A DNA stretch of 64,000 nucleotides from Planctomycetota bacterium. Its GTDB lineage: Bacteria > Planctomycetota > Phycisphaerae > Phycisphaerales > SM1A02. Shown here one piece after another: positions 1-64,000 of this stretch; the stretch's first letter is position 1; each line of letters begins with the position of its first letter. Position numbers and translations under genes: made by a program. Below the pieces are notes generated by a model. The model was not told the origin of the DNA. It did no database searches and was given only the letters and a program-made list of their open reading frames with translations. Where the stretch lies: assembly GCA_022574595.1 (NCBI GenBank), contig JACZRS010000003.1, positions 62,001-126,000 of the forward strand, read 5' to 3'.

Positions 1-1
1 T

Positions 2-1300
2 GGTTTTACGTTTACGACTAATAAAAGAAAGACTATTGATCTTGCGCCCACACAACATCGCCGTGAAAGAGTGCTGGAAATCCTAGGCAGAGAGCTTGAT
101 GGTGAACTTCTTGAGCTTGATGTAAATGAGCGAGGTATAGGAATGTGGGGGATGATTGGTAAACCCGCAATCGCGCGCGGAACCAATCGACACATGCAAG
201 TGTTTCTAAACGGCAGATCTATTACCGATCGATCTATCACACACGCAATCAAAGAAGCGTATCGAGGTCTGATCGATCCAACGCGACACCCGACGATTGT
301 GCTGTTTATGCAAATGGATCCTGCTATGGTGGATGTCAATGTGCATCCAACCAAAGCGGAAGTGCGTTTCCGCAATCAAGCTGCGGTACATGGTGCGGTT
401 TTGTCTGCGGTTCGCAATCGGTTAAGAGAAGATGATTTAACACCTACGTTTGATTTGTCGCGGCCTGGGGTTGGTTCGCTTAGCATACCTGGATTTAAGC
501 CGGAGTTTGCTAGTGGTGTAGGTTCCGGGGGTGGGGGATCAAGCTCACAAGAATCTACCAGTCAGTTTGTTGATTATTTTCGTCGGTTGGATCCGTTGCA
601 GAAGGGGTTTATTTATAGCGAGGTTAAGGAGGTTTTGGCGGAGTCGGTACCGGAATTGTTGGATGATGATAACGCGAAGCCGCAAGCGGCACAGGATATG
701 GAAGTCCTGCCTATGGTTCGTGCGGTTGAAGATGTGCTGCAAATTCATTCTAGTTTTTTAGTTACTCAGGATGAACATGGTTTACTTATTATCGATCAAC
801 ATGCGCTGCATGAACGCGTTATGTTTGAAAAATTAAAGGAAGCGATCGGTAAGGGTAATCTCGAATCGCAGCGATTATTAATGCCCGCTCCGGTTGATAT
901 TGATGCATCGCAAATGGAATTGCTAGTATCACTTAAACCCTTGCTTGATCGCATCGGTATTGAAGCGGAACAAATAGGCCCGGCAGCAATCGGCATAAAC
1001 GCATTTTCATCATTCCTCTTTGAGCGCGGCGTAGAACCAGCAGAATTCATACTCGAACTATTTAATAAAGCTTCCGCTGAAGGATTAAACAACGACACCG
1101 AAGCTGCGCTTCATGAAGTTTTAGACATGATGGCCTGCAAAGCTGCCATCAAGGCCGGCGATAAACTAACAACCCAGGAAATCACAGACCTGTTAAGACA
1201 AAGAGAAATAGTCGAACGATCAAGTAACTGCCCCCACGGCCGCCCAACAACTCTTAGATTAAGTATAGAAGAACTGGAAAAGCAATTTGGGAGAAGGTGA
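2..1300 (+). CDS. mutL: DNA mismatch repair protein MutL (5' end outside window)
   Basis: The reading frame is open from base 2, so the gene runs in from the left; the GTG at 71 is only an internal codon. MutL receives the mismatch signal from MutS and directs strand removal. The N-terminal GHKL ATPase motifs lie outside the window. Visible are the end of the transducer domain with the family motif VDVNVHPTKAEVRF (about bases 331-372), a Gly/Ser-rich linker near 520-560, and the C-terminal dimerisation/nuclease domain. That domain keeps the metal-binding motif DQHALHERVMFE (the DQHA-x2-E-x4-E pattern), ACKAAIKAGDKL, and CPHGRPT. These are the marks of a latent-endonuclease MutL, as in most bacteria that lack MutH. 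A hairpin terminator follows directly. Identification is firm. Confidence 0.96.
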   Translation, partial: GFTFTTNKRKTIDLAPTQHRRERVLEILGRELDGELLELDVNERGIGMWGMIGKPAIARGTNRHMQVFLNGRSITDRSITHAIKEAYRGLIDPTRHPTIVLFMQMDPAMVDVNVHPTKAEVRFRNQAAVHGAVLSAVRNRLREDDLTPTFDLSRPGVGSLSIPGFKPEFASGVGSGGGGSSSQESTSQFVDYFRRLDPLQKGFIYSEVKEVLAESVPELLDDDNAKPQAAQDMEVLPMVRAVEDVLQIHSSFLVTQDEHGLLIIDQHALHERVMFEKLKEAIGKGNLESQRLLMPAPVDIDASQMELLVSLKPLLDRIGIEAEQIGPAAIGINAFSSFLFERGVEPAEFILELFNKASAEGLNNDTEAALHEVLDMMACKAAIKAGDKLTTQEITDLLRQREIVERSSNCPHGRPTTLRLSIEELEKQFGRR

Positions 1301-1315
1301 TGGCCACCCCAGACG

Positions 1316-1343
1316 CCCACGGATAGCAATCCGTGTGGGTTTT
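1316..1343 (+). terminator. Rho-independent terminator after mutL
   Basis: A stem CCCACGGAT / ATCCGTGtgGGG with a 4-base loop (AGCA) is followed by TTTT, 15 bases after the mutL stop. A closely related hairpin (CCCATGGAT...ATCCGTGAG) follows the FG-GAP gene at 45091-45112, so this may be a dispersed terminator-like repeat of this genome. Confidence 0.7.
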
Positions 1344-1382
1344 ACCCAAAACGTGTATTGAGGTGGCGATAATAATTTTAGC

Positions 1383-2474
1383 ATGTACCAGATTCCCAAA
1401 GTCATTCAAGTCGATGAATTGCCGAATGGTGTGCGTTATTGTTTGCCTAAACGGCGCGGAGTCAGTAATCAAGATATTTGGTTATATCATATCTTGATGA
1501 GCGTGACACCTGTGAGGCTACTGGTTGTGTGGGCAGCCTTGGCCAAAATGAAATGGGGGAGCTTTCTTGATTATTTCTTCGGATACAATGTACTTGTACT
1601 AGGTGATCAGGGCATTGAGCGAACAGTTCATGTCAGGCGTACTACTTGGTTAAGTTACATACCTTTCAGTCAAATTAACAAGCTAGTCATAGAACCCCCG
1701 ACGGCGATAATGCGTAACGTCGAACGCGGCTCATTTCCACCTTGTGGTGCGGTGACGGCAGACCTTGTAGCAGAAGATGAAAATGGCGATGCGGCGGTTC
1801 TACTTGCCTCTTATCCTCGGCAATGGGTTATTCCAATTGCGGTTGATTTATCAAGACGCATTAACAATGAAAATCTTGGAATGGATGAGATATCTGTTTA
1901 CGATAGAACGCTATCAAGTTTTGCAAGAACTAATATCAGTGAACAACCTGATTCGAGTTCTATACATGTTGATAAGAATTCTTCCAGGCTGCTTTTATCT
2001 GTTCCCCCAATTGGATTTAAAAAATCAAATCTGGAAGGCGCGTTAGCTTCACTCTTGTTTATTACAGGAGGCTTAGCGTTCATCTATGCTTCGTTTCGAC
2101 TTTTGCAGCCTGCAAATTCATTATCTCAATGGTTATCCTTTGATGTAATCTTAAGCGTGGGAATTGTTGCTTTTGCTGTGGGGCTCTATACATGCTTCTC
2201 CAATTTATACGTAACTTTTGCACGCACGGATTATGAGATAGACAGTACGCGCATGATCGTCTTCGAGCATAAGGTCATGATGACCAGCGAGAAGAGTTGG
2301 TTATTAGAAGATATATTTGATATCCGAGCGGTTGGTCCAGAAAATGATGGGAAAAGTATACGCTTATTTTTAAGTGACGGATACTGTATTAATCTGAATT
2401 ATGGTAGAAATGAAGAAGAACTGTGCTGGCTTGCAACAAGACTTCGCAACGCAGCCCTAATTTCAAACTCATAA
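1383..2474 (+). CDS. Hypothetical membrane protein
   Basis: A 363-residue protein I do not recognise. It starts at an ATG about 40 bases after the mutL terminator. A hydrophobic patch at roughly residues 40-75 and two clear membrane segments at about 220-245 and 252-278 are visible. The segments between and after them are soluble, and the last 70 residues (ending near NYGRNEEELCWLATRL) look like a small beta-rich domain. The pattern (early hydrophobic patch, soluble domain, paired helices, C-terminal beta domain) resembles PH-like/DUF3592-type planctomycete membrane proteins, but this is only a guess. It is monocistronic: the next genes face the other way and their ends converge at 2492. Confidence 0.7.
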   Translation: MYQIPKVIQVDELPNGVRYCLPKRRGVSNQDIWLYHILMSVTPVRLLVVWAALAKMKWGSFLDYFFGYNVLVLGDQGIERTVHVRRTTWLSYIPFSQINKLVIEPPTAIMRNVERGSFPPCGAVTADLVAEDENGDAAVLLASYPRQWVIPIAVDLSRRINNENLGMDEISVYDRTLSSFARTNISEQPDSSSIHVDKNSSRLLLSVPPIGFKKSNLEGALASLLFITGGLAFIYASFRLLQPANSLSQWLSFDVILSVGIVAFAVGLYTCFSNLYVTFARTDYEIDSTRMIVFEHKVMMTSEKSWLLEDIFDIRAVGPENDGKSIRLFLSDGYCINLNYGRNEEELCWLATRLRNAALISNS

Positions 2475-2491
2475 AGAAATATATATTTGTT

Positions 2492-2737
2492 TCATCCACC
2501 ACTAACTGGTGGAATTAGCGCTAGCGTGTCGCCATCTTTTATTTCTGTATTGGTATTGCAGTATTGTTCATTGATTGCTACTGCAATTGAGTTGCGCATT
2601 TGTGCGATTGTTTTGTGTTCTTGTGCTAGTTCGTTTAAAGCTTCGTTTACTGTTGCGCCATTTGATAGTTCGATCGTTATGCGATCTTTGCCGATTGTTT
2701 GTGCTAACTGAGCGAATAGTAAAACTTGGCATTGCAT
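2492..2737 (-). CDS. moaD: Molybdopterin synthase small subunit (MoaD)
   Basis: An 81-residue ubiquitin-like sulfur carrier. The C-terminal thiocarboxylation tail is intact (PPVSGG), and length and the LFAQLAQTIG opening fit MoaD. It donates sulfur to precursor Z with MoaE to make molybdopterin; MoaE is not in the window. It is the last gene of the minus-strand operon that begins at the cobalamin riboswitch, 15 bases after moeA. Its ATG has no strong Shine-Dalgarno sequence, which suggests translational coupling to moeA. Confidence 0.92.
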   Translation of the reverse strand: MQCQVLLFAQLAQTIGKDRITIELSNGATVNEALNELAQEHKTIAQMRNSIAVAINEQYCNTNTEIKDGDTLALIPPVSGG

Positions 2738-2752
2738 GAAAATTGAATCGCT

Positions 2753-3949
2753 TTATGGGTAAGGTAGGAAGCGCAGTTGCGTTCCTTCAATTACAGCTTC
2801 TTCTTTAATCGGTAATTCTAATAAACCGTGCGTTGGTGCGGTGTGGGATATGTCGCCGGATCCCGCCCAGTTTGGGACTTCAGCGCGGCCATCATTTAAC
2901 AAAATCGCAGGGCGAAATGCTCTGCGTTTGGGGTTGGCTTTTACTGTATGTGATAATTCTACTTTGCGCCATGGCAAGAGTGGATCGAGGCCTAGCATTT
3001 TGCGCACGATGGGCCAAATGAAAATGCAGGTACAACTTAAAGCAGAAACCGGATTGCCCGGCAAACCAACTACCACACAATTATCAGGAGCTTGGCCAAC
3101 ATAAATAGGTTTGCCCGGCTGAATCGCAGCCCGTCTTAGTGTTGCCTTCACGCCTAGCTCTTCAAAGGCTGGCGGGAAGAAATCGCGATCACCCGCACTG
3201 ATCCCGCCAATCGTTATTACTAAATCAGAGTTTGCGATCGCATCTCTAACAGCCTCGGTAGTTAACTTCGCATCATCAACTATATGTATATGTTGCGTCG
3301 GCTCTGCGCCAATGCGTTTAAGTAACTCAAGCAACATAGGCCCATTGGAATTACGAATTTGATGATCTTCAACGGGCGAGTCAGCAGGCAAAATTTCATC
3401 GCCTGAGGTTAACACTATTGCGCATGGCCGACGTATTACCGCAATTTTAGCTTTGCCAACTGTTGCAGCGATTGCGATATGTTGGGCTTTGATTATTGTT
3501 CCTTTTGCAACAAGATGATCGCCTAGCTTTGCATCAGAACCGTAGGGATGAACCGCATTGCCTTGCTTGATCGAATCAATAGTAAAACTAACCGGATCAT
3601 TGCGATCAGATAATTCATGTTGAATTACCGTGTCAACATCTGCGGGCAGGGGGGCGCCAGTTGCGATTTTCACACAAGAACCAACCGGTACATCTAGTTT
3701 TCCATTAGAGCCAGCACTGACAGTTTCAACCACCGGCCAACTTGTTAATTCACCAACTTCAGCTGCGCGAAGAGCATAACCATCCATCTGCGCTCTATTA
3801 AATGGAGGTAAATCACGGTCGGCATTGATAGAGTCCCCAAGAACCCTGCCTGCTGCTTCAATCAGCGAAACGTTTTCTTGTTTCTTAGTTGCACTAATAG
3901 CTGTTAAAGCAGCAGACAGCGCATCGTTGTAATCCAGCAACTGATTCAT
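2753..3949 (-). CDS. moeA: Molybdopterin molybdenumtransferase (MoeA)
   Basis: A 398-residue full-length MoeA, which inserts molybdate into adenylated molybdopterin to give active Moco. Visible are the N-terminal PPFNRAQMDGYALRA block (about residues 47-61), the GAPLPADVDTVI segment, the MoCF_biosynth core (TSGDEILP, ITIGGISAGDRDF) and the C-terminal beta domain beginning near PGKPIYVGQ with GLPGNPVSALSC. The start ATG overlaps the stop of the upstream hydrolase by 4 bases (ATGA), indicating coupled translation. It sits in an operon led by a B12 riboswitch, an unusual place for a Moco gene. Confidence 0.95.
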   Translation of the reverse strand: MNQLLDYNDALSAALTAISATKKQENVSLIEAAGRVLGDSINADRDLPPFNRAQMDGYALRAAEVGELTSWPVVETVSAGSNGKLDVPVGSCVKIATGAPLPADVDTVIQHELSDRNDPVSFTIDSIKQGNAVHPYGSDAKLGDHLVAKGTIIKAQHIAIAATVGKAKIAVIRRPCAIVLTSGDEILPADSPVEDHQIRNSNGPMLLELLKRIGAEPTQHIHIVDDAKLTTEAVRDAIANSDLVITIGGISAGDRDFFPPAFEELGVKATLRRAAIQPGKPIYVGQAPDNCVVVGLPGNPVSALSCTCIFIWPIVRKMLGLDPLLPWRKVELSHTVKANPKRRAFRPAILLNDGRAEVPNWAGSGDISHTAPTHGLLELPIKEEAVIEGTQLRFLPYP

Positions 3950-4755
3950 GAGGTTTTAGCAAGCGCGGAATTCTGCCCCATAGACTCGAAAAACCGTGTT
4001 ATGTGGTTTAAGCATACTCCGCGTCCTGGTTGCTGCGTAAAGAAATGATCCGCAAGCGCGATTAATGTGTGCTGGACATGGTGATCTGCAAGTTCAATGG
4101 CGCGCGAGTATTCGTAGGAAATTTCAGCAGGAACCGCACGGTCGGCTGCGCCATGAAGAATCAACGTAGGCCGATCGTGTAATGCTGCGTCTTGTGGAGG
4201 CGTTAGATTCTTCAGATCAGCAAAGTAATGTTCGTTTGCTTGCTCAACGCCAAGTAGTGGAGCAGATTCGCCGTCGCCATTACTCGATATGTGTGCAAGA
4301 ACATCATCGGGAGTTGTAGGCGCCAGCAGACATAACCTTGCGATTTGATCTGTGCGCTTAGTCAAACACGCAGCAACGATACTCCCAAGCGAAAATCCCA
4401 ATACACCGATACGCCTAAGGTCGATTTTTTCTTGCAAGGCTAACCAACGAAATACAGCCGAGGCTGCATCAATTGATTCAACAGCCAAGCGCTCGGTTGC
4501 CTGGCCGTTGGATTCTTGACCGCAGGGTCCAAACGTAAGCGTTGCAATCCCCGCCCTATGTAGAGCATCTGCTAAATGCTCAAATAGCTCATCTGTAAAA
4601 GGACTAGGTGTAGCTAGCCCATCACACATTAATATTGCTGCGCAGCGATCATCATCACCGTTGGTTTCAGGTCGAGAGAATGTGCCTCGAACTTTACGAT
4701 CACCAACATCCAATGTGAACTGCTTCACTTTGCGCATGGCAGGCATGATACGCAT
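3946..4755 (-). CDS. Alpha/beta hydrolase, dienelactone-hydrolase-like
   Basis: A 269-residue predicted cytoplasmic serine hydrolase. The nucleophile elbow is GFSLGS (near residue 118), a putative acid lies in ILHGAADRAVP and a histidine in LADHFFTQQPGR. The N-terminal beta sheet with DGLATPSPFTDELFEHLADAL resembles the YfbL/DLH-like hydrolases. Substrate unknown. No signal peptide is visible. The start (4755) directly abuts the stop of the upstream pseudopilin and the stop overlaps moeA by 4 bases, so it is inside the riboswitch-led operon. ATGs at codons 4 and 7 are alternative starts. Confidence 0.8.
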   Translation of the reverse strand: MRIMPAMRKVKQFTLDVGDRKVRGTFSRPETNGDDDRCAAILMCDGLATPSPFTDELFEHLADALHRAGIATLTFGPCGQESNGQATERLAVESIDAASAVFRWLALQEKIDLRRIGVLGFSLGSIVAACLTKRTDQIARLCLLAPTTPDDVLAHISSNGDGESAPLLGVEQANEHYFADLKNLTPPQDAALHDRPTLILHGAADRAVPAEISYEYSRAIELADHHVQHTLIALADHFFTQQPGRGVCLNHITRFFESMGQNSALAKTS

Positions 4756-5532
4756 TTACTCATGACTTGGGTTGTAAGCTGAATCATAATCTGAAAGGAA
4801 GCCGTTATTGGGATAGTCCATTATCTCTTTTAATAGCTGTTCGGTGGCGAATCTGCCTTTCCTCGCGTGTCCAACCGAGTTGACATGCCCATCTACATAT
4901 GCAACATTTGTTGAGCCGGTATGGCGAAATGCCTGGGTTCCAGCGTAGATCGTGGCTAGGTCGTATTCTTCGCTATTTAATGGAGCGCGCATGAATTTGT
5001 TAGCTCCGGATGAATAACCACCATCTCCAAACATTGCGGTTTGTGATGATCGCTGACATGCGTGCGGTTTGACTCCCCACCGAACTGGTTTGAATCCAAT
5101 ATTAGGAAATGGCGCTTCACCGCCTATGTAGGTTGTGTTGTAGTTGTATCCGGTGAAGGGATCGCCCGAGTAGTTTGCAGATCCGTGATATTCCGGGCAT
5201 TGCTGGACCGAATCGGGATTATTTCCAAACGACCATAGCGGGCCTGGTTCTATCAGCTCGCCGCCCATAGTTGTAACCCAATCCCACGCAACTTGAACTA
5301 ACAGTCCATCGCGCGACTCAAATCGAAGCGCAACTGGAAAAACATCATAAACCGCAGCATAACTTTGTGAGGCCAAACTCATTTGCCGAAGGTTAGAAAC
5401 ACATTGGGTAGATCGGCCTGCCGCTTTGATACTCCCTAATGTGGGCATCAAAATCCCCAGCAGCAAAGTAACAAGACCGATCACCACAATGAGTTCTACC
5501 AGTGTAAATCCACGTGGTAATTTGCGTTTCAT
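4756..5532 (-). CDS. Type II pseudopilin-like protein, H-x9-DG family (DUF1559-like)
   Basis: A 258-residue protein with a prepilin peptidase site, MKRKLPRG|FTLVELIVV, followed by the usual hydrophobic helix (about residues 9-30), and a C-terminal H-x9-DG motif (H-TGSTNVAYV-DG). This is the large planctomycete pseudopilin family. I chose the ATG at 5532 rather than the TTG at 5538 because it forms a 4-base ATGA overlap with the stop of the upstream surface protein and gives the standard leader. Such proteins are thought to form pilus-like or type II secretion-like structures in the cell envelope. The pairing with a dockerin-like surface protein and the B12 riboswitch suggests an envelope role linked to cobalamin, which is inference only. 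Confidence 0.88.
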   Translation of the reverse strand: MKRKLPRGFTLVELIVVIGLVTLLLGILMPTLGSIKAAGRSTQCVSNLRQMSLASQSYAAVYDVFPVALRFESRDGLLVQVAWDWVTTMGGELIEPGPLWSFGNNPDSVQQCPEYHGSANYSGDPFTGYNYNTTYIGGEAPFPNIGFKPVRWGVKPHACQRSSQTAMFGDGGYSSGANKFMRAPLNSEEYDLATIYAGTQAFRHTGSTNVAYVDGHVNSVGHARKGRFATEQLLKEIMDYPNNGFLSDYDSAYNPSHE

Positions 5533-6476
5533 GACCAAGCTGCAAAAAGGATTAATAGATCAGATGTACCGACGGTTTGATCGCCATCCAAATCACCTGG
5601 ACAATCTTCTGGCTCATTAGGACAAGGTCCCCATAAGCTAAACAGTATTAAAAGATCTATAGTAGAAACACTGCCATCTTGATTTAAATCTGCGGGATCA
5701 AACATTGGCGACACATCACTAAACGCATCGATTTCGACATTCAAGCTAGCATCAATCGGCACATATACGCGCACGAAGCTAATTGAATCCAAACCAACAT
5801 CAGCTAAATCAATCCCCACGCCGCCGCCTGATCCTGCATAAATATCCTTTAGTTCGCTAGAATTCAAACCCATCAGATCGCCAAGGGTTATGGCTGGATC
5901 GACTGGCAATGAAAAATTTGTGAGTATACTGCCCGGATCTTGATCGTATGGACCCGAATCCAAGTAGCCATTCGTTGGAAATATGCCATCAGCTACTACC
6001 GATTTGATTTCAAACCAGTCAACGCCGTTTGCGCTAACTTCAACGATGCCGCCGTCACCACCGAAGAGTCCTGCTACGATTCCGTTGGGATAGTTGGCAT
6101 CAATAAAGCCGGCATTTCCAAAGATTAGTAAATCAATACCAAAGGGGTTGGCTGGGTCATCGGTGATGGGATTTTCAAAGCTAACGGTTAGATGCCCACC
6201 AACTCCGATAGAGACAATTTCATCCAGGCCAAATGGCGGGTTAAATGGGCTAACTACTCCGGGGAAGATTCCTTCACCGGTAAAGCGTTCAGGTGAGAAT
6301 AAAGCAACAAGAGGATCGGTATATCCCTTAGCTGCATTATCTCCTTGGTCATATTCGATCACTTGGTTGGCAAATGCTTCATTACCGCCGGGCAAGGCAA
6401 ATGCAGCAGGCGACTCAGCTAGGCTCAAGGCAAATGCGCAGATTACAACTGGGAAAATTCGGGTGACTCGGTACAT
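5529..6476 (-). CDS. Exported surface protein with C-terminal dockerin-like module, first gene after B12 riboswitch
   Basis: A 315-residue secreted protein. An N-terminal signal peptide (about residues 1-27, ending near AAFA) precedes a beta-rich domain with NPPFGLDEIVSIGVGG, ITDDPANPFGIDLLIFGNAG and SANGVDWFEI, which reads as a jelly-roll-type carbohydrate or ligand-binding domain. The last 60 residues carry two acidic calcium-loop repeats: DLNQDGSVSTIDLLILFSLW and DLDGDQTVGTSDLLILFAAW. This dockerin-type-I-like tail is frequent in Phycisphaerae exported proteins and probably serves cell-surface display. An AAGGA lies about 9 bases before the ATG. It is the first gene after a cobalamin riboswitch, so it is a candidate cobalamin-capture or B12-dependent surface protein. 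Function unproven. Confidence 0.85.
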   Translation of the reverse strand: MYRVTRIFPVVICAFALSLAESPAAFALPGGNEAFANQVIEYDQGDNAAKGYTDPLVALFSPERFTGEGIFPGVVSPFNPPFGLDEIVSIGVGGHLTVSFENPITDDPANPFGIDLLIFGNAGFIDANYPNGIVAGLFGGDGGIVEVSANGVDWFEIKSVVADGIFPTNGYLDSGPYDQDPGSILTNFSLPVDPAITLGDLMGLNSSELKDIYAGSGGGVGIDLADVGLDSISFVRVYVPIDASLNVEIDAFSDVSPMFDPADLNQDGSVSTIDLLILFSLWGPCPNEPEDCPGDLDGDQTVGTSDLLILFAAWS

Positions 6477-6630
6477 GGGAAGAATCCTTGATCTTTCGCT
6501 CTGTTTCGCGCAGAACGGTTCCCAACGGTGGTATTTCTACCCTCGCAAGCTCTTAGGATTCACAGCGAGATTCGGTGGGAACTAGCCGAAAGACGCAGCG
6601 CCAGAGCCCCTTGCGCGAGGGCAACGCTAA

Positions 6631-6835
6631 GCGTCTGTGGTAGGTCTTCCGGCTTCGGGTCCTTTTTCCTTGCGTTCACCTTCCCATTAGCCTCATAGAA
6701 GGGCTAACAGTGGCATATCGGACGCAAGGCCCTGATCAAAATCAGATACCCGTCACGGCGGCGCGACCGCGGCAGAATTTCACTGCCTTCCCTTATTAAG
6801 TCCCTGGGCTATCCCAGAACGGACACCGCAGACGC
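6631..6835 (-). promoter_or_regulatory. Cobalamin (AdoCbl-type) riboswitch
   Basis: Read on the minus strand, this region has the canonical order of B12 riboswitch blocks. P1 pairs GCGTCTGcGGT (6825-6835) with ACCaCAGACGC (6631-6641). Then follow GGGAAGGCAGTGAAATTCTG, CCGCGGTCGCGCC, a hairpin at about 6730-6745, GCCACTG (6708-6714), a P6-type hairpin TTAGCC...GGCTAA, GGGAAGG, and the B12 box AAGCCGGAAGACCTACC (6639-6655), which matches the consensus AGYCAGGAGACCTGCC at most positions. It lies about 155 bases before the surface-protein start, and no clear U-tract terminator follows, so control of translation or a Rho-type mechanism is possible. Confidence 0.93.
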
Positions 6836-7043
6836 TATAATAGTACCAGGAACCCCTAACCTTGCAAATGCGTAACGATTGTTAATCCCATCTGAACGGA
6901 GATTTATTGACACTGAGGGCTCCGTTCACTAGCTTAAGTAGTGGTGGGTATTGAATTTAGTACATGCTGCTGGAACCTCATTTTTGGGTTTTAAAGCATA
7001 ATTACCTAGGCGGAAGGTATTTCCCTATCAGGAGTAGACTCCG
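6836..7043. other. Divergent intergenic region
   Basis: About 200 bases between the riboswitch (minus) and the HEAT-repeat gene (plus). It must contain the promoters for both sides. I see no confident -35/-10 pair; an AT-rich stretch with TTTTAAAGCATAAT at about 6989-7002 is the best candidate for the plus-strand gene. No ORF or further structured RNA is evident. Confidence 0.4.
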
Positions 7044-9191
7044 ATGATGAATGCTTCGCGTATACGATGCACCCTGGCCGGATTCATAGCGGCGTTGGTG
7101 CTTGGCACAGCAACTTATGGGCAAGATGCCCCAGCTGAGCTTTTTGATGATTTTATCCATTACACATTGATCGCAAAACCAGACCTGGCGGCTGCCAAGG
7201 CTGAGCTGTTGCTTCAATCTGGAAGGACAAACGCAGAGCTGGCGCAAATGCTCGACGATGATCCTGCACTTGTGAAACGGTTCAATCGTGCGATTGTCCG
7301 TGGGCTTTCTGTGCTGGAACTAGAAGACATCGCGACCGAACTCGATCGTCGAGTCGAACTAGGCAGACTTGATCTTGCGCGCGATGCTAATCGTATTGAT
7401 GAAGCAATAGAAATGTTGTTGCTACATCAGCGTGCAAAGATGCTGGGTCGACAACGACTTATCGCAGCTGGTGAATATGCAATTCCTAAGTTGCTTAAGG
7501 TCGTAACCGATGGGCAGAACGATCGGCTTAAGGTTGCAGTTAGCGATGTCTTTGTAAAGATCGGCCGACAGGCGGTCAGCCCGCTTTGCCAAGCTCTTGC
7601 ATATATCGATCCAGCCAGTCAGCGCTACGTTTGTGAGAGATTGGCAGAACTCGGCTATCCACATGCTGCTCCTTACCTGCTGGAACTTTCTACCGATGAT
7701 AGTACAGTCACTGCAACACGCGATGTAGCTGCTCGAGCATTTAGGCGCATTGGTGGTGGAAGCAATGACCTTAGCGTTCTTTACACAGAACTCGGCATGC
7801 AATACTTCAGCGAATATGAATCACTGATCGCGTTCCCAGGTGAAGCGACTAACAACGTCTGGACATATGATGTTCATTCAGGCCTTTTGCCCATGCCTGT
7901 TCCTACTGAGATTTTCTCAGAAGTCATGGCTATGAGCGTGGCATCTAAAGCTCTGGAAATTGATCCCTCTAACGATACAGCTTTGAGCCTGTTTGTTGCT
8001 TCAAATCTGCGTAGGGAAAATCAATTGCCCCAAGGCGATGCTGATCCTATTTATGGTGAAAACAACTATAGCCCTTTGTTCTATGCGACTGTTTATGGAA
8101 CCGCAACTTGCCTGGACGTTTTAGCCATGGCGCTCGACACAACCGACACACCTTTAGTGCGTGATGCTATTGCTGCTTTAGCGCAAACTACTGGCGGATC
8201 GAATCTGTTTTCTTCTAAGTCAGGCCAACAGCCGCTGCTTGATGCACTTAGATACCCTGATCGCCGTGTGCAATATGAAGCTGCGTTAACCTTAGGCAGA
8301 GCTTTGCCACAGAGATCATTCCCCGGCGATTCAACTGTCGTTCCAACACTAGCATCAGCAGTAAGGTCAGGCGGAGCCAGTTATGCTGCGGTTATTTCCG
8401 ACAATGAAGAACAACGACGCATTACTGCTTCTAAATTAGAAGGCCAGGGATATACAGTCATCGCTACTGGTGACAGCCTTCGTAATATCGCAAATGAACT
8501 TAATCAATCCGTGGGAGTTGATCTTGTTGTAGTTGATGTCGAAAGCATTGCTCGTACAACAAAAACTTTAGCTGACCTCAGAGGCTTTCCACGAACAAAT
8601 GCCTGCCCGGTAATGCTGATTTGCGTTGCAGTTGATAGGCCAGCACTTACAAGAGAGTTCAGTGATGATTTATCCATCGAAATCAGTACGCGCAGAACTG
8701 ATGATGACCAATTTGCTGCCGGTGTTGAACTACTCATGCAGCGAGCATCAGGCGGGCAAATGAGCGATGCTGAATCTGAGGGTTATGCCATCGAAGCACT
8801 ATCTGCTCTTCGTGTTGTAGCAATTGCTGGCAATACCTCTTACAACATTGCTGATGCGGAAACATCACTGCTCGAAGCCCTTGATGGACGTAGTGGTGGA
8901 ACTCGACTTCTCGTTGCCGATACGCTTGCTCTTATGGATTCAGACCGAGCGCAGCGAAAGCTCTTTGATGCTGCACTTGCAGCTACTGACTTTGAGCAGA
9001 TTGAACTTCTTAATAGAGTGACATCTTCCGTTAAACGCTACGGCAACCATGCAGAAGAACGTCACGTTAAAGCGCTTCTTAAACTAGTCGCTGACTCCAG
9101 TGGCGCAACAGCAGAAGCAGCTGCTCAACTTCACGGGGCACTTAATCTGTCCACACAAGATGCAGTCGGCCTTATCCCACAAAATAAGTAA
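7044..9191 (+). CDS. Exported HEAT-repeat protein with embedded receiver-like domain
   Basis: A 715-residue protein with a signal peptide (about residues 1-26, TYGQDAPA). An AGGAG lies 9 bases before the ATG at 7044; the next codon is also ATG. Residues of about 130-250 and 365-440 form HEAT-type helical repeats (IPKLLKVVTDG, AAPYLLELSTDD, LLDALRYPDRRVQYEAALTLG). Residues of about 448-570 look like a CheY-like receiver fold: VISDNEEQRR with acidic Asp453, then VDLVVVDVES with Asp498 in the phospho-acceptor position. The conserved Lys after strand 5 is missing, so phosphorylation is doubtful. The C-terminus returns to HEAT-like helices. An exported receiver-like domain is unusual. Function unknown. 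It is probably a single-gene unit. Confidence 0.82.
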   Translation: MMNASRIRCTLAGFIAALVLGTATYGQDAPAELFDDFIHYTLIAKPDLAAAKAELLLQSGRTNAELAQMLDDDPALVKRFNRAIVRGLSVLELEDIATELDRRVELGRLDLARDANRIDEAIEMLLLHQRAKMLGRQRLIAAGEYAIPKLLKVVTDGQNDRLKVAVSDVFVKIGRQAVSPLCQALAYIDPASQRYVCERLAELGYPHAAPYLLELSTDDSTVTATRDVAARAFRRIGGGSNDLSVLYTELGMQYFSEYESLIAFPGEATNNVWTYDVHSGLLPMPVPTEIFSEVMAMSVASKALEIDPSNDTALSLFVASNLRRENQLPQGDADPIYGENNYSPLFYATVYGTATCLDVLAMALDTTDTPLVRDAIAALAQTTGGSNLFSSKSGQQPLLDALRYPDRRVQYEAALTLGRALPQRSFPGDSTVVPTLASAVRSGGASYAAVISDNEEQRRITASKLEGQGYTVIATGDSLRNIANELNQSVGVDLVVVDVESIARTTKTLADLRGFPRTNACPVMLICVAVDRPALTREFSDDLSIEISTRRTDDDQFAAGVELLMQRASGGQMSDAESEGYAIEALSALRVVAIAGNTSYNIADAETSLLEALDGRSGGTRLLVADTLALMDSDRAQRKLFDAALAATDFEQIELLNRVTSSVKRYGNHAEERHVKALLKLVADSSGATAEAAAQLHGALNLSTQDAVGLIPQNK

Positions 9192-9390
9192 TCCGGTTCA
9201 ATCCCTAATAAGCTCCTATCCGCAGCGTTGTGTTTCTCTCGAGGAATGCATCGCTGCTTTTTTGTAGCTTTTACGAAGATACTCATGCGCTTAGCTAAGA
9301 TTCTTAACTGTGATATCATGCTGCGTCAGCGTTATGTATTCTGCGTTGATCCTATTGCCAACTAGTGCTACCGTTGACATGTTACTCATC

Positions 9391-9462
9391 GCCACCCTAG
9401 CTCAGTGGTAGAGCGGCGCTTTCGTAAAGCGCAGGTCGCGGGTTCAAGTCCCGCGGGTGGCT
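9391..9462 (+). tRNA. tRNA-Thr (anticodon CGT)
   Basis: A complete cloverleaf. The acceptor stem is GCCACCC/GGGTGGC, the D-arm is GCTCAGTGGTAGAGC, the anticodon stem is GCGCT/AGCGC with loop TTCGTAA (anticodon CGT at 9423-9425, reading ACG), and the T-arm is GCGGG-TTCAAGT-CCCGC. The discriminator base is T and the 3' CCA is not encoded. No integrase or direct repeat of its 3' end is seen nearby. Confidence 0.96.
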
Positions 9463-9567
9463 TTGGGCTTGCCCCAAGGAGCCAATTAAGTCAACCTGAC
9501 AGCCTTTCCGGATCCCAAGGAGGAGGAATAATGTAAGTTTGAATAGGGCACGTTTCACGATAGTATT

Positions 9568-10203
9568 CTACACCTCAGCTTCCCTTCCCCAGCCACATTC
9601 AGGGCAGCCTGTTGAAAATTCACTACGCAAATTGTAGCAACATATCGGGCACTTGCCTTTTTGGATTCGCCACCGCCTACGTGTGCCTATCACTGCAACG
9701 AGACTTAGCAAAAATAATATAGCGAAGAAAAAAACGTCTCCTACAAAGCCCCAAGTATTGACCTTTACCGGGAGATTCAAACTGCCAAAAGTACCAGTAA
9801 CCTCTTGAGAAATTACCGTTCCAGTGAGCCAGTCGCGTTGAATTTCAAATGAAAACGACATGCTTATAAAGGGCCAACCATATCCGAAATCAAGCATTGT
9901 TGGTATTGGATCCCTGGCTTTATAATCTGGAAGATCTCGAAGACGACTCCACTTTGGAATTGTCACATCACTTATGTGGATAGCGGCTGATGAATCATAA
10001 GAGTAATGTATGGCCGTCCAATGCCACTCACCGATCCGCCTACAAGAATACAATGCCCAAGATTTACTTTGTTCCCATACTAAGTAAGAGTCGTTTAGTA
10101 CTATTACCTCTCGAGGCAGCAAGAAAGCGAGCCAGGCAGAGCTAACGGTTGCTCCCATTCCTAAAATAAGCGACAACAGATTTACAAGAACAACGCGCTT
10201 CAT
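9568..10203 (-). CDS. Membrane protein with C-terminal zinc ribbon
   Basis: About 211 residues. I chose the ATG at 10203 (MKRVVLVNLLSLILG) over the TTG at 10242 because it opens straight into a hydrophobic signal/anchor. A second membrane helix lies at about residues 152-175 (FVGDVFFFAILFLLSLVAV), followed by RRRWR and a cytoplasmic zinc ribbon with CPICCYN and CPECGWG. Small membrane proteins with this 'CPxCxYxLR...CPECG' tail are common in Planctomycetes. The function is unknown. The middle part is a periplasmic domain of about 120 residues that I do not recognise. Confidence 0.75.
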   Translation of the reverse strand: MKRVVLVNLLSLILGMGATVSSAWLAFLLPREVIVLNDSYLVWEQSKSWALYSCRRIGEWHWTAIHYSYDSSAAIHISDVTIPKWSRLRDLPDYKARDPIPTMLDFGYGWPFISMSFSFEIQRDWLTGTVISQEVTGTFGSLNLPVKVNTWGFVGDVFFFAILFLLSLVAVIGTRRRWRIQKGKCPICCYNLRSEFSTGCPECGWGREAEV

Positions 10204-10731
10204 TGGACAACTCGCCCAAACAATAATAAATTGATTTCTCAATATAACTCAAAGTATGCTGAGAGTTTATACGCAGCAATACGTAGGTTTGTTCAATCAT
10301 ACATTTCTATATTATTTGGCCGGATGAGGTTGTCAGGTTGATTTGTTTGATATCCAAGTGCTGTAGGGCAGTGCCTTTGGCATGCCGATCACTTGACTCG
10401 CCTTGGCGAGGTGTCCCTGAACGAAATGTAAATAATTCATCACGACTCTTTTCAGGCTTTTCAACTCTTGCAGAGGTTATTTGCGTTTGCTGGCAGTGGT
10501 TTTATTGTTGCTCGCCCTTCGCCTGCCGTGTATTCACGGCAGGCTAAATGGGGAGTCATCCAACTTGTGCAATTAACAACACAACCCATTTAGCCCCTGG
10601 TGAATACACCAGGGGCGAAACGTGGACAATCGCAAGGTTACAAGGACAACTCTCTAACCTAATTTGAGCCCAGCGGAGCCTTTGCTGGCACTGTACGTGA
10701 CAAATTCGTGCATCTCTGGTATTGAAGTGTT
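10204..10731. other. Long intergenic region
   Basis: About 530 bases without a convincing gene. It holds small hairpins (TGCCtttGGCA at about 10369-10379 and CTCGCCttGGCGAG at about 10387-10403) and the REP-like inverted pair at 10521-10616, which is listed separately. Short ORFs here lack ribosome-binding sites and family features. Confidence 0.6.
10521..10616. repeat. REP/BIME-like pair of inverted hairpins
   Basis: Two head-to-head copies of one element. Hairpin 1 (10521-10544) is GCCTGCCGTG-TATT-CACGGCAGGC followed by TAAATGGG (10545-10552). Hairpin 2 (10593-10616) is GCCCCTGGTG-AATA-CACCAGGGGC preceded by CCCATTTA (10585-10592). The copies are reverse complements of each other, yet the stems differ at several positions with compensating changes on both arms, so the stem structure rather than its sequence is conserved. 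This is the layout of REP/BIME elements mobilised by RAYT transposases; no RAYT gene is in the window. Confidence 0.8.
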
Positions 10732-11004
10732 ATGGGCAACGAAAGTGAGAAACATGGTGGTGGGTCCGATCACGGCTTGAAGCGCATTCTTGGGCCGGTG
10801 GCCGCACGGTCCGTGCGCGTTCCGGGTTACCCGGTTGTTCCACTCTTATTTGTGTTGGGCGAACTCTGTATTCTCGCGGGCGCGTTGTTCTATTCCGAGC
10901 AGCGCATCACAGTGTTGATCGGCATCGGGTGGATCCTTGGGGCGACTCTGCTATATTTCCTCTTTTTCTATGGCGGACTGTCTAAAAACTCGGTCGATCT
11001 GTAA
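10732..11004 (+). pseudogene. Remnant of an APC-family amino acid permease (C-terminal part)
   Basis: A 90-residue ORF whose residues of about 28-85 match the C-terminal end of APC-superfamily permeases: RVPGYPVVPLLFVLGELCIL, then two hydrophobic helices. Full-length members have about 450 residues and 12 helices, so some 80% is missing. The first 25 residues (MGNESEKHGGGSDHG...) look unrelated to the family, a stop codon lies just upstream in frame, and no ribosome-binding site is seen. I read it as a decayed fragment. A short, expressed membrane protein cannot be excluded. Confidence 0.5.
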
Positions 11005-11322
11005 CTTGTTGCTTATGCTTATAGGAGGTTTGGCAAAGCGTGATTTGGAACTATTGCGGCAGATTCTGGGCCGTTATATCGGTGCAATCGCCAACATAAA
11101 CGTGTTTCTATGCCACTATTGTTGGTTGCGAGTAAGCATAAGATAAATTTGCAATAAGCTAGTAGCTTAAATTAGTTCTATTCAAGCTGCTAGCGGCCGA
11201 GTTCTGGTATAGCAGGGCTTAGTGAGTTCGACTGAACACTGAAACCAAACAGGAACGCCTGAACCAAAGTGATGAACAACAAAAAGGTAGTGTTACAGAT
11301 CAGACGCCGAGAATCTGAGATC

Positions 11323-12027
11323 ATGGATCAGCCTGATCTGGATCGAGATCGGCTCGAATGCGCGCTCGGTGGTTTGTCGCGCCTCAACAGGTGGAGCGGT
11401 AGCGCAGGAAATCTATGGCCGGTGCTGCGCGATCTGGCAAAGCAGTTGCAAGGAACAGATCAACCAAACCGCTCTAAACCAGTCACCTTGCGCATTCTCG
11501 ACCTTGCTACGGGTGCCGGCGACAATCCGATCCGACTGGCTCTCAAGGCACGCCAAGAGAATCTGCCGATGCAATTCGCAGGTTGCGATGTAAATCCGCA
11601 TTCCATTGAGTTTGCAAGTCGCCGGGCGCAAGAAGCCGGTGCAGATATTGATTGGTTTGTTGGCGACGTTCTTGCAGATGATCTCCCGGCCGGTTATGAC
11701 GTGGTAATGTGTTCGCTGTATATGCATCATCTCAGCAACGATCAGGCGGCTTATTTGCTTGGGCAAATGTGGCAAGCGGCCAGTCGGACAGTAATGGTGT
11801 GTGATCTGGTTCGATCTCGTTTCGGTTTGTGGCTGGCAATAGCCGCGAGCCGGATCCTAACCCGCTCCGAAGTGGTTCAGACTGACGGACCGATTTCTGT
11901 CAGGGCAGCGCATACAATTCACGAATTCTCTAATATCGCCAAGCAGGCAGGATTGTTGGAGTATAGCTTGCGGAAGCGGTGGCCGGCGAGATTTTTATTT
12001 ACTGCACACAAAGATCCTTCCCCATGA
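11323..12027 (+). CDS. SAM-dependent methyltransferase of the type III PKS cluster
   Basis: A class I methyltransferase of 234 residues from the ATG at 11323; an upstream ATG at 11269 would add 18 residues of low-complexity basic sequence (MMNNKKVVLQ). The SAM-binding motif I is LRILDLATGAGDN, followed by an acidic end of strand 2 (AGCDVNPHS), motif II/III (YDVVMCSLYMHHL) and a post-II block (RTVMVCDLVRS). It is UbiE-like in layout. Its stop overlaps the next gene by 4 bases (ATGA), so it is co-translated with the FAD oxidoreductase and then the PKS. It probably methylates the PKS product or its quinone form. Substrate unproven. Confidence 0.85.
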   Translation: MDQPDLDRDRLECALGGLSRLNRWSGSAGNLWPVLRDLAKQLQGTDQPNRSKPVTLRILDLATGAGDNPIRLALKARQENLPMQFAGCDVNPHSIEFASRRAQEAGADIDWFVGDVLADDLPAGYDVVMCSLYMHHLSNDQAAYLLGQMWQAASRTVMVCDLVRSRFGLWLAIAASRILTRSEVVQTDGPISVRAAHTIHEFSNIAKQAGLLEYSLRKRWPARFLFTAHKDPSP

Positions 12028-13319
12028 TCACACCTCTTCATCATGGCGATTCGAATTTTAATGCTGGGCTGTTGACAGCGCACAAACTGCAGCCGATCAA
12101 TACGACCATTACGCTAAGTGATGCAAATCGGATATGGGATGTGATCGTGGTAGGTGCAGGGCCGGGTGGCTCGGTCGCCGCTCGGCAATTGGCGCTGCTC
12201 GGTTCATCGGTACTACTGGTAGATCGTGCATCATTTCCTCGATCTAAAGTGTGCGGTTCGTGTCTCAACGGCAATGCATTGGCAACGCTTGATTCACTTG
12301 GACTAGGCCATCTCATCGCAGCAAATGGGGCTGTGCCATTACGCAAATTTCAATTGTCAGTGCGGAAGCGAACAGCATCGTTGCAAATACCGACCGGCGT
12401 TGCATTATCAAGGATTCGCCTTGACGTAGCATTGGTGAACGCGGCGATCGATGCCGGCGCGCAGTTTCTGCCAGAAACTAACATTGTTGTTGAGCAAAAC
12501 CTTACGCGAAATAAGAAATATCGCTATGTGACAGCAAGATGCGGCAGTGGACAATCGCTACTCAAGGCACGCATCGTTGTTGCAGCAGACGGTTTGGGGG
12601 CGCGCCGAGTTGATCCCAAAGATCCGACACGCTCCCAGATTATCGATCGGCATTCGCGCGTTGGCGCTGGCGTGATGTTGGAAAAAATACATGTCCCGGA
12701 TTGGTGCAAGCCTGGTGTTGTCTTCATGTGCTGTGGCAAGGGTGGGTACGTCGGCCTTGTAGTTCTCGAAGACGGACGACTCGACGTTGCAGCAGCACTA
12801 GATCCGATGTCGCTTCTGTCGCTTGAGACCGAAAAGAATCAATCGCGTCCAGGCATCCTGGCCACAAGTATCATCGTTGAATCCGGATTGCCGCGAATTG
12901 ATAATCTTGTTTATGCACCTTGGCGGGGAACTACTCAACTCACACGCCGGCCTAAACAGGTTGCTGATCACCGTATGTTCGTAATTGGCGATGCAGCAGG
13001 TTATGTCGAACCCTTCACTGGCGAGGGAATAGCCTGGGCGCTTGCAACCGGAGCAGCGGTAGCGCCGCTTGCACATAAAGCTTCTCAGCAGTGGCAACCC
13101 GCATTTGTCGATTATTGGTGCAAATCTCACGCTGGTCTGATAGGCAGGCGGCAACGAATCTGTCGTTTGATGGGGCAGCTACTGCGCCACCCAGGTCTTG
13201 TTGGATTGGCTGTATCAGCCATAAACATCGCACCTGCAATTGCGCGGCCAATATTCAATCAACTAAATGCTACCACACTGGATTGCACAACAAATCGACG
13301 CCTGCCGGAGTTAGCATGA
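12024..13319 (+). CDS. FAD-dependent oxidoreductase, geranylgeranyl-reductase-like
   Basis: About 431 residues from the ATG at 12024, which overlaps the methyltransferase stop (ATGA); a start at 11979 is also in frame but would read through the upstream gene. The N-terminal Rossmann motif is VVGAGPGGSVAARQL (Gly44-Gly49 region), with KVCGSCLNG (the flavin-reductase loop) near residue 75, and the second FAD motif FVIGDAAGYVEPFTGEGI near residue 327. It is a soluble group A-type monooxygenase/reductase. Type III PKS clusters often carry such an enzyme to hydroxylate or oxidise the polyketide phenol to a quinone, which is the inferred role here. Confidence 0.86.
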   Translation: MITPLHHGDSNFNAGLLTAHKLQPINTTITLSDANRIWDVIVVGAGPGGSVAARQLALLGSSVLLVDRASFPRSKVCGSCLNGNALATLDSLGLGHLIAANGAVPLRKFQLSVRKRTASLQIPTGVALSRIRLDVALVNAAIDAGAQFLPETNIVVEQNLTRNKKYRYVTARCGSGQSLLKARIVVAADGLGARRVDPKDPTRSQIIDRHSRVGAGVMLEKIHVPDWCKPGVVFMCCGKGGYVGLVVLEDGRLDVAAALDPMSLLSLETEKNQSRPGILATSIIVESGLPRIDNLVYAPWRGTTQLTRRPKQVADHRMFVIGDAAGYVEPFTGEGIAWALATGAAVAPLAHKASQQWQPAFVDYWCKSHAGLIGRRQRICRLMGQLLRHPGLVGLAVSAINIAPAIARPIFNQLNATTLDCTTNRRLPELA

Positions 13320-13341
13320 CCAACCCAGATTGGAACGCAAC

Positions 13342-14556
13342 ATGAGTTTTGTCATCGATACAATCGCAACTGCGGTGCCTGAAATTGCCATGACTCAATC
13401 GCAGCTGGCGCAACATGCCGCAGCGTTTGCAAACGGCGTTGCTAAGAGCAATCACGCCGCACGGCTTGAACGTATCTTTACACATGCCGGTGTCGTTAAG
13501 CGACACCTGATTATCGCTGAAAACGTGCTAGAACCTGCCCAAGTAGTATCTGCAGTCATCGCTGTTGGAGGCGAAAGTGGCGCGGATGTCGAATTCTCAG
13601 CTCACATCAACCCTCAGATATCGTTCTATCCCGCGCGGTTAAACGAGAACGATTACGGACCCACGACCCATTCAAGAATGCAGCGATACAAAACCGAAGC
13701 GCTCAACCTCGCAAGTTGTGCGGTCAAGCGCGCTTTCGACGAGTCAAATGTTAGACCAGACGATATCACACAATTGATCACCGTATCGTGCACAGGCTTT
13801 GCTGCACCGGGTGTAGACGTTGGTTTGATAGAACGGTTTGGCTTGCTACCCACCGTGCAGCGCACTAATATTGGATTCATGGGCTGCCACGGTGCGATTA
13901 ACGCGCTGCATGTCGCCAATGCATTTGCATCTGCCGAACCGAAGTCACGCATTCTTATCTGCTGCGTGGAATTGTGCAGCCTACACATGCAGTACGGCCC
14001 GGAGACGGACAAACTGATTGCCAACGCACTCTTTTCCGACGGTGCCGCTGCGGTAATCGGTCATGGAAACGATTCCGCTCGCAATCAGAGATCAAGTTGG
14101 CATGTTGTCGCGTCAGGCTCGTGTCTGATTCCCGATTCACGAGATGACATGACATGGTCTATCGGCGATCACGGATATGAAATGAAGCTTTCTCCGCGGG
14201 TACCACACTTGATCGGTAAACACCTTGGACCATGGCTGGTAGACTGGCTTGATGCCCAAGGGTTGTCGATCGATGATATCGGTGCCTGGGCGGTTCATCC
14301 CGGTGGACCGAAAGTTCTTGACGCCGTAGCCGATGCACTTGATCTTCCCGACAAGTCGCTCCAACACTCCCGAGCCGTACTGGCCGAATACGGTAACATG
14401 TCGTCTGCCACGGTGCTCTTTATTCTTGATTCGCTTTGCAAATCACGCGTTGGTACAATTAAGTGCGCAAACTCTTCGCCCATCTCTCATCCATCGCCGT
14501 GCATTATGCTCGCCTTTGGCCCCGGCTTGGTCGTCGAAGCGGCGCTCCTAAAATGA
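13342..14556 (+). CDS. Type III polyketide synthase
   Basis: 404 residues from the ATG at 13342, 22 bases after the oxidoreductase stop (an in-frame start at 13330 is less likely). It belongs to the chalcone/stilbene synthase family. The catalytic triad is visible: Cys150 in VSCTGFAAPG, His319 in WAVHPGGPK, and Asn352 in EYGNMSSATV, with His-Asn spacing of 33 as in plant CHS. The C-terminal loop GFGPGL is present as AFGPGLVVEA. The enzyme condenses malonyl-CoA onto an acyl-CoA starter to make pyrones or resorcinols. An insert at about residues 62-90, rich in Ala/Val/Gly, makes the N-terminal half longer than usual. Product unknown. Confidence 0.95.
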   Translation: MSFVIDTIATAVPEIAMTQSQLAQHAAAFANGVAKSNHAARLERIFTHAGVVKRHLIIAENVLEPAQVVSAVIAVGGESGADVEFSAHINPQISFYPARLNENDYGPTTHSRMQRYKTEALNLASCAVKRAFDESNVRPDDITQLITVSCTGFAAPGVDVGLIERFGLLPTVQRTNIGFMGCHGAINALHVANAFASAEPKSRILICCVELCSLHMQYGPETDKLIANALFSDGAAAVIGHGNDSARNQRSSWHVVASGSCLIPDSRDDMTWSIGDHGYEMKLSPRVPHLIGKHLGPWLVDWLDAQGLSIDDIGAWAVHPGGPKVLDAVADALDLPDKSLQHSRAVLAEYGNMSSATVLFILDSLCKSRVGTIKCANSSPISHPSPCIMLAFGPGLVVEAALLK

Positions 14557-14696
14557 TCTCGTTGTGTGGCAGAATTTAGACTTTCAGGAATTATATTGTC
14601 GGATCGAGTGTTGATCCAGTATTATGCATGTATTGACAGTCGTTGCCTGCCGCTCAAGGAACAAATCGAAGATTTTGCGATTGAGGTACTAAATTA

Positions 14697-15869
14697 ATGA
14701 GCAATCGAGTATTGATAATCGTTCTAACCGTGGTGTGTGGCTTAACTTCTCTTGCCATAGGTCAGTCTCGTGGAGTTTTGGGTCGAGAAGCACCTTCGTG
14801 GCGTGTTGATGAGTGGTTTCAGCTTCCTGAGGGTATGGAAACGCTGGACGTTGTGGATTACCGCGGCAAGGTGATCTACTTCTATGGCTTCCAGTCGTGG
14901 TGTCCGGGGTGCCACTCACATGGTTTCCCCACACTCGGGGAACTGATACGCCGATTTGAAGGTACGAAAGACGTGGCATTTGTGGCAGTGCAGACGACCT
15001 TCGAAGGCTTCAATACCAACACAGCTCCCAAGGCGCTCGTAACTGCAAAGCGATATGGCCTGAAGATCCCAATCGGTCATTCTGGAAGCGATAATCGCCG
15101 TTCGCGCATAATGATTGATTACCGCACTGGTGGCACGCCCTGGACCATCATTATAGATCGCAAGGGTGTTGTGCGCTTCAATAACTTTCGCATATCGGCT
15201 GATGCCGGCGAGCACATGATCAAACAGCTACTCAAGGAACCGGCGCCTACTGCGACGCAAATCGTTACGCTTCCAACTGCGTGCGGCGGCCAGGATCGTA
15301 TCGGGAAGCGTTTTCCAAAGATCCCATTCAGCCGCTGGATTAAAGCGGATGCGGCTGTCAATGATGGTAGCGAGACCCCTGGGTTGCCTGATGATGCTGC
15401 CCCAAAGAAACAAATTGAAAATATACCTAGCCCCAGGATCACACTCTATCGTTGGTGGATCGATGGGTGTCCGTACTGCAATGCGTCAATGCCTGCAATG
15501 GAGACCTTGCGGAAGAAGTACACCGATGACGGTCTGCGCGTAGTTGGTGTGTATCACCCCAAGCCACCGCGGGCCGTAGATGATCAGGTAATTCGTGCCG
15601 CTGCAGCCGACTACGGTTTTCACGGTGATATTGCAGTGGACGAGGACTGGTCGGTGCTGCGCGCTGCATATTTGCGCTGGGGTAAGCGCAAGGCCACGAG
15701 CGTTAGCATTCTGGTCGATAAACAAGGCATCATCCGTTTCGTGCACCCGGGCCCGGCTGTATTCCCGTCATCGAAAGCGGCTAATGCGCAAGAGAACCAA
15801 GACTACACATTACTCGAAAACGCGATTCGGCAATTGCTCAAGCTAGAAGATCGCGAGTCTAAGCAATGA
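14697..15869 (+). CDS. Exported tandem thioredoxin-like (TlpA-type) protein
   Basis: A 390-residue protein with a signal peptide (about residues 1-22, LTSLAIGQ) and two complete TlpA/ResA-like thioredoxin folds. Domain 1 (about 30-180) has the redox motif WCPGC (Cys69, Cys72) and the cis-Pro region GGTPWTIIID. Domain 2 (about 245-385) has GCPYC (Cys258, Cys261) and ATSVSILVDKQG. Both CxxC pairs are intact. It lies 140 bases after the PKS and may be an independent unit. It probably reduces disulfides or haem-lyase substrates in the periplasm, which would fit the many CxxCH proteins encoded further on, but this link is inference. Confidence 0.87.
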   Translation: MSNRVLIIVLTVVCGLTSLAIGQSRGVLGREAPSWRVDEWFQLPEGMETLDVVDYRGKVIYFYGFQSWCPGCHSHGFPTLGELIRRFEGTKDVAFVAVQTTFEGFNTNTAPKALVTAKRYGLKIPIGHSGSDNRRSRIMIDYRTGGTPWTIIIDRKGVVRFNNFRISADAGEHMIKQLLKEPAPTATQIVTLPTACGGQDRIGKRFPKIPFSRWIKADAAVNDGSETPGLPDDAAPKKQIENIPSPRITLYRWWIDGCPYCNASMPAMETLRKKYTDDGLRVVGVYHPKPPRAVDDQVIRAAAADYGFHGDIAVDEDWSVLRAAYLRWGKRKATSVSILVDKQGIIRFVHPGPAVFPSSKAANAQENQDYTLLENAIRQLLKLEDRESKQ

Positions 15870-16025
15870 AGTGCTTCAAGATGTCGCCTTGTACCACTTC
15901 TCTACCCACTTTCATGTCAATTGATTGCAAGAGAGCACTGTTACTGGGTCATGGTAATTCCCATTTGATGAGTGATCTGTAGCTATGGCAGGTTATAGAA
16001 TGGAAAGACTGTGTAAGTCAAACAA

Positions 16026-19000
16026 TCAATCATTTTTCTCTTGAGCAAAATATGCATGAGATGAATCGCCTGACGCTAACAGATAGGCGAGCAGATCAAG
16101 AACCTCGTTTGAGTTGAGTGGATTCAGCAGGCTGGGCATCATTGGCGAAACATCTGAAAGACGCTGAGAGATGATGCGCTTGCGAGGTAGCTTCACTGTT
16201 TTATTCGGCTCAAGCAGGTTGGGCATGATTGTGTATTGGTCATCATTGATATCCACGACTATTCCTAGTACTAGCTGGTTGTCATCGAGTACGAATTCGA
16301 GTTGAACATACTGGTCGGAGATTAGCCGACTTGGTTCGACTGTCGATTCAATCAAGTCGCGCAAGGTATAGTGAGTTACAAGGGCTGTGAGATCAGGTCC
16401 ACCCATCTTACCGGTTCCTGCGAAGCGATGGCAGTTGATGCAATTGGCTGCGGCATACATTCGTTTGCCATTGGCAAAGTCGCGATTGGTAAAGCCTTTT
16501 TGTGATAACGCTAGAACTTCCTCGGTAGTCCAGGCTCGGCCGGGGCCTTGAGGTAATTCAACGTCGATGGGTGAGGCGTCCTGCGTTGTTGATCCGATTA
16601 GCGCAAACCGCTCACGTTCTTGTTCGGGAATAGCCTCAAGTGCGTCAGATCGTATGCGCGCTAGAAACCCCGCAAGACTCTCACCGCCGTGTGTTCGGTT
16701 CGCGGCTATGAACCAGTTGAAATAGCGCTCACGCAGTTCGCTCGTCCAACCTTGTTGAGCGTTTCTAAGTGATAACGCATAGTGAATCTGCTGTCGCTGA
16801 GGTATAGCAGCAATCATCTCCCTAATGATCGGGCCGAACTCATCGTTACGTGATAGGAGCGATGGATCGATGAATGGCTGTTCATCTGAGTCAGCTCGTT
16901 CCATCAATGGAATTGTCCGCGCCACCACAATTGGTGATTTTAGATAAACCAGCAAGTCGCAGAGTTCTCGATCAATGAGATTGTCATCTGATGGATACAA
17001 GTCCTCAAAAATACGACGGACTTTTTGTGCTGTTGTTTCAGTCGGTTCGCCAAGTCTGATGAAACACAGGGCCCAACAGCGCAGTAAGTCCAATTGTTCA
17101 CTGCGCTGAAGCTCATACCAGTTTATTGCAGATAATGCTTCAATGACACGGTCTTGTTCTCGCAGATTCCCACAGCGCGTGAGTGCGATCATTGCTGTTA
17201 GTTTTGCTGTATTATTCTTTTCACTAAAAGCGCGATCAATCCATCGTTCAATCAGTTGATGCTCTAGAGCAATGCGGGCGGAATATCGTAGTGTTCGATC
17301 ATCGCTATCTAGGAACGGCCAGAGGGTGTCGATCGCCGACGCCGGAGTCTGTGGACTGTGAAATGCTTCGAGTTTACGCCGTTCTTTACGATTACTATCA
17401 TTGGCAAGTGATTTCGTGAGGTTCTCTTCGGATTCTAATTCACCTTGGTAGTACACTCGATAAAGTGCGGAAGGCGTACCACGCCCGCCGACTACAAAAT
17501 ACATGGCGCCGTCAAGTGGATTAATCACGCAGTCGGTAAGGGGAAGTGGACGTCCCGTAAGGAATGTCTCTTTGGTTGCACGATAGGATGAGCCATCCGG
17601 TTCGAGAAAAACCGCATGAATCGTGCCGAATGTCCAGTCGAGAATATAAAGCGCATCACGATAACGCTGAGGGAATCGAGCGCCATAGCCAAACGTCATA
17701 CCCGTCGGTGAACCTGGGCCTATGTCTAGAACGGCTGGCAGACTATCTGGGTAATGCTCCGGCCACTTGCCTGTACCTGAGCGCCAACCGAAATCTGCTC
17801 CGCTTACTACATGGTTTAAACGCGTTGGACGATACCATGGCGCACCTATATCCCATTCCATATCAGCATCATATGTGAATAGTTCACCATGGGCATTAAA
17901 TGCCAGGTCGTATGGGTTACGAAAACCGATGGCAAGCAAATCCCAGCTTGTCCCGTTGCGATCAGTTCGGCAAATCCAACCACCTGGTGCAAGGATTCCG
18001 ACAGCGTGTCCGCGCGGATCCCAAAGTCGCTTTAACAAATGATCTTCGCCCCAATGGCGCGGGACTGTAGATCGCTGCGGATCAGGTATTGGGGTGTGAT
18101 TACCTCCGACGATATAAAGCATACCATCGGGGCCTAATGTAATGCTGTGTGGACCATGTTCACCGATTGCTGGCATAGCGCGGAGACGATTGGATTGGTC
18201 GTATTGATCGTCGCCGGTAGTGTCGCGCAGCAAATAGAGGCCAGCTCCATCGGCACGGTCTTGTGAAACCATAACGTACAGATCATCATCAACACAGAGC
18301 AAACCCTGCGCGGCTCCTATAGGTGAATCTAAAGCTTCAACGATTGTGTTTGATGTGGTTTGGCCGAGTGGCGCTGGAGTGATGCGATACAAACCTTTGG
18401 ATTGAGCGCTTGCGATTAGTCGTCCTTTAGCATCTACAGTAAGGCTGACCCATGAACCGTGACGGCGCGGCACTGTGTATATTAAATCAACAATAAAACC
18501 TTGCGGGGCCGTGATATTGCGCTCAATCTCCTCAGTCACAAAACTGGTAATTTGTGACCAAGGCGCAGAACCTAGTGTACTAAGTTCAGTTGCTGATCGT
18601 TGTGATGCAAAGTCAATGTTGTTCGAGACAAGCCAATTTTCATTGGTGACGACTTGCTGTATAGTGCCGTCGGAGTTCTCGATATTCAATAAGGCTACGA
18701 AACCGGCTGGGCCCGTTTGATTCTTTGCGTGAACTATAAAGGATGTCTCACCAACATCGAAAAACGTAGTGATATCCAGTTCAACCGGTACTTCCCATTG
18801 GTTTGAAAAGGCAACTTGTTGATCGCCGATGAATATGGTCGCTTGGTTATCGCAAGTAAAAATCAGCGTTACTTTCCTGGGAGGGGTATCAAATGAGAGA
18901 ATGGTCTTGAAAAACGCTTCTTCATTTGGTGCAGCACTATTGGATGACCATATCCACCTAGGCGTAGTATCCATCTGGCCGGCAAAGGCCGTTGAGCCGG

Positions 19001-19067
19001 AAATGGTCCAACCTATTACGGCCCCAAACACAACACGCAATAAATTGCAATACTTTTGATACGCCAT
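16026..19067 (-). CDS. PVC-type haem-binding CxxCH protein with membrane-bound-dehydrogenase-like propeller
   Basis: A 1013-residue exported protein. A signal peptide (about 1-30, STAFAGQ) is followed by a galactose-binding-like beta domain (about 35-190), a sorbosone/glucose-dehydrogenase-like beta-propeller with GPHSITLGPDGMLYIVGGNH and GWICRTDRNGTSWDL (about 195-550), a HEAT-like helical region (about 570-830), and a C-terminal cytochrome c with NCINCHRF (Cys876, Cys879, His880), whose distal ligand may be a Met in MGGPDL or near SLLNPL. AAGG lies before the ATG. It stands alone on the minus strand, diverging from the PmoA-like gene. It probably oxidises a sugar in the periplasm and passes electrons to the haem. 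Substrate unknown. Confidence 0.88.
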   Translation of the reverse strand: MAYQKYCNLLRVVFGAVIGWTISGSTAFAGQMDTTPRWIWSSNSAAPNEEAFFKTILSFDTPPRKVTLIFTCDNQATIFIGDQQVAFSNQWEVPVELDITTFFDVGETSFIVHAKNQTGPAGFVALLNIENSDGTIQQVVTNENWLVSNNIDFASQRSATELSTLGSAPWSQITSFVTEEIERNITAPQGFIVDLIYTVPRRHGSWVSLTVDAKGRLIASAQSKGLYRITPAPLGQTTSNTIVEALDSPIGAAQGLLCVDDDLYVMVSQDRADGAGLYLLRDTTGDDQYDQSNRLRAMPAIGEHGPHSITLGPDGMLYIVGGNHTPIPDPQRSTVPRHWGEDHLLKRLWDPRGHAVGILAPGGWICRTDRNGTSWDLLAIGFRNPYDLAFNAHGELFTYDADMEWDIGAPWYRPTRLNHVVSGADFGWRSGTGKWPEHYPDSLPAVLDIGPGSPTGMTFGYGARFPQRYRDALYILDWTFGTIHAVFLEPDGSSYRATKETFLTGRPLPLTDCVINPLDGAMYFVVGGRGTPSALYRVYYQGELESEENLTKSLANDSNRKERRKLEAFHSPQTPASAIDTLWPFLDSDDRTLRYSARIALEHQLIERWIDRAFSEKNNTAKLTAMIALTRCGNLREQDRVIEALSAINWYELQRSEQLDLLRCWALCFIRLGEPTETTAQKVRRIFEDLYPSDDNLIDRELCDLLVYLKSPIVVARTIPLMERADSDEQPFIDPSLLSRNDEFGPIIREMIAAIPQRQQIHYALSLRNAQQGWTSELRERYFNWFIAANRTHGGESLAGFLARIRSDALEAIPEQERERFALIGSTTQDASPIDVELPQGPGRAWTTEEVLALSQKGFTNRDFANGKRMYAAANCINCHRFAGTGKMGGPDLTALVTHYTLRDLIESTVEPSRLISDQYVQLEFVLDDNQLVLGIVVDINDDQYTIMPNLLEPNKTVKLPRKRIISQRLSDVSPMMPSLLNPLNSNEVLDLLAYLLASGDSSHAYFAQEKND

Positions 19068-19113
19068 AGTCTTTTACCTTAACAAATCAACAGTGCATTG
19101 TCTCACATGAAGT

Positions 19114-19138
19114 TACAACTTGATACACTAAAGTTGTA
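19114..19138. promoter_or_regulatory. Inverted repeat in divergent promoter region (candidate operator)
   Basis: TACAACTT and AAGTTGTA form perfect 8-base arms around a 9-base spacer, 3 bases before the ATG of the PmoA-like gene and 47 bases from the divergent CxxCH gene. The symmetry and position fit a transcription-factor site or a hairpin over the start codon. No regulator gene is adjacent. Confidence 0.4.
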
Positions 19139-19141
19139 GTA

Positions 19142-20134
19142 ATGTATTATCGAATACTCATTATCGCAGTCATAGGCACATTGTCTTGTGTGTGCGTTCA
19201 AGACGCTGAAACACTACATCGCCAGCTACCTGATGAGGTGATGGCAGCGACTGGCGAAATATCCTTTGAACAAACAGAAAAAGAATTTCGTGTTCTGTGC
19301 GATGGCGAAATCTTTACTTCATTACACTTTGGTGATGTTCAAAAACCTTATCTTTATCCGATCAAGTCCCCAAAAGGTGCCTCGGTTACGCGGGGGTATC
19401 CTATGGATCCTCGCCCGGGCGAATCGAAGGATCATCCACATCATACTTCGTTATGGTTCGCACATGGCGATCTTAATGGTCATGATTTCTGGCATGGAGC
19501 GAAAGGTGAGCGCATCGTTCATATTGAATCTCATGAACTCCAAGAGAAAACATCGAAATCAAGTCAGGGGATTCAATCTACTTTCCAGTGGCGCGATTCG
19601 GATGGTGAAGTTATATGTACCGAAAAGCGCATCATGCGTTTTTCTGCAGATCAATCATCACGAATAATTGACTTTGATCTGACTCTGACTGCAAACGCTG
19701 AACAAGTTACCTTTGGCGATACCAAAGAAGGAATGTTCGCTTTGCGTTTGGCGCCGGCACTACGTCTCAAAGGTGAAGTGGCAAATGGCAGTGTTCGTAA
19801 CAGCGAGGGTGTGACGGGAAAAGATGTGTGGGGTAAGCGTGCTAAATGGATCGAATACTCAGGAGCGATTGACAGCGAGATTATTGGTGTAGTAATCTAC
19901 GATCACCCCGACAATCCACGACATCCAACATGGTGGCACGCGCGTGAGTACGGTCTTGTGGCCGCAAATCCGTTTGGCCGCCGTGCATTTGAAGGCAAGC
20001 GTGAACAAACAGGCGAATTGGTGATTGCAAAGGGTGAATCAATTCGCCTGCGCTATCGAGTGGTTATTCACGACGGTGTATGGGATTCTAAGCGTATAGA
20101 GTCCGAGTTCACGGAATGGATCACGCTACATTAG
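19142..20134 (+). CDS. PmoA-family protein (DUF6807), exported
   Basis: A 330-residue exported protein, with signal peptide at about 1-22 (GTLSCVCVQD could also be read as a lipobox). The middle carries PHHTSLWFAHGDLNGHDFWHG, the hallmark of DUF6807, followed by beta-strand repeats and a C-terminal RLRYRVVIHDG. Despite the common label 'methane oxygenase PmoA', these are not methane monooxygenase subunits; they sit in planctomycete and Bacteroidota sugar gene clusters. It faces the Gfo/Idh/MocA gene at 20137, with only 2 bases between their ends. Role in sugar processing is inferred from context. Confidence 0.85.
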   Translation: MYYRILIIAVIGTLSCVCVQDAETLHRQLPDEVMAATGEISFEQTEKEFRVLCDGEIFTSLHFGDVQKPYLYPIKSPKGASVTRGYPMDPRPGESKDHPHHTSLWFAHGDLNGHDFWHGAKGERIVHIESHELQEKTSKSSQGIQSTFQWRDSDGEVICTEKRIMRFSADQSSRIIDFDLTLTANAEQVTFGDTKEGMFALRLAPALRLKGEVANGSVRNSEGVTGKDVWGKRAKWIEYSGAIDSEIIGVVIYDHPDNPRHPTWWHAREYGLVAANPFGRRAFEGKREQTGELVIAKGESIRLRYRVVIHDGVWDSKRIESEFTEWITLH

Positions 20135-20136
20135 AA

Positions 20137-21576
20137 CTAAACTTGCTGAGGCACTATAAATGGCTCGCGGCCGGGACGGGTCAGTAGTGCGTTAGCTTCA
20201 TTGGAACCAAAGCCCGAAATAAATTTCTGAGTTTTTGAATTAAATCTAAGCGCAGATCCAAACGTGAATGGCGTTTCATCAGGTACAAGAGAATTATCGA
20301 TCAGATGCTGTTTCAGGCGATTAAATGTTTCACTTGGAGCACCATTATCACCAAACATCTCGTCGATTTCGGACAGCGTTCGCTGCATTCCAAGCCTGTA
20401 GGAGATATTCCCAAGATGACACAGCGCCGCAGAGCGATGTCCTTCCAGTGCATTTGCGTTCACACCCGATGGGTCTTCGTTCTTTACAGCATCTATGAAG
20501 TTCTGAAAATGGTTACCGTCTCCTTCGAAGGTTCTGATGATGTTTCCATCTAGATCAAAGGCAACGACTTTCCCATAGCCACTGGTGCTTACTAAGTAGC
20601 CGTGTTCACAATGGAAGATTACGCCGACATGTGCAGTTTTATATTCTGAGGTTTTAAGGCCGCGCACTTCAAATATAAGTTGCTGATCGCCATAATCGTA
20701 GACAGTCATCAGGGTATTGGGGGTTTCGCCATCATCATCATAGCCGACACGTCCGCCGCAACTGGTGATACTCTTTGGAAACTCCGTTTTGTTGAGTCCC
20801 CAACGGGCAATGTCCATCTGGTGAACACCTTGGTTGCCGATGTCACCATTACCTGTATTAAATACCCAGTGCCAATCGTAATGCAGTTGCTTGCGGCGAA
20901 GTGGAAGGAGCTGAGCCGGGCCAGTCCAAAGATCGTAATCCAGCGTTGTTGGCGGTTGCTGAGTACCTTGGACCTTGCCGATACTTTCTCTACGTTTGTA
21001 ACACAGACCGCGAGCGATTGAGATTTTACCCAGTCCTCCCTCATGTAACCAAGCTATCGCTTCTCTAGTTGCTTCATTTGAGCGTGCTTGTGTTCCATGC
21101 TGTACTACTTTGCCATATTTCTTTGCTGCTTCAACCACCTTTTGGCCTTCGAGTACGTTGTGGCTGATAGGTTTCTCGACGTAAACATGCTTACCAGCTT
21201 GTAGAGCCCAAATCGCAGCTAACGAATGCCAATGGTTTGGGGTGGCGATGGAAATAGCGTCTATTGATTGGTCTTCAAGGAGTTTGCGAATATCTCGGTA
21301 GTAGGTTGCAGTGGGGACTGCGTTCATAGCGCCTTCGATTACGCTTTCATCCGGATCGCATATGGCCACTACTTGGGTATCCGGTGACTTCTTGAACGCA
21401 CCAACATGAGCGCGGCCACGACCGCGCACACCTATTACACCAACACGAATAATCTCGTTGGGTGAGATCGAGCGGCGCGTTGAAGCAACGGCCATGGTTG
21501 GCGTTACAGGAACTATCGCAGCTGCTGTGGCAAGCATCGACTGCTCAAGAAATTTGCGTCTACTCACATCGTTCAT
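20137..21576 (-). CDS. Gfo/Idh/MocA-family oxidoreductase with Tat signal
   Basis: A 479-residue protein with a Tat leader (SRRKFLEQSMLATAAAIVPV), so it is folded and loaded with NAD(P) before export. The Rossmann motif is GVIGVRGRGRAHVGAF, the EKP motif is YVEKPISHN, and a C-terminal alpha/beta domain has GDIGNQGVHQMDIARWG. These enzymes oxidise or reduce sugar carbons; here a glycoside 3-oxidoreductase-type reaction is plausible from the neighbouring DUF1080, ThuA and TIM-barrel genes. It starts 4 bases after the SUMF1-like gene and ends the minus-strand operon. AAGGTAA lies before the ATG. Confidence 0.9.
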   Translation of the reverse strand: MNDVSRRKFLEQSMLATAAAIVPVTPTMAVASTRRSISPNEIIRVGVIGVRGRGRAHVGAFKKSPDTQVVAICDPDESVIEGAMNAVPTATYYRDIRKLLEDQSIDAISIATPNHWHSLAAIWALQAGKHVYVEKPISHNVLEGQKVVEAAKKYGKVVQHGTQARSNEATREAIAWLHEGGLGKISIARGLCYKRRESIGKVQGTQQPPTTLDYDLWTGPAQLLPLRRKQLHYDWHWVFNTGNGDIGNQGVHQMDIARWGLNKTEFPKSITSCGGRVGYDDDGETPNTLMTVYDYGDQQLIFEVRGLKTSEYKTAHVGVIFHCEHGYLVSTSGYGKVVAFDLDGNIIRTFEGDGNHFQNFIDAVKNEDPSGVNANALEGHRSAALCHLGNISYRLGMQRTLSEIDEMFGDNGAPSETFNRLKQHLIDNSLVPDETPFTFGSALRFNSKTQKFISGFGSNEANALLTRPGREPFIVPQQV

Positions 21577-21580
21577 ACCA

Positions 21581-22354
21581 TTACCTTTCAGCAGCGAACG
21601 GTTTCTCGTCAGCTAAGCGCAACACTCGGAACCCTAGATGGTCACCATCGGGAACCCACCAAACGCCTGGTGGTACGTTGGGATCATCAAGAATCCAATC
21701 GTCATCAAAACCCAGTCGGCTTAGGGGAGTGACCCTCGCTGCGGGTTCCTTCCACGATCCGCCTCGAAGCACTGGTCGCTTTGGCTCATTATCATTATAG
21801 GGATTCTGGCAATATTCCCAAAGGTTCCCCAGCATATCGTACAAACCATAACGATTGGCGTTTTTTTGACCCACATTCTGTGTCATAAAATCGCTGTTTT
21901 CCGCGTACCAGGCGTGTTGGTCGAGAGGGGCATAACCAGTTAGTCCGCAAGCTAATTCCCATTCAGTCTCTGTTGGCAGTTGGTATAGCTTGCCTGTATT
22001 AAGCGAAATCCAACGACAGAATTCTCTAGCTGCATTTAGGCTCATTCCAACGGCCGGCCTTCTTCCAAATCCCCAGCCGTGATCATACGCAGTTATTGGT
22101 TCTGAAGGTTTGGTAACTGCATCCGCCCCGGGAGGTATTGCAGCATTACACTCAAAATCACAGTACAGCAGAAACTCATCCCATGTCACCTCGGTTCGAC
22201 CGATCCAAAAGTTACCTTGGGGTATCCAAACCATCTCAAACTCGATAGCACTGCCTTTGATGACCTGCACATAGTCTTGTGTTTGATGAGTCGAAGCGCA
22301 ACCGGCTACCAATTGTGTAATAACGCACCATATAATTATGTGTTTTACAATCAT
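21581..22354 (-). CDS. SUMF1/FGE-like lipoprotein (probably not an active FGE)
   Basis: About 257 residues from the ATG at 22354, with a lipobox VAGC (Cys19), so it is a lipoprotein. The fold is formylglycine-generating-enzyme-like: FWIGRTEVTWDEF, LPTETEWELACG, LYDMLGNLWEYC and VLRGGSWK. The C-terminal block reads HLGFRVLRL, where catalytic FGEs have a Cys after GFR, and the second active-site Cys is not seen. I therefore expect a non-sulfatase-activating member, such as a carbohydrate or ligand-binding form. It sits in the sugar operon 44 bases after DUF1080 and 4 before the Tat oxidoreductase. The TTG at 22393 is an alternative start. Confidence 0.83.
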   Translation of the reverse strand: MIVKHIIIWCVITQLVAGCASTHQTQDYVQVIKGSAIEFEMVWIPQGNFWIGRTEVTWDEFLLYCDFECNAAIPPGADAVTKPSEPITAYDHGWGFGRRPAVGMSLNAAREFCRWISLNTGKLYQLPTETEWELACGLTGYAPLDQHAWYAENSDFMTQNVGQKNANRYGLYDMLGNLWEYCQNPYNDNEPKRPVLRGGSWKEPAARVTPLSRLGFDDDWILDDPNVPPGVWWVPDGDHLGFRVLRLADEKPFAAER

Positions 22355-22398
22355 AGCTGGCTCGATTCTAGTCGGTGACTTACGTCGTTGCAATGATG

Positions 22399-24180
22399 CT
22401 AGTCAATCACTTTCAACCTGATATCGCGCCAACGAATACGCAATGGTTCGGTCCGACCGCCAACACCGTGAACCTGGAGTCCTATGAATCCCTTTCGCAC
22501 AGCCCCATCGAGCAGGATTGATGCAGGTACATCGTTGAGATAGGTACGGATAACATCACCGCGCGCTACGATACGAAGTCTATTCCAGTCATCCGGCTTC
22601 AATGCGTGCTGGGCGTAATCATTGTTATCGAGCTTATGCAACCAACCGCGCCGCCCTTCCTCGTATATACCCGATGACCAGGCGCGATCCGATGGATCGA
22701 TCTCCACCTGATAGCCACGCACACGACTATCATCTTCATTCGAATCGCTCCAACTGCGAATCTGTATTCCTGAATTAAGTTCTCGGTCGACTTTATATTC
22801 TAGTTCGAGTATATAGTCGGAGTATTGTTGCTTGGTGCAAAGGAATGTATTAGGTTGATTGGGACGAGTTTCGCCAACGATCATGTTATCCTGTACAAAG
22901 TATTCTGCTTTACCCCCGATTCGCCTCCAACCGTCGAGCGTTTCCCCATCAAATAGAGGTTTGAAGCCTTGTGCGTCTTTGCCCTCCCAAGAGTTGTGTG
23001 GCAGAACCCAAATGTTGCGAAAACGCACGCGGTTGCCGTGATCCTGTAGCACAATCGGGCCACCGCCGGGTCGCTCCGGTGATCCAGCCCCAGTTTTTCT
23101 TGTGAGCCGTATATCCCTGTGTACTACAACACCGTTGTGCCGTACAGTGATGCGCGCAGGCGCAAGCTTTTGTCCATCTTCATCCCAGCGTGCAGCGGTA
23201 AACTCTATGTCATATCGCTGCCACTGCCCTGGTTGATATGTTGCGTTGACATCAGGCGCCTTGAACCGATAAAGTGCACCACACCCGTTGTGGCGCACCG
23301 GCTTGCCCCACGAATTGAGAATCTGCACTTCGTAAGTATCGAAAATATAGATACCACTGTTTCCATCCGAGGTGTTTTCGGGCCCAGCTTCGGGATACAT
23401 GAATTCCAGGTGAAGCGTGAAGTCTTCGAATTTCTCGATTGTATATGCGTCGCCAGTCCCAGGTTCAATGACAAGTTCACTTTGCTCGACATTCCAACTT
23501 AGATCACTGCCATCTTCATGCCGAAATGCAGACTTTCCTTTACCATTAAATAGTACCATTGCATCACTGGGAGGTGCAATCGATCGAGCAAATGGATCGA
23601 CTTGGACCCCCGGAAGTAAGAAACCAGATGCATCGAGCAACCTGCATGCGAATCCCCAATCATCATCATCTTGAGCAATCTTGAGCATCAAATTGTTCCA
23701 GCCTTTCCCAAGAGTAGTGCGCAGGATGTTCTTATCATGTAGATTCACTACTTCACTGTTGAGCCAAATTTTGATGTTATTTTGTGTAGTGATTTCCAGT
23801 TGTATTTCTTGCTGGACATCTGACCATATTTGAGTTCGCGCATAGGCACAATTGTCATTAGATTTATTCTTAAGTGTTGCAAGATCAATCCACCCAACCT
23901 TGACTTGATCTGCTATTTGAAAATCTTGCCAGAGGATGGAATTAGAATCAGGTGCATGCTCTGGAATAAAAGGTGTATCTAGCAGCGATGCCCCAGTTTG
24001 CTGATCAGCGCTGTAAGGGCCTGCGACCTGCCATACTAGAATATATTCACCAATATCTGCTGGGCCTTGAGCATCGTCAGGCGAGTAGCTTGCAAATGAG
24101 CAATGTTCGGTGCTGAACCATGTCACTGCTAAACAAACAAGTATTATGGCAATTGTGCTTTGCCGCGAAGGTGTCAACAT
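22399..24180 (-). CDS. Tandem DUF1080 (3-keto-disaccharide hydrolase-like) protein
   Basis: 593 residues from the ATG at 24180; GGAGGT lies 4 bases ahead, which rules against the upstream TTG. A signal peptide (about 5-28) leads into a small domain (about 30-190) and two concanavalin-like DUF1080 domains. The first covers about 200-390 (MVLFNGKGKSAFRHEDG, FTLHLEFMYPE, SGIYIFDTYEVQIL). The second covers about 405-593 (FKPLFDGETLDGWRR, YILELEYKV, SGIQIRSW). DUF1080 members cleave 3-ketoglycosides in characterised systems, and the two copies here may act on different linkages or one may bind. It lies 20 bases after the next gene, in one operon. Confidence 0.9.
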   Translation of the reverse strand: MLTPSRQSTIAIILVCLAVTWFSTEHCSFASYSPDDAQGPADIGEYILVWQVAGPYSADQQTGASLLDTPFIPEHAPDSNSILWQDFQIADQVKVGWIDLATLKNKSNDNCAYARTQIWSDVQQEIQLEITTQNNIKIWLNSEVVNLHDKNILRTTLGKGWNNLMLKIAQDDDDWGFACRLLDASGFLLPGVQVDPFARSIAPPSDAMVLFNGKGKSAFRHEDGSDLSWNVEQSELVIEPGTGDAYTIEKFEDFTLHLEFMYPEAGPENTSDGNSGIYIFDTYEVQILNSWGKPVRHNGCGALYRFKAPDVNATYQPGQWQRYDIEFTAARWDEDGQKLAPARITVRHNGVVVHRDIRLTRKTGAGSPERPGGGPIVLQDHGNRVRFRNIWVLPHNSWEGKDAQGFKPLFDGETLDGWRRIGGKAEYFVQDNMIVGETRPNQPNTFLCTKQQYSDYILELEYKVDRELNSGIQIRSWSDSNEDDSRVRGYQVEIDPSDRAWSSGIYEEGRRGWLHKLDNNDYAQHALKPDDWNRLRIVARGDVIRTYLNDVPASILLDGAVRKGFIGLQVHGVGGRTEPLRIRWRDIRLKVID

Positions 24181-24200
24181 ACTGACCTCCAAAATAAAAA

Positions 24201-25376
24201 TTAAGCGGTTGCTGCAAATGGATCAATTGATACCCATTGCCCGTTGTGTGCCGATTCAAGTACCGCATCACAGACCCGTTGTGTTGCTAGCGCTGTGCGA
24301 AAATTCGGCTGTGCTGGTTCGCCAGTCTCCAGACCCTTGAGGAAATCTGCAAGTGCGTGAACAAACGTATGCTCATAACCGATAGTACAGCCCGGCACCC
24401 ACCAATGATCCATATAAGGATGCTCGAAGTTGGTGACGTGGATTTTTCGCCAACCCGATAGATGATCCTCGATTTTCTTGCCGGATTGGAGCTGGGTATA
24501 TTCGAAGAACCCCAGATACTGCGGGTCTTCCAGGTCGAAAACGATTGAGCCGTCTTCACCGTTAAGCTCGAAGGTGTTGTAGTTTTTTCTACCACGGGCG
24601 TAACGAGTCGATTCAAATGTACCCAATGATCCATTAGCGAACTCAGCGAGGAACATGCAGGCATCATCAATCGTGACCGGTTCGACCTTGCCGGTCTCGA
24701 TATGTTGGCGCTGCTTGACAAAAGTTTCTGTTCTAGCGACGACTTTTGTAATTGGGCCGTTGAGCCACATTGCCGTGTCAATCGAATGTGCCAACAGATC
24801 ACCGGTTACACCAGAGCCGGCCACATTAGCATCAAGTCGCCAAAGCGCTGCTCCACCTTGTGGGACATCCTCAGCGATGGTCCAATCCTGAAGGTAGGTT
24901 GCACGGAAGTGAAACGGCCTACCTATACGACCTTCATCAATCACTTGCTTGGCCAGTGCGATAGCAGGCACCCTTCGGTAATTGAACCAAACCATATTTG
25001 CAACGCCAGCTTTTTCTATAGCCTCGGTCATCTCCTGAGCTTCATCCACGTTCATAGCCAGGGGTTTTTCGCATAGCACCATCTTCCCGTTCTCGGCTGC
25101 GGCTATCGCTATGTCATGATGAAGGTGGTTGGGTACGCCGATGTCGATGAGATCAATGTCATCGCGACTTATAAGTTGCTGCCAATCGGTTTCAATCGAT
25201 TCGTATCCCCATGTATCAGCAAAGGCCTGAACTTTTTCGCTATCTCGACCACATACAGCAGTGAGTACTGGTGTATAATCCAGGCTGAAAAAATTGTTCA
25301 CACGCCGGTAGGCGTTAGAGTGCGCTCTTCCCATGAAGCCGTAACCGATCATGCCGATGCGAAGCGGTTTGGACAT
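24201..25376 (-). CDS. Gfo/Idh/MocA-family oxidoreductase, cytoplasmic
   Basis: A 391-residue enzyme without a leader. The Rossmann motif is [19 protein letters not shown], the lysine-containing motif is [10 protein letters not shown], and the DxxxH region is [20 protein letters not shown] precedes the ATG by about 10 bases. It probably oxidises or reduces a keto-sugar or inositol-type polyol in the cytoplasm. Its neighbours are two TIM-barrel sugar isomerases and the DUF1080 enzyme, with 20-28-base gaps, so it is co-transcribed. It is distinct from the Tat-exported paralogue at 20137, which gives the operon one enzyme on each side of the membrane. Confidence 0.92.
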
Positions 25377-25403
25377 TGTGTGATCGCCCTCCTTAGGTCT
25401 TGT

Positions 25404-26315
25404 TTAGCCATACTTACTATTGAGTTTGTCTATCGCAGCTTTACACTTGGCAGTCGCGGCCCACGCATCCGGCCAAAAGCATAGATCAATGGTCCACCAA
25501 TCGTGAGGCAATGATTCTTTGGTAAGCGCCCCAACAACCTCGTCAAAATTAATAATACCCTCACCAAACGGAGGATGTGCGGAAGTCTCATCTTCACCTT
25601 GTGCATTTTTATGACAAGTGTTGTCCGAGTCGATGAGGTGAATGTGGTTTATTTTACCTGATAGCATACTGATAAACTCAAGCTGGCCGCCGGGTAGAAT
25701 TTCTTTCTCTCCTGGTTGTCTAGCACCTACGACAGCCACCATTTGGCCATGGCATGTATCATACATAACACCGAAGTTGTCTTTGTCTACTTTATCCAAG
25801 ACGCGCACAACATCGGTTGGTTTGTTAAAGGCAAAGCCGGGCTCAAACTCCCAGGTTATGTACAAACCGCGTTCCGCAGCAACATCGCAACAGGTTTTCC
25901 ATGTGTTAGTAACACGCGATAAAGCATTGTCATACCCAACTTCGTCAAGCATTGTTGGCGGCTGCACTGTATCGACACGAATTCCCTTAATAGCGAGATC
26001 CACACAAAAGTCTGCGTTCCTGGTGAATTCATTGATATATGCGGTCGGGTCATTGGTATTGATGAGTTTTTCACCCCAAAGATTTGCTGCCAATCCACTA
26101 AAAGCAAGACCGTATTGGTTAAGCAAGGCAACTACTTTTTCCCGCTGTGACTTTTCAGGTAGATCAGTTGGATTAGGATGAGGAGGAAACCCACCAAGCT
26201 CAACACCGTCGAAACCCAAATCTTTGAGCTTGCGACAAACCGTCTCGAAATCGATTGGGTCGCTTTCGTAGGGGCCGATCGTATAGGCCCATGAGCCGAT
26301 GGATATACGTTTCAT
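25404..26315 (-). CDS. Sugar phosphate isomerase/epimerase (TIM barrel)
   Basis: About 303 residues from the ATG at 26315, where AAGGA lies 6 bases upstream; the ORF opening at 26348 adds 11 unlikely residues. It is an AP_endonuc_2/xylose-isomerase-like barrel. Metal-ligand regions visible include LGFDGVELGGF, ITWEFEPGF, YDTCHGQ and HLIDSDNTCH. It lacks a signal, so it acts in the cytoplasm on a ketose or keto-sugar. In 3-keto-sugar pathways such barrels often work with a Gfo/Idh/MocA enzyme like the one downstream. Exact substrate unknown. Confidence 0.9.
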   Translation of the reverse strand: MKRISIGSWAYTIGPYESDPIDFETVCRKLKDLGFDGVELGGFPPHPNPTDLPEKSQREKVVALLNQYGLAFSGLAANLWGEKLINTNDPTAYINEFTRNADFCVDLAIKGIRVDTVQPPTMLDEVGYDNALSRVTNTWKTCCDVAAERGLYITWEFEPGFAFNKPTDVVRVLDKVDKDNFGVMYDTCHGQMVAVVGARQPGEKEILPGGQLEFISMLSGKINHIHLIDSDNTCHKNAQGEDETSAHPPFGEGIINFDEVVGALTKESLPHDWWTIDLCFWPDAWAATAKCKAAIDKLNSKYG

Positions 26316-26363
26316 GTTTCCTTCTTTCGTTGATAAGCAATGAAGCAATATACCAGGAATTGT

Positions 26364-27644
26364 TCATCGTTGCAGGTGATCGCCAATTTGCGGAGCATCT
26401 GGGTTCACTTCCGGGCCAAAGTAACGCAGTGTTACCAGCGGTTCACTCTGTGATGTATTTTCGTAATGTACTCCCTCTTGAGCAGCACTATGGGTGACGA
26501 AAACTTCATCTTGTGTCAATTCGTGGAAGCGAATTAGTGTCGGACACTCGAGACGAACTCCGTTGATCCTGCCCTCACCTTGGACAACTATGAGACTATA
26601 AGCTCCCTTGTCGCAAATTGTGCCGCTGGCACCAGGTTCGATCGTCAACTCTTTGGCCGTAAAGTATTGCTTCTGATTGATGCGACCATAGGTAATCCAT
26701 TTGTCAACGCAGGGGCTGTTTGGCTCAGTCTGATCGGTCGTGATCGGCTCCACATAGTGATTGTACTTGAAGTCGGGATCGACGTTGGCTTCCCAGTCTA
26801 ATTGATCGACGATGAAATCTAGATCGCTATGTTTATCATCAGGCATATCTTTAACCAGCAGCGACCAGGGGACCTCGCGTCCTTCTACAAGATTTTGGTA
26901 CATACCAAAGACATCCGAACCCCATTGTGGCTCATAGGTGCAAAGTGATCCGGGTGCGTGCAGAATACCCGGGCCCACGAGCCAACCGGTTCCCGGCCTA
27001 AGTCGATAAGCAGCCGATAGATCGAGGATATGGTTATCGCCTTTGTTCCAATCTTCCAGGCATTTGCGCAGCTGCGCGCGCGAAGTACCAGGCACTAATC
27101 CGAAAAATGTATATGGAAATCTGTTATCTATAGTATTGTGTTGTGGTGGGAAATAATACGCCTCCGGTTTACCTTCCTGGCCTACTAGCGCTGCCTGTTC
27201 ATCGCTTTGGTGCATGTGATGTGGGATCGGACCCATGTTGTCAAAGAACTTAGAGTAGACGGGCCATTTGTGATATTTATCCCAGATGGATTCGCCGATG
27301 ATCTCAGCCCCAAATTCTTCGATCACGTCACGCAGCAGCACTCGCTGATCTTCATGTATAACATAAGACAGACCCTCATCATGCACTCTGCCTTCATTGG
27401 CTGCTTCAGTCGTCGAGCCAAACCAGCGCTCATCAATTCCGCCTCGATCAAGGCCATAGGCGTACAGATCATCAGGATGCAACTTCAAGCGTCGACCTGG
27501 TTGTAGAAAAGATCGCGGCACCCAGCACGGAGCAAGACGCATAACGCCGTTTCCAGCTTCGATGGCGGCCTCGACCATCGGGCGTACATTCGTATCCACA
27601 GTACGAAGATCATTAACGGATCGTGAAATCTGACTTTTATACAT
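26364..27644 (-). CDS. Cupin-type class I mannose-6-phosphate-isomerase-like protein
   Basis: A 426-residue cytoplasmic protein. The centre carries a metal-binding cupin motif (PHHMHQSDEQ) and GPGILHAPG, with a second, weaker cupin at about 320-400 (IEPGASGTICDKGAYSLIVVQGEG), as in PMI-type double cupins. The N-terminus (VRPMVEAAIEAGNGVMRL) is not typical of PMI. Substrate unknown; a sugar isomerase acting between the two TIM-barrel genes is the likely role. The start overlaps the preceding gene by 8 bases, and the gene lies 48 bases upstream of the next one in the operon. Confidence 0.8.
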   Translation of the reverse strand: MYKSQISRSVNDLRTVDTNVRPMVEAAIEAGNGVMRLAPCWVPRSFLQPGRRLKLHPDDLYAYGLDRGGIDERWFGSTTEAANEGRVHDEGLSYVIHEDQRVLLRDVIEEFGAEIIGESIWDKYHKWPVYSKFFDNMGPIPHHMHQSDEQAALVGQEGKPEAYYFPPQHNTIDNRFPYTFFGLVPGTSRAQLRKCLEDWNKGDNHILDLSAAYRLRPGTGWLVGPGILHAPGSLCTYEPQWGSDVFGMYQNLVEGREVPWSLLVKDMPDDKHSDLDFIVDQLDWEANVDPDFKYNHYVEPITTDQTEPNSPCVDKWITYGRINQKQYFTAKELTIEPGASGTICDKGAYSLIVVQGEGRINGVRLECPTLIRFHELTQDEVFVTHSAAQEGVHYENTSQSEPLVTLRYFGPEVNPDAPQIGDHLQR

Positions 27645-28590
27645 CGCACATCAATACAGCACGGCGCAGCCCGATTAAGGGATCACCTGTTGGAATGAAT
27701 TCCTGCCCGACGTATCCCTCATAACCGAGTTCCAGCAACGTCTTCATGATATCTGGGTAGTTGATCTCCTGAGTCAAGTGGAGTTCACCTCGACCCGGAT
27801 TTCCAGCAGTATGTATGTGGCTGATGATATCGCTGTACTGCCTGATACGGCGAATCAAATCACCGTTCATAATCTGAACGTGATAAATATCGAACAGTAG
27901 CTTGACGTTCGGCATGTTGACGCGTTTGACGATATCTGCCACATAGTCCAGATCGTCGCCTTGGTATCCGGGGTGTCCCTTCATAGGGTGCGTATCATCG
28001 CGCGTATTGAGCATCTCGATGGAAATTGTAATATTATTCTTTATAGCGTATGACCCAAGTTCGCTGAGACCTTTGACGCAATTGTCTGCTCCTTCATCCA
28101 TGGAAATCTCGCCGCTGTTAGGATCATCTGCAACTCGGTACTTGTAGCCGGTGAAGGCAATCACTTGTTTACAAAGACCATTACTAGCAGAGCAATCGTC
28201 AATCATTTTCTTGGTGTTACCGATTACTTCATCGTGGTACGTGAGATTGTTTAGCCCCTTGAGGAATGGTGCACCGGACATGCCGTTCAGCGCGATCGCA
28301 CAAGTTAAACCATTTTCTCCAAGCAACGGCCAATCAGGCGGATCGACCAACTCAACACTCTTGTAGCCAAGTGCAACGGCGGCACGAACCGTATCCGCCA
28401 CGGTCCAACCAACGGCGTCGAAACACCAATGGGCGATGGACTGAGATATGTTGCCGCGCAAGGCTACTTCTTCTTCGTCCCAATGCAAAGGCGCGGCTAA
28501 GACCGGTAGAGCTGCCGATGCGGCACCCATTGCTGCTACGCCAAGCAAGTCTCGGCGTGAGAGGTTTGGTGGTTTTATTGGCTCGTGCAT
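27637..28590 (-). CDS. Hydroxypyruvate-isomerase-like TIM barrel with Tat signal
   Basis: About 317 residues from the ATG at 28590, with GGAAG 6 bases upstream. A Tat leader is clear: LSRRDLLGVAAMGAASAALP. The remainder is a Hyi-like xylose-isomerase barrel with LGYKSVELVD, ISIEMLNTRDD, LLFDIYHVQIMNG and GYVGQEF, retaining the Glu, Asp-His and Glu metal-ligand pattern. An exported sugar isomerase beside an exported oxidoreductase (20137) suggests that part of this pathway runs in the periplasm. It overlaps the cupin gene by 8 bases. Confidence 0.9.
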   Translation of the reverse strand: MHEPIKPPNLSRRDLLGVAAMGAASAALPVLAAPLHWDEEEVALRGNISQSIAHWCFDAVGWTVADTVRAAVALGYKSVELVDPPDWPLLGENGLTCAIALNGMSGAPFLKGLNNLTYHDEVIGNTKKMIDDCSASNGLCKQVIAFTGYKYRVADDPNSGEISMDEGADNCVKGLSELGSYAIKNNITISIEMLNTRDDTHPMKGHPGYQGDDLDYVADIVKRVNMPNVKLLFDIYHVQIMNGDLIRRIRQYSDIISHIHTAGNPGRGELHLTQEINYPDIMKTLLELGYEGYVGQEFIPTGDPLIGLRRAVLMCDV

Positions 28591-28651
28591 AAGACTTCCT
28601 TTGTTAATCAAGCATGTCGGTCATCGACACCCGCGCCGTAGTAGGCGGCTT

Positions 28652-31600
28652 TCATGAGGTCATTTTACGCTGAAATTTTGCACTAAAACGACTCGTAATA
28701 AATATCAGCACCAGAAGGCCCACGATAACGCTGCCGGTGATCATGTAAATGGTTTTGGGGTTCACGATGGTAATTTCAGGTGCATTTGGATTATTGTTTG
28801 ATGCAAGAATCCGATCCCGCGAAAGTGGGTAATCACGAGACAGCGTCTCTACCAAAAATGACGCTTGGCTTTGCGGCTTTAGTTGTCGTGCTTGACGAAC
28901 ATCATCGATTGCAATCGCTGGCGCGTAGTTACCCCAACTCTGACGAATGTACGAAAGTACATCGACAATTTGTTCATCATCAAGATTCGCACCCAGCGGT
29001 TCCATGACGGAGTTGAACTGCTGGCCTTGCGAAAGGCTCAGTTTACCATAGAGGCCGTGGATCACAATTGCTGCAGCGCGACGGGGGGCTCCCAACACCC
29101 AAGGCGAACGGTCTAGCGGCGGGAAGCCTTCTTCACCGCGGCCATCCACACCATGACAGCGCACGCAGCCGTTGATCTCATCGAAGTAGATTGCTCGGCC
29201 CAAATCAAGCTGTGTATCGCTGACTGGCTCGACATGGTAATTGTCAAATCCTTGGGGCCACTGTGTTGTGTGAATCATATTCATAGCCCGTAATGCCGCC
29301 ATTGCCGTGCCATGTTCCTGATTGAATTCGTGGAGTCCCTTTTCACTCACTGCATCGATACGCTGGGCCAACCATGTAAATAGCTCAGTGTCGTCAGTCC
29401 AATATCTAACAACCTGCTCAATGGCTTGCCTTGAATCGACCAAGCCTTTATCTATGGACTGTCGCAGTTGCGTGATGATGCTATCTGGCACTTGCTCGGG
29501 AGTCAGGAATTTCAATACCTCAGTAGTAAGTGTTGGATTCGTCCCGACTAATTTCGCGTTTTCGGGTGCAATCCGCATCAAGGCTGCTATCGCAAGCGAT
29601 TTCATTTGTATATTTTCACTTGATGCTGCACGCTTTAGTGCATCATCTGCAGTGGATAGATCCTGTGCTGTCATATCTAATAGAAGTGGGGCGATGGCGG
29701 CTATGGCGTTATTGATTTGCCTGGCCGCAATCAATTCAGCAACGAGTAGTTGTGCAGGTGAAGTAGTGCTATCGCTTGCGAGAAAAGTAAGCGCTTCAAC
29801 GCGCTTATTCTGCGGTATGTCACTGCGTAGAAGCATAACGCTGGCTAGGATTTCGTCGAGTGGCTGTGAAAGCAAGTCATCAACTTCTGTGCGTTCCAGT
29901 CGCAAACGCTTGACGATCTCGGATTGTGGTTCCCCATATTTTGCCAAATACGCGAGTGTTTCCTGAAGCACAATGCGAAGACCTTCATCCATTACAAGTT
30001 CTGCTGCAACCGCAGCAACTGAAGCCCCGGAAATTCCCGGATAAAACCCACATGCCAATACACCTTCAAGACGGACGCGCATGTCTTCATCTTCAACAGC
30101 AAGTTGCAGCAGGGGCAGAGCCGAATCTGCGTTAATAACGTGCTGCTCAAGCCAATGTCGCAGAACACGAACGGCTCCGGCTCGTGTTCGTGGCTCGGCA
30201 AGCGTTGCAACTTGATACGCTAACTCCAAATCCACACGGCCATGTGCCTGGTGGATCCACAGGGCTTCGAGCATAAGTCGATCATGAAGCGGATCCGAGT
30301 TGTCGAGTTGGGCCATCCATTTTATCAGTGCAGGGAATAATTCCGAGGCCGCAGTAGTCTGTAATCGACGACGAGCAATCTGCCGGGTGTTACGCTCAGG
30401 CAGGCGCAGAAGCTCTAACAATTCAACGACTGTTGTACCTTCGATTGTTGGCGGCGAAACCAATGGACGTTGGGTGTGATAGATTCGCCAGATTCGCCCA
30501 TGCGTGTGGTCTCGTCTGGGATCGCGCACCGAGTACTGCATGTGCCCAACTAACGGATTGCACCAGTCGGCGATGTACAGCGCTCCATCCGGACCAATCT
30601 CCATTGCAACCGGACGAAAGTTGGTATCTGTAGATTGCAACAGATCCTGCGGCATGGCCTCGGCAGTCCAGGCTGAATCGACTAAGGCGGTTTGGCTCCA
30701 ACGCGTGCCGTGAAACCCAATACTTTGATTGACCAGAAACGAATCTTGCACATCATCAGGAAAATGCCGACTGGATATAAGCTCGCAGCCAGCCGTCGGC
30801 CTTCCGCGATTTAGGAAGCGACCAACTCGTTTGGGTTTGTTGGGATATTCATAAGGCATAATCACGTGCGAAAAGGAATAGTTGTCGCCGCCCGAAGCGT
30901 CAGCCAGCACACTTTGGCCGTAGTCATCGAAAGCGTGCCCCCAAGGATTTGAGAAGTTGCAATGCGACATCACTTGCAAATGTTGTGTGCGCGGATCGTA
31001 GCGCCAAACTGCAGCTCCATTGGTGCGCTTCGTACCGTAAGGCGTTTCAACATTCGATTTGGTGAAGACGCCTTCGTGGAAGAGGATACCGCCGTTGGGG
31101 TCCCACTCGAAAGCACTGATTTGATGGTGCGAGTCCGGCATACCGAAACCGCTGGCAACGATCTCACGTCGGTCGGCACGATCATCACCATTAGTGTCAG
31201 TGAACTTCCAAAGATCAGGCGCTTGACCGATGTAAACTGCATCGGTATCGATGGCAAAACCTGTGGGGATATATAATTGATCGGCAAATATGATGCGCTT
31301 GTCAGCCTTACCATCGCCATCGGTATCTTCGATAATCAAAAGTTTACAACGTGGAGCTTCACCCGGCATAAGATGAGGATATGTTGGGGTACACAAAACC
31401 CACAGTCGGCCACGCGCATCGAAAGTCATGGCTAAGGGGTTTTGCAATTCCTCAAAATCCTGCTCCGATGCAAAACAATCGATCGAGTACCCATCCGCAA
31501 GTGTAAAGCTCTTAGCGAACTCCTCAGGTGAGAGAATATTCAGATCGCCCAGTGAATTCTCATTTCCCTTGGCTTTTACTGCGGAAGCATCCCATGTATC

Positions 31601-32623
31601 CTCAGGCAAATCTTGTGATGTTGGTATATTTTCCCAAACAGCTGGCCCCTTGGGGGCAGATGCAAAAAGTTCGTTGAGAGTTGGAAGATCCATCTCCCAA
31701 ATTGCCCGTTCACGCGCCTCGATCATTCGCAGAAGTTGCTCCCTTTCAGCTGGGAAGTTCACAACTCCATAGGGTTTGTGTCTACGCCCGAAGACGTATT
31801 CGGTGTTGGTAGGACGATAGAACATCTTGTGGTGATAGTGCTTGTCATATGCCAATCGTCGAAGCTTTGTGGCTGAAGTGGGTGCTTTATCTCTCCTTGC
31901 TGTGGATTCCATCCATCTAAGCTGAACTGCGATTTCCTGGACGAGATGAAAATACCCAAGCTCGTTGGGGTGGATGCCATTGGATGTAAGTTGAGGGATC
32001 TCTCGTTGATACAAACCCGATGAAGGCTCAAACAAGTCGATAAAACGAACATCATGTGCCTGCGCGGCCCGCTGCATTACCTGGACATACTGACCGAGCA
32101 TGTTGTTGCGTTCTTTCAAATCCCGACCTGTGAGCATCGGCGTGCCTAGATCCTCGTGGGTAATGGGGGAGATGAGAACCAATTTCGGCGGCGCAGTACC
32201 GTTGTATGAGGTACTGGCAAACCTGGTGAGCTGATCATCGAGTTGCTTTTCAAATGCGCCAAGACCAGACGCTCCCTTAAACGATTCACTCATTCCAAAG
32301 CTCATGACAATGACATCAGCCTCGTAACTGGTGAGGTGATCTTCCATCGTCGGCACATTCATTTCGCGCGGGCGAAGTGCAACTTCATCAGCAGACCATG
32401 GCACGTTACGAATAACCAGTTGATGATTTGGATGGGACGCGTAGGCTAGCGCATCGAAGTAACCGCTTAATGCCATGCGTTCTGCAAAAGTATTACCAAT
32501 GATGACGATGTGATCGTTCGGCTCGAGCGTAAACCGCTTGTCGGGATCGGCCGAGGCAGCAGTAGGCAACATCAATGACACGAAGATTACTAGAAGATAT
32601 TTCAGTGGAATCCTGCGCATCAT
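28652..32623 (-). CDS. PVC-type CxxCH protein with N-terminal SGNH-like domain and C-terminal anchor
   Basis: About 1323 residues from the ATG at 32623 (GGAGA 5 bases upstream; 32656 is in frame but adds a poor leader). Order: signal peptide; SGNH/GDSL-like domain (about 25-235) in which GDS is replaced by GNT and the final DxxH by NGIH, so hydrolase activity is doubtful; a dehydrogenase-like beta-propeller (about 370-740) with DSHHQISAFEWDPNGG; a HEAT region (about 770-1100); cytochrome c with GCVRCHGVDGRGEEG (Cys1153, Cys1156, His1157); and a C-terminal membrane helix (MITGSVIVGLLVLIFI). It is likely anchored and passes electrons from sugar oxidation to the respiratory chain. Confidence 0.9.
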   Translation of the reverse strand: MMRRIPLKYLLVIFVSLMLPTAASADPDKRFTLEPNDHIVIIGNTFAERMALSGYFDALAYASHPNHQLVIRNVPWSADEVALRPREMNVPTMEDHLTSYEADVIVMSFGMSESFKGASGLGAFEKQLDDQLTRFASTSYNGTAPPKLVLISPITHEDLGTPMLTGRDLKERNNMLGQYVQVMQRAAQAHDVRFIDLFEPSSGLYQREIPQLTSNGIHPNELGYFHLVQEIAVQLRWMESTARRDKAPTSATKLRRLAYDKHYHHKMFYRPTNTEYVFGRRHKPYGVVNFPAEREQLLRMIEARERAIWEMDLPTLNELFASAPKGPAVWENIPTSQDLPEDTWDASAVKAKGNENSLGDLNILSPEEFAKSFTLADGYSIDCFASEQDFEELQNPLAMTFDARGRLWVLCTPTYPHLMPGEAPRCKLLIIEDTDGDGKADKRIIFADQLYIPTGFAIDTDAVYIGQAPDLWKFTDTNGDDRADRREIVASGFGMPDSHHQISAFEWDPNGGILFHEGVFTKSNVETPYGTKRTNGAAVWRYDPRTQHLQVMSHCNFSNPWGHAFDDYGQSVLADASGGDNYSFSHVIMPYEYPNKPKRVGRFLNRGRPTAGCELISSRHFPDDVQDSFLVNQSIGFHGTRWSQTALVDSAWTAEAMPQDLLQSTDTNFRPVAMEIGPDGALYIADWCNPLVGHMQYSVRDPRRDHTHGRIWRIYHTQRPLVSPPTIEGTTVVELLELLRLPERNTRQIARRRLQTTAASELFPALIKWMAQLDNSDPLHDRLMLEALWIHQAHGRVDLELAYQVATLAEPRTRAGAVRVLRHWLEQHVINADSALPLLQLAVEDEDMRVRLEGVLACGFYPGISGASVAAVAAELVMDEGLRIVLQETLAYLAKYGEPQSEIVKRLRLERTEVDDLLSQPLDEILASVMLLRSDIPQNKRVEALTFLASDSTTSPAQLLVAELIAARQINNAIAAIAPLLLDMTAQDLSTADDALKRAASSENIQMKSLAIAALMRIAPENAKLVGTNPTLTTEVLKFLTPEQVPDSIITQLRQSIDKGLVDSRQAIEQVVRYWTDDTELFTWLAQRIDAVSEKGLHEFNQEHGTAMAALRAMNMIHTTQWPQGFDNYHVEPVSDTQLDLGRAIYFDEINGCVRCHGVDGRGEEGFPPLDRSPWVLGAPRRAAAIVIHGLYGKLSLSQGQQFNSVMEPLGANLDDEQIVDVLSYIRQSWGNYAPAIAIDDVRQARQLKPQSQASFLVETLSRDYPLSRDRILASNNNPNAPEITIVNPKTIYMITGSVIVGLLVLIFITSRFSAKFQRKMTS

Positions 32624-32659
32624 AATTCTCCGGCCTTGGCGAGCAAATACATCCATTGG

Positions 32660-33724
32660 CTATGGGGTGTCCTTCGCCTTAATCGCATGATCGGCGGGTC
32701 GAACGCCTTGACGATGTTTAGCGAAACCGAAATCGATCGGCTTAAACGTACCGACGATACGAACGTCTGCTCCAGCTTGCGGCAATTTCTCTTCCAAACT
32801 GAGCGCCCAGTACACAGCATTCACGATCATACGCCGCGTCCCTTCGGCCAGCAGATCGGTAGCGGCACCCATAGTTGTAGTAAAAACTCGCCCACGCTTA
32901 CCATCAACTACTTGGTATGTTTTTGTCCATCCGATAGGCATCATTGGTGTGTTTTTCTCGCCCGTTACAGGTTCATCATCGGGTGACATTCCTGCCAGTA
33001 CCTGTCCAAGGACGATAGGTTGTGCATCACCTGCAAGAGGCAAACGTACACCATAAACATCGGTTGGCCCCCAAATTGTCTTTTCACTAATGCCGCGCAC
33101 TATTGCGTGATCTCTTTGATCTTCAACCACAATTCCTCTAGTGCTTTCGTGGCCGTGATGGCCGTGATGGTTGATCCAAGTTTCCCCTAGAATTTGCCGA
33201 CCAAAACCCTGTTCGAACTTAGGATCGGCAGAATTCCAATTGTAATGTTGATATGTCGAACTTGAGTTAAGTGCGAAGGCATGTGTTGCCGTTCGCATTC
33301 CGATGATTGGCTTACCCTCTTTCAAATACTGGTCGATATACGCCATCTGCTCATCGGGAAGATCACGGAATCGTGTAGCGATGATGACCAAGTCAGCCGT
33401 GGCTAGTGATTCTAATCCGGGGATGTTGTGCCGATTTTCCGGATTTATAATGCCGGTTTTTTCGTCAATGGCAAACAGCACCGTGCATGTGAAGCCATGC
33501 CGTGTCGCCAGAATCTTACCGAGCTGTGGAAGAGCTTCCTCGGAACGGTACTCTTCATCGCCACTGATTAGTACGATATGCAAATCCTTGCCGGGTCCAT
33601 CTTGACCATCGTATGTGACCCACAAGTCATGCGGTTGGTTCATTGAAGCAGCGGTTAATGGTATTAACATTGCGACAGCCAGAAGTTTGGCGAAACGTGT
33701 AAGTCCCATGATAGTGCTTTCCAT
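32660..33724 (-). CDS. ThuA-like domain protein, exported
   Basis: About 354 residues from the ATG at 33724 (GGGGGTG ahead); a start at 33709 (MGLTRFAK) is also plausible. A signal peptide (about 5-28) is followed by a ThuA/class-I-glutamine-amidotransferase-like fold: VLISGDEEYRSEEALPQLGK, DLVIIATRFRDLPDEQM, GKPIIGMRTATHAF and GRVFTTTMGAATDL. The nucleophile position of amidotransferases is MRT here rather than GxCxG, as in other ThuA members. These proteins accompany trehalose and keto-sugar pathways. It is the first gene of the minus-strand operon, 36 bases before the CxxCH protein. Confidence 0.88.
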   Translation of the reverse strand: MESTIMGLTRFAKLLAVAMLIPLTAASMNQPHDLWVTYDGQDGPGKDLHIVLISGDEEYRSEEALPQLGKILATRHGFTCTVLFAIDEKTGIINPENRHNIPGLESLATADLVIIATRFRDLPDEQMAYIDQYLKEGKPIIGMRTATHAFALNSSSTYQHYNWNSADPKFEQGFGRQILGETWINHHGHHGHESTRGIVVEDQRDHAIVRGISEKTIWGPTDVYGVRLPLAGDAQPIVLGQVLAGMSPDDEPVTGEKNTPMMPIGWTKTYQVVDGKRGRVFTTTMGAATDLLAEGTRRMIVNAVYWALSLEEKLPQAGADVRIVGTFKPIDFGFAKHRQGVRPADHAIKAKDTP

Positions 33725-33876
33725 ATTCACCCCCAGCTGATGCATTTAGAGGCTGATCCACTTCACATTTGAAGCGATAATCGCAACGCGCATAGTAACA
33801 GAGGCTGGATCGCATGCAAGCTTGTACTCACATTGATACCGGTTGAATTTGTGCTGTAATAATACTGATCTGAAAC

Positions 33877-35754
33877 TCATTGTTTGTGTGCGATAAACGG
33901 GCAAGCGGGCCAATTCTCAGCATTAACTAAATTAGCCTCTGTGGGGTTGTTCTTCCAGGCGTAGCGTATGGTTAATGGTTGTGATACTGCCTTAGAGTTA
34001 ACCACCACATGTTTGTCTTGAATTCGGGCAATAGCGGCATGGAATTGACCGTCAGCGCCAGCCAATTCGAATCCGTTGAGAGTGGATTCAGTTTCTATTA
34101 TATTAAGACTTGAACCATACAGATCAAACCACAACAATACCTCGCCGTTACCTCGGAAATCCGCATTCCTGAATATGGGTCCGGATTTAACTAGACCAGT
34201 AACTTCGTATGTATCTACAAGGGCCCATCGCGCCAGACGTTCACCCACATCATGTTTATTGCGCGGATGAATATCGTTCGCCTCGCCCAGGTCGAGTGTG
34301 ATTGCCATACCTGTATGCTCAACTGTGCGCAATGTCTCAAGCTGTGCTTGTCGTACGACTGGATAACGCCATCGCGAGTTGGTTTCGTTGTTGGTAAAGT
34401 TTGGAAGTTGAACGAAGTAGAATGGGAGCTTGGGCTGATCAAACGCACGACGCCAATTTTTGATCATCGCAGGGAATATGGTAAAATACTCTTCGCCGCG
34501 CGGATTAATTGCGTTGCTTTCACCTTGATACCAGATTGCACCTTTTAGCCCATAATGGCGAATTCCGTGAATCATTGCGTTGTATAAGTTAGCCGGGCGA
34601 TGTTGTGCAGGACCGGAGGGCTTGTCTGAGATCACGCGGAGGTGCCACTGGCCAGCTAATGAAATGGATAGCTCTGTTGCATCAACCGGCCCAATGGTCA
34701 TTTGCCCAGGCGAGCCGGAAAATCCTCCCGCGCCGCCGGTATCTTGCACGCGTATTACCACAACCGCTTGACCTTCTTCAACCAGGTCGCCGTCAATCAC
34801 ATATTCTCGCAGCTGCTTCCAGTTGTTCGTGGCGCCGATTTGGACACCAGCAAAGAACGTGATGTCATTGTCATCGATCGCACCGAGTTTGATAAGAAGG
34901 TCGCGATTAGACCAAGATGCGGGAATGTCAATCGTGCGTCGAAACCATATCAAGCCGTCAATGTTAAGCCCGATGTCTTCGATCAACGTGGGCAGTTCAA
35001 CAGTTTGCCAGTCATCACCGATAAGTTGAGGGCCAACAAATTCTTCAGCAGCCAGTTTTGTTGCGTCACGAGATTGGTCGTAAGCACTGAGAAACGGCTG
35101 GGCCATTTCGATCGTTTCAAGTGTTGGGCGATCCACCCACGCTTCCACCGTGCTTCCACCCCAACTCGAGTTGATCAAACCTATGGGAACGTCGAGCTGT
35201 TCGATCAGATTCCGGCCGAAGTGATAGGCTACGGCCGAGAAGCGACCGACGGTTTCAGGTGACCCAACATGCCATTGTCCCAGGACTTGTTCTTGTGGCT
35301 CGTGATTTGCTGTGTTAGGAACAATGAACATGCGAAGACGCGAATCCGTGGCTTTGGCAATGAACTCATCAGCCCGTTGTGAGTTGTTTACCCGCATTCC
35401 CATGTTGGATTGTCCCGAACACAGCCACACTTCACCAACAAGTACATCTTGAATACAAAGCGTTTTATTTTCACCTTCAATGGTGAGCGTGCGCGGATCG
35501 TTGCTGGCTGACATGGCTTGAAGTGTGATCGACCAATCGCCTGAAAGATCTGCGTGAGCACTTTTATGTTGGTCTCCAAATGCAACTCTAACAATTTCAT
35601 TTGCGGCAGCCCATCCCCAGATTCTAACCGGCTGATCGCGTTGCAAGATCATGTGATTACTGATGACATTTGGAAGCGCTAAATCGCCGGCACTTACGTT
35701 TGCTGTAACAAGCAGTAGGGCTACGCTTAACACAATGGTTTGAACAAATCGCAT
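33877..35754 (-). CDS. Sialate O-acetylesterase-type SGNH hydrolase
   Basis: About 625 residues from the ATG at 35754, where AGGAGG lies 6 bases upstream; the long upstream extension has no leader. A signal peptide (about 1-22) is followed by a beta-sandwich (LPNVISNHMILQRDQPVRIWGWA) and the SGNH catalytic domain: GEVWLCSGQSNMGMRV (nucleophile Ser), INSSWGGSTVEAW, IWYQGESNA and DIHPRNKHDVGERLARWAL (Asp-x-x-His). A jelly-roll insert sits at about 260-380. It removes acetyl esters from acetylated sugars, such as acetyl-rhamnose or sialic-acid-like residues on glycans. It sits between lutC and the ThuA operon, with 107 and 152-base gaps. Confidence 0.93.
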   Translation of the reverse strand: MRFVQTIVLSVALLLVTANVSAGDLALPNVISNHMILQRDQPVRIWGWAAANEIVRVAFGDQHKSAHADLSGDWSITLQAMSASNDPRTLTIEGENKTLCIQDVLVGEVWLCSGQSNMGMRVNNSQRADEFIAKATDSRLRMFIVPNTANHEPQEQVLGQWHVGSPETVGRFSAVAYHFGRNLIEQLDVPIGLINSSWGGSTVEAWVDRPTLETIEMAQPFLSAYDQSRDATKLAAEEFVGPQLIGDDWQTVELPTLIEDIGLNIDGLIWFRRTIDIPASWSNRDLLIKLGAIDDNDITFFAGVQIGATNNWKQLREYVIDGDLVEEGQAVVVIRVQDTGGAGGFSGSPGQMTIGPVDATELSISLAGQWHLRVISDKPSGPAQHRPANLYNAMIHGIRHYGLKGAIWYQGESNAINPRGEEYFTIFPAMIKNWRRAFDQPKLPFYFVQLPNFTNNETNSRWRYPVVRQAQLETLRTVEHTGMAITLDLGEANDIHPRNKHDVGERLARWALVDTYEVTGLVKSGPIFRNADFRGNGEVLLWFDLYGSSLNIIETESTLNGFELAGADGQFHAAIARIQDKHVVVNSKAVSQPLTIRYAWKNNPTEANLVNAENWPACPFIAHKQ

Positions 35755-35861
35755 CTGTTTCCTCCTGGATTTTACCTGACGACTTGCGATCACGCGATGG
35801 GTGACGGGTACAGAATCCATTGTACAGTCAGTGTGCAAGTACACTACATTTATGACACTTA

Positions 35862-36587
35862 TTATTCGCTTTGAGATTGATCATCGATTATTATGATATG
35901 CACCATGCCAGGACCATGCACACCAGTGATGAGGATGCCTTCTATATCCGCAGTTTTGCTCGGACCGCTGATGAGTACAGTTGCGGATTGATTCGGCTCG
36001 TCCAACCAATCGTTTTTGCAGTCGAAATAATCAATCAGGTCGGCGAGGATCTGACTTGTGCGAACCAGCGCAATGTGCAGTGGTGGGGCAAGGTAACTGC
36101 CACGGCTCCGATGTGCTCCCGAGCTGATGATGATTGATCCTGTTTCAGCCAATGCGGCATCGACATCGGTTATCCCCGCATCAACGTCAAACTGCTGATC
36201 GTGCCACGAGGTTGATTTGTGGTCGATCATTGCGGTTCCGAGGTCTCTCAGTATTTCGGTGACTTGCTTGTTTAGTAGTTGATGAGCAATGCTTGTGACA
36301 GCTTCTTTGCAGTTGTGTTTCTCAAGGATATTGCCTATCTGGGCGCCGAGTTCATTCACTTTTGCATGGTGTATTTGCATGCCTAGCGCTTGGGCGCGAT
36401 CGGCGAATCGTGCAGGCAAGTCTTCATCGGTTTGGCATAATCGAACCAACGATTCATCGACATCGGGTACTGGTTCAGTGATGGTTCGGCCTTTCTTTGC
36501 TCCCAATGCCCCACGAATTTTAGCCAGAAACACTTCGCGATCGGTCCCGAGATGACGAGCTTGGCTTGTGTGAGTAGGCGTAGTCAT
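35862..36587 (-). CDS. lutC: Lactate utilization protein C (LUD domain)
   Basis: About 241 residues from the ATG at 36587; GGAGGT lies 8 bases upstream and the ATG overlaps the lutB stop by 4 bases. It is the LUD-domain subunit (YkgG type), with DVDAALAETGSIIIS and HIALVRTSQILADL. With LutA and LutB it forms the iron-sulfur L-lactate oxidising complex that yields pyruvate. The order lutA-lutB-lutC with 4-base overlaps is the standard one. Here it stands opposite rhamnose/fucose genes, whose lactaldehyde branch would supply the lactate. Confidence 0.93.
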   Translation of the reverse strand: MTTPTHTSQARHLGTDREVFLAKIRGALGAKKGRTITEPVPDVDESLVRLCQTDEDLPARFADRAQALGMQIHHAKVNELGAQIGNILEKHNCKEAVTSIAHQLLNKQVTEILRDLGTAMIDHKSTSWHDQQFDVDAGITDVDAALAETGSIIISSGAHRSRGSYLAPPLHIALVRTSQILADLIDYFDCKNDWLDEPNQSATVLISGPSKTADIEGILITGVHGPGMVHIIIIDDQSQSE

Positions 36588-38056
36588 CGTTCTTGACCTC
36601 CCGTGTGGCGATTCCACCAATCACGAAAGGAATTAGATGGTGGCGCGGGGAAATCTCGTTCGGCGGTCCAGGCACCTAGCGGACCTGGTCCCTTATTGAT
36701 CCAACCTGAATCGTTTGATTGAGCCATGCGCCTGAGAATCAAAGCCATGATGCGTGAAGCAAGTCGATATAAAAGTGGGCGTTTTAAAACAATAGCCCAA
36801 AGTTTGTACGCCAATCGTCCGCTCAACGGCATAGTACGATTCGTAACCATATCGCGACGGAGATTTATGAGTTGACGAGGAATATCAATATGAACAGGGC
36901 AAGCTTCAAAGCAGGCGCCACACAATGAACTGACGTGCGGCAGGTCGGGATAATTGTGTAACCCCTTCATCAACGGTGTAATGACCGCACCGATTGGTCC
37001 TGAATAGACAGCGCCATACGCATGACCACCACCAACTTTGCGATAAACCGGACAGGCATTGAGGCATGCTCCACAACGTATGCAGCGCAGCATTTCACGG
37101 GCATCGGTTCGCAGGATATCGGTTCGTCCATTATCCAAAAGGATGATGTGCATGTGCTTTGGCCCATCGATCTCCAGTTCACGTTTCGGGCCGGTCAGGA
37201 TTGTCGTGTAAACCGTGATCGGTTGGGACGTTGCACTTCGAGCCAATAATTTAAGGAACACCGGCAGATGATCGAGTCGCGGGATAATTTTCTCGATACC
37301 TACATAAACGATGTGTAGTCGCGGCGTGCTCACCGTCAACCCGCCGTTGCCTTCGTTGGTGCATAATACTACATCGCCAGTATCCGCAATTAGAAAGTTA
37401 GCCCCGCTAATGCCGAGGTCCGCCTGGGCGAATTTGTGCCGCATATATTCTCGAGCAATTTGCGTCAATTGCTGCGGATCTTCAGTGTATTTGGTTTTAA
37501 GTTCGCGCTCAAAGGCTCGCGCCACACTTCGCCGATCCTTGTGGATCATTGGCATCACAATGTGAGACGGCGCATCGTTATCAAGCTGAATGATGAATTC
37601 ACCTAAGTCGGTTTCGAGCGTTTTGATACCGGAATCCTCCAACGCACTAACTAGATCAATCTCCTCTGTCACCATTGACTTACTTTTTACACACAACTTA
37701 CATTCGTTGGCTTTGGCGATTTCTATTCCGATGTGTCGTGCTTCTTCTGCTGATGCAGCACAATGAACCTGAGCGCCCGCAGTCGTAGCACTATCGATAA
37801 ACTGCTCAACATAGATATCCAAATGATCCAGCGTATGTTGTTTGATATCACCAGCATGACGGCGCACCGCATCATATCGCTCTGCGAACGCATCGCGGCA
37901 AGTTTCAACCCGGCCTCGATCACGCGCGGTGGTTGCAGCGTTAACGAATTGCTGTAGCTGCACGTCGCCCATCGCTCGATTCACACTGTCCGCTATCCTA
38001 TATGGTAGTTGCGGGTGAAGCGGATCATGTTTGTCATGAATGGTATCGACGGTCAC
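36584..38056 (-). CDS. lutB: Lactate utilization protein B (iron-sulfur)
   Basis: A 490-residue LUD plus ferredoxin-like protein. N-terminal LUD region about 70-290 (ANFLIADTGDVVLCTNEGNG). Two 4Fe-4S motifs follow: CIRCGACLNACPVYR and CGACFEACPVHIDIP, with a C-terminal helical tail. It is the electron-transfer subunit of the LutABC lactate-oxidation complex. It starts with GTG, whose bases overlap the lutA stop (GTGA), and ends in an ATGA overlap with lutC, so the three subunits are tightly co-translated. Confidence 0.95.
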   Translation of the reverse strand: MTVDTIHDKHDPLHPQLPYRIADSVNRAMGDVQLQQFVNAATTARDRGRVETCRDAFAERYDAVRRHAGDIKQHTLDHLDIYVEQFIDSATTAGAQVHCAASAEEARHIGIEIAKANECKLCVKSKSMVTEEIDLVSALEDSGIKTLETDLGEFIIQLDNDAPSHIVMPMIHKDRRSVARAFERELKTKYTEDPQQLTQIAREYMRHKFAQADLGISGANFLIADTGDVVLCTNEGNGGLTVSTPRLHIVYVGIEKIIPRLDHLPVFLKLLARSATSQPITVYTTILTGPKRELEIDGPKHMHIILLDNGRTDILRTDAREMLRCIRCGACLNACPVYRKVGGGHAYGAVYSGPIGAVITPLMKGLHNYPDLPHVSSLCGACFEACPVHIDIPRQLINLRRDMVTNRTMPLSGRLAYKLWAIVLKRPLLYRLASRIMALILRRMAQSNDSGWINKGPGPLGAWTAERDFPAPPSNSFRDWWNRHTGGQER

Positions 38057-38805
38057 GATTCGTTCTCCGAATCGAATAAGCCCAGTCCTTCGGCGATGAT
38101 CTCAGCCAAACTCTTGGTGTTAATTACAACACCTTGACGCTGGCAAGCTCCGGCAATATTCATCGAGCAGCCAGCCTCGTTACACACAAGAGTGTCAGCT
38201 CCACTTGCTTTTATGTCTGCAACTTTATCGCGCACCATAGATGCAGAAATCTCTGGATAGTTGACCGCAAATGATCCACCAAATCCACAACATTGTTCAC
38301 TGTTTGCCATAGGCCGCAAATCTATACCTTCTATTTGTTCTATGAATTGCTCGGACTCTTTGTGCATCCCTAAACTTCGAAGATGGCACGATGGGTGATA
38401 AGTAGCTGATCCTTTCCATTTCATGCCAAGAGAACGAAGATCAACTTTTTGTACGCGCACTAAATATTCAACAAATTCATAAGTTTTTTCGGATAGCGCT
38501 TCTATAGCCATACGCTCATTAGTCCCAGCCTTAAATAGAGTGGGGTAGTACTCTCGAATCATCGACGCGCATGAAGCCGAAGGCGTGACAATAGTTTCAT
38601 ACTCTTCAAAGACGTGTAAGAAACGTCGCGCTAAATCGCGGGCATCGTTGTGATACCCGTTGTTGTACATCGGTTGACCGCAGCAAGTCTGTGCTTGTGG
38701 AAATACAACACTATGGCCGAGATATTCAAGAACTTTAACAACAGCAATTCCGCTTCGAGGATAGAAATTGTCAGTTAGGCATGTGATAAATAATGCGATG
38801 GTCAA
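38053..38805 (-). CDS. lutA: Lactate utilization protein A (CCG domain)
   Basis: A 250-residue protein with two CCG cysteine motifs: CCGQPMYNNGYHNDA (about residue 42) and CCGFGGSFAVNYPEI (about 185), which bind an unusual iron-sulfur cluster in heterodisulfide-reductase-type subunits. It starts with TTG (38803-38805), preceded by GAGG 8 bases upstream; the opening MTIALFITCLTDNFYP matches the usual LutA start, so the TTG is credible. It heads the lut operon, which diverges from the rhamnose genes across about 150 bases. Confidence 0.94.
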   Translation of the reverse strand: MTIALFITCLTDNFYPRSGIAVVKVLEYLGHSVVFPQAQTCCGQPMYNNGYHNDARDLARRFLHVFEEYETIVTPSASCASMIREYYPTLFKAGTNERMAIEALSEKTYEFVEYLVRVQKVDLRSLGMKWKGSATYHPSCHLRSLGMHKESEQFIEQIEGIDLRPMANSEQCCGFGGSFAVNYPEISASMVRDKVADIKASGADTLVCNEAGCSMNIAGACQRQGVVINTKSLAEIIAEGLGLFDSENES

Positions 38806-38831
38806 GTGAAAATCCTCAATTGTGTGAGATG

Positions 38832-38847
38832 CTGAAGCAATCTTCAG
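38832..38847. promoter_or_regulatory. Inverted repeat in lut/rha divergent intergenic region (candidate operator)
   Basis: CTGAAG-caat-CTTCAG is a perfect 6-base inverted repeat 27 bases before the lutA start, in the shared control region of the lactate and rhamnose genes. A TATAGT at 38851-38856 may be a -10 element. A common repressor or activator would couple both operons, but no regulator gene is in the window. Confidence 0.35.
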
Positions 38848-38952
38848 ATCTATAGTAAATAGTTGCTCTTTAAGACTGTTGCGTTTTTACTGAATATAAC
38901 CGATATTGGGGGCTTCTCAATCTCCAATGGTCTTCAATCGGAGCGAACAATT

Positions 38953-41148
38953 ATGCCTACCACTACGCCTATTAGCTTTAATTGTGTCGAGAACCAATGG
39001 TGTGATGATCACGCTAGCAGTCTCGACCCGCTTGAACGGTTGGTATATCGCTCAAATCTTTTAGGAAGTGATCAGCTTATTACCAATACAGGAGGTGGAA
39101 ATACATCATCGAAGCTTGATGAATCCGATCCGCTTTCAAACGAAACCGTACAGGTTCTTTGGGTGAAGGGTTCAGGAGGCGACCTTCGTACAGCAACAAG
39201 TGTGAACTTCTCTTCGCTTTATCAAAACAAACTTCTTGCACTTGAAAATGTCTATTGCCGAGAGGATGTGCGAGGCGTCAAAACAGAAGTTGAAGATCGT
39301 ATGGTCAGCCTCTATCCGCATTGCACATTTAATCTCAATCCACGTGCCTCTTCAATTGACACTCCGCTGCATGCTTTCGTTTCTGCACTCCATATAGATC
39401 ACACGCATCCAAATTCTGTGATTGCAATTGCAGCGGCTAAGCGATCTGAAGAATTGACGCGCGAAATCTATGGCGAACAAATCGCCTGGACACCGTGGCA
39501 ACGACCCGGGTTTGATCTGGGACTTATTATACGAGATCTATTCGCCGAAAATCCTGACATCCAAGGTGTTGTGCTAGGCCAGCACGGTTTGATCAACTGG
39601 GCGAATGATGACAAGGAGTGTTACGAACTATCGCTGACGCTGATAAACAAAGCAGCGGAATTCATTGAGGCGCATGATCGTGGTGAACAAACTTTTGGTG
39701 GCCAGCGCTACTCGACACTTCCTGATCAACAACGGGAAGCAATACTAATAGAAATCATGCCTTGGCTGCGTGGTCAATTGTCACAATCCAAGCGAGTCAT
39801 CGCAACCGTGCAACTCGATGCAAACATGCTTCGATTCATCAACAGTGTGGATGCGCCTCGATTGGCTGAACTCGGTACTTCGTGTCCCGATCACTTCTTG
39901 CGGACGAAAATTAAGCCACTTCTGGTCGAATGGGATCCTCAAAAAGATGACATGCAGAAGCTGCAACACTTGCTTGTCAAAGGCTTGGAGCAATATCGCA
40001 GGGATTATCAAGCCTATTACGATCGGTGTAAGCACCCCGATTCGCCTGCGATGCGCGATCCTAATCCAACAGTCATACTCATCCCCGGTATTGGAATGAT
40101 CGCTTGGGGGCGAAACAAGAGTGAGTCGCGCGTGACCGCTGAATTTTACAATTGTGCGATCGAAGTCATGCGCGGTGCTGAGGCCATCGATGAGTACATT
40201 GCCTTACCTCAGCAAGAAGCCTTCGATATTGAATATTGGTCCCTTGAAGAAGCGAAATTAAGGCGTATGCCGCCTGAGAAAGAACTTCAGCGCCGCGTTG
40301 TGCTTATCATCGGTGCGGGCAGCGGTATTGGAAAAGCCGTAGCTCATCGCCTTGCCGATGAAGGCGCTCATGTTGTATGCGCTGACCTGGATCAACAAAC
40401 GGCCGCCGGGACGGAGAAGGAATTAACAGACAGTTTCGGATTTGGAGTTGGCGTTGCGGGGTCTGGGATTTCCAATTGCGGGCCGGCGGTGGCCATGCAG
40501 GTTGATATTTCAAATCGTGAAAGCGTAAATGCGTTACTCAATCAGGTTGTTCTTGCTTATGGTGGATTGGACCACGTTGTTATCACTGCGGGACTTTTTC
40601 CAACGCCGGAAAAGGGTCTTGGTGTTAGCGATCAACAATGGAAGCGCACGTTCGATGTTAATGTAATGGGCGCATACATAGTCATTGACGAGGCGCGAAA
40701 AATCTGGGAACAGCAGCAAATAACAGGCAGCGTTGTATTGACAACAAGTGTCAACGGCATTGTGCCTAAGAAAGGCAGTCTAGCTTACGATACAAGTAAG
40801 GCTGCGGCCAATCATCTCGTTCGTGAATTGGCGATCGAACTTGCACCATTAGTGCGCGTTAATGGCGTGGCGCCTGCTACAGTGATTGAAGGATCAACCA
40901 TGTTTCCGCGCCATCGAGTTGTTTCATCATTAGCCAAATATGGCATTGATTTTGATGAAAATGCGGAAACTGAAATTCTTCGTAATATTTTGGCTAAGTT
41001 CTACGCTTCTAGAACTCTCATAAAGGAGCCGATCACTCCTACAGATCAGGCCCAGGCTATTGCTTTTCTTCTGAAAGACACCGCTTCCAGGACTACCGGC
41101 CAGATACTTGCTGTGGATGGCGGGCTTCCCGACGCCTTTATGCGATGA
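38953..41148 (+). CDS. Bifunctional rhamnulose-1-phosphate aldolase / short-chain dehydrogenase
   Basis: About 731 residues from the ATG at 38953 (GGAG about 9 bases upstream); the 38863 start would add a 30-residue extension without support. The N-terminal half (about 30-420) is a class II aldolase with the zinc ligands in HIDHTHPN and GVVLGQHGLINW. The C-terminal half (about 450-731) is an SDR with LIIGAGSGIGKAVAHRL and YDTSK. The aldolase splits L-rhamnulose-1-phosphate (or fuculose-1-phosphate) to DHAP and L-lactaldehyde, and the SDR oxidises lactaldehyde to lactate. A Gly-rich insert (FGFGVGVAGSGIS) in the SDR half is unusual. rhaB follows. Confidence 0.93.
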   Translation: MPTTTPISFNCVENQWCDDHASSLDPLERLVYRSNLLGSDQLITNTGGGNTSSKLDESDPLSNETVQVLWVKGSGGDLRTATSVNFSSLYQNKLLALENVYCREDVRGVKTEVEDRMVSLYPHCTFNLNPRASSIDTPLHAFVSALHIDHTHPNSVIAIAAAKRSEELTREIYGEQIAWTPWQRPGFDLGLIIRDLFAENPDIQGVVLGQHGLINWANDDKECYELSLTLINKAAEFIEAHDRGEQTFGGQRYSTLPDQQREAILIEIMPWLRGQLSQSKRVIATVQLDANMLRFINSVDAPRLAELGTSCPDHFLRTKIKPLLVEWDPQKDDMQKLQHLLVKGLEQYRRDYQAYYDRCKHPDSPAMRDPNPTVILIPGIGMIAWGRNKSESRVTAEFYNCAIEVMRGAEAIDEYIALPQQEAFDIEYWSLEEAKLRRMPPEKELQRRVVLIIGAGSGIGKAVAHRLADEGAHVVCADLDQQTAAGTEKELTDSFGFGVGVAGSGISNCGPAVAMQVDISNRESVNALLNQVVLAYGGLDHVVITAGLFPTPEKGLGVSDQQWKRTFDVNVMGAYIVIDEARKIWEQQQITGSVVLTTSVNGIVPKKGSLAYDTSKAAANHLVRELAIELAPLVRVNGVAPATVIEGSTMFPRHRVVSSLAKYGIDFDENAETEILRNILAKFYASRTLIKEPITPTDQAQAIAFLLKDTASRTTGQILAVDGGLPDAFMR

Positions 41149-41181
41149 TCTCGCTTTTCTAGAAACTATTTTAGGTGAAAC

Positions 41182-42693
41182 ATGGCAGCGCAGGCTCATC
41201 TAGCTCTTGATCTCGGTGCAGAATCTGGAAGGGCGATTCTTGGCGTACTAAAAGATGAGCGACTCACGCTTCACGAATTGCATCGCTTTGCAAACCTTCC
41301 GCAACAATTAGAAACGGGCTCTCACTGGAATTTAGATGCACTTTGGGAAAATGTAAAGGAAAGTGTGAAACTAGCAAGTAAGTTTGCTGCGGATAATGAT
41401 TTGAAGTTTGTTTCAGTTGGCGTGGATAGCTGGGGCTGTGATTACGGACTTATTGATGCAGATGGAGAAATCATTGAGCCGCCGCATTGTTATCGAGATG
41501 ATCGCAACGAAGCTGCATACAACAAGACTATCGATGCCATCGGTAAGAATGAGCTTTACAAAACAACCGGCATCCAATTCATGCGCTTTAACTCACTTTA
41601 CCAACTTGTAGCGGCGCGTGATGCCAATCCAGACATATTGACTCGTGCGGACAAGTTATTATTTATTGCTGACCTTATACATTACTTGCTCACAGGCTCA
41701 CCGGTCGTTGAATATTCCCTGGCATCCACCAGCCAGATGACTGATGCGCGCACGGGTTGGTGGGCTAATAGTATTGTTGAGGCAGCAGGGTTGCCTACTC
41801 ATATGCTCGGTGAAATGGTTCAGCCGGCAACGGTCCTCGGTACAGTTACCGATGAACTTGCTGTTGAGCTAGGCATTAAAGATTCATTATCTATTATTGC
41901 CCCAGCTTCGCATGACACTGGTTCTGCTGTAGCGGCTGTACCCGCAGATGAAAACTCCGATTGGTGTTACATCTCCAACGGGACTTGGTCGCCTCTTGGG
42001 GCTGAGCTAAAGGAGCCGGTGCTGACGGACAAAGCTTGTGATGCATCATTTACCAATGAAGGAGGCGTAGAAGGAACCATCCGATTCCTGAAAAATATCA
42101 CTGGTTTGTGGCTTGTGCAGCAGTGCCGAAAATCCTTTGCTGAGTCTGGGCTGGATTACAATTACGATGCCCTGACTGAACTTGCATCCAAGGCGCAGCC
42201 GCTGCGCACAATCGTTGATCCAGCTTATGCTCCGTTCGCTATGCCTGGGCGCATGCTTAAAAAAATTGATGAATTTGCGCTCGTTACGAAACAACCTGCA
42301 CTTAACGGGCCTGGTGAATACGTGCGTTGCTGTTTAGAGAGTCTCGCCCTGGCTTGCCGCTTCACACTTGATCTGCTCGAAGATGTGCTTGATCGGCGCT
42401 TCAATGTGGTGCATGTAGTGGGGGGTGGGGTACGTAATCTGCTGCTCAATCAGATGATCGCCAATGCTACGGGTCGAAAAGTAATCGTCGGACCCATCGA
42501 AGCAGCGGCTGTCGGCAATATCCTTGTCCAGTCTATAGGTAGCGGAGCAATCACCGATTTATCACATCTGCGCCGTATTGTCGCGTTATCTTTTAAGCCG
42601 CAGACCTATTCGCCCATAGACTCCAGTATCTGGGAATCTGCCTACAAGAGATTCCTCGATCTAAAGCAAGCAACCGGCAACAGCGGTCAGTAG
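41182..42693 (+). CDS. rhaB: L-rhamnulokinase (FGGY family)
   Basis: A 503-residue ATP-dependent sugar kinase. N-terminal phosphate motif DLGAESGRAILGVL; GVDSWGCDYGLID and HCYRDDRNEAAYNK are typical of RhaB; the C-terminal adenosine region is VHVVGGGVRNLLLNQMIANATGRKVI. AGGTG lies before the ATG. It phosphorylates L-rhamnulose for the aldolase encoded 34 bases upstream. A rhamnose isomerase is not in the window, so either it is elsewhere or one of the TIM barrels at 25404 or 27637 fills that step, which I consider unlikely for the Tat one. L-fuculokinase activity is a possible alternative. Confidence 0.93.
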   Translation: MAAQAHLALDLGAESGRAILGVLKDERLTLHELHRFANLPQQLETGSHWNLDALWENVKESVKLASKFAADNDLKFVSVGVDSWGCDYGLIDADGEIIEPPHCYRDDRNEAAYNKTIDAIGKNELYKTTGIQFMRFNSLYQLVAARDANPDILTRADKLLFIADLIHYLLTGSPVVEYSLASTSQMTDARTGWWANSIVEAAGLPTHMLGEMVQPATVLGTVTDELAVELGIKDSLSIIAPASHDTGSAVAAVPADENSDWCYISNGTWSPLGAELKEPVLTDKACDASFTNEGGVEGTIRFLKNITGLWLVQQCRKSFAESGLDYNYDALTELASKAQPLRTIVDPAYAPFAMPGRMLKKIDEFALVTKQPALNGPGEYVRCCLESLALACRFTLDLLEDVLDRRFNVVHVVGGGVRNLLLNQMIANATGRKVIVGPIEAAAVGNILVQSIGSGAITDLSHLRRIVALSFKPQTYSPIDSSIWESAYKRFLDLKQATGNSGQ

Positions 42694-42914
42694 CAATGCC
42701 AAGATTGATGGGATACATCACATGGGACTCCTCATCCATTTGATAATGTACCAACACGCTTAAAACAGCAAGAAACTGCCCTACGGCTTGCATGAACACC
42801 ATTGAAACCCTTAAAACCTCGTTTTCAGCGGAAGAATGTTCCAATTATCGGTTCATCGCGTTAGTGTGGCGGTGGTTGTTGGGGACACCTGTGGCCAAAG
42901 AAGGAGATGCAGCG

Positions 42915-45080
42915 ATGTTGATTAATAGGCGAATTAGTTCTCTCTGCGTAATCGTGAGTGTGTGCACTGTGACTCTTATCAACTCTGCTATTTGGGGGCA
43001 GTGTGAGCTTGACAAGCTCCTAGCCTCCGACGGCGCGGTGGGCGACTTTTTCGGCCGGTCCGTCTCGATCAGCGGCACCCTCGGAAATGAAATCGCCATC
43101 ATCGGGGTATTTTTGGACGACGACAACGGTTCGAACTCCGGCTCGGCGTACATATATCGCTTCAATGGAGTGAGCTGGGACGAGGAGGAAAAACTCACAG
43201 CGTCCGATGGCGCGGCGGACTACCACTTCGGCCATGCCGTCTCCATAAGTGGCGCTCTCGGAAATGAAGTTGCCATCGTCGGCACGCTCCCGGACGATGA
43301 GAAAGTCGCTGACCCCGGCTCGGCGTATATCTATCGCTTCAATCCAGACACGTTAGTATGGGATGAGGAGCAGAAACTCACCGCCTTAGACGGCGCGCTG
43401 GCTGATTTCTTCGGCGTTTCCGTTTCGATCAACGGCGACGTCGCCATCATCGGGGCGTCGGATGACGACGACAACGGCCATGGCTCAGGCTCGGCGTACA
43501 TCTTCCGATTCGATCCCCTCATGCTGGAATGGTTCCAGGAAGCAAAGCTCACAGCCTCCGACGGCGCGGCACTCGACGATTTCGGCGAGTCCGTTTCGAT
43601 AAGTGGCACCCCCGGAAATGAAGTCGCAATCGTCGGAGCGAAGGGTGACGACGACAACGGCTTAGGCTCCGGCTCGGCGTATGTGTTCGTAGAGCCAGTC
43701 GGCGGCTGGATGAACATGACCCAGACCGCCAAGCTCACCGCCTCCGACGGCGCAGCGGACGACCGCTTCGGCCAGTCCGTCTCGATCAGCGGCACCCCCG
43801 GAAATGAAGTCGCCATCGTCGGGGCGCATGGGGACGACGACAACGGTGATGCCTCCGGCTCGGCGTTTGTGTTCGAAGAGCCGGTCGGCGGCTGGGTGAA
43901 CATGACTCAAACCACCAAGCTCCATGCCTCCGACGCCACAGCGGGCGACCAGTTCGGCAAATCCGTCTCGATCAGCAGCACCCCCGGTAATGAAGTTGCT
44001 ATCGTAGGAGCACATCTGAACGACGACAGCGGCAGTGGCTCTGGTTCGGCGTACATCTACCGCTTTAATGGCGTGACTTGGGACGAGGAGCAGAAACTCC
44101 TCGCCTCCGACGGCGCCGACGGCGACCTTTTCGGCTTTTTCGTCTCGATAGGCGGCGCCTCCGGGAATGAACTCGCCATTGTCGGGGCGTATGCGGACGA
44201 TGACAACGGCAATGCCTCCGGCTCGGCCTATGTGTTCGAACTCGAAATCCCGCCGTTCGACGACTGCAACAGCAACGGCGTACCCGATAACTGCGACATC
44301 ACTATCAACGGCGATTGCAATGCTAACGGCATCCCCGATGACTGCGACATCGACAGCGGTTTCAGTCTTGATTGCAACGGCAACGGCGTACCGGACGACT
44401 GCGACATCGCCGACGGTACAAGCCCTGACAGCAACGGCAATCTCATCCCTGATGATTGCGAGTTCACATCGCGACTCTATAGTCTCAGCGGACCTGGTAA
44501 CGGTATCGGGTGGTCGTGGTGTGTGAGCTCTCCGAGCCTTGGCACGGTCTGCTGTTTGTTCGAGACGGGGGTGGTGGGCACTACACTGGCTGTGGCGCAG
44601 CACTTTGCAGATAGCATCAATGCCGCCCCGGTGCCTGAAATCCAACTATTCGCCGCCGCCATCGAGGATTTGGGCACAACGTACCTGCATGTGCGTGTGA
44701 ACTTCTTGGCCGAGCCCGAACTCTGCGTCGGGCTGTTCGGCGGCCCTACAGATTGCTGTCCCACGTTTCGGATCAACGACTGTGCATTCAACCCCATGAT
44801 GCAGGAAGAGCCCATCTCGCCGCTGGACTGTAACGGCAACGGCCAAAGCGACACCATTGACATAATCTTCGGCATCAGCCTCGATCTCAACAACAACGGC
44901 ATCCCCGACGAATGCGAATGCCCGTGGGATCTTGATGGCAGTGGTTCCGTCGGCACAAGTGATCTGCTTGAACTCTTTGCTCAATGGGGTACAGATGGCC
45001 CAGCCGATTTCGATGAAAGTGGCGCTGTAGGCACAAACGATCTGCTAATCCTATTCGCCAATTGGGGGCCGTGTGAATAA
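42915..45080 (+). CDS. FG-GAP seven-bladed propeller surface protein with dockerin-like tail
   Basis: About 721 residues from the ATG at 42915 (AGGAG 8 bases upstream); the ORF opening at 42792 has no leader. A signal peptide (about 8-32, VTLINSAIWGQC) is followed by seven FG-GAP repeats of about 57-62 residues (KLTASDGAxxDxFGxSVSI, GNEVAIVGAxxDDDNG, GSAYIYRF), enough for one integrin-like beta-propeller. Next come four calcium-loop repeats (DCNGNGVPDDCDI), a cysteine-rich domain of unknown kind (about 565-660), and dockerin-like repeats (DLDGSGSVGTSDLLELFAQW, FDESGAVGTNDLLILFANW). The gene is visibly more GC-rich than its surroundings. Probably adhesion or cell-surface display. Confidence 0.88.
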   Translation: MLINRRISSLCVIVSVCTVTLINSAIWGQCELDKLLASDGAVGDFFGRSVSISGTLGNEIAIIGVFLDDDNGSNSGSAYIYRFNGVSWDEEEKLTASDGAADYHFGHAVSISGALGNEVAIVGTLPDDEKVADPGSAYIYRFNPDTLVWDEEQKLTALDGALADFFGVSVSINGDVAIIGASDDDDNGHGSGSAYIFRFDPLMLEWFQEAKLTASDGAALDDFGESVSISGTPGNEVAIVGAKGDDDNGLGSGSAYVFVEPVGGWMNMTQTAKLTASDGAADDRFGQSVSISGTPGNEVAIVGAHGDDDNGDASGSAFVFEEPVGGWVNMTQTTKLHASDATAGDQFGKSVSISSTPGNEVAIVGAHLNDDSGSGSGSAYIYRFNGVTWDEEQKLLASDGADGDLFGFFVSIGGASGNELAIVGAYADDDNGNASGSAYVFELEIPPFDDCNSNGVPDNCDITINGDCNANGIPDDCDIDSGFSLDCNGNGVPDDCDIADGTSPDSNGNLIPDDCEFTSRLYSLSGPGNGIGWSWCVSSPSLGTVCCLFETGVVGTTLAVAQHFADSINAAPVPEIQLFAAAIEDLGTTYLHVRVNFLAEPELCVGLFGGPTDCCPTFRINDCAFNPMMQEEPISPLDCNGNGQSDTIDIIFGISLDLNNNGIPDECECPWDLDGSGSVGTSDLLELFAQWGTDGPADFDESGAVGTNDLLILFANWGPCE
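43009..44250 (+). repeat. Seven tandem ~175-190 base repeats encoding FG-GAP blades
   Basis: Direct repeats within the FG-GAP gene, beginning near 43009, 43192, 43371, 43545, 43728, 43914 and 44088. They share segments such as GCCTCCGACGGCGC and GGAAATGAAGTCGC at high identity, which points to recent duplication or homogenisation. Copy 3 lacks the 'SGTPGNE' turn. Confidence 0.8.
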
Positions 45081-45090
45081 GAAATCGACG

Positions 45091-45112
45091 CCCATGGATC
45101 TCAATCCGTGAG
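45091..45112 (+). terminator. Hairpin after FG-GAP gene, related to the mutL terminator
   Basis: CCCATGGAT-ctca-ATCCGTGAG follows the stop by 10 bases and is trailed by TTCTTCTT. It differs from the 1316-1339 hairpin at only a few positions. The stem here is weaker (mismatched base), so termination is uncertain. Confidence 0.45.
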
Positions 45113-45281
45113 TTCTTCTTAATAAGGCTCTCGCAAGAGTTTGCAAGCCATTGAGCCTCGATCGGCCAAGCCAGGTCGATTGTCGATGGCTGCTTATTCC
45201 TGTTATGGATACGTGAAGCTGATTTACAATTTCATATCCGGACAGTAAACGATCCGGCCGTGTGATGGTACAATCTCGACC

Positions 45282-46751
45282 ATGAATAAAAACATATTCC
45301 TCTTCTTTGTCGTCTGCATCGGAAACGCAAACTTATCTCTCGCGCAAAATTCCGATTCGACGGCCCCCAACATCGTCATAATCTTCACCGATGATCAAGG
45401 GTACGCAGATGTTGGTGTGTACGGTGCCAAGGGTTTCAACACGCCGAATCTTGACCAGATGGCAACTGATGGAATTCGTTTTACGGATTTCTATGTTGCG
45501 CAGCCAGTTTGTTCAGCTTCAAGGACGGCACTCCTTACCGGTTGCTATCCGAATCGCTTGGGTATTACGGGAGCTCTGGGCCCTAATGCCAAGCACGGGC
45601 TCCACGCCGACGAAACCACTTTGGCCGAGCTTTGTAAATCAAAGGGATATGCCACTGCCATCTACGGTAAATGGCATCTTGGCAATCGCAAGCCCTTCCT
45701 GCCAACTCGCCATGGATTCGATAATTTCTATGGCATTCCATACTCCAACGATATGTGGCCGCTTCATCCCGACCTTGTTAAACTTCCGGACGCTGCTGCC
45801 AAACGTAAGCGAGGTTATCCTAACTTGCCTATCTACGAAGATGACAGCATTGTTGACTCGGAAGTTACGCACGAAGATCAAAGACAATTTACTACTACAT
45901 TTACCCAAAGAGCCGTGGCATTTATTGATGCCAACAAGGACCAAAGGTTCTTCCTGTACTTGCCGCACCCAATGCCCCATGTGCCGCTTCATGTTTCGAA
46001 CAAATTTCAAGGCAAGACGGAGCAAGGACTCTATGGCGATGTAATAAGCGAGATCGATTGGTCTGTGGGTCAAATTCTCCAAGCTCTCAAGCGTAACGGT
46101 CTCGAAGAGAACACGCTCGTCATCTTCATGTCGGATAACGGACCTTGGCTGAGTTATGGTGATCATGGCGGCTCGACCGGGCCATTACGCGAAGGCAAGG
46201 GAACAACATTCGAAGGTGGAGTGCGCGTGCCTTGTATAATGCGCTGGGTAGGCAAGATCCCTCCTGGTTCAATTTGTCGTGAGCCGATGATGACCATCGA
46301 TTTGTTTCCCACAATTGCAAAGTTCATCGGTGCGGAATTGCCGCAGAACAAGATTGATGGCCGAGACGCCAGCGCTTTAGTTTTAGCGACTCCAAATGCA
46401 ACATCCCCACAGCAAGCGTATTATTTTTACTATCATCGCAATGATCTCCAAGCAATTCGTAGCGGTCGATGGAAACTTCACTTCCCTCACAAGTATCGTT
46501 CGATGGATGGTCGAGAACTCGGGTCGGGCGGAACGCCTGGGAAATACGACAACAACCGTAAAACTGGTCTGGAACTTTACGATTTGATTGCAGATATTGG
46601 GGAGCGGCGCAATGTTGCTGAAGCTCATCCGGAGGTAGTAAAAAAACTGACAGAGCTTGCCGACGCCATGCGCCATGATCTCGGTGATAACCTGACAAAT
46701 ATCAAGCCAACTGGAAATAGAAAACCGGGAAGGATTGACAATGATCAATGA
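45282..46751 (+). CDS. Sulfatase (arylsulfatase family)
   Basis: A 489-residue exported sulfatase. A signal peptide (about 1-22, NLSLAQN) precedes the alkaline-phosphatase-like fold. The formylglycine site is CSASR (Cys77) in QPVCSASRTALLTG. Metal and substrate residues appear in IIFTDDQGYADVG, YGKWHLG and FMSDNGPWLSYGDHGG. It removes sulfate from carbohydrate esters. It needs an active FGE, and the SUMF1-like protein at 21581 is unlikely to supply it. It converges with the sulfatase at 46760, their ends 8 bases apart. Confidence 0.95.
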   Translation: MNKNIFLFFVVCIGNANLSLAQNSDSTAPNIVIIFTDDQGYADVGVYGAKGFNTPNLDQMATDGIRFTDFYVAQPVCSASRTALLTGCYPNRLGITGALGPNAKHGLHADETTLAELCKSKGYATAIYGKWHLGNRKPFLPTRHGFDNFYGIPYSNDMWPLHPDLVKLPDAAAKRKRGYPNLPIYEDDSIVDSEVTHEDQRQFTTTFTQRAVAFIDANKDQRFFLYLPHPMPHVPLHVSNKFQGKTEQGLYGDVISEIDWSVGQILQALKRNGLEENTLVIFMSDNGPWLSYGDHGGSTGPLREGKGTTFEGGVRVPCIMRWVGKIPPGSICREPMMTIDLFPTIAKFIGAELPQNKIDGRDASALVLATPNATSPQQAYYFYYHRNDLQAIRSGRWKLHFPHKYRSMDGRELGSGGTPGKYDNNRKTGLELYDLIADIGERRNVAEAHPEVVKKLTELADAMRHDLGDNLTNIKPTGNRKPGRIDNDQ

Positions 46752-46759
46752 TCATCAAT

Positions 46760-48304
46760 CTACTTCTTAGTTCTGGCTACCGGCCTGGTATCAACAGGCA
46801 CATCGTAAAGCTTGCGCAGGCGTTGCAATTCCTGCATCAATCGCCCAATAGTTTGTGCGTGCTTTGGATTATCAAAAGCGTTATTCATTTCCATTGGATC
46901 ATCTTCAAGATCATAAAATTCCCATTCATCGATATTGTAAAAGTGAATGAGTTTGTAGCGTTGATCGCGCACTCCGTAATGCCGCCGAACGCTGTGAACT
47001 GCAGGGAATTCGTAATAATGATAATAAAAACTTGTGCGCCAATCCGCAGGTGTATCACCCGCTAGTACGGGCTTGAGGCTCTTTCCCTGCATAGCATTTG
47101 GTGCATCGATACTCGCAATATCAAGAAATGTTTCCGCGAAGTCGAGGTTGGAAACTATTGCGTGGTTTCGTGAACCAGGTTTAGTCACACCGGGCCAGCG
47201 AACGATCAGTGGTGTACGCAACGATGGTTCATATATCCAGCGTTTATCAAACCAGCCATGTTCACCCAGATAAAAACCTTGATCTGATGAGTAGATTACA
47301 ATGGTGTTGGATGCCAAACCTGATTCATCAAGATAGTCCAGCACTCGGCCGATGTTGTCATCCAGTGACGCTACGCAGCGCAAATAGTCCTTGAGATATC
47401 GCTGATACTTCCACCTAACGAGATCCCTGCCTGTTAACTGCGCCTTTTCAAACGCTTCGTTCTTAGGATCATAAGCAGCATGCCAGCGTTGCAACTGTTC
47501 ATCAGTCAGATTGCGTGGCGGTTGAAATTTCAGATCGTAATTCGTAAGTGTGTTGGCAATTGTCATGTCTTGTGTTCTAGCAGCCGAGCCGCGCGTTGCG
47601 TAATCATCAAATAGCGATGGCGGCTCAGGTATTGTCACATCATCATACATATTGAAATGTTCCGGACTCGGCTGCCAACTGCGATGCGGGGCTTTGTGCT
47701 GGAACATGAGCATAAACGGCTTGCTTTCATCGCGACCACTCTTTAGCCAATCGAGAGCAAGATCAGTGATAATGTTGGTGGTATATCCAGTGCGCTTCAC
47801 GCGCTCGCCATTATTTATCATTGGCGGGTTGTAGTACGGCCCTTGTCCCACAAGAATATCCCAATAATCAAAGCCGGTGGGATCGCTTCCCAGATGCCAC
47901 TTGCCGATGATTGCGGTTTGATAACCGGCAATTTGAAGTAGCTTGGGGAATGTTTGCTGCGAACCGTCAAATTTTAAACCGTTTCGATAAAAGCCGTTGA
48001 TGTGGCTGTATTTGCCGGTCAATATAACCGCACGACTCGGCCCGCAGATTGAGTTTGTGACGAAACAATTCTCAAACAACATGCCTCCGGAAGCGAGTCG
48101 ATCAATATTCGGCGTCTTGTTGATGACCGAGCCATAAGCACTAATCGCTTGATAAGCATGATCATCCGCGAATATGAAAACAATGTTGGGGCGACTGATT
48201 GGCTGTTGCGGGGCTTGAGCGAAAACTGAATTTGGCGCCATCATTGCAGCCGCAATCCACAAGCCGGAGAATTTGTTAATGATTCTTTGAGTTATTGAGA
48301 TCAA
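46760..48304 (-). CDS. Sulfatase, probable TTG start
   Basis: 514 residues from a TTG at 48304. No ATG gives a leader; AAGGA lies 8 bases before this TTG and it yields a clean signal peptide ([12 protein letters not shown]...APNSVFAQ). The formylglycine site is CGPSR (Cys87, in [14 protein letters not shown]), with [24 protein letters not shown] and [18 protein letters not shown]. The last part resembles choline- or heparan-type sulfatases (S1 subfamilies with ...[16 protein letters not shown]). It acts on exported sulfated glycans. The upstream region is rich in repeats. Confidence 0.93.
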
Positions 48305-48377
48305 TGGTGAGATCCTTGTAGGAAAATTGTAAAGCAAGCTTGGGTTTGGTAATCGCAATTGTAGCCAAGAGTCCTGA

Positions 48378-48455
48378 GTGTAAAGCCGCGACCGTTGGTC
48401 GCGTCCAAGTGGTGTAAAGCCGCGAGCGTTTCCATTGGCCGTGGTCGCGTCTTGG
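48378..48455. repeat. Direct repeat with CGCGACC hairpin (REP-like)
   Basis: GTGTAAAGCCGCGACCGTT (about 48379-48396) recurs as GTGTAAAGCCGCGAGCGTT (about 48413-48430). The first copy forms the perfect hairpin CGCGACC-gtt-GGTCGCG (48387-48403). The second has a longer arm: CGCGAGCGTTTCCATTGG then CCGTGGTCGCG. These look like REP-type extragenic elements. Confidence 0.6.
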
Positions 48456-48512
48456 GACAGTAAAAAGATTTTTCACAAATTTCAAATTTTTCCATTTCCG
48501 CGTCTTTCAGAG

Positions 48513-48732
48513 GCGCACGTTTGCGCGCACAGAAGTGAGCGCACTTTTCAGGGGGTGTTAGTTTGCGCGCGCATACGTGCTTGTTTTGTTTTGATAATCC
48601 TTCATTGCGCTTAATAAGGGGTGTTTTTGGTGATGTTGGGAAATTAGTAATCATGGTCGGTAATTCACAAAAAAGTGTCCCTCCCTACTTGGCTGAACAC
48701 GCACGTTTGCGCGCGCATAAGTGCATGTTTTG
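48513..48732. repeat. Three irregular GCGC-rich repeats
   Basis: Copies B (48561-48588) and C (48705-48732) share 26 of 28 bases around GTTTGCGCGCGCATA; copy A (about 48513-48546) is a diverged version with CACGTTTGCGCGCACA. Each contains a short GCAC...GTGC inverted pair. Spacing is irregular (about 50 and 145 bases). Function unknown: binding sites, iteron-like, or Z-DNA-prone. Confidence 0.6.
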
Positions 48733-48964
48733 AGGAATGTCCAATTATCAAAACGTCAAATCGTCAAAAAGTAGATTTATTCAGCCATCATATTTGACAC
48801 ATTGATGCCATCTTAACTATTGCTTGATCCCAAATGACAAGTTGCCAGGAAGCCACACATGTTATTTGGGCTAGTATGTCACCGTACGCTGAAGCCAAGC
48901 ATATGTTATAAGCTCTCCACCGAGTATTTAGAAGTACAACTGGGCTGAGAGCAAGGAATGTGTT

Positions 48965-50011
48965 ATGTCAGATATCAGTTTTCTATACCGAATAAACCTG
49001 AAAACAGGCAACATTTCACCTCTTATTTCTTGCAGCGCAGCAGATCTAAGAGTGAAAGAGAAGCAGATAGAGAAATGGATTACCCTTAATCCAAGCCTGC
49101 TCTTTACAGATGCCGGTTCTGTCATGGTTATCGCTCAAGAGCTTTCAGGTGAATTACTGGCTGACCTCCTTGCAGTTGATAGTCAGGGGAACCTGATAAT
49201 TATCGAGATCAAGCGACATTGGAGCGATCGTAAAACAGCAGGTCAGATCTTGGACTATGCTGCGAGATTATCGAAATGGGACTATGAAGCATTCAACAAT
49301 CGTTGGAAATTACACAAAGGCGAGCAGGCTGGTGACTTATTGAAGAGCTTTAGAAACTTCGTGGAAAACCCTAGCTTTAGTGAAGAAGATTTCCTTAAAA
49401 CAAAGCGGCTTTTCATACTCGCCTCGCATGCAGATGAAGGACTAAAGCGAATCATAATATGGCTAAGAGACGAGTACAATGTTCCTATTGACTTTGTACC
49501 GTTCACATTCTTCGAAGATGGAGACGATGTATTTCTGCATATGGACAAGATAGATGTGCAGCCGATTCCCAAGACGATTAAATTTGATGGCGATTGGTTC
49601 TTCAACACTAATGAAACACATTCTACCGGTGCATGGAAGAACATGATCGAGCGTGGTGTGATAGCCGCTTATGGATATGGAGAGGCAACCACCAAGATGA
49701 AAATGGATATGCCAGCAACTGGAAATCGTGTATTCGTTTATGTGAACAGGAAGGGAATCATTGCCGCAGGAAATATTACAGAGGAGATTTCGGAACAGGG
49801 ATTAGGAATGTTTAACAAAGACACAAATGGTGATGAGTATCATCGCGCAGTCGATTGGATAACCAAGGTTCCAGTAGAGAAGGCCATCAGTTCAGCAGAA
49901 GTATCAAAATTAGGCTACAACATGCCTGTTCGTTGCACGATTGGACAATGGAATGATTCCAAGATTGCGGAATTGGTTGTGAGTGAACTAAAGAAACGAG
50001 AGAAGAAATAA
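48965..50011 (+). CDS. NucS/PD-(D/E)XK-type endonuclease-like protein
   Basis: A 348-residue soluble protein; AAGGA lies 8 bases before its ATG. Residues of about 65-105 show a PD-(D/E)XK core: LLADLLAVDSQGN then LIIIEIKRHWSDRKT, the D...E-x-K pattern of NucS/DUF91-type nucleases. N-terminal region about 1-60 (EKQIEKWITLNPSLLF) is also NucS-like. The C-terminal third has RVFVYVNRKGIIAAGNI, a small beta module often joined to such nucleases. Target unknown: mismatch or branched DNA repair, or defence. It is isolated, with no methyltransferase or partner beside it, in a repeat-rich gap that suggests horizontal arrival. Confidence 0.75.
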   Translation: MSDISFLYRINLKTGNISPLISCSAADLRVKEKQIEKWITLNPSLLFTDAGSVMVIAQELSGELLADLLAVDSQGNLIIIEIKRHWSDRKTAGQILDYAARLSKWDYEAFNNRWKLHKGEQAGDLLKSFRNFVENPSFSEEDFLKTKRLFILASHADEGLKRIIIWLRDEYNVPIDFVPFTFFEDGDDVFLHMDKIDVQPIPKTIKFDGDWFFNTNETHSTGAWKNMIERGVIAAYGYGEATTKMKMDMPATGNRVFVYVNRKGIIAAGNITEEISEQGLGMFNKDTNGDEYHRAVDWITKVPVEKAISSAEVSKLGYNMPVRCTIGQWNDSKIAELVVSELKKREKK

Positions 50012-50239
50012 GCGGAAGATAAGAAAAGGTGAAAGGAAGAATTGTTATGGCTCAAGTGTTGACACTCTGCGTAACGACCTTGCGCTAGCGCTAATTCAAC
50101 TTCCTAATGCTTCCACACTCGATGTATCGCAATCCGATATATCTGGTTACAATATAAAGAGTATTGCTGCTTATTAGTTATATATAGCATAGTTGTTTTA
50201 TGCGTTAATTGTTTGACTGCTTAAGTCGTGCTACCTATT

Positions 50240-51700
50240 TCACTTATCTTTATATGTGTCGTTCTTTTGTGGAAGCTTAGCGGCGGTTTCTACCAGTAAT
50301 TCATCGAGGCGTTGGCTTAGCTCGGCTACCTTGTCTGGAAATTGTGATGCGAGGTCGGTTGTTTCGGATAGATCGTTATCTAGATTGTACAGTTCTTCAT
50401 TACCTGTTTCGTACCAGCGTATGAGTTTCCACGGGCCTTTGCGCAATATGGAATAGGGGGTTAGCTTGCCACCCCACCAATAATGAGGAAAGTGCCAGAA
50501 TAGTTCATCGCGATCTAGCGACCCAGTTTGTTGTAATAGTGGCATCAAGCTTTTGCCGTCGATTGGGCGGTCGTTGGGAATTGCAGTCGAAGTGGCTTCG
50601 GCAATTGTAGGCAATAGATCAATAGTTAAGATCGGCACATGGCAGATGGTTGCGGGTTTAATGTGTCCCGGCCAACTTACTATGAACGGTTCGCGTATAC
50701 CACCTTCGTAGGGTCGGCCTTTACCGCTGCGCAATGGGCGGTTGTCGGTAGCGCGAAAATGGGTCGCGCCGCCGTTATCGCTGGTGTAGATGATAAGTGT
50801 ATTGTCGGTGAGTTTGTGTTTGTCCAGTTCTGCGAGGATCGAGCCCAACGCATCATCGACGCTTTCAACCATCGCTGCATACGGTGGAAAATTCTGACCA
50901 TCATTAGGCGGGGCTGTTTTGTTTTCATACTTATCTATAAGGTCGGTTTTGGCCTTGATGGGCGAATGCACCGCGTAATGACAGAGATAAAGAAAGAACG
51001 GCTTGTCCTTATTTCTGCGGATGAAGCCGACGGCTTCAGCAGCTTCCCGATCAGTTAAGTACTCTCCGGTCTTTCGGGGCTTTAGATTTGGAAAAGTGGT
51101 GGCTTGGTGTTTGGGTAGATAGGGATCGAAGTAGTCAGGCGGATGTCCGAAGTCACAACCGCCGGCGTTGAAATCGAATCCCTGATCTTCCGGAAACCAA
51201 CCTTCTGGCCCGAGATGCCATTTGCCTACAAATCCCGTAGCATATCCTCGCTGCTTTAATAATTCAGCAATGGTTATTTCATCGTGCTCCATCCAGCGTG
51301 GATTGGTTGGCGTATGGAGTTTGCGCTTAGGGTTAATGGCATACTCAGGTGCTGAGCGAACTTGATCCTCAGTCCAATCCTGACCTGCTAGCGGTCGAAT
51401 CCAGTCAGTGATGCCTAGCCTTGTCGGGTAGCGACCTGTGAGTATTGATACTCGTGTGGGCGAGCAAACAGCAGAGGCAGCGTAAGCGTTAGTAAAGCGC
51501 ATGCCACCAGCGGCAAGACGGTCGATGTTTGGCGTTTCGTAATACACACTTCCATAACAACCAACATCAGCATAACCCATGTCATCGACTAAGATGATGA
51601 TCACATTTGGAGGAGTTGTCTGCGGTTGAGACTGCGCATCAGCTTCGGCATCGAATATTCCAAGCACAACAAATATGACAATTAACGTTCGCAAAGCCAT
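50240..51700 (-). CDS. Sulfatase (arylsulfatase family)
   Basis: A 486-residue exported sulfatase. A signal peptide (about 1-22, EADAQS) leads to NVIIILVDDMGYADVGCYG, the formylglycine site CSPTR (Cys79 in SAVCSPTRVSILTG), GFVGKWHLGPEG and IIYTSDNGGATHF. C-terminal charged tail (LPQKNDTYKDK). It ends close to an AT-rich 230-base gap that shows no gene. The esterase gene upstream ends only 4 bases before its start, so the two are an operon that likely removes sulfate and ester groups from one glycan. Confidence 0.95.
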   Translation of the reverse strand: MALRTLIVIFVVLGIFDAEADAQSQPQTTPPNVIIILVDDMGYADVGCYGSVYYETPNIDRLAAGGMRFTNAYAASAVCSPTRVSILTGRYPTRLGITDWIRPLAGQDWTEDQVRSAPEYAINPKRKLHTPTNPRWMEHDEITIAELLKQRGYATGFVGKWHLGPEGWFPEDQGFDFNAGGCDFGHPPDYFDPYLPKHQATTFPNLKPRKTGEYLTDREAAEAVGFIRRNKDKPFFLYLCHYAVHSPIKAKTDLIDKYENKTAPPNDGQNFPPYAAMVESVDDALGSILAELDKHKLTDNTLIIYTSDNGGATHFRATDNRPLRSGKGRPYEGGIREPFIVSWPGHIKPATICHVPILTIDLLPTIAEATSTAIPNDRPIDGKSLMPLLQQTGSLDRDELFWHFPHYWWGGKLTPYSILRKGPWKLIRWYETGNEELYNLDNDLSETTDLASQFPDKVAELSQRLDELLVETAAKLPQKNDTYKDK

Positions 51701-51704
51701 AGCG

Positions 51705-53444
51705 CTAATACCGCCAACTTGTTAAGTCCGCATCAGTCGGAGCAGTCGCTTCTATGCGCTTGAGGATTTTGTCAACATACATCTGGTGGTAGCGTAATCG
51801 CGAAATTGCATTGGGGCGGTCCTGATCACCATTCCAACAATGCTCAGCGCCATGGCCGAAGGTTACTTCGCCTTCGTAGTAGGGATCGGTTGTGTTTTCG
51901 AGAAATTCTTGAGTTAGGACAACAGCATTATTGAGATAATAGTTGTCCATGGTTCCGCAGTAGATGTGAATCTTGCCTTTGAGTTTGGGACCCAAGGTTT
52001 TCCAGTCGCGCTGCATGATGTAACGAAGGTCGTAGTTTTCGCGCCAATAGTTGGCAACTTCATGATCGATCTCGCCGCTGCGTTTATCCCAAATGCGCTT
52101 GGGGTATCCATCATCACCTACTGGCGAGTAGACTGCTTCCCAGATATCCCATTGATCACCTGAGCGTGAATGTGTTCCTAGCACAAGTTCACGAAGATTG
52201 GTTTGCTTTAATGTCGTACTGATATGACCCTGGTAATTGCGTTGCCCCGGACGCTGAGTGTGCTTCCAAGGCCCACCAGTTACATAAGCATTATCATCAT
52301 CGTAGATATTTACAACGGTGTAGGCGCGGAAATCGATGGGATCAGGACAAGCTGCGAAACAACCATTAAAGTCATCAGGATAAAGTACCTGCACGGCAAG
52401 GGCTTCCCAACCACCGGTCGACCCGCCATAGGTAAAGCGTGCCCATCCTTCGCCTATGCAACGAAATTTCTTCTCAATGTAGGGGAGCAACTCATACATG
52501 ATTGCATCGCCGTATGGTCCAAGGTTTTCGGAATTGACAGCATAGGAATCATCATAATATGGGTTGGCGTGTTGTACCTCGATAATAACCATCCTCGGGA
52601 AGTTAGGTCCTGTCCATTCCTTATATAGTTGGTGGGCATATTTCTGCTGGATGATGTTGTATCCTTCGAGTCTGAATCGATCGCTGTAAGTAGGCTCTAG
52701 GTCTGGGTCGGGTGGCTCTTCACGAAATCCCCCGAAGGTTGAAGGGAAATGGCCGTGGTTTACGATTAGCGGAAAGCGTACATCCGGATGCTCATCAAAC
52801 CCGTGAGGCAAGAGAACGACAGCGCCTAAATACATGGGTCGACCCCAAAACTCCGTAAGCATCTTGCTCTGGATTTTTACATGCTTTATATATTTGGTAT
52901 CTTGAGGAGGATCGATCGGCGGTATCTCTTGATCCAACACGATGGAAATCAGTTGATCTTGCGCTGGGTCAATGTGAATTTTCTGGGGAAGGCTGTAAAG
53001 ATTTCCGGGTGCGCGATTCCAGTGTTGCCCTTCACCTCGATCCATAGGCAATTTGACGGTATGCCCATCAGAGCGAATGAAGGTCTCATAACGATGCAAC
53101 AATCCCTGCACCCAATAATCACCAGGCGGAATTTTGCCAAGCGAGTCTAGCGGGTAGCCTAGTACATCCGAATCTATAATCGCTTCATTTGCTGGCATTA
53201 GCCCATTGACATCAATACCGAAGATTAGCTGTGTGTCAGCGCCATCGTTGATCTGAAAACGAGGTTCTTCCTCGTTATTGGTAGAAATCATCAACAATAT
53301 CCGCCCATCCAAGGCTGACTTGCTGTGATCTTTGGTAAACGACAGGCCGAAACGCAGTGGTGATTGCGCGCTCGCCTGTAAAGTTGGTTTGAGTAATATG
53401 GTCACAGTAGCGAAGAGGACGAGCGATCGGAGTGGTACTCGCAT
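51705..53444 (-). CDS. Exported esterase-like alpha/beta hydrolase
   Basis: A 579-residue protein with a signal peptide (about 1-27, LQASAQ). The N-terminal part (about 30-220) is beta-rich and uncharacterised. The C-terminal part (about 225-579) is an alpha/beta-hydrolase of the esterase D/enterochelin esterase type, with FPLIVNHGHFP (oxyanion region), the nucleophile in TYGGSTGGWEAL, and histidine in EVTFGHGAEHCWNGD. It probably hydrolyses esters on glycans (acetyl or feruloyl). It is upstream in an operon with the sulfatase, with a 4-base gap. Confidence 0.82.
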   Translation of the reverse strand: MRVPLRSLVLFATVTILLKPTLQASAQSPLRFGLSFTKDHSKSALDGRILLMISTNNEEEPRFQINDGADTQLIFGIDVNGLMPANEAIIDSDVLGYPLDSLGKIPPGDYWVQGLLHRYETFIRSDGHTVKLPMDRGEGQHWNRAPGNLYSLPQKIHIDPAQDQLISIVLDQEIPPIDPPQDTKYIKHVKIQSKMLTEFWGRPMYLGAVVLLPHGFDEHPDVRFPLIVNHGHFPSTFGGFREEPPDPDLEPTYSDRFRLEGYNIIQQKYAHQLYKEWTGPNFPRMVIIEVQHANPYYDDSYAVNSENLGPYGDAIMYELLPYIEKKFRCIGEGWARFTYGGSTGGWEALAVQVLYPDDFNGCFAACPDPIDFRAYTVVNIYDDDNAYVTGGPWKHTQRPGQRNYQGHISTTLKQTNLRELVLGTHSRSGDQWDIWEAVYSPVGDDGYPKRIWDKRSGEIDHEVANYWRENYDLRYIMQRDWKTLGPKLKGKIHIYCGTMDNYYLNNAVVLTQEFLENTTDPYYEGEVTFGHGAEHCWNGDQDRPNAISRLRYHQMYVDKILKRIEATAPTDADLTSWRY

Positions 53445-53569
53445 GGTTGTCTCACAGAATTGTAAAAAAGATTATCCATCATTGAGCAGCCCATTATACT
53501 ATGGAACGGTAGGATTGTGAGGATCAATCCAGCGTTTTAAGAAGGTGACTTTCGAGGATCGTTAGTAGC

Positions 53570-55027
53570 GTGATGATGTCTATGTTTGCCACGATTGAAC
53601 CAAGTATTTGGACCGACCCTTCGCCTTGGCTGCACGCCTTTGGGCGGGCGCATGTCGTCCTGGTACACTTCCCGATCGCAATACTCATCATCATGGTGCT
53701 ATTCGAGGTAGGCTCGATCCTTGGCCGATTATTGGGCCGAGGCAGTGTCGCTGCTCCTCCAACCAACACCGTTATAAGCTTGTTGTGGATCGGGCTGATC
53801 GCTGCGATTATCACAGCAGGAAGTGGTTGGGTTTACGCTGCGATTGATTTGAGCGACGACTCACGCGAATTGTTGTTTTTTCACCGTTGGATTGGAATCT
53901 CGGCAACATCCGCAGCATTGGCCGCTGTAATTGCAGCGATTGTTGCATGTCGCAAGCCTTCGCATCGAGCACGATCTGTATATCGATTGTTGATGGTGTT
54001 ATGTGCAGGATTGATCGCTGCGACAGGGCATTTCGGCGGCATGCTGGTTCATGGAGCTGACCACCTTGTAGGGCCGTTTACGAATGATGTTGCACCCCCA
54101 ATCATCGAACTGGTGCAGATAACTCCGGCCGACGAAGCGCCGAAGCCAGAGCTGGTTGTATTCCAAACGCAAGTCTGGCCTATTCTCGAACAGAACTGCT
54201 TCAAGTGCCATGGTCCGCTGCGCCAACGAGCCGATTTGCGCTTGGATCAACCTTCAGGATTATTTGGTTCAAATGATGATGAAGCGATTATTGTGCCGGG
54301 CGATTCGCTGTCCAGTGAGTTAGTTCGTCGCATCACACTGGCGCCGGACAGTAAACAGCGCATGCCGCGCAAGGCTGAGCCATTGACGGAGAAGGAGATC
54401 CAGACGCTGATCGCATGGATCGAGCAAGGTGCGAATTGGGAATATGAGGTAGTCGGTAAGACCGATCCGATCGAGTTGCCTAATACTACTGTAGAATTAA
54501 CGAATCAACAAGAATATGTAGATCCGAAACCCATTGTCCTTACACCTCGGCAGCGTCAAGTCCGCGATGATGCTATTGTGCGCTTGCGTGAACGTGGTGT
54601 ACATGCTGCGTTGATCGCTATTGACGGCGACGCAATAGAAGTGAGTTTCTCCGCCCTTGGTGAAAAGGTAACTGATAGCGATCTCACGCTGCTTGAGGGA
54701 TTGGAGTCATCATTAGTGTGGCTTGATTTATCAACAACGGGCATAAGTGATGATGGGCTAAAGCAACTTTCATCCTATGGGCAACTGAAGCGGCTAGGGC
54801 TTCAGCAAACAGGCATTACCGATGCCGGCTTGGAGAATCTTGTAAAATTGAAGACTTTAGAAGTACTAAATCTCCACTCTACCACCGTAACTAATGAAGG
54901 CATCCAGGCACTGCGGCCAATGAACAATCTTCGTCGCCTCTACCTCTGGAAAACCAAAGTGACACTGACCGGGGCTGCCAATCTTCGAGCGGGAATGCCC
55001 AATGTCGATATAAACGTCGGCCAATGA
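53570..55027 (+). CDS. Membrane protein fusing DUF2231-like helices, cytochrome c (PSCyt1) and leucine-rich repeats
   Basis: A 485-residue protein; the first codons are GTG-ATG-ATG, so the start may be up to 12 bases later. Four membrane helices lie at about 25-175 (VHFPIAILIIMVLFEVGSIL, VISLLWIGLIAAIITAGSGW), with FFHRWIGI giving possible haem His ligands. A PSCyt1-type cytochrome follows (QNCFKCHGPLRQRADLRLD, haem at Cys210/213 and His214; MPRKAEPLTEKE). C-terminal leucine-rich repeats (about 370-485) read WLDLSTTGISDDGLKQL, ITDAGLENLVKLKTLEVL. It starts the cytochrome run, 92 bases before the DUF1553 gene, and may anchor its partners. Confidence 0.87.
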   Translation: MMMSMFATIEPSIWTDPSPWLHAFGRAHVVLVHFPIAILIIMVLFEVGSILGRLLGRGSVAAPPTNTVISLLWIGLIAAIITAGSGWVYAAIDLSDDSRELLFFHRWIGISATSAALAAVIAAIVACRKPSHRARSVYRLLMVLCAGLIAATGHFGGMLVHGADHLVGPFTNDVAPPIIELVQITPADEAPKPELVVFQTQVWPILEQNCFKCHGPLRQRADLRLDQPSGLFGSNDDEAIIVPGDSLSSELVRRITLAPDSKQRMPRKAEPLTEKEIQTLIAWIEQGANWEYEVVGKTDPIELPNTTVELTNQQEYVDPKPIVLTPRQRQVRDDAIVRLRERGVHAALIAIDGDAIEVSFSALGEKVTDSDLTLLEGLESSLVWLDLSTTGISDDGLKQLSSYGQLKRLGLQQTGITDAGLENLVKLKTLEVLNLHSTTVTNEGIQALRPMNNLRRLYLWKTKVTLTGAANLRAGMPNVDINVGQ

Positions 55028-55119
55028 GGCCTACTAACGGCATCCACGAGATTTCCCCTCGAATCTAACGCCCTCTCGTGGTAAGGTAGAGGTTAGTTCC
55101 GTAGTGAGGCCTATAGCGT

Positions 55120-58100
55120 ATGAGATTAGCAATACATCATCTGCTCTTGGTTTTGTTGGTCGTGGTTACGATTATTGGGATTGTCACACTTGCGCTGGGC
55201 CGACCTGCATCGCTAAACGTTGACCAAGACGATGTTGCGGTTGCTGGGCCAAGCTTTAACGACTCAATTCTTCCAATTTTCTCCAGCCGATGTTTTAAGT
55301 GTCATGGTCCGGATGGATCAGCCCGTGAAGCTGAGCTACGTTTTGATGTGCCTCATGTTGCCTTTTCCGAGCTTCCATCAGGTCATCATGCGATCGTTGC
55401 GGGTGATGCATCGGCAAGCGAACTGATACGCCGGGTTACGAGCGATGATCCGAAATATCGCATGCCTCCACCTAGTGAAGGTGATCGGTTGGCCGCATCG
55501 GAGATTGAACTCTTGCGAAAATGGATCGACAGCGGCGCGCAGTGGCAAACCCATTGGTCGTTTGTTGCGCCCAAGCGACATCCATTACCCATAGTTTCTA
55601 TAGAGAGCTGGCAGCAACACCCAATTGATCGCTTCATAGGCGCGAAGCTTGAAGAAGTGAATCTAACACCTGCTCCTCAAGCCAGTCGCCACACATTGAT
55701 TCGCCGTGTGTCACTTGATCTAACAGGTCTGCCACCAACACCTGAGCAAGTGCAGCAATTTGTTAATGACAAACGCCCTGATGCGTATGAGAAACTTGTT
55801 GACCGTTTACTTGATTCACCGCGCTTCGGTGAGCGTTGGGCAAGCGTTTGGTTGGATCAAGCGCGCTATGCCGACACCAAGGGTTATGAAAAGGATGCAC
55901 ATCGAACAATTTGGCCTTACCGTGATTGGGTGATTCGAGCTATCAATGATGACATGCCCTTTGACCAATTCACACTCGAACAAATCGCAGGCGACCTTCT
56001 AGAGCAACCAACGCAAGATCAACTTGTGGCGACGGCTTTTCACCGCAACACCATGACCAACGATGAAGGGGGTACGGATGATGAGGAATTTCGCGTTGCC
56101 GCAGTGATGGATCGTACAAATACGACCATGCAAGTGTGGATGGGCTTGACTATGGGCTGCGCTACTTGTCATTCACATAAATTCGATCCGATTACCCAAC
56201 GTGAATACTACGAATTCTACGCCTTCTTTGATCAAACCCAAGATGCTGATCGCATGGATGAAGCGCCGACACTTTCGATACTCTCATCTGAACAACTATT
56301 CAAACAGGAAGAATTGCAAGTTCAAATCGTGTCAGCACTCGATGAACTTAAAGCGGCTGCTGAAATGATCGACTACCAAGATCCCGGCGATTCGGGTTCG
56401 CCCGACCCAACAGCACAGCTTGATGAGCCCCGCGACTTTGTATGGATTGATGATCGAGCGCCAATCGGCTCGATCGAACATCGATCGGGCGGTCTCAAGC
56501 CCTGGCCGTGGATTGATACTGAAGAACAATCGGCGCTAAGTGGACAGCGATCAGCGTGGTTAACTGCGAGTGATTTTAATCAATTCTTTAGTACCGATGC
56601 TCTTGTGCCCTTAGTAATTGGCGAAGGTGACAGGCTTTTTGCCCATGTCTTTCTTGATAAGGACAATCCGCCGCGCGAGATTATGTTGCAGTTTTATAGC
56701 AATCGCGATCCTTGGGGACATCGCGCTTATTGGGGTGAGAATATTATCAAGCTGGGTCAGGATGCAACCGTTGAAAGGTTGCGAATTGGCGATCTACCTG
56801 CTAGTGGTGCGTGGCATCGCCTGGAAGTTGCAGCAAGCGATGTCGGTCTTATGCCCGGCGATCAAGTGACAGGCTGGGCATTTACCCAACATGGCGGTAG
56901 GGTTGGTTGGGATAAGGCTGGCCTGACGACGCGCACGCCACAAGACGACACAATGCTTGTATCTCAAGCAGCATGGGAAGCGCGTGTGCTTAAGGCCTCT
57001 CCTAAGCATCTTGCCAAAGACATTAAGGAAATTGTTGCAATTGGAAGCCAGCAACGAACCCAAGCGCAGCATGACAAAATTCACAGCTATTATTTACAAC
57101 ATATTAATGTCGATAGTTGGCGCGACTTTCTCTTGTTGAGCACCAAACAGCAGACTATCACGGACGAAATAAACGCTATCACCAAGATGGCTCCGACAAT
57201 TCCGATCATGCGCCAGCGCGGGGCTGATAAACAGCGTACTACACACGTACTAACACTGGGTAATTTCCTCAATCCAACTGTGAAAGTTGAGCCGGGTGTG
57301 CCAGGCTTATTCCACGAAATGCCTGTCAATTCGCCAATGACTCGCCTGGGCCTGGCAAAGTGGCTTGTTTCGCGCGACAATCCGCTTACGGCGCGTGTAA
57401 CAGTTAATCGGATATGGAGTCGCATCTTCGGCTTTGGGCTCGTTCTCACAGAAGAGGATTTCGGCACGCGTGGCTTCCCACCAAGTCACCCTCAACTGCT
57501 GGATCACCTGGCGCTGGACTTCATGGATTCCTCATGGAGTCTAAAAGCAATGTGTCGTTTGATAGTTACATCCCAGACCTACCAGCAGTTGTCCATCACA
57601 ACGCAGCGCAAGCTTCAATACGATCCCGAAAATCGACTACATTCGCGCGGGGTGCGCTATCGGCTGAGTGCTGAGATCATTCGTGACCAAGCGCTGGCCG
57701 TAGCTGGTCTTCTAAGTGATAAGATGTATGGCCCGAGTGTGTATCCACCCCAGCCCGAGGGCATTTGGCAGATCATCTATAGCGACGCAACCTGGAAAAC
57801 CAGTGAAGGTGAGGATCGCTACCGGCGTGCACTTTATACCTATTGGAGGCGAACCAGCCCGTACCCCTCCATGATAACGTTTGATGCGCCGAGCCGTGAG
57901 TTTTGTGTAATTCGTCGTATAAGAACCAACACGCCGTTGCAGGTTTTAACCACACTCAACGGTCCAGTATATGTAGAAGCATCGCAAGCCTTAGCGCGTC
58001 GCATAGTAACTAAGGGTGGAGCCGACCCCAGCGACAAAGCGCGATTCGTTTTGGAACTCTGTCTGTGTCGTCCTGCAAAACAATCAGAGATAGATCGGCT

Positions 58101-58272
58101 CGTGGCACTCTACAATTCTGAACTGGCAGTTTACAAAGAACGGCTGGATGATGCAGCTCTGTTAGTCAATAACTCTACCGAGTTAGAGCAAGAAGCGTTA
58201 CCCAAACTTGCCGCCTGGACCGTAGTTGCCAATGTTGTGTTAAATCTTGATGAGTTTCTAAATCACAATTAA
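55120..58272 (+). CDS. PSD1 and planctomycete cytochrome C domain protein (PSCyt1-DUF1549-DUF1553)
   Basis: A 1050-residue exported protein. A signal/anchor (about 5-28) precedes PSCyt1 with RCFKCHGPDGSAREAEL (Cys58, Cys61, His62). DUF1549 (about 155-370) contains [53 protein letters not shown] and a second CxxCH, CATCHSHKFDPIT. DUF1553 (about 730-1010) has RLGLAKWLVSRDNPLTARV and VNRIWSRIFG. The central part (about 420-690) is a jelly-roll-like insert. These proteins are known only as widespread planctomycete genes, always paired with DUF1501, as here (58289). Confidence 0.93.
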   Translation: MRLAIHHLLLVLLVVVTIIGIVTLALGRPASLNVDQDDVAVAGPSFNDSILPIFSSRCFKCHGPDGSAREAELRFDVPHVAFSELPSGHHAIVAGDASASELIRRVTSDDPKYRMPPPSEGDRLAASEIELLRKWIDSGAQWQTHWSFVAPKRHPLPIVSIESWQQHPIDRFIGAKLEEVNLTPAPQASRHTLIRRVSLDLTGLPPTPEQVQQFVNDKRPDAYEKLVDRLLDSPRFGERWASVWLDQARYADTKGYEKDAHRTIWPYRDWVIRAINDDMPFDQFTLEQIAGDLLEQPTQDQLVATAFHRNTMTNDEGGTDDEEFRVAAVMDRTNTTMQVWMGLTMGCATCHSHKFDPITQREYYEFYAFFDQTQDADRMDEAPTLSILSSEQLFKQEELQVQIVSALDELKAAAEMIDYQDPGDSGSPDPTAQLDEPRDFVWIDDRAPIGSIEHRSGGLKPWPWIDTEEQSALSGQRSAWLTASDFNQFFSTDALVPLVIGEGDRLFAHVFLDKDNPPREIMLQFYSNRDPWGHRAYWGENIIKLGQDATVERLRIGDLPASGAWHRLEVAASDVGLMPGDQVTGWAFTQHGGRVGWDKAGLTTRTPQDDTMLVSQAAWEARVLKASPKHLAKDIKEIVAIGSQQRTQAQHDKIHSYYLQHINVDSWRDFLLLSTKQQTITDEINAITKMAPTIPIMRQRGADKQRTTHVLTLGNFLNPTVKVEPGVPGLFHEMPVNSPMTRLGLAKWLVSRDNPLTARVTVNRIWSRIFGFGLVLTEEDFGTRGFPPSHPQLLDHLALDFMDSSWSLKAMCRLIVTSQTYQQLSITTQRKLQYDPENRLHSRGVRYRLSAEIIRDQALAVAGLLSDKMYGPSVYPPQPEGIWQIIYSDATWKTSEGEDRYRRALYTYWRRTSPYPSMITFDAPSREFCVIRRIRTNTPLQVLTTLNGPVYVEASQALARRIVTKGGADPSDKARFVLELCLCRPAKQSEIDRLVALYNSELAVYKERLDDAALLVNNSTELEQEALPKLAAWTVVANVVLNLDEFLNHN

Positions 58273-58288
58273 ACGAGAAATAAGCCCG

Positions 58289-59734
58289 ATGGATCCTAGA
58301 CTTCAATACATACGCGATATAACTCGCAGACACTTTCTGTCATCGACTGCGATGGGGCTGGGGTCGATTGGGCTGTCTTCGTTATTGGGATCCAATACAT
58401 TTGGTTCAAACACACAAAGTGATGGCGATACTAACCTCCTCCCACACTTCGCGCCTCGTGCTAAGCGAATTATCTACTTGCATATGGCTGGTTCCCCACC
58501 GCAACAGGATCTCTTTGACTATAAACCCTTGCTCAACAAACTTCACGGGCAAACCGCGCCCAAAGAACTCTACGACAACATACGATTTGCGTTTATCAAG
58601 GGTGACCCGACGATCCTGGGTTCACCTTACAATTTCGCCCGACATGGAGCTAATGGAACTTGGGTTTCGGAGCTATTACCAAATTTTGCGTCTATTGTGG
58701 ATGATGTCACGATTGTTAAGTCGATGCACACCGATCAATTCAATCACGCACCGGCGCAACTCTTCCTCTATACGGGTTCACCGCAGCTTGGGCGACCTTC
58801 GATGGGATCGTGGATCACTTACGGGCTGGGATCAGAAGCAGACAATCTACCCGGATTCGTGGTACTTGTTTCCGGAAACAAAACTCCTAGTGCTGGTAAG
58901 AGCGTTTGGGGAAGCGGGTTCCTGCCAAGCGTATACCAAGGCGTGCAATGTCGATCCGTAGGCGATCCCGTGCTGTTTGTTTCAGATCCCGATGGAATGT
59001 CGCGCCAAACCAGAAGGCGCAGCCTTGATGCGCTGCGCGATCTTAATGAGATGCAACAACAAGAGTCCGGCGACCCGGAAGTCTTAAGTCGCATCGAACA
59101 ATACGAACTGGCGTTTCGCATGCAGATGTCTGTCCCTGAAGTGATGGACATTTCACGCGAACCCGAATTAATTCTCGATTCATACGGAGCAGAACCCGGC
59201 AAAGCATCATTCGCAAATAACTGTCTGCTTGCTCGTCGGCTAATCGAAAACGGCGTGCGCTTTGTTCAACTCTTTGATTGGGGTTGGGATACGCATGGAA
59301 CTGGTAAAAGCGATGACATCGTCCATCAATTGCCGCTTAAATGCAAACAAATGGATCGTCCCGTAGCGGCACTTATCAAAGACCTCAAACGCCGAGGTTT
59401 ACTCGAAGATACTCTGGTGATTTGGAGTGGCGAATTTGGTCGCACGCCAATGAACGAGGCCAGGAATGGATCGAAATATCTCGGTCGTGATCATCACCCG
59501 GGTTGCTTTACGATTTGGATGGCCGGTGCCGGTGTCAAGAGTGGATTAGTCTATGGTGAGACTGACCCGCTTGGTTACACAATTACAAAGAACCCTGTCC
59601 ATGTCCATGATCTGCAGGCGACGATTCTTCATCTGCTGGGTTTGGATCATGAGCGATTGACATATCGATATCAAGGCCGAGATTTCCGGCTCACGGATGT
59701 GCATGGGCGAGTGGTCAAGGATATCCTGGCTTGA
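58289..59734 (+). CDS. DUF1501 domain protein with Tat signal
   Basis: A 481-residue protein 16 bases after the DUF1553 gene, its constant partner. A Tat leader is visible: TRRHFLSSTAMGLGSIGLSS. The core is an alkaline-phosphatase/sulfatase-like fold with IIYLHMAGSPPQQDLFDYKP, GTGKSDDIV and IWSGEFGRTPMNEARNG, which lacks the sulfatase Cys motif. It is exported folded, and may act with the cytochrome as a periplasmic complex. Function unknown for the family. Confidence 0.93.
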   Translation: MDPRLQYIRDITRRHFLSSTAMGLGSIGLSSLLGSNTFGSNTQSDGDTNLLPHFAPRAKRIIYLHMAGSPPQQDLFDYKPLLNKLHGQTAPKELYDNIRFAFIKGDPTILGSPYNFARHGANGTWVSELLPNFASIVDDVTIVKSMHTDQFNHAPAQLFLYTGSPQLGRPSMGSWITYGLGSEADNLPGFVVLVSGNKTPSAGKSVWGSGFLPSVYQGVQCRSVGDPVLFVSDPDGMSRQTRRRSLDALRDLNEMQQQESGDPEVLSRIEQYELAFRMQMSVPEVMDISREPELILDSYGAEPGKASFANNCLLARRLIENGVRFVQLFDWGWDTHGTGKSDDIVHQLPLKCKQMDRPVAALIKDLKRRGLLEDTLVIWSGEFGRTPMNEARNGSKYLGRDHHPGCFTIWMAGAGVKSGLVYGETDPLGYTITKNPVHVHDLQATILHLLGLDHERLTYRYQGRDFRLTDVHGRVVKDILA

Positions 59735-59875
59735 AGCTGTGATTTGTCCGTTAAGAGAGATGCGACGAGCAAACCAACGATTTGAGGCATAGCAGTCAAC
59801 TTGACGAGAAACCACTATCTACTTGTGGCTGGCCTGTGGTAGTATATATAGATAGCTTCAATGTGGAGTTTAAGT

Positions 59876-62800
59876 ATGTGGGTTGGCGGTTTGACAAGGT
59901 TTGCTGATCCAAGGATAGGGCTGGCGGTAGTTGTGGTTATTGCGGTTGCTTTAGGTAGCGGATGGTCATTGCTCTACGGCCAAGAGTCAACCTCTGCATC
60001 AACCACTGCTCAAGGCAACGAATTGCAGGCATCCGAGCTTATCCAGTTCAACCGCCAGATTCGGCCCATCCTTTCTGATAAATGCTTTCGTTGTCATGGA
60101 CCTGATAAAGCAGCACGTCAAGCCGGTCTTCGATTGGATGTGCATGAATTCGCAATAGCCCAGCTAGAAACCGGTGGTGCGGCCATCACGCCCGGCAATT
60201 TGAGTCAAAGCAAGCTCATCAAACGCATTAGTTCCGACAATGTTGATTTTCGTATGCCCCCGCTGGAATCGGGTAAATCGCTCAACGATTCGGAGATCGA
60301 ACTCATTCGCCAATGGATCGCCCAAGGCGCGCCGTGGCAGGATCATTGGTCGTTCATCGCGCCCCAACGATCAAATCCGCCACAAGTTTTAAGCGCTGAG
60401 AATGTACGGAATCCCATTGACAACTTTGTACTGGCACGGCTAGAACGCCAAGGGCTAAAACCATCACCCCAAGCAGATCGCACAACACTTATTCGGCGCG
60501 TATCACTGGATTTAACCGGTCTTCCACCGAGTATCGACCAAATTGATAATTTCCTGGTCGATGAATCGTCAGACGCTTACGAAAAGGTTGTCGATCACTT
60601 GCTCGATTCGCCTCGTTATGGCGAGCATCAAGCGCGGTACTGGCTCGATGCGGCACGCTATGGCGACACGCACGGTTTGCATCTTGATAACAAACGATCC
60701 TTGTGGCGCTGGCGCGATTGGGTTATTGATGCATTTAACACAAACATAGGCTTCGATCAATTTACTGTCGAACAACTGGCCGGCGATTTACTACCCGAGC
60801 CTACGCTTAAGCAGCGCATCGCTACCGGCTTCAATCGAAACCACGTTACCACAAGCGAAGGCGGCGCCATCAATGCGGAATATCTGGTGAAGTATGCTGC
60901 CGATCGAGTGGAAACGACTTCGACGGTCTGGTTGGGGTTGACGGTTGGCTGCGCACAATGCCACGATCACAAGTTCGATCCAATCTCGCAGAAAGAGTAT
61001 TACCAACTCTTTGCCTACTTCAACAACATCACCGAAAAAGCCATGGACGGGAATCGCCACGATCCTCCACCGATCGTCTTTGCTCCAACGGCTGAGGACG
61101 AATTGAAACTTAAATCGATTGTACAGAAGGTGCTTGACCAAGAAGCACAACTAGATGCACCGATGCCCGAAATCGATGATGCACAAAGCCAATGGCAAAC
61201 GAAGCAACGCAGCGAGTGGATCGAACAGTGGATCACGCTCGAACCGATCGAGTTTAAATCTACAAATGGATCATCTCTTCGCAAGCTCGATGATAACTCG
61301 ATCCTTGCCGGGGGAGACAACCCAGATACTGATGTTTATGAAATTATTGCGCATACTGACGCGACCGATTTACTCGTAATTAAGCTCGAAGCACTAACGC
61401 ACGAATCGTTACCGCACAATGGGCCTGGTCGCGCAGAAAATGCAAATTTCGTATTGAGTGAATTTGAAGTCGAAGTGATTTCAATCCTTGATTCAACCAT
61501 ACACGAGAAAATTACATTCGTCGCTGCTGTGGCCGACCATGAACAACTCAACGGCCCATTTCTAATCAAACACACCATCGACGGCGTTATAGCTAAAACC
61601 AACGGTTGGGCAGTAGAGGGCTTTAATAAGCGTGAAGATCGTACAGCGCTGTATGTGGCTGATAAACCGTTCGGCTATGAAGGCGGCACCGAATTGCACT
61701 TTCGACTTCGATTTGAAACTCACTTCAAGCAACATAATATTGGCCGCGTTCGTCTTTCAGTAACTTCAAGCCAGGCAATCTATCAGCCGCTGGCACCTAC
61801 GACGTCATCAACGTGGCATATGGTAGGGCCGTTTAAGCCCTCCGAAGGTAAGGATGCATTCACTTTTGAATTTGGTCCGGAACAACAACTCGACTCGATC
61901 GATGTGGCTTCAACTTATCAAGATGAAGAATTGGTATGGACGGAAAAGCCAGATTTTGTAGACGCAAAAGTTAACAAGTTAACAGGGCAAAAGTGTGCAA
62001 CCTATGTTTACCGCATGATCGATTCACCAACAGCACGGTCGTTGGAATTATCGATTGGAAGCGATGATGGAATCAAGATTTGGTTAAACGGCACAGTTGT
62101 TCTCGACAAAAATGTTGCGCGCGGGGCAGCGCCAGATCAGAACTTCGTGACAGTAGATCTCAAAGCCGGTGAGAATCACCTGCTTATGAAAGTCGTGAAT
62201 ATCACCGGTGAATATGGGTTCTATTATCGTAAAGTGCAGGAAGGCGCGACCGCAGATTTCTTACAAATCGCCAAACTCATTGAGTTGGACGACGATTCCA
62301 TAACAGAAGATCAACGAACAAAACTGCGTCGATATTATCGCCGCAATCATTCTACGGATTTGCAAGCCCTTTATGATGAAGTGCAAACGCTTAAAAAGGA
62401 GCGCACTGCTTTTGAAAAAATGTTGCCCATCACTCTGGTGATGAATGAGCGTGAGGAGCGTCGCCAGACCTTTATATTAAATCGAGGTGAATACGATCAA
62501 CCCCGCGATGAAGTGCATCCGAATGTGCCAGCTATGTTGCCTTCGATGCCCGATGATGCTCCACCAAACAGGCTGGGTTTGGCGCGATGGCTTGTCGATC
62601 CTGCTCATCCACTTACTGCTCGCGTTACTGTCAATCGATTCTGGCAGCGATTCTTCGGAACAGGAATTGTGCGCACAGCTGAAGATTTCGGATCACAAGG
62701 AGAGTGGCCTAGTCACCCCGCTTTGCTGGATTGGTTGGCATGTGAATTTGTTGACAGCGGTTGGGATGTGAAACACATAATGAAGCTCATCGTGATGAGC

Positions 62801-63517
62801 GCAACTTATCAGCAATCATCGAACATCTCGCCTCAATTGCTGCAACTGGATGCAGACAATCGTTTGCTGGCGCGGGGGCCGCGCTATCGAATGGATGCTG
62901 AGATGATTCGTGATCAGGCGCTTGCTGCCAGTGGCTTATTGGTTGAGCAACTTGGCGGTCCAAGTGTGAAGCCGTATCAGCCGTCCGGACTCTGGAAGGC
63001 TGTCGCTTATACAGATAGTAATACACAGGTCTTTACCAGTGACAAAGGTGATGCACAATATCGTCGGAGTATGTACACCTATTGGAAGCGCACGAGTCCG
63101 CCGCCGAATCTACTCGCCTTTGATGCGCCTTCGCGCGAGACATGTGCTGTCAGGCGCGCCCGCACCAATACGCCCATGCAATCGCTGGTGTTACTAAATG
63201 ATCCACAATTTGTCGAGGCAGCTCGGGTGCTGGCGCAGCGCAGTTTGCTTGAAAGTGATTCTGTTGCCCAAGCTTCGATCGCCTTGGCGTTTCGACTAGT
63301 TACAGCCAGGGAGCCGGACCAGGCAGAACTCGAGATCTTGCTGAATTTGTATCAAGCTCGACTTGCAGAGTTCAAATCCGACCCGCAAGCAGCCCAGATG
63401 CTCCTTTCAGTCGGTGAATCACCTCGCGATGAATCCATTGACCTCAACCAACATGCTGCTATGACTATGATTGCCGCAGTCATATTCAGCCTCGACGAAG
63501 CGGTCACGAAGGGATAG
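59876..63517 (+). CDS. PSD1 and planctomycete cytochrome C domain protein, second copy
   Basis: 1213 residues from the ATG at 59876, preceded by GGAG at 7 bases; an in-frame ATG at 59861 adds 5 residues. A membrane anchor (about 17-34) is followed by PSCyt1 ([17 protein letters not shown], haem Cys70/73, His74), DUF1549 ([44 protein letters not shown]), and an inserted region of about 330 residues (about 430-790) holding a jelly-roll domain with [20 protein letters not shown], typical of PA14-like sugar-binding folds. DUF1553 follows ([19 protein letters not shown]). It has its own DUF1501 partner at 63521. A paralogue of the 55120 gene with a different insert. Confidence 0.93.
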
Positions 63518-63520
63518 ATC

Positions 63521-64000
63521 ATGAATCCGATATGGGATAACAGATTGCAACAAACTCGACGACAGTTCTTCGGCCATTCCGCGTGCGGGATCGGTGCAGC
63601 AGCGCTGGGATCGTTAATCAACCCAAGTCTGTTCGCCGCAGCAGGTGGAACCGATCGCGCCAATGCATTAGGACTCAAAGTGCCGCATTTTGTTCCCACC
63701 GCCAAGCGTGTCATTTACCTTTTCCAAGCCGGTGCACCTTCGCAGTTGGATCTCTTCGAGAACAAACCGAAAATGCACAACCTGTATGATACGGATTTTC
63801 CTGAATCAATCCGCCAGGGACAGCGACTCACCACCATGACCTCCGGTCAGGATCGTTTCCCGGTTGCTCCATCAATATTCAAATTCAAACAACGCGGCCA
63901 ATCACGCGCATGGGTAAGCGATCTTCTTCCTCATATCGCAGACATCGCTGACGAACTGACGTTTGTTAAGAGTGTTCATACCGATGCCATCAACCATGAC
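63521..64000 (+). CDS. DUF1501 domain protein with Tat signal (3' end outside window)
   Basis: The frame is open to the window end; 160 codons are visible. The Tat leader reads TRRQFFGHSACGIGAAALGS. The start of the DUF1501 domain is clear: AKRVIYLFQAGAPSQLDLFENKP, which parallels the gene at 58289. It begins 3 bases after the DUF1553 stop, so translational coupling is likely. Unlike the paralogue it has an extra segment before the domain (FVPTAKRV) and reads SVHTDAINHD at the end. The remainder lies beyond base 64000. Confidence 0.92.
   Translation, partial: MNPIWDNRLQQTRRQFFGHSACGIGAAALGSLINPSLFAAAGGTDRANALGLKVPHFVPTAKRVIYLFQAGAPSQLDLFENKPKMHNLYDTDFPESIRQGQRLTTMTSGQDRFPVAPSIFKFKQRGQSRAWVSDLLPHIADIADELTFVKSVHTDAINHD

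Follow-up and report, generated by a model that had tools for sequence, protein, structure and literature searches.

A cobalamin riboswitch-led BtuH-like protein and its pseudopilin in Planctomycetota: a probable B12-capture module

Among the described B12-capture proteins, the closest to the one reported here are those of the BtuH type, represented in B. thetaiotaomicron by BtuH1, BtuH2 and the C-terminal domain of BtuG1/BtuGH (structures 7biz and 8blw; PMC8941943). BtuH-type proteins have been described from gut Bacteroidetes and three Firmicutes, and more than 80% of the BtuH homologues in gut Bacteroidetes share an operon with btuB (PMC8941943), which we regard as the usual context of the domain rather than as a necessary trait. 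BtuG, a B12-binding surface lipoprotein with a beta-propeller fold, acts in the same setting (PMC6143338, PMC10404256). Likewise, the BtuJ or DUF4465 proteins capture B12 under riboswitches (PMC12751083, PMC13398666), and binding of B12 was reported for eight distantly related members that were tested (PMC13398666).

The window, that is, the whole stretch of 64,000 nucleotides analysed here, was taken from a planctomycete draft genome (4.09 Mb in 31 contigs, 96.4% complete). On its minus strand, a cobalamin riboswitch is followed by the genes for an exported protein (SEC), a pseudopilin (PIL), a hydrolase, MoeA and MoaD, in this order. The features of the locus are as follows:

6845-6622, minus strand: cobalamin riboswitch aptamer RF00174 (cmscan, 80.2 bits; gathering score 31.5), ~145 bases ahead of the first start codon
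5529..6476, minus strand: SEC, exported BtuH-like protein of 315 amino acids (open reading frame; orthologues in nearly all family genomes)
5715..6386, minus strand: BtuH-type B12-binding-like domain, SEC residues 31-254 (alignment A1, AlphaFold2, Foldseek and VIA-align, profile link via A2)
6114..6116, minus strand: codon of SEC Asn121 (N91 of the domain), counterpart of BtuH2 Asn399, which contacts the B12 phosphate there (A1)
5532..5705, minus strand: dockerin-like C-terminal tail of SEC with two calcium-loop repeats (Pfam Dockerin_1), a generic tag in this genome
4756..5532, minus strand: PIL, dedicated pseudopilin of 258 amino acids from its ATG (N_methyl, DUF1559 and H-X9-DG; orthologous group; AlphaFold2 pLDDT 93.7)
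3946..4755, minus strand: alpha/beta hydrolase (Pfam), adjoining the SEC/PIL pair; found in few relatives and outside the core
2753..3949, minus strand: MoeA, molybdopterin molybdotransferase-like (profile matches), a neighbour in only part of the family
2492..2737, minus strand: MoaD (profile matches), a neighbour in only part of the family

According to cmscan, the riboswitch of the SEC/PIL locus is the single RF00174 copy in the whole genome. A first-pass annotation had placed a riboswitch above two genes overlapping by 4 bases, and this arrangement was borne out by the aptamer match and by the sequence itself, where the overlap reads ATGA. That B12 represses SEC and PIL is an assumption based on the class of riboswitch. 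Neither an intrinsic terminator behind the riboswitch nor a sigma-70 promoter at the riboswitch was found, and a plasmid search gave no match. Opposite the riboswitch lies a divergent gene for a HEAT-repeat protein (7044-9191, plus strand), and most loci of the family have a gene there that is comparable in size and orientation.

Relationship of SEC to BtuH

SEC starts with a hydrophobic leader, and its sole Pfam match, Dockerin_1 (24.4 bits, E 3.5e-5), is barely above the Pfam cut-off of 22.9. The dockerin-like calcium loops reported in the first-pass annotation are therefore backed by a real match, but they belong to a tag that is generic in this genome: more than 50 further copies of the tail occur elsewhere in it, and no match to cohesin (PF00963) was found. 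For these two reasons the tail is uninformative with respect to SEC, and we take it to be a general-purpose tag for sorting or attachment. In relatives, the tail is replaced by a PEP-CTERM-like end or is missing. Cellulosome-like docking of dockerin to cohesin was rejected in view of the generic nature of the tail and the missing cohesin.

The remainder of the protein is more telling. SEC residues 31-254, which were aligned with 32 homologues (alignment A1), were modelled by AlphaFold2 with a mean pLDDT of 96.4 and a pTM of 0.93 as a jelly-roll-like sandwich. The first-pass annotation had proposed that a predicted structure be compared with known cobalamin-binding folds. When the domain model was searched with Foldseek against 350,542 PDB chains, just three matches were obtained at E<=0.001, at ranks 1-3, and these were BtuG1/BtuGH of B. 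thetaiotaomicron, which includes a BtuH domain (8blw_B, E 2.4e-6), and B12-bound BtuH2 (7biz_A and 7biz_B, E 2.7e-4 and 3.3e-4). The Foldseek superposition over whole chains was poor. By VIA-align 2, the SEC domain aligned with 8blw and 7biz at Z scores of 13.1 and 12.9, respectively, with 26-27% identity over 139-146 residues, and the matched region of 8blw, residues 391-658, lies outside its propeller. The next VIA-align entry after the BtuH chains was a fucose-binding module (Z 10.4). The SEC domain, as modelled, shares the fold of the BtuH2 C-terminal domain.

Single-sequence searches of the PDB did not reveal the relationship, with phmmer retrieving only dockerins and noise for SEC and nothing for a homologue from the same class (L147), so that intermediates and structure were needed to establish the link to BtuH. 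When five orthologues from sister families were combined into a profile (A2), it matched 8blw (3.2e-27) and 7biz (1.5e-19) and no other chains among the PDB sequences, and 8blw was also retrieved, at 1.4e-14, with an SEC homologue from outside the class. The window group (A3), in turn, was connected to A2 by profile comparison with a probability of 99.3% (E 2e-20), whereas its direct comparison with BtuH was weak (61%, E 8e-5). By way of these sequence intermediates, the SEC domain is related in sequence to BtuH. The first-pass annotation had pictured a protein that parallels BtuG-like capture proteins without being related to them. SEC is indeed no relative of the BtuG propeller, as it is neither a seven-bladed propeller nor homologous to one, and the window pair has no propeller gene next to it; SEC does, however, belong with the known BtuH family.

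In BtuH2, Asn399 and Gln333 make polar contacts to the phosphate and ribose of B12, Tyr510, Trp577, Trp511 and His476 bond to side chains of the ring, and the lower ligand is in contact with Phe401 and Leu578 (PMC8941943). The 7biz chain index and the published numbering are offset by 100, which places Asn399 in a GNAF motif and agrees with the residue types at positions 333, 401, 577 and 578. The Asn399 counterpart, Asn121 of SEC, is invariant in 33/33 homologues in A1. Most of the corrin-ring contacts of BtuH2, in contrast, are not conserved in the window group, for which positions 476, 510 and 511 could not be aligned. Since this group, moreover, has not retained Gln333 and lacks the Trp577/Leu578 loop, the ring pocket of SEC, if present, would be differently built.

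Conceivably, the SEC domain could be a galactose-binding-like module for carbohydrates or surfaces, for example an adhesin, with B12 acting only as its regulator. Common carbohydrate-binding modules have a similar fold, with VIA-align Z scores of ~10 to fucose-binding modules and F-lectins, and the lack of conservation of the BtuH2 ring contacts would suit such a function. Yet BtuH and BtuG1 come out on top by fold and are the sole sequence matches of the relatives, the Asn399 counterpart is invariant, and DUF4465 B12 binders share operons with SEC homologues, as detailed below. We consider this carbohydrate-module explanation improbable. B12 capture by SEC, as the first-pass annotation had suggested, is likely; this role is strongly supported by the predicted structural relationship with the BtuH domain, by the sequence relationship through intermediates, and by the riboswitches that nearly always lead the homologues.

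Like BtuH, SEC is exported and stands under a cobalamin riboswitch. Unlike BtuH, and in addition to the differences at the ring-contacting residues and the Trp577/Leu578 loop, SEC has no lipoprotein anchor and no PKD or Ig-like domains, carries the dockerin-like tail, lacks BtuB both in its neighbourhood and genome-wide, is constantly partnered by a pseudopilin, and occurs in planctomycetes instead of Bacteroidetes.

Conservation of the riboswitch and the pseudopilin

Within a sample of 41 genomes, mostly from the family and order of the window, most family members carry the riboswitch, usually one per genome, immediately before the SEC homologue. The region is syntenic across the family, so these genomes are not independent, and the independent weight for the riboswitch link comes from other families, where the neighbours differ. 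SEC homologues were found in 55 genomes of a 392-genome sample of the phylum, and RF00174 was present upstream, on the same strand, in 37/40 fetched loci; two of the three other loci start at a contig edge. The first-pass annotation had stated that its proposal would fall if homologues were mainly found without B12 riboswitches, and the phylum loci revealed the reverse. If one assumes one or two riboswitches per genome and genomes of several megabases, we estimate that chance alone would place a riboswitch at roughly one SEC locus in a thousand. Furthermore, a strict B12-box pattern, which is stricter than the covariance model, was detected in 50/75 loci as compared to 7/1,029 background windows. 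At two family loci (G005 and G021) no riboswitch was detectable, even at a relaxed threshold. Two SEC homologues from outside the class (L160 and L161; G265 and G320) are positioned ~4.6 kb behind the riboswitch in ORFs of ~1,400-1,480 amino acids, which suggests large multidomain B12-regulated surface proteins.

The hydrolase, moeA and moaD genes lie on the same strand as SEC and PIL with short gaps or overlaps, and moeA and moaD are found near the SEC/PIL pair in ~10 family genomes. This arrangement would allow the riboswitch to serve the downstream hydrolase and molybdenum-cofactor genes, with SEC and PIL being incidental. As most related loci comprise riboswitch, catcher and pseudopilin without these genes, we regard such a target as extremely improbable, and a reading of the riboswitch driven by moeA and moaD was rejected on the gene order in relatives.

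PIL has a prepilin cleavage/methylation motif and a long hydrophobic N-terminal helix. Its designation as an H-X9-DG pseudopilin in the first-pass annotation was corroborated by Pfam matches to N_methyl (24.7 bits) and DUF1559 (34.2 bits) and by an H-X9-DG match whose score equals the cut-off (19.0 bits). The AlphaFold2 model displays an N-terminal helix of 52 residues (13-64) and a compact head, for which no significant fold match was found in the PDB. PIL thus resembles other planctomycete DUF1559/H-X9-DG pseudopilins in its N-terminal methylation motif, DUF1559 start, H-X9-DG end and long N-terminal helix. In contrast to these, the PIL group is tied to B12 riboswitch loci, and its same-genome relatives match mostly at the N-terminus. 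A model of the PIL group (A5), which favours its own members since it was built from the same sequences that it scores, gave one full-length match per genome in nine genomes (197-331 bits); the score gap is nonetheless large, the next paralogue reaching 77-107 bits in 8/9 genomes and aligning largely over the N-terminus. The ninth genome, G317, has a further B12-locus-type pseudopilin that scores 180 bits and lies away from the main locus (G317:C1:3575417-3576196). PIL is a distinct, nearly always single-copy orthologous group that is dedicated to the B12 locus.

In loci of the class Phycisphaerae, PIL follows SEC directly or one gene later. A scan of a genome collection was performed with A3, and the related records were labelled mostly Phycisphaerales, Phycisphaerae or Planctomycetota; PIL was situated <=3 kb from SEC in 73/75 of the genome-collection loci. 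The coupling of the exported protein to a pseudopilin, as noted in the first-pass annotation, is real and class-wide, while most loci outside the class are devoid of PIL. At one locus (L091 in G032), the riboswitch is followed by a pseudopilin without a recognisable SEC homologue.

B12 import and the possible roles of PIL

The genome of the window encodes a MetH equivalog (1,273 bits), which implies that B12 is used. GATase_3 (CobQ/CbiP/CobB) was not matched in this genome, and the relatives gave only short, weak matches. Judged from this one family, de novo synthesis of corrinoids is unlikely, and the presence of MetH together with the absence of GATase_3 indicates a need for B12 import. One FecCD permease of a BtuCD/FecCD-type importer is encoded with an adjoining ATPase and binding protein; it is not under the riboswitch, and B12 and siderophore importers were not separated by NCBIfam for this system. 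As for the outer membrane, general porins are considered too narrow to admit B12, and Gram-negatives are known to use the TonB-dependent receptor BtuB instead. While BtuB would meet the same need here, a search with one Pfam model revealed no TonB plug domain in this draft genome, nor in the nearly complete, module-holding relatives G018, G025, G030, G034 and G038. Some other module-holding genomes encode one or more TonB receptors. The first-pass annotation had also pointed to TonB receptors near homologues as something to look for, but none was found near the window homologues. Five secretin-domain loci are present in the genome.

The locus is probably best explained as a B12-capture module in which a BtuH-type protein is paired with a dedicated pseudopilin, feeding an ABC importer and MetH. 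Upon shortage of B12, the riboswitch would let expression proceed into the module. SEC would be exported, and its BtuH-type domain would bind cobamides outside the cytoplasm, either at the surface or after release. PIL, dedicated to SEC as its cargo, would join a type II secretion or type IV pilus-like assembly, which may export or display the catcher, conceivably on a fibre as the first-pass annotation had pictured, or help B12 through the outer membrane. The BtuCD/FecCD-type importer would then bring B12 into the cytoplasm and so to MetH.

What PIL contributes could be confined to secretion: it would be a substrate-specific part of a type II system that exports SEC, the catcher being released or wall-bound, with no role in uptake. 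Pseudopilins are parts of secretion systems, five secretin loci are at hand, and the tight coupling of the SEC and PIL genes suits a pair of exporter and cargo. Vesicles of B. thetaiotaomicron that carry BtuJ act in a siderophore-like manner (PMC12751083), which is in agreement with a released catcher. However, many proteins with the same tail are, as far as seen, exported without an adjoining private pseudopilin, and the pair is present in genomes without a TonB receptor, where another entry route is needed. We therefore regard secretion as the only function of PIL as a tentative possibility. The same genomes without a TonB plug, together with the import need implied by MetH without GATase_3, would be accounted for if SEC and PIL carried B12 across the outer membrane in place of BtuB, perhaps via a secretin channel. 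This we deem rather unlikely, as the module also occurs in genomes with TonB receptors, unseen porins could pass B12, the TonB absence relates to one Pfam model, and, to our knowledge, there is no precedent for pseudopili that import small molecules.

Many members of a large clade use B12 although they have no TonB plug domain that could be detected, and the only cobalamin-riboswitch unit found in them is, as a rule, the BtuH-type catcher together with its own pseudopilin. SEC and PIL in a B12-using genome without a detectable standard outer-membrane receptor thus hint at an undescribed route of B12 uptake, and B12 import into such cells becomes a directly testable question. BtuH-type proteins are extended to Planctomycetota, and one group of DUF1559 pseudopilins is given a likely role. 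The first-pass annotation knew of no such system; the domain family is known from Bacteroidetes, and a search of open-licence papers retrieved no such planctomycete module. Within the literature searched, no account was found of a planctomycete BtuH-type domain, of its fixed pairing with a pseudopilin or of the missing TonB receptor.

Other exported proteins in the riboswitch operons

Variants of the operon support the B12 reading of SEC and PIL. One relative (G411) has a DUF4465 gene (2.2e-53) between the riboswitch and SEC, followed by PIL, and in another (G037) DUF4465 (3.5e-33) is fused to a protein that matches SEC only weakly (28 bits), upstream of PIL. BtuJ-type captors thus share the operon in one relative and are part of a fusion in the other, whereas the SEC domain is of a different family and DUF4465 is absent from the window locus. 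In several sister families, the riboswitch operon includes exported propeller-like genes, some of which match PQQ_2 (Pfam) while others were judged by eye, an arrangement reminiscent of BtuG. In yet another genome (G036), it is a TonB-dependent receptor that is led by the riboswitch instead.

A small exported protein of ~180-215 amino acids was also seen directly under cobalamin riboswitches, sometimes with a second riboswitch in the genome (L069 in G008, L086 in G029, L097 in G010, L099 in G004, L146-L149 and L153). It displays a motif of approximately VEYWAGxGxNxAMVVVDF...FGYxWDGE, often has a PEP-CTERM-like end, and belonged to no Pfam family where this was tested. This recurrent protein is a candidate for a further B12-capture family.

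Follow-up and report, generated by a model that had tools for sequence, protein, structure and literature searches.

A survey of type III polyketide synthases (PKSs) in 131 planctomycete genomes, all from described type strains, reported 96 such genes, 58 of which are the last gene of a methyltransferase-oxidoreductase-PKS operon (PMC10896814, 2024). According to the sections of that paper covered here, expression in C. glutamicum of the PKS from G. maris, R. baltica or S. maiorica yields pentadecyl- and/or heptadecylresorcinols (C15/C17), and one further methyl group, probably carbon-bound, appears when the methyltransferase and oxidoreductase of G. maris are co-expressed; the authors leave the role of the oxidoreductase open. 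Six planctomycete PKSs were tested in all, and the two without product are described in these sections as coming from outside such operons. In the survey, type III PKS genes are less numerous in Phycisphaerae. The authors link the planctomycete operon to hidABC, the cyanobacterial hierridin cluster; hierridin B, the product of this homologous hid cluster, carries an extra ring oxygen (PMC10896814), and hierridin C is chlorinated by an enzyme described as unknown (PMC8086630). The planctomycete alkylresorcinol result is restated in a further paper (PMC12078418).

We analysed a 64,000-nucleotide stretch (the window) of a Phycisphaerae genome that carries a methyltransferase gene, a FAD-dependent oxidoreductase gene and a type III PKS gene side by side. 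We conclude, with a probability of about 0.85, that the trio forms a hidABC-type operon for alkylresorcinol biosynthesis, as reported across Planctomycetota. The operon type is already published, and the locus is an ordinary, diverged member of it.

The three-gene locus

The three genes are adjacent, co-directional ORFs with open frames (Table 1). Their tight packing, which the earlier note had described as a 4-base overlap followed by a 22-base gap, is confirmed in the sequence and is consistent with a single transcript for all three. The terminator scan listed no terminator-like site in the 22-base gap. Across the region, terminator-like sites were at chance level (4 found, 4.2 expected in shuffles), as were the counts of the promoter scan. 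An in-frame GTG at 11269, upstream of the ATG at 11323, would lengthen the methyltransferase ORF; we preferred the ATG because M1-D2 is kept in all 66 aligned methyltransferase rows.

Table 1. Features of the three-gene locus, in coordinates of the window.
Feature	Coordinates	Strand	Basis
SAM-dependent methyltransferase, HidA-like position, 234 aa	11323..12027	+	Methyltransf_25, operon alignment
FAD-dependent oxidoreductase, geranylgeranyl-reductase/aromatic-hydroxylase superfamily, HidB-like position, 431 aa	12024..13319	+	FAD_binding_3, operon alignment
Type III polyketide synthase, HidC-like position, 404 aa	13342..14556	+	PF00195, PF02797, triad, AlphaFold, Foldseek
ATGA, methyltransferase stop overlapping oxidoreductase start	12024..12027	+	sequence
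22-base gap, oxidoreductase stop to PKS start	13320..13341	+	sequence
Long variable loop of the PKS, codons for residues 55-107 (between Arg54 and Thr108)	13504..13662	+	alignment

None of the 139 PKS loci compared contains a homologue of either flanking ORF (10732-11004 and 14697-15869), and therefore the conserved unit is the three genes. We accordingly rejected a larger cluster that would take in the small ORF (10732) or the redoxin gene (14697), neither of which has a homologue near any relative. The downstream ORF encodes a two-domain redoxin protein; beyond it, on the minus strand at 16026-19067, lies a gene whose 1013-aa product contains a cytochrome c domain.

The methyltransferase matches Methyltransf_25 in Pfam with 45.9 bits against a curated cut-off of 27 (E 9.8e-12), and the NCBIfam model PRK06202 with E 9.1e-53, below that model's cut-off. 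Its counterparts in 65 other operons with this gene order are 32-48% identical to it, and Asp2, His135, His136, Asp161, Arg164 and Arg223 are conserved in all 66 rows. A comparison with solved structures gave no match at E <= 0.001.

The FAD oxidoreductase matches FAD_binding_3 (Pfam; 59.4 bits against a curated cut-off of 22, E 4.7e-16) and is 26-43% identical to the operon proteins at the same position. Its GxGxxG motif (Gly44, 46, 49) is present in all 65 operon rows, and Gly322 and Asp323 are each present in 64 of the 65. Narrower names for either enzyme were set aside, the curated models matching below their cut-offs only.

Within the operon reading, the FAD protein might be a double-bond reductase of the alkyl chain, similar to geranylgeranyl reductases, or a halogenase rather than a ring hydroxylase. 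Its best curated NCBIfam model is the geranylgeranyl reductase superfamily (GG-red-SF, E 6.4e-33, below cut-off), a digeranylgeranylglycerophospholipid reductase structure matches residues 37-355, halogenases are among the solved-structure matches over the N-terminal 65 or so residues, and the chlorine of hierridin C calls for some enzyme. These matches, however, are at superfamily level only, and the extra ring oxygen of hierridin B speaks for hydroxylation. Tryptophan halogenases carry the motif WxWxIP, which was not seen when the translation of the FAD protein was read by eye. We regard a reductase or halogenase as possible and ring hydroxylation as the better assignment.

Gene order and phylogeny among relatives

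PKS matches at E <= 1e-10 were found in 37 of 61 genomes (the window's own and 60 kin), and a sample of 298 genomes from the class gave 68 with a match at E <= 1e-20, in part of which gene order was checked. Such PKSs are thus not rare in the class. In a scan of named genomes, we kept the best 80 of 148 confirmed relatives. The window PKS is 40-49% identical to the 30 relatives, drawn from the 80 named loci, that were used in the alignment for its structure model, and about 50% identical at most to any relative found (50% to the closest row of the tree described below).

The order methyltransferase, FAD enzyme, PKS, all on the PKS strand, occurs in 51 of the 118 loci fetched by PKS similarity, and in 46 of these 51 the gaps between aligned parts are below 400 bases. 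The remaining loci comprise 34 with the PKS only, 16 FAD-PKS, 11 PKS-methyltransferase, 4 PKS-methyltransferase-FAD and 2 with odd orders. Because the genes were recognised by BLAST similarity to the three proteins of the window, these counts would overlook a methyltransferase unrelated to the window's. Another 21 loci, mostly picked from best hits, gave 17 with the operon order (2 duplicating loci among the 118) and 4 that start with the PKS. Eight of the 17 belong to genomes sampled from the phylum of one that is labelled Candidatus Melainabacteria. We took these eight genomes to be cyanobacteria because photosystem II proteins are present in all of them (10 of the 13 genomes tested); within this cyanobacterial sampling, the 8 best-scoring genomes with photosystem II all show the operon order. 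One locus (L087:4755-7760) shows a rearranged form of the operon, with the PKS gene on the opposite strand to the FAD and methyltransferase genes, tail to tail.

We then placed the PKS in a tree of 137 rows, the window and 136 from the 139 loci, after three PKSs identical to other rows had been dropped. The tree was built by a quick search with SH-aLRT support only, and it includes part of the 68 class genomes with a match. The eight cyanobacterial genomes stood in for the published HidC, G. maris and R. baltica sequences because these could not be placed by name, not being among the best 80 of the 148 relatives. The window PKS pairs with that of another genome of the same order (L196; SH-aLRT 95), and the pair falls in a 43-row group with all eight cyanobacterial operon PKSs (SH-aLRT 87). 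This group lies inside an 83-row group (SH-aLRT 93) of 66 operon, 15 FAD-PKS and 2 PKS-only loci. Support at these deep forks, 87-93, is moderate. The phylogeny, which the earlier note had proposed as a check, places the PKS within the methyltransferase-FAD-PKS clade.

Four operon-type PKSs (L073, L081, L084 and L089) are scattered among planctomycete rows and come from metagenome-assembled genomes labelled Acidobacteriota, Acidimicrobiia, Melainabacteria and Gammaproteobacteria; their placement may reflect either transfer or mis-binning. Elsewhere in the tree, a clade of 12 FAD-PKS loci, 11 of them from the window's family, is without the variable loop discussed below and without a matching methyltransferase. 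At 10 of the 12 loci (L060:4352-8038, and L055, L057, L059, L061-L064, L066 and L067), a VitK2_biosynth-like gene (PF02621) lies on the PKS strand, no more than about 1.5 kb behind the PKS, as identified by Pfam in L060 and L061 and by BLAST to those two in the others. PF02621 is a family of the futalosine menaquinone pathway. Each of the 16 genomes searched, among them that of the window, has matches to it, and for 14 of them two are listed; neither match in the window genome is on the PKS contig. The PKS and the menaquinone gene of this clade could be either functionally linked or merely neighbours.

The polyketide synthase and its predicted fold

The PKS matches both chalcone/stilbene synthase domains above the curated Pfam cut-off of 27 (Chal_sti_synt_N, PF00195, 85.8 bits; Chal_sti_synt_C, PF02797, 92.8 bits) and is the only PF00195 match at E <= 0.001 in the 4.09 Mb genome. 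Cys182, His319 and Asn352 are each invariant in the 137 aligned PKSs. The catalytic triad had been proposed as Cys150-His319-Asn352: the histidine and asparagine hold, whereas at position 150 only 113 of the 137 sequences have Cys, the other 24 having Ser. We rejected Cys150, which lies within an SCTGF motif, in favour of the invariant Cys182 within GFMGCHG. In the alignments to solved structures, opposite Cys182, the PDB sequence u65489 (4jao) has Cys and its variant u65491 (4jat, 4jd3) has Ser, a pair that we take to be the wild type and an active-site mutant. The residues thus point to Cys182 as the nucleophile of a Cys182-His319-Asn352 triad. The residue that follows it is His (GFMGCH) in 63 of the 66 operon PKSs, against 8 of 71 others, and this His may serve as a handy marker of the operon group.

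The AlphaFold model of the PKS, built with 31 sequences, has a mean pLDDT of 89.7 and a pTM of 0.90. In this model Cys182 sits at the start of helix 181-198, and the top Foldseek matches are the type III PKSs 4b0n, 7d41, 4jap and 1ted. The alignment, the model and the fold search thus agree on a Cys-His-Asn triad in a thiolase-type fold. The protein could in principle be a FabH-like or inactive member of that fold, a refuting case named in the earlier note, and the cluster would then make no polyketide. FabH-type NCBIfam models do match, weakly (E 1.7e-13 and weaker), but far below their cut-offs (TIGR00747, 43.7 bits against 292.1; NF006829, 50.3 against 249). Together with the intact triad, the two chalcone/stilbene synthase domains, the open frames of all three genes and listed fold matches that are type III PKSs wherever the label tells, this makes a FabH-like or inactive protein highly improbable, and the assignment to type III PKSs stands. 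The model for DpgA, the 3,5-dihydroxyphenylacetyl-CoA synthase, scores 174.8 bits against a cut-off of 425.

A second alternative concerns the ring that is formed. The PKS could make long-chain alpha-pyrones, or a mixture of pyrones and resorcinols, with the methyltransferase acting as an O-methyltransferase, as in alkylpyrone clusters of other bacteria. Among solved structures, the best sequence match is Pks11 of M. tuberculosis, named an alpha-pyrone synthase (E 2.6e-50), and the fold search also ranks Pks11 and Pks18 near the top. Solved alkylpyrone synthases match the window PKS as well as any other structure does, and since the closest structures include them, the fold does not decide the ring type. 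The window PKS groups, however, with the enzymes of methyltransferase-FAD-PKS loci, whose tested planctomycete members gave resorcinols in the part of the published work considered here (PMC10896814). On this evidence, we consider a pyrone-forming enzyme improbable and retain the resorcinol assignment.

The remaining feature of the PKS is a loop between Arg54 and Thr108, which at 53 residues is the longest of the 137 aligned; in the 65 other methyltransferase-FAD-PKS rows its median length is 27 residues (range 11-51). Ten operon PKSs, including four from one genus of the window's order, have loops of 44-51 residues. Over residues 61-90 AlphaFold confidence is low, with block means of 73, 65 and 64. 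The earlier note had seen an unusual insert at about residues 62-90: its length is indeed unusual, but we rejected a new structural element because loop length varies continuously among the aligned relatives, the insert being part of a family-wide loop of variable length.

Proposed product and comparison with known systems

The analysis establishes for this locus the three genes with their order and families, the catalytic residues and the predicted fold of the PKS; how long the starter is, how the chain cyclises, where methylation occurs and what the FAD enzyme does are proposed here by analogy with characterised relatives. A long-chain fatty acyl group, probably C16-C18, would be loaded from CoA or ACP onto Cys182, and the PKS would extend it with three malonyl-CoA. 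C2-C7 aldol condensation of the resulting tetraketide with loss of CO2 would give a 5-alkylresorcinol. The methyltransferase may then methylate a ring carbon or the hydroxyls, and the FAD enzyme would most likely hydroxylate the ring. The end product would be a methylated alkyl-hydroquinone or alkyl-resorcinol lipid.

Two observations bear on how far this analogy carries. PKS loci outside the operon occur in planctomycetes too, so homology alone is no guarantee of the product, and the distance of the window PKS from every relative found counts against the alkylresorcinol reading. It is conceivable, and in our view unlikely, that this divergent Phycisphaerae lineage with the longest loop makes a lipid chemically different from those tested, for example one with another starter length taken directly from an acyl carrier, or a methylated alkylquinone in the membrane.

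The earlier note's interpretation is partly supported. Its compact cluster for a modified type III polyketide is of the right class, and its list of pyrones, resorcinols or quinones includes the resorcinols; its remark that no product is known holds for the window genome but not for the operon type, for which alkylresorcinols were published in 2024 (PMC10896814).

The window locus alone does not settle what these lipids or the FAD enzyme do; its contribution is to add a diverged Phycisphaerae genome to those in which the lipid-phenol operon published for planctomycetes and cyanobacteria occurs. With the hid-type operons it shares the gene order, homology at each position and a PKS that groups with planctomycete and cyanobacterial operon PKSs. 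One of the 17 further loci with the operon order is that of Paludisphaera borealis (NZ_CP019083.1; L180), annotated as methyltransferase, NAD(P)/FAD-dependent oxidoreductase and type III PKS. Its genes overlap by 4 bases at each of the two junctions, and its proteins are 44%, 45% and 50% identical to those of the window; unlike the window locus, it is plasmid-borne, a location that would ease horizontal transfer. This plasmid operon (NZ_CP019083.1:82183-93115) adjoins two-component signalling genes.

The hidABC hierridin cluster of picocyanobacteria, reportedly described by Costa et al. in 2019, has the order of the window genes and homologues of all three proteins. As judged from the eight photosystem-bearing genomes, and not from the published HidABC sequences, best BLAST segments are 37-41% identical for the methyltransferase, 37-39% for the FAD enzyme and 39-49% for the PKS. 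Another close counterpart is the planctomycete alkylresorcinol operon of Gimesia maris and Rhodopirellula baltica (Milke et al., 2024; PMC10896814), which in the sections covered here shares with the window the gene order, the PKS in last position, the planctomycete host and the PF00195 and PF02797 domains of the PKS, and from which the window locus differs in its diverged PKS and longer variable loop.
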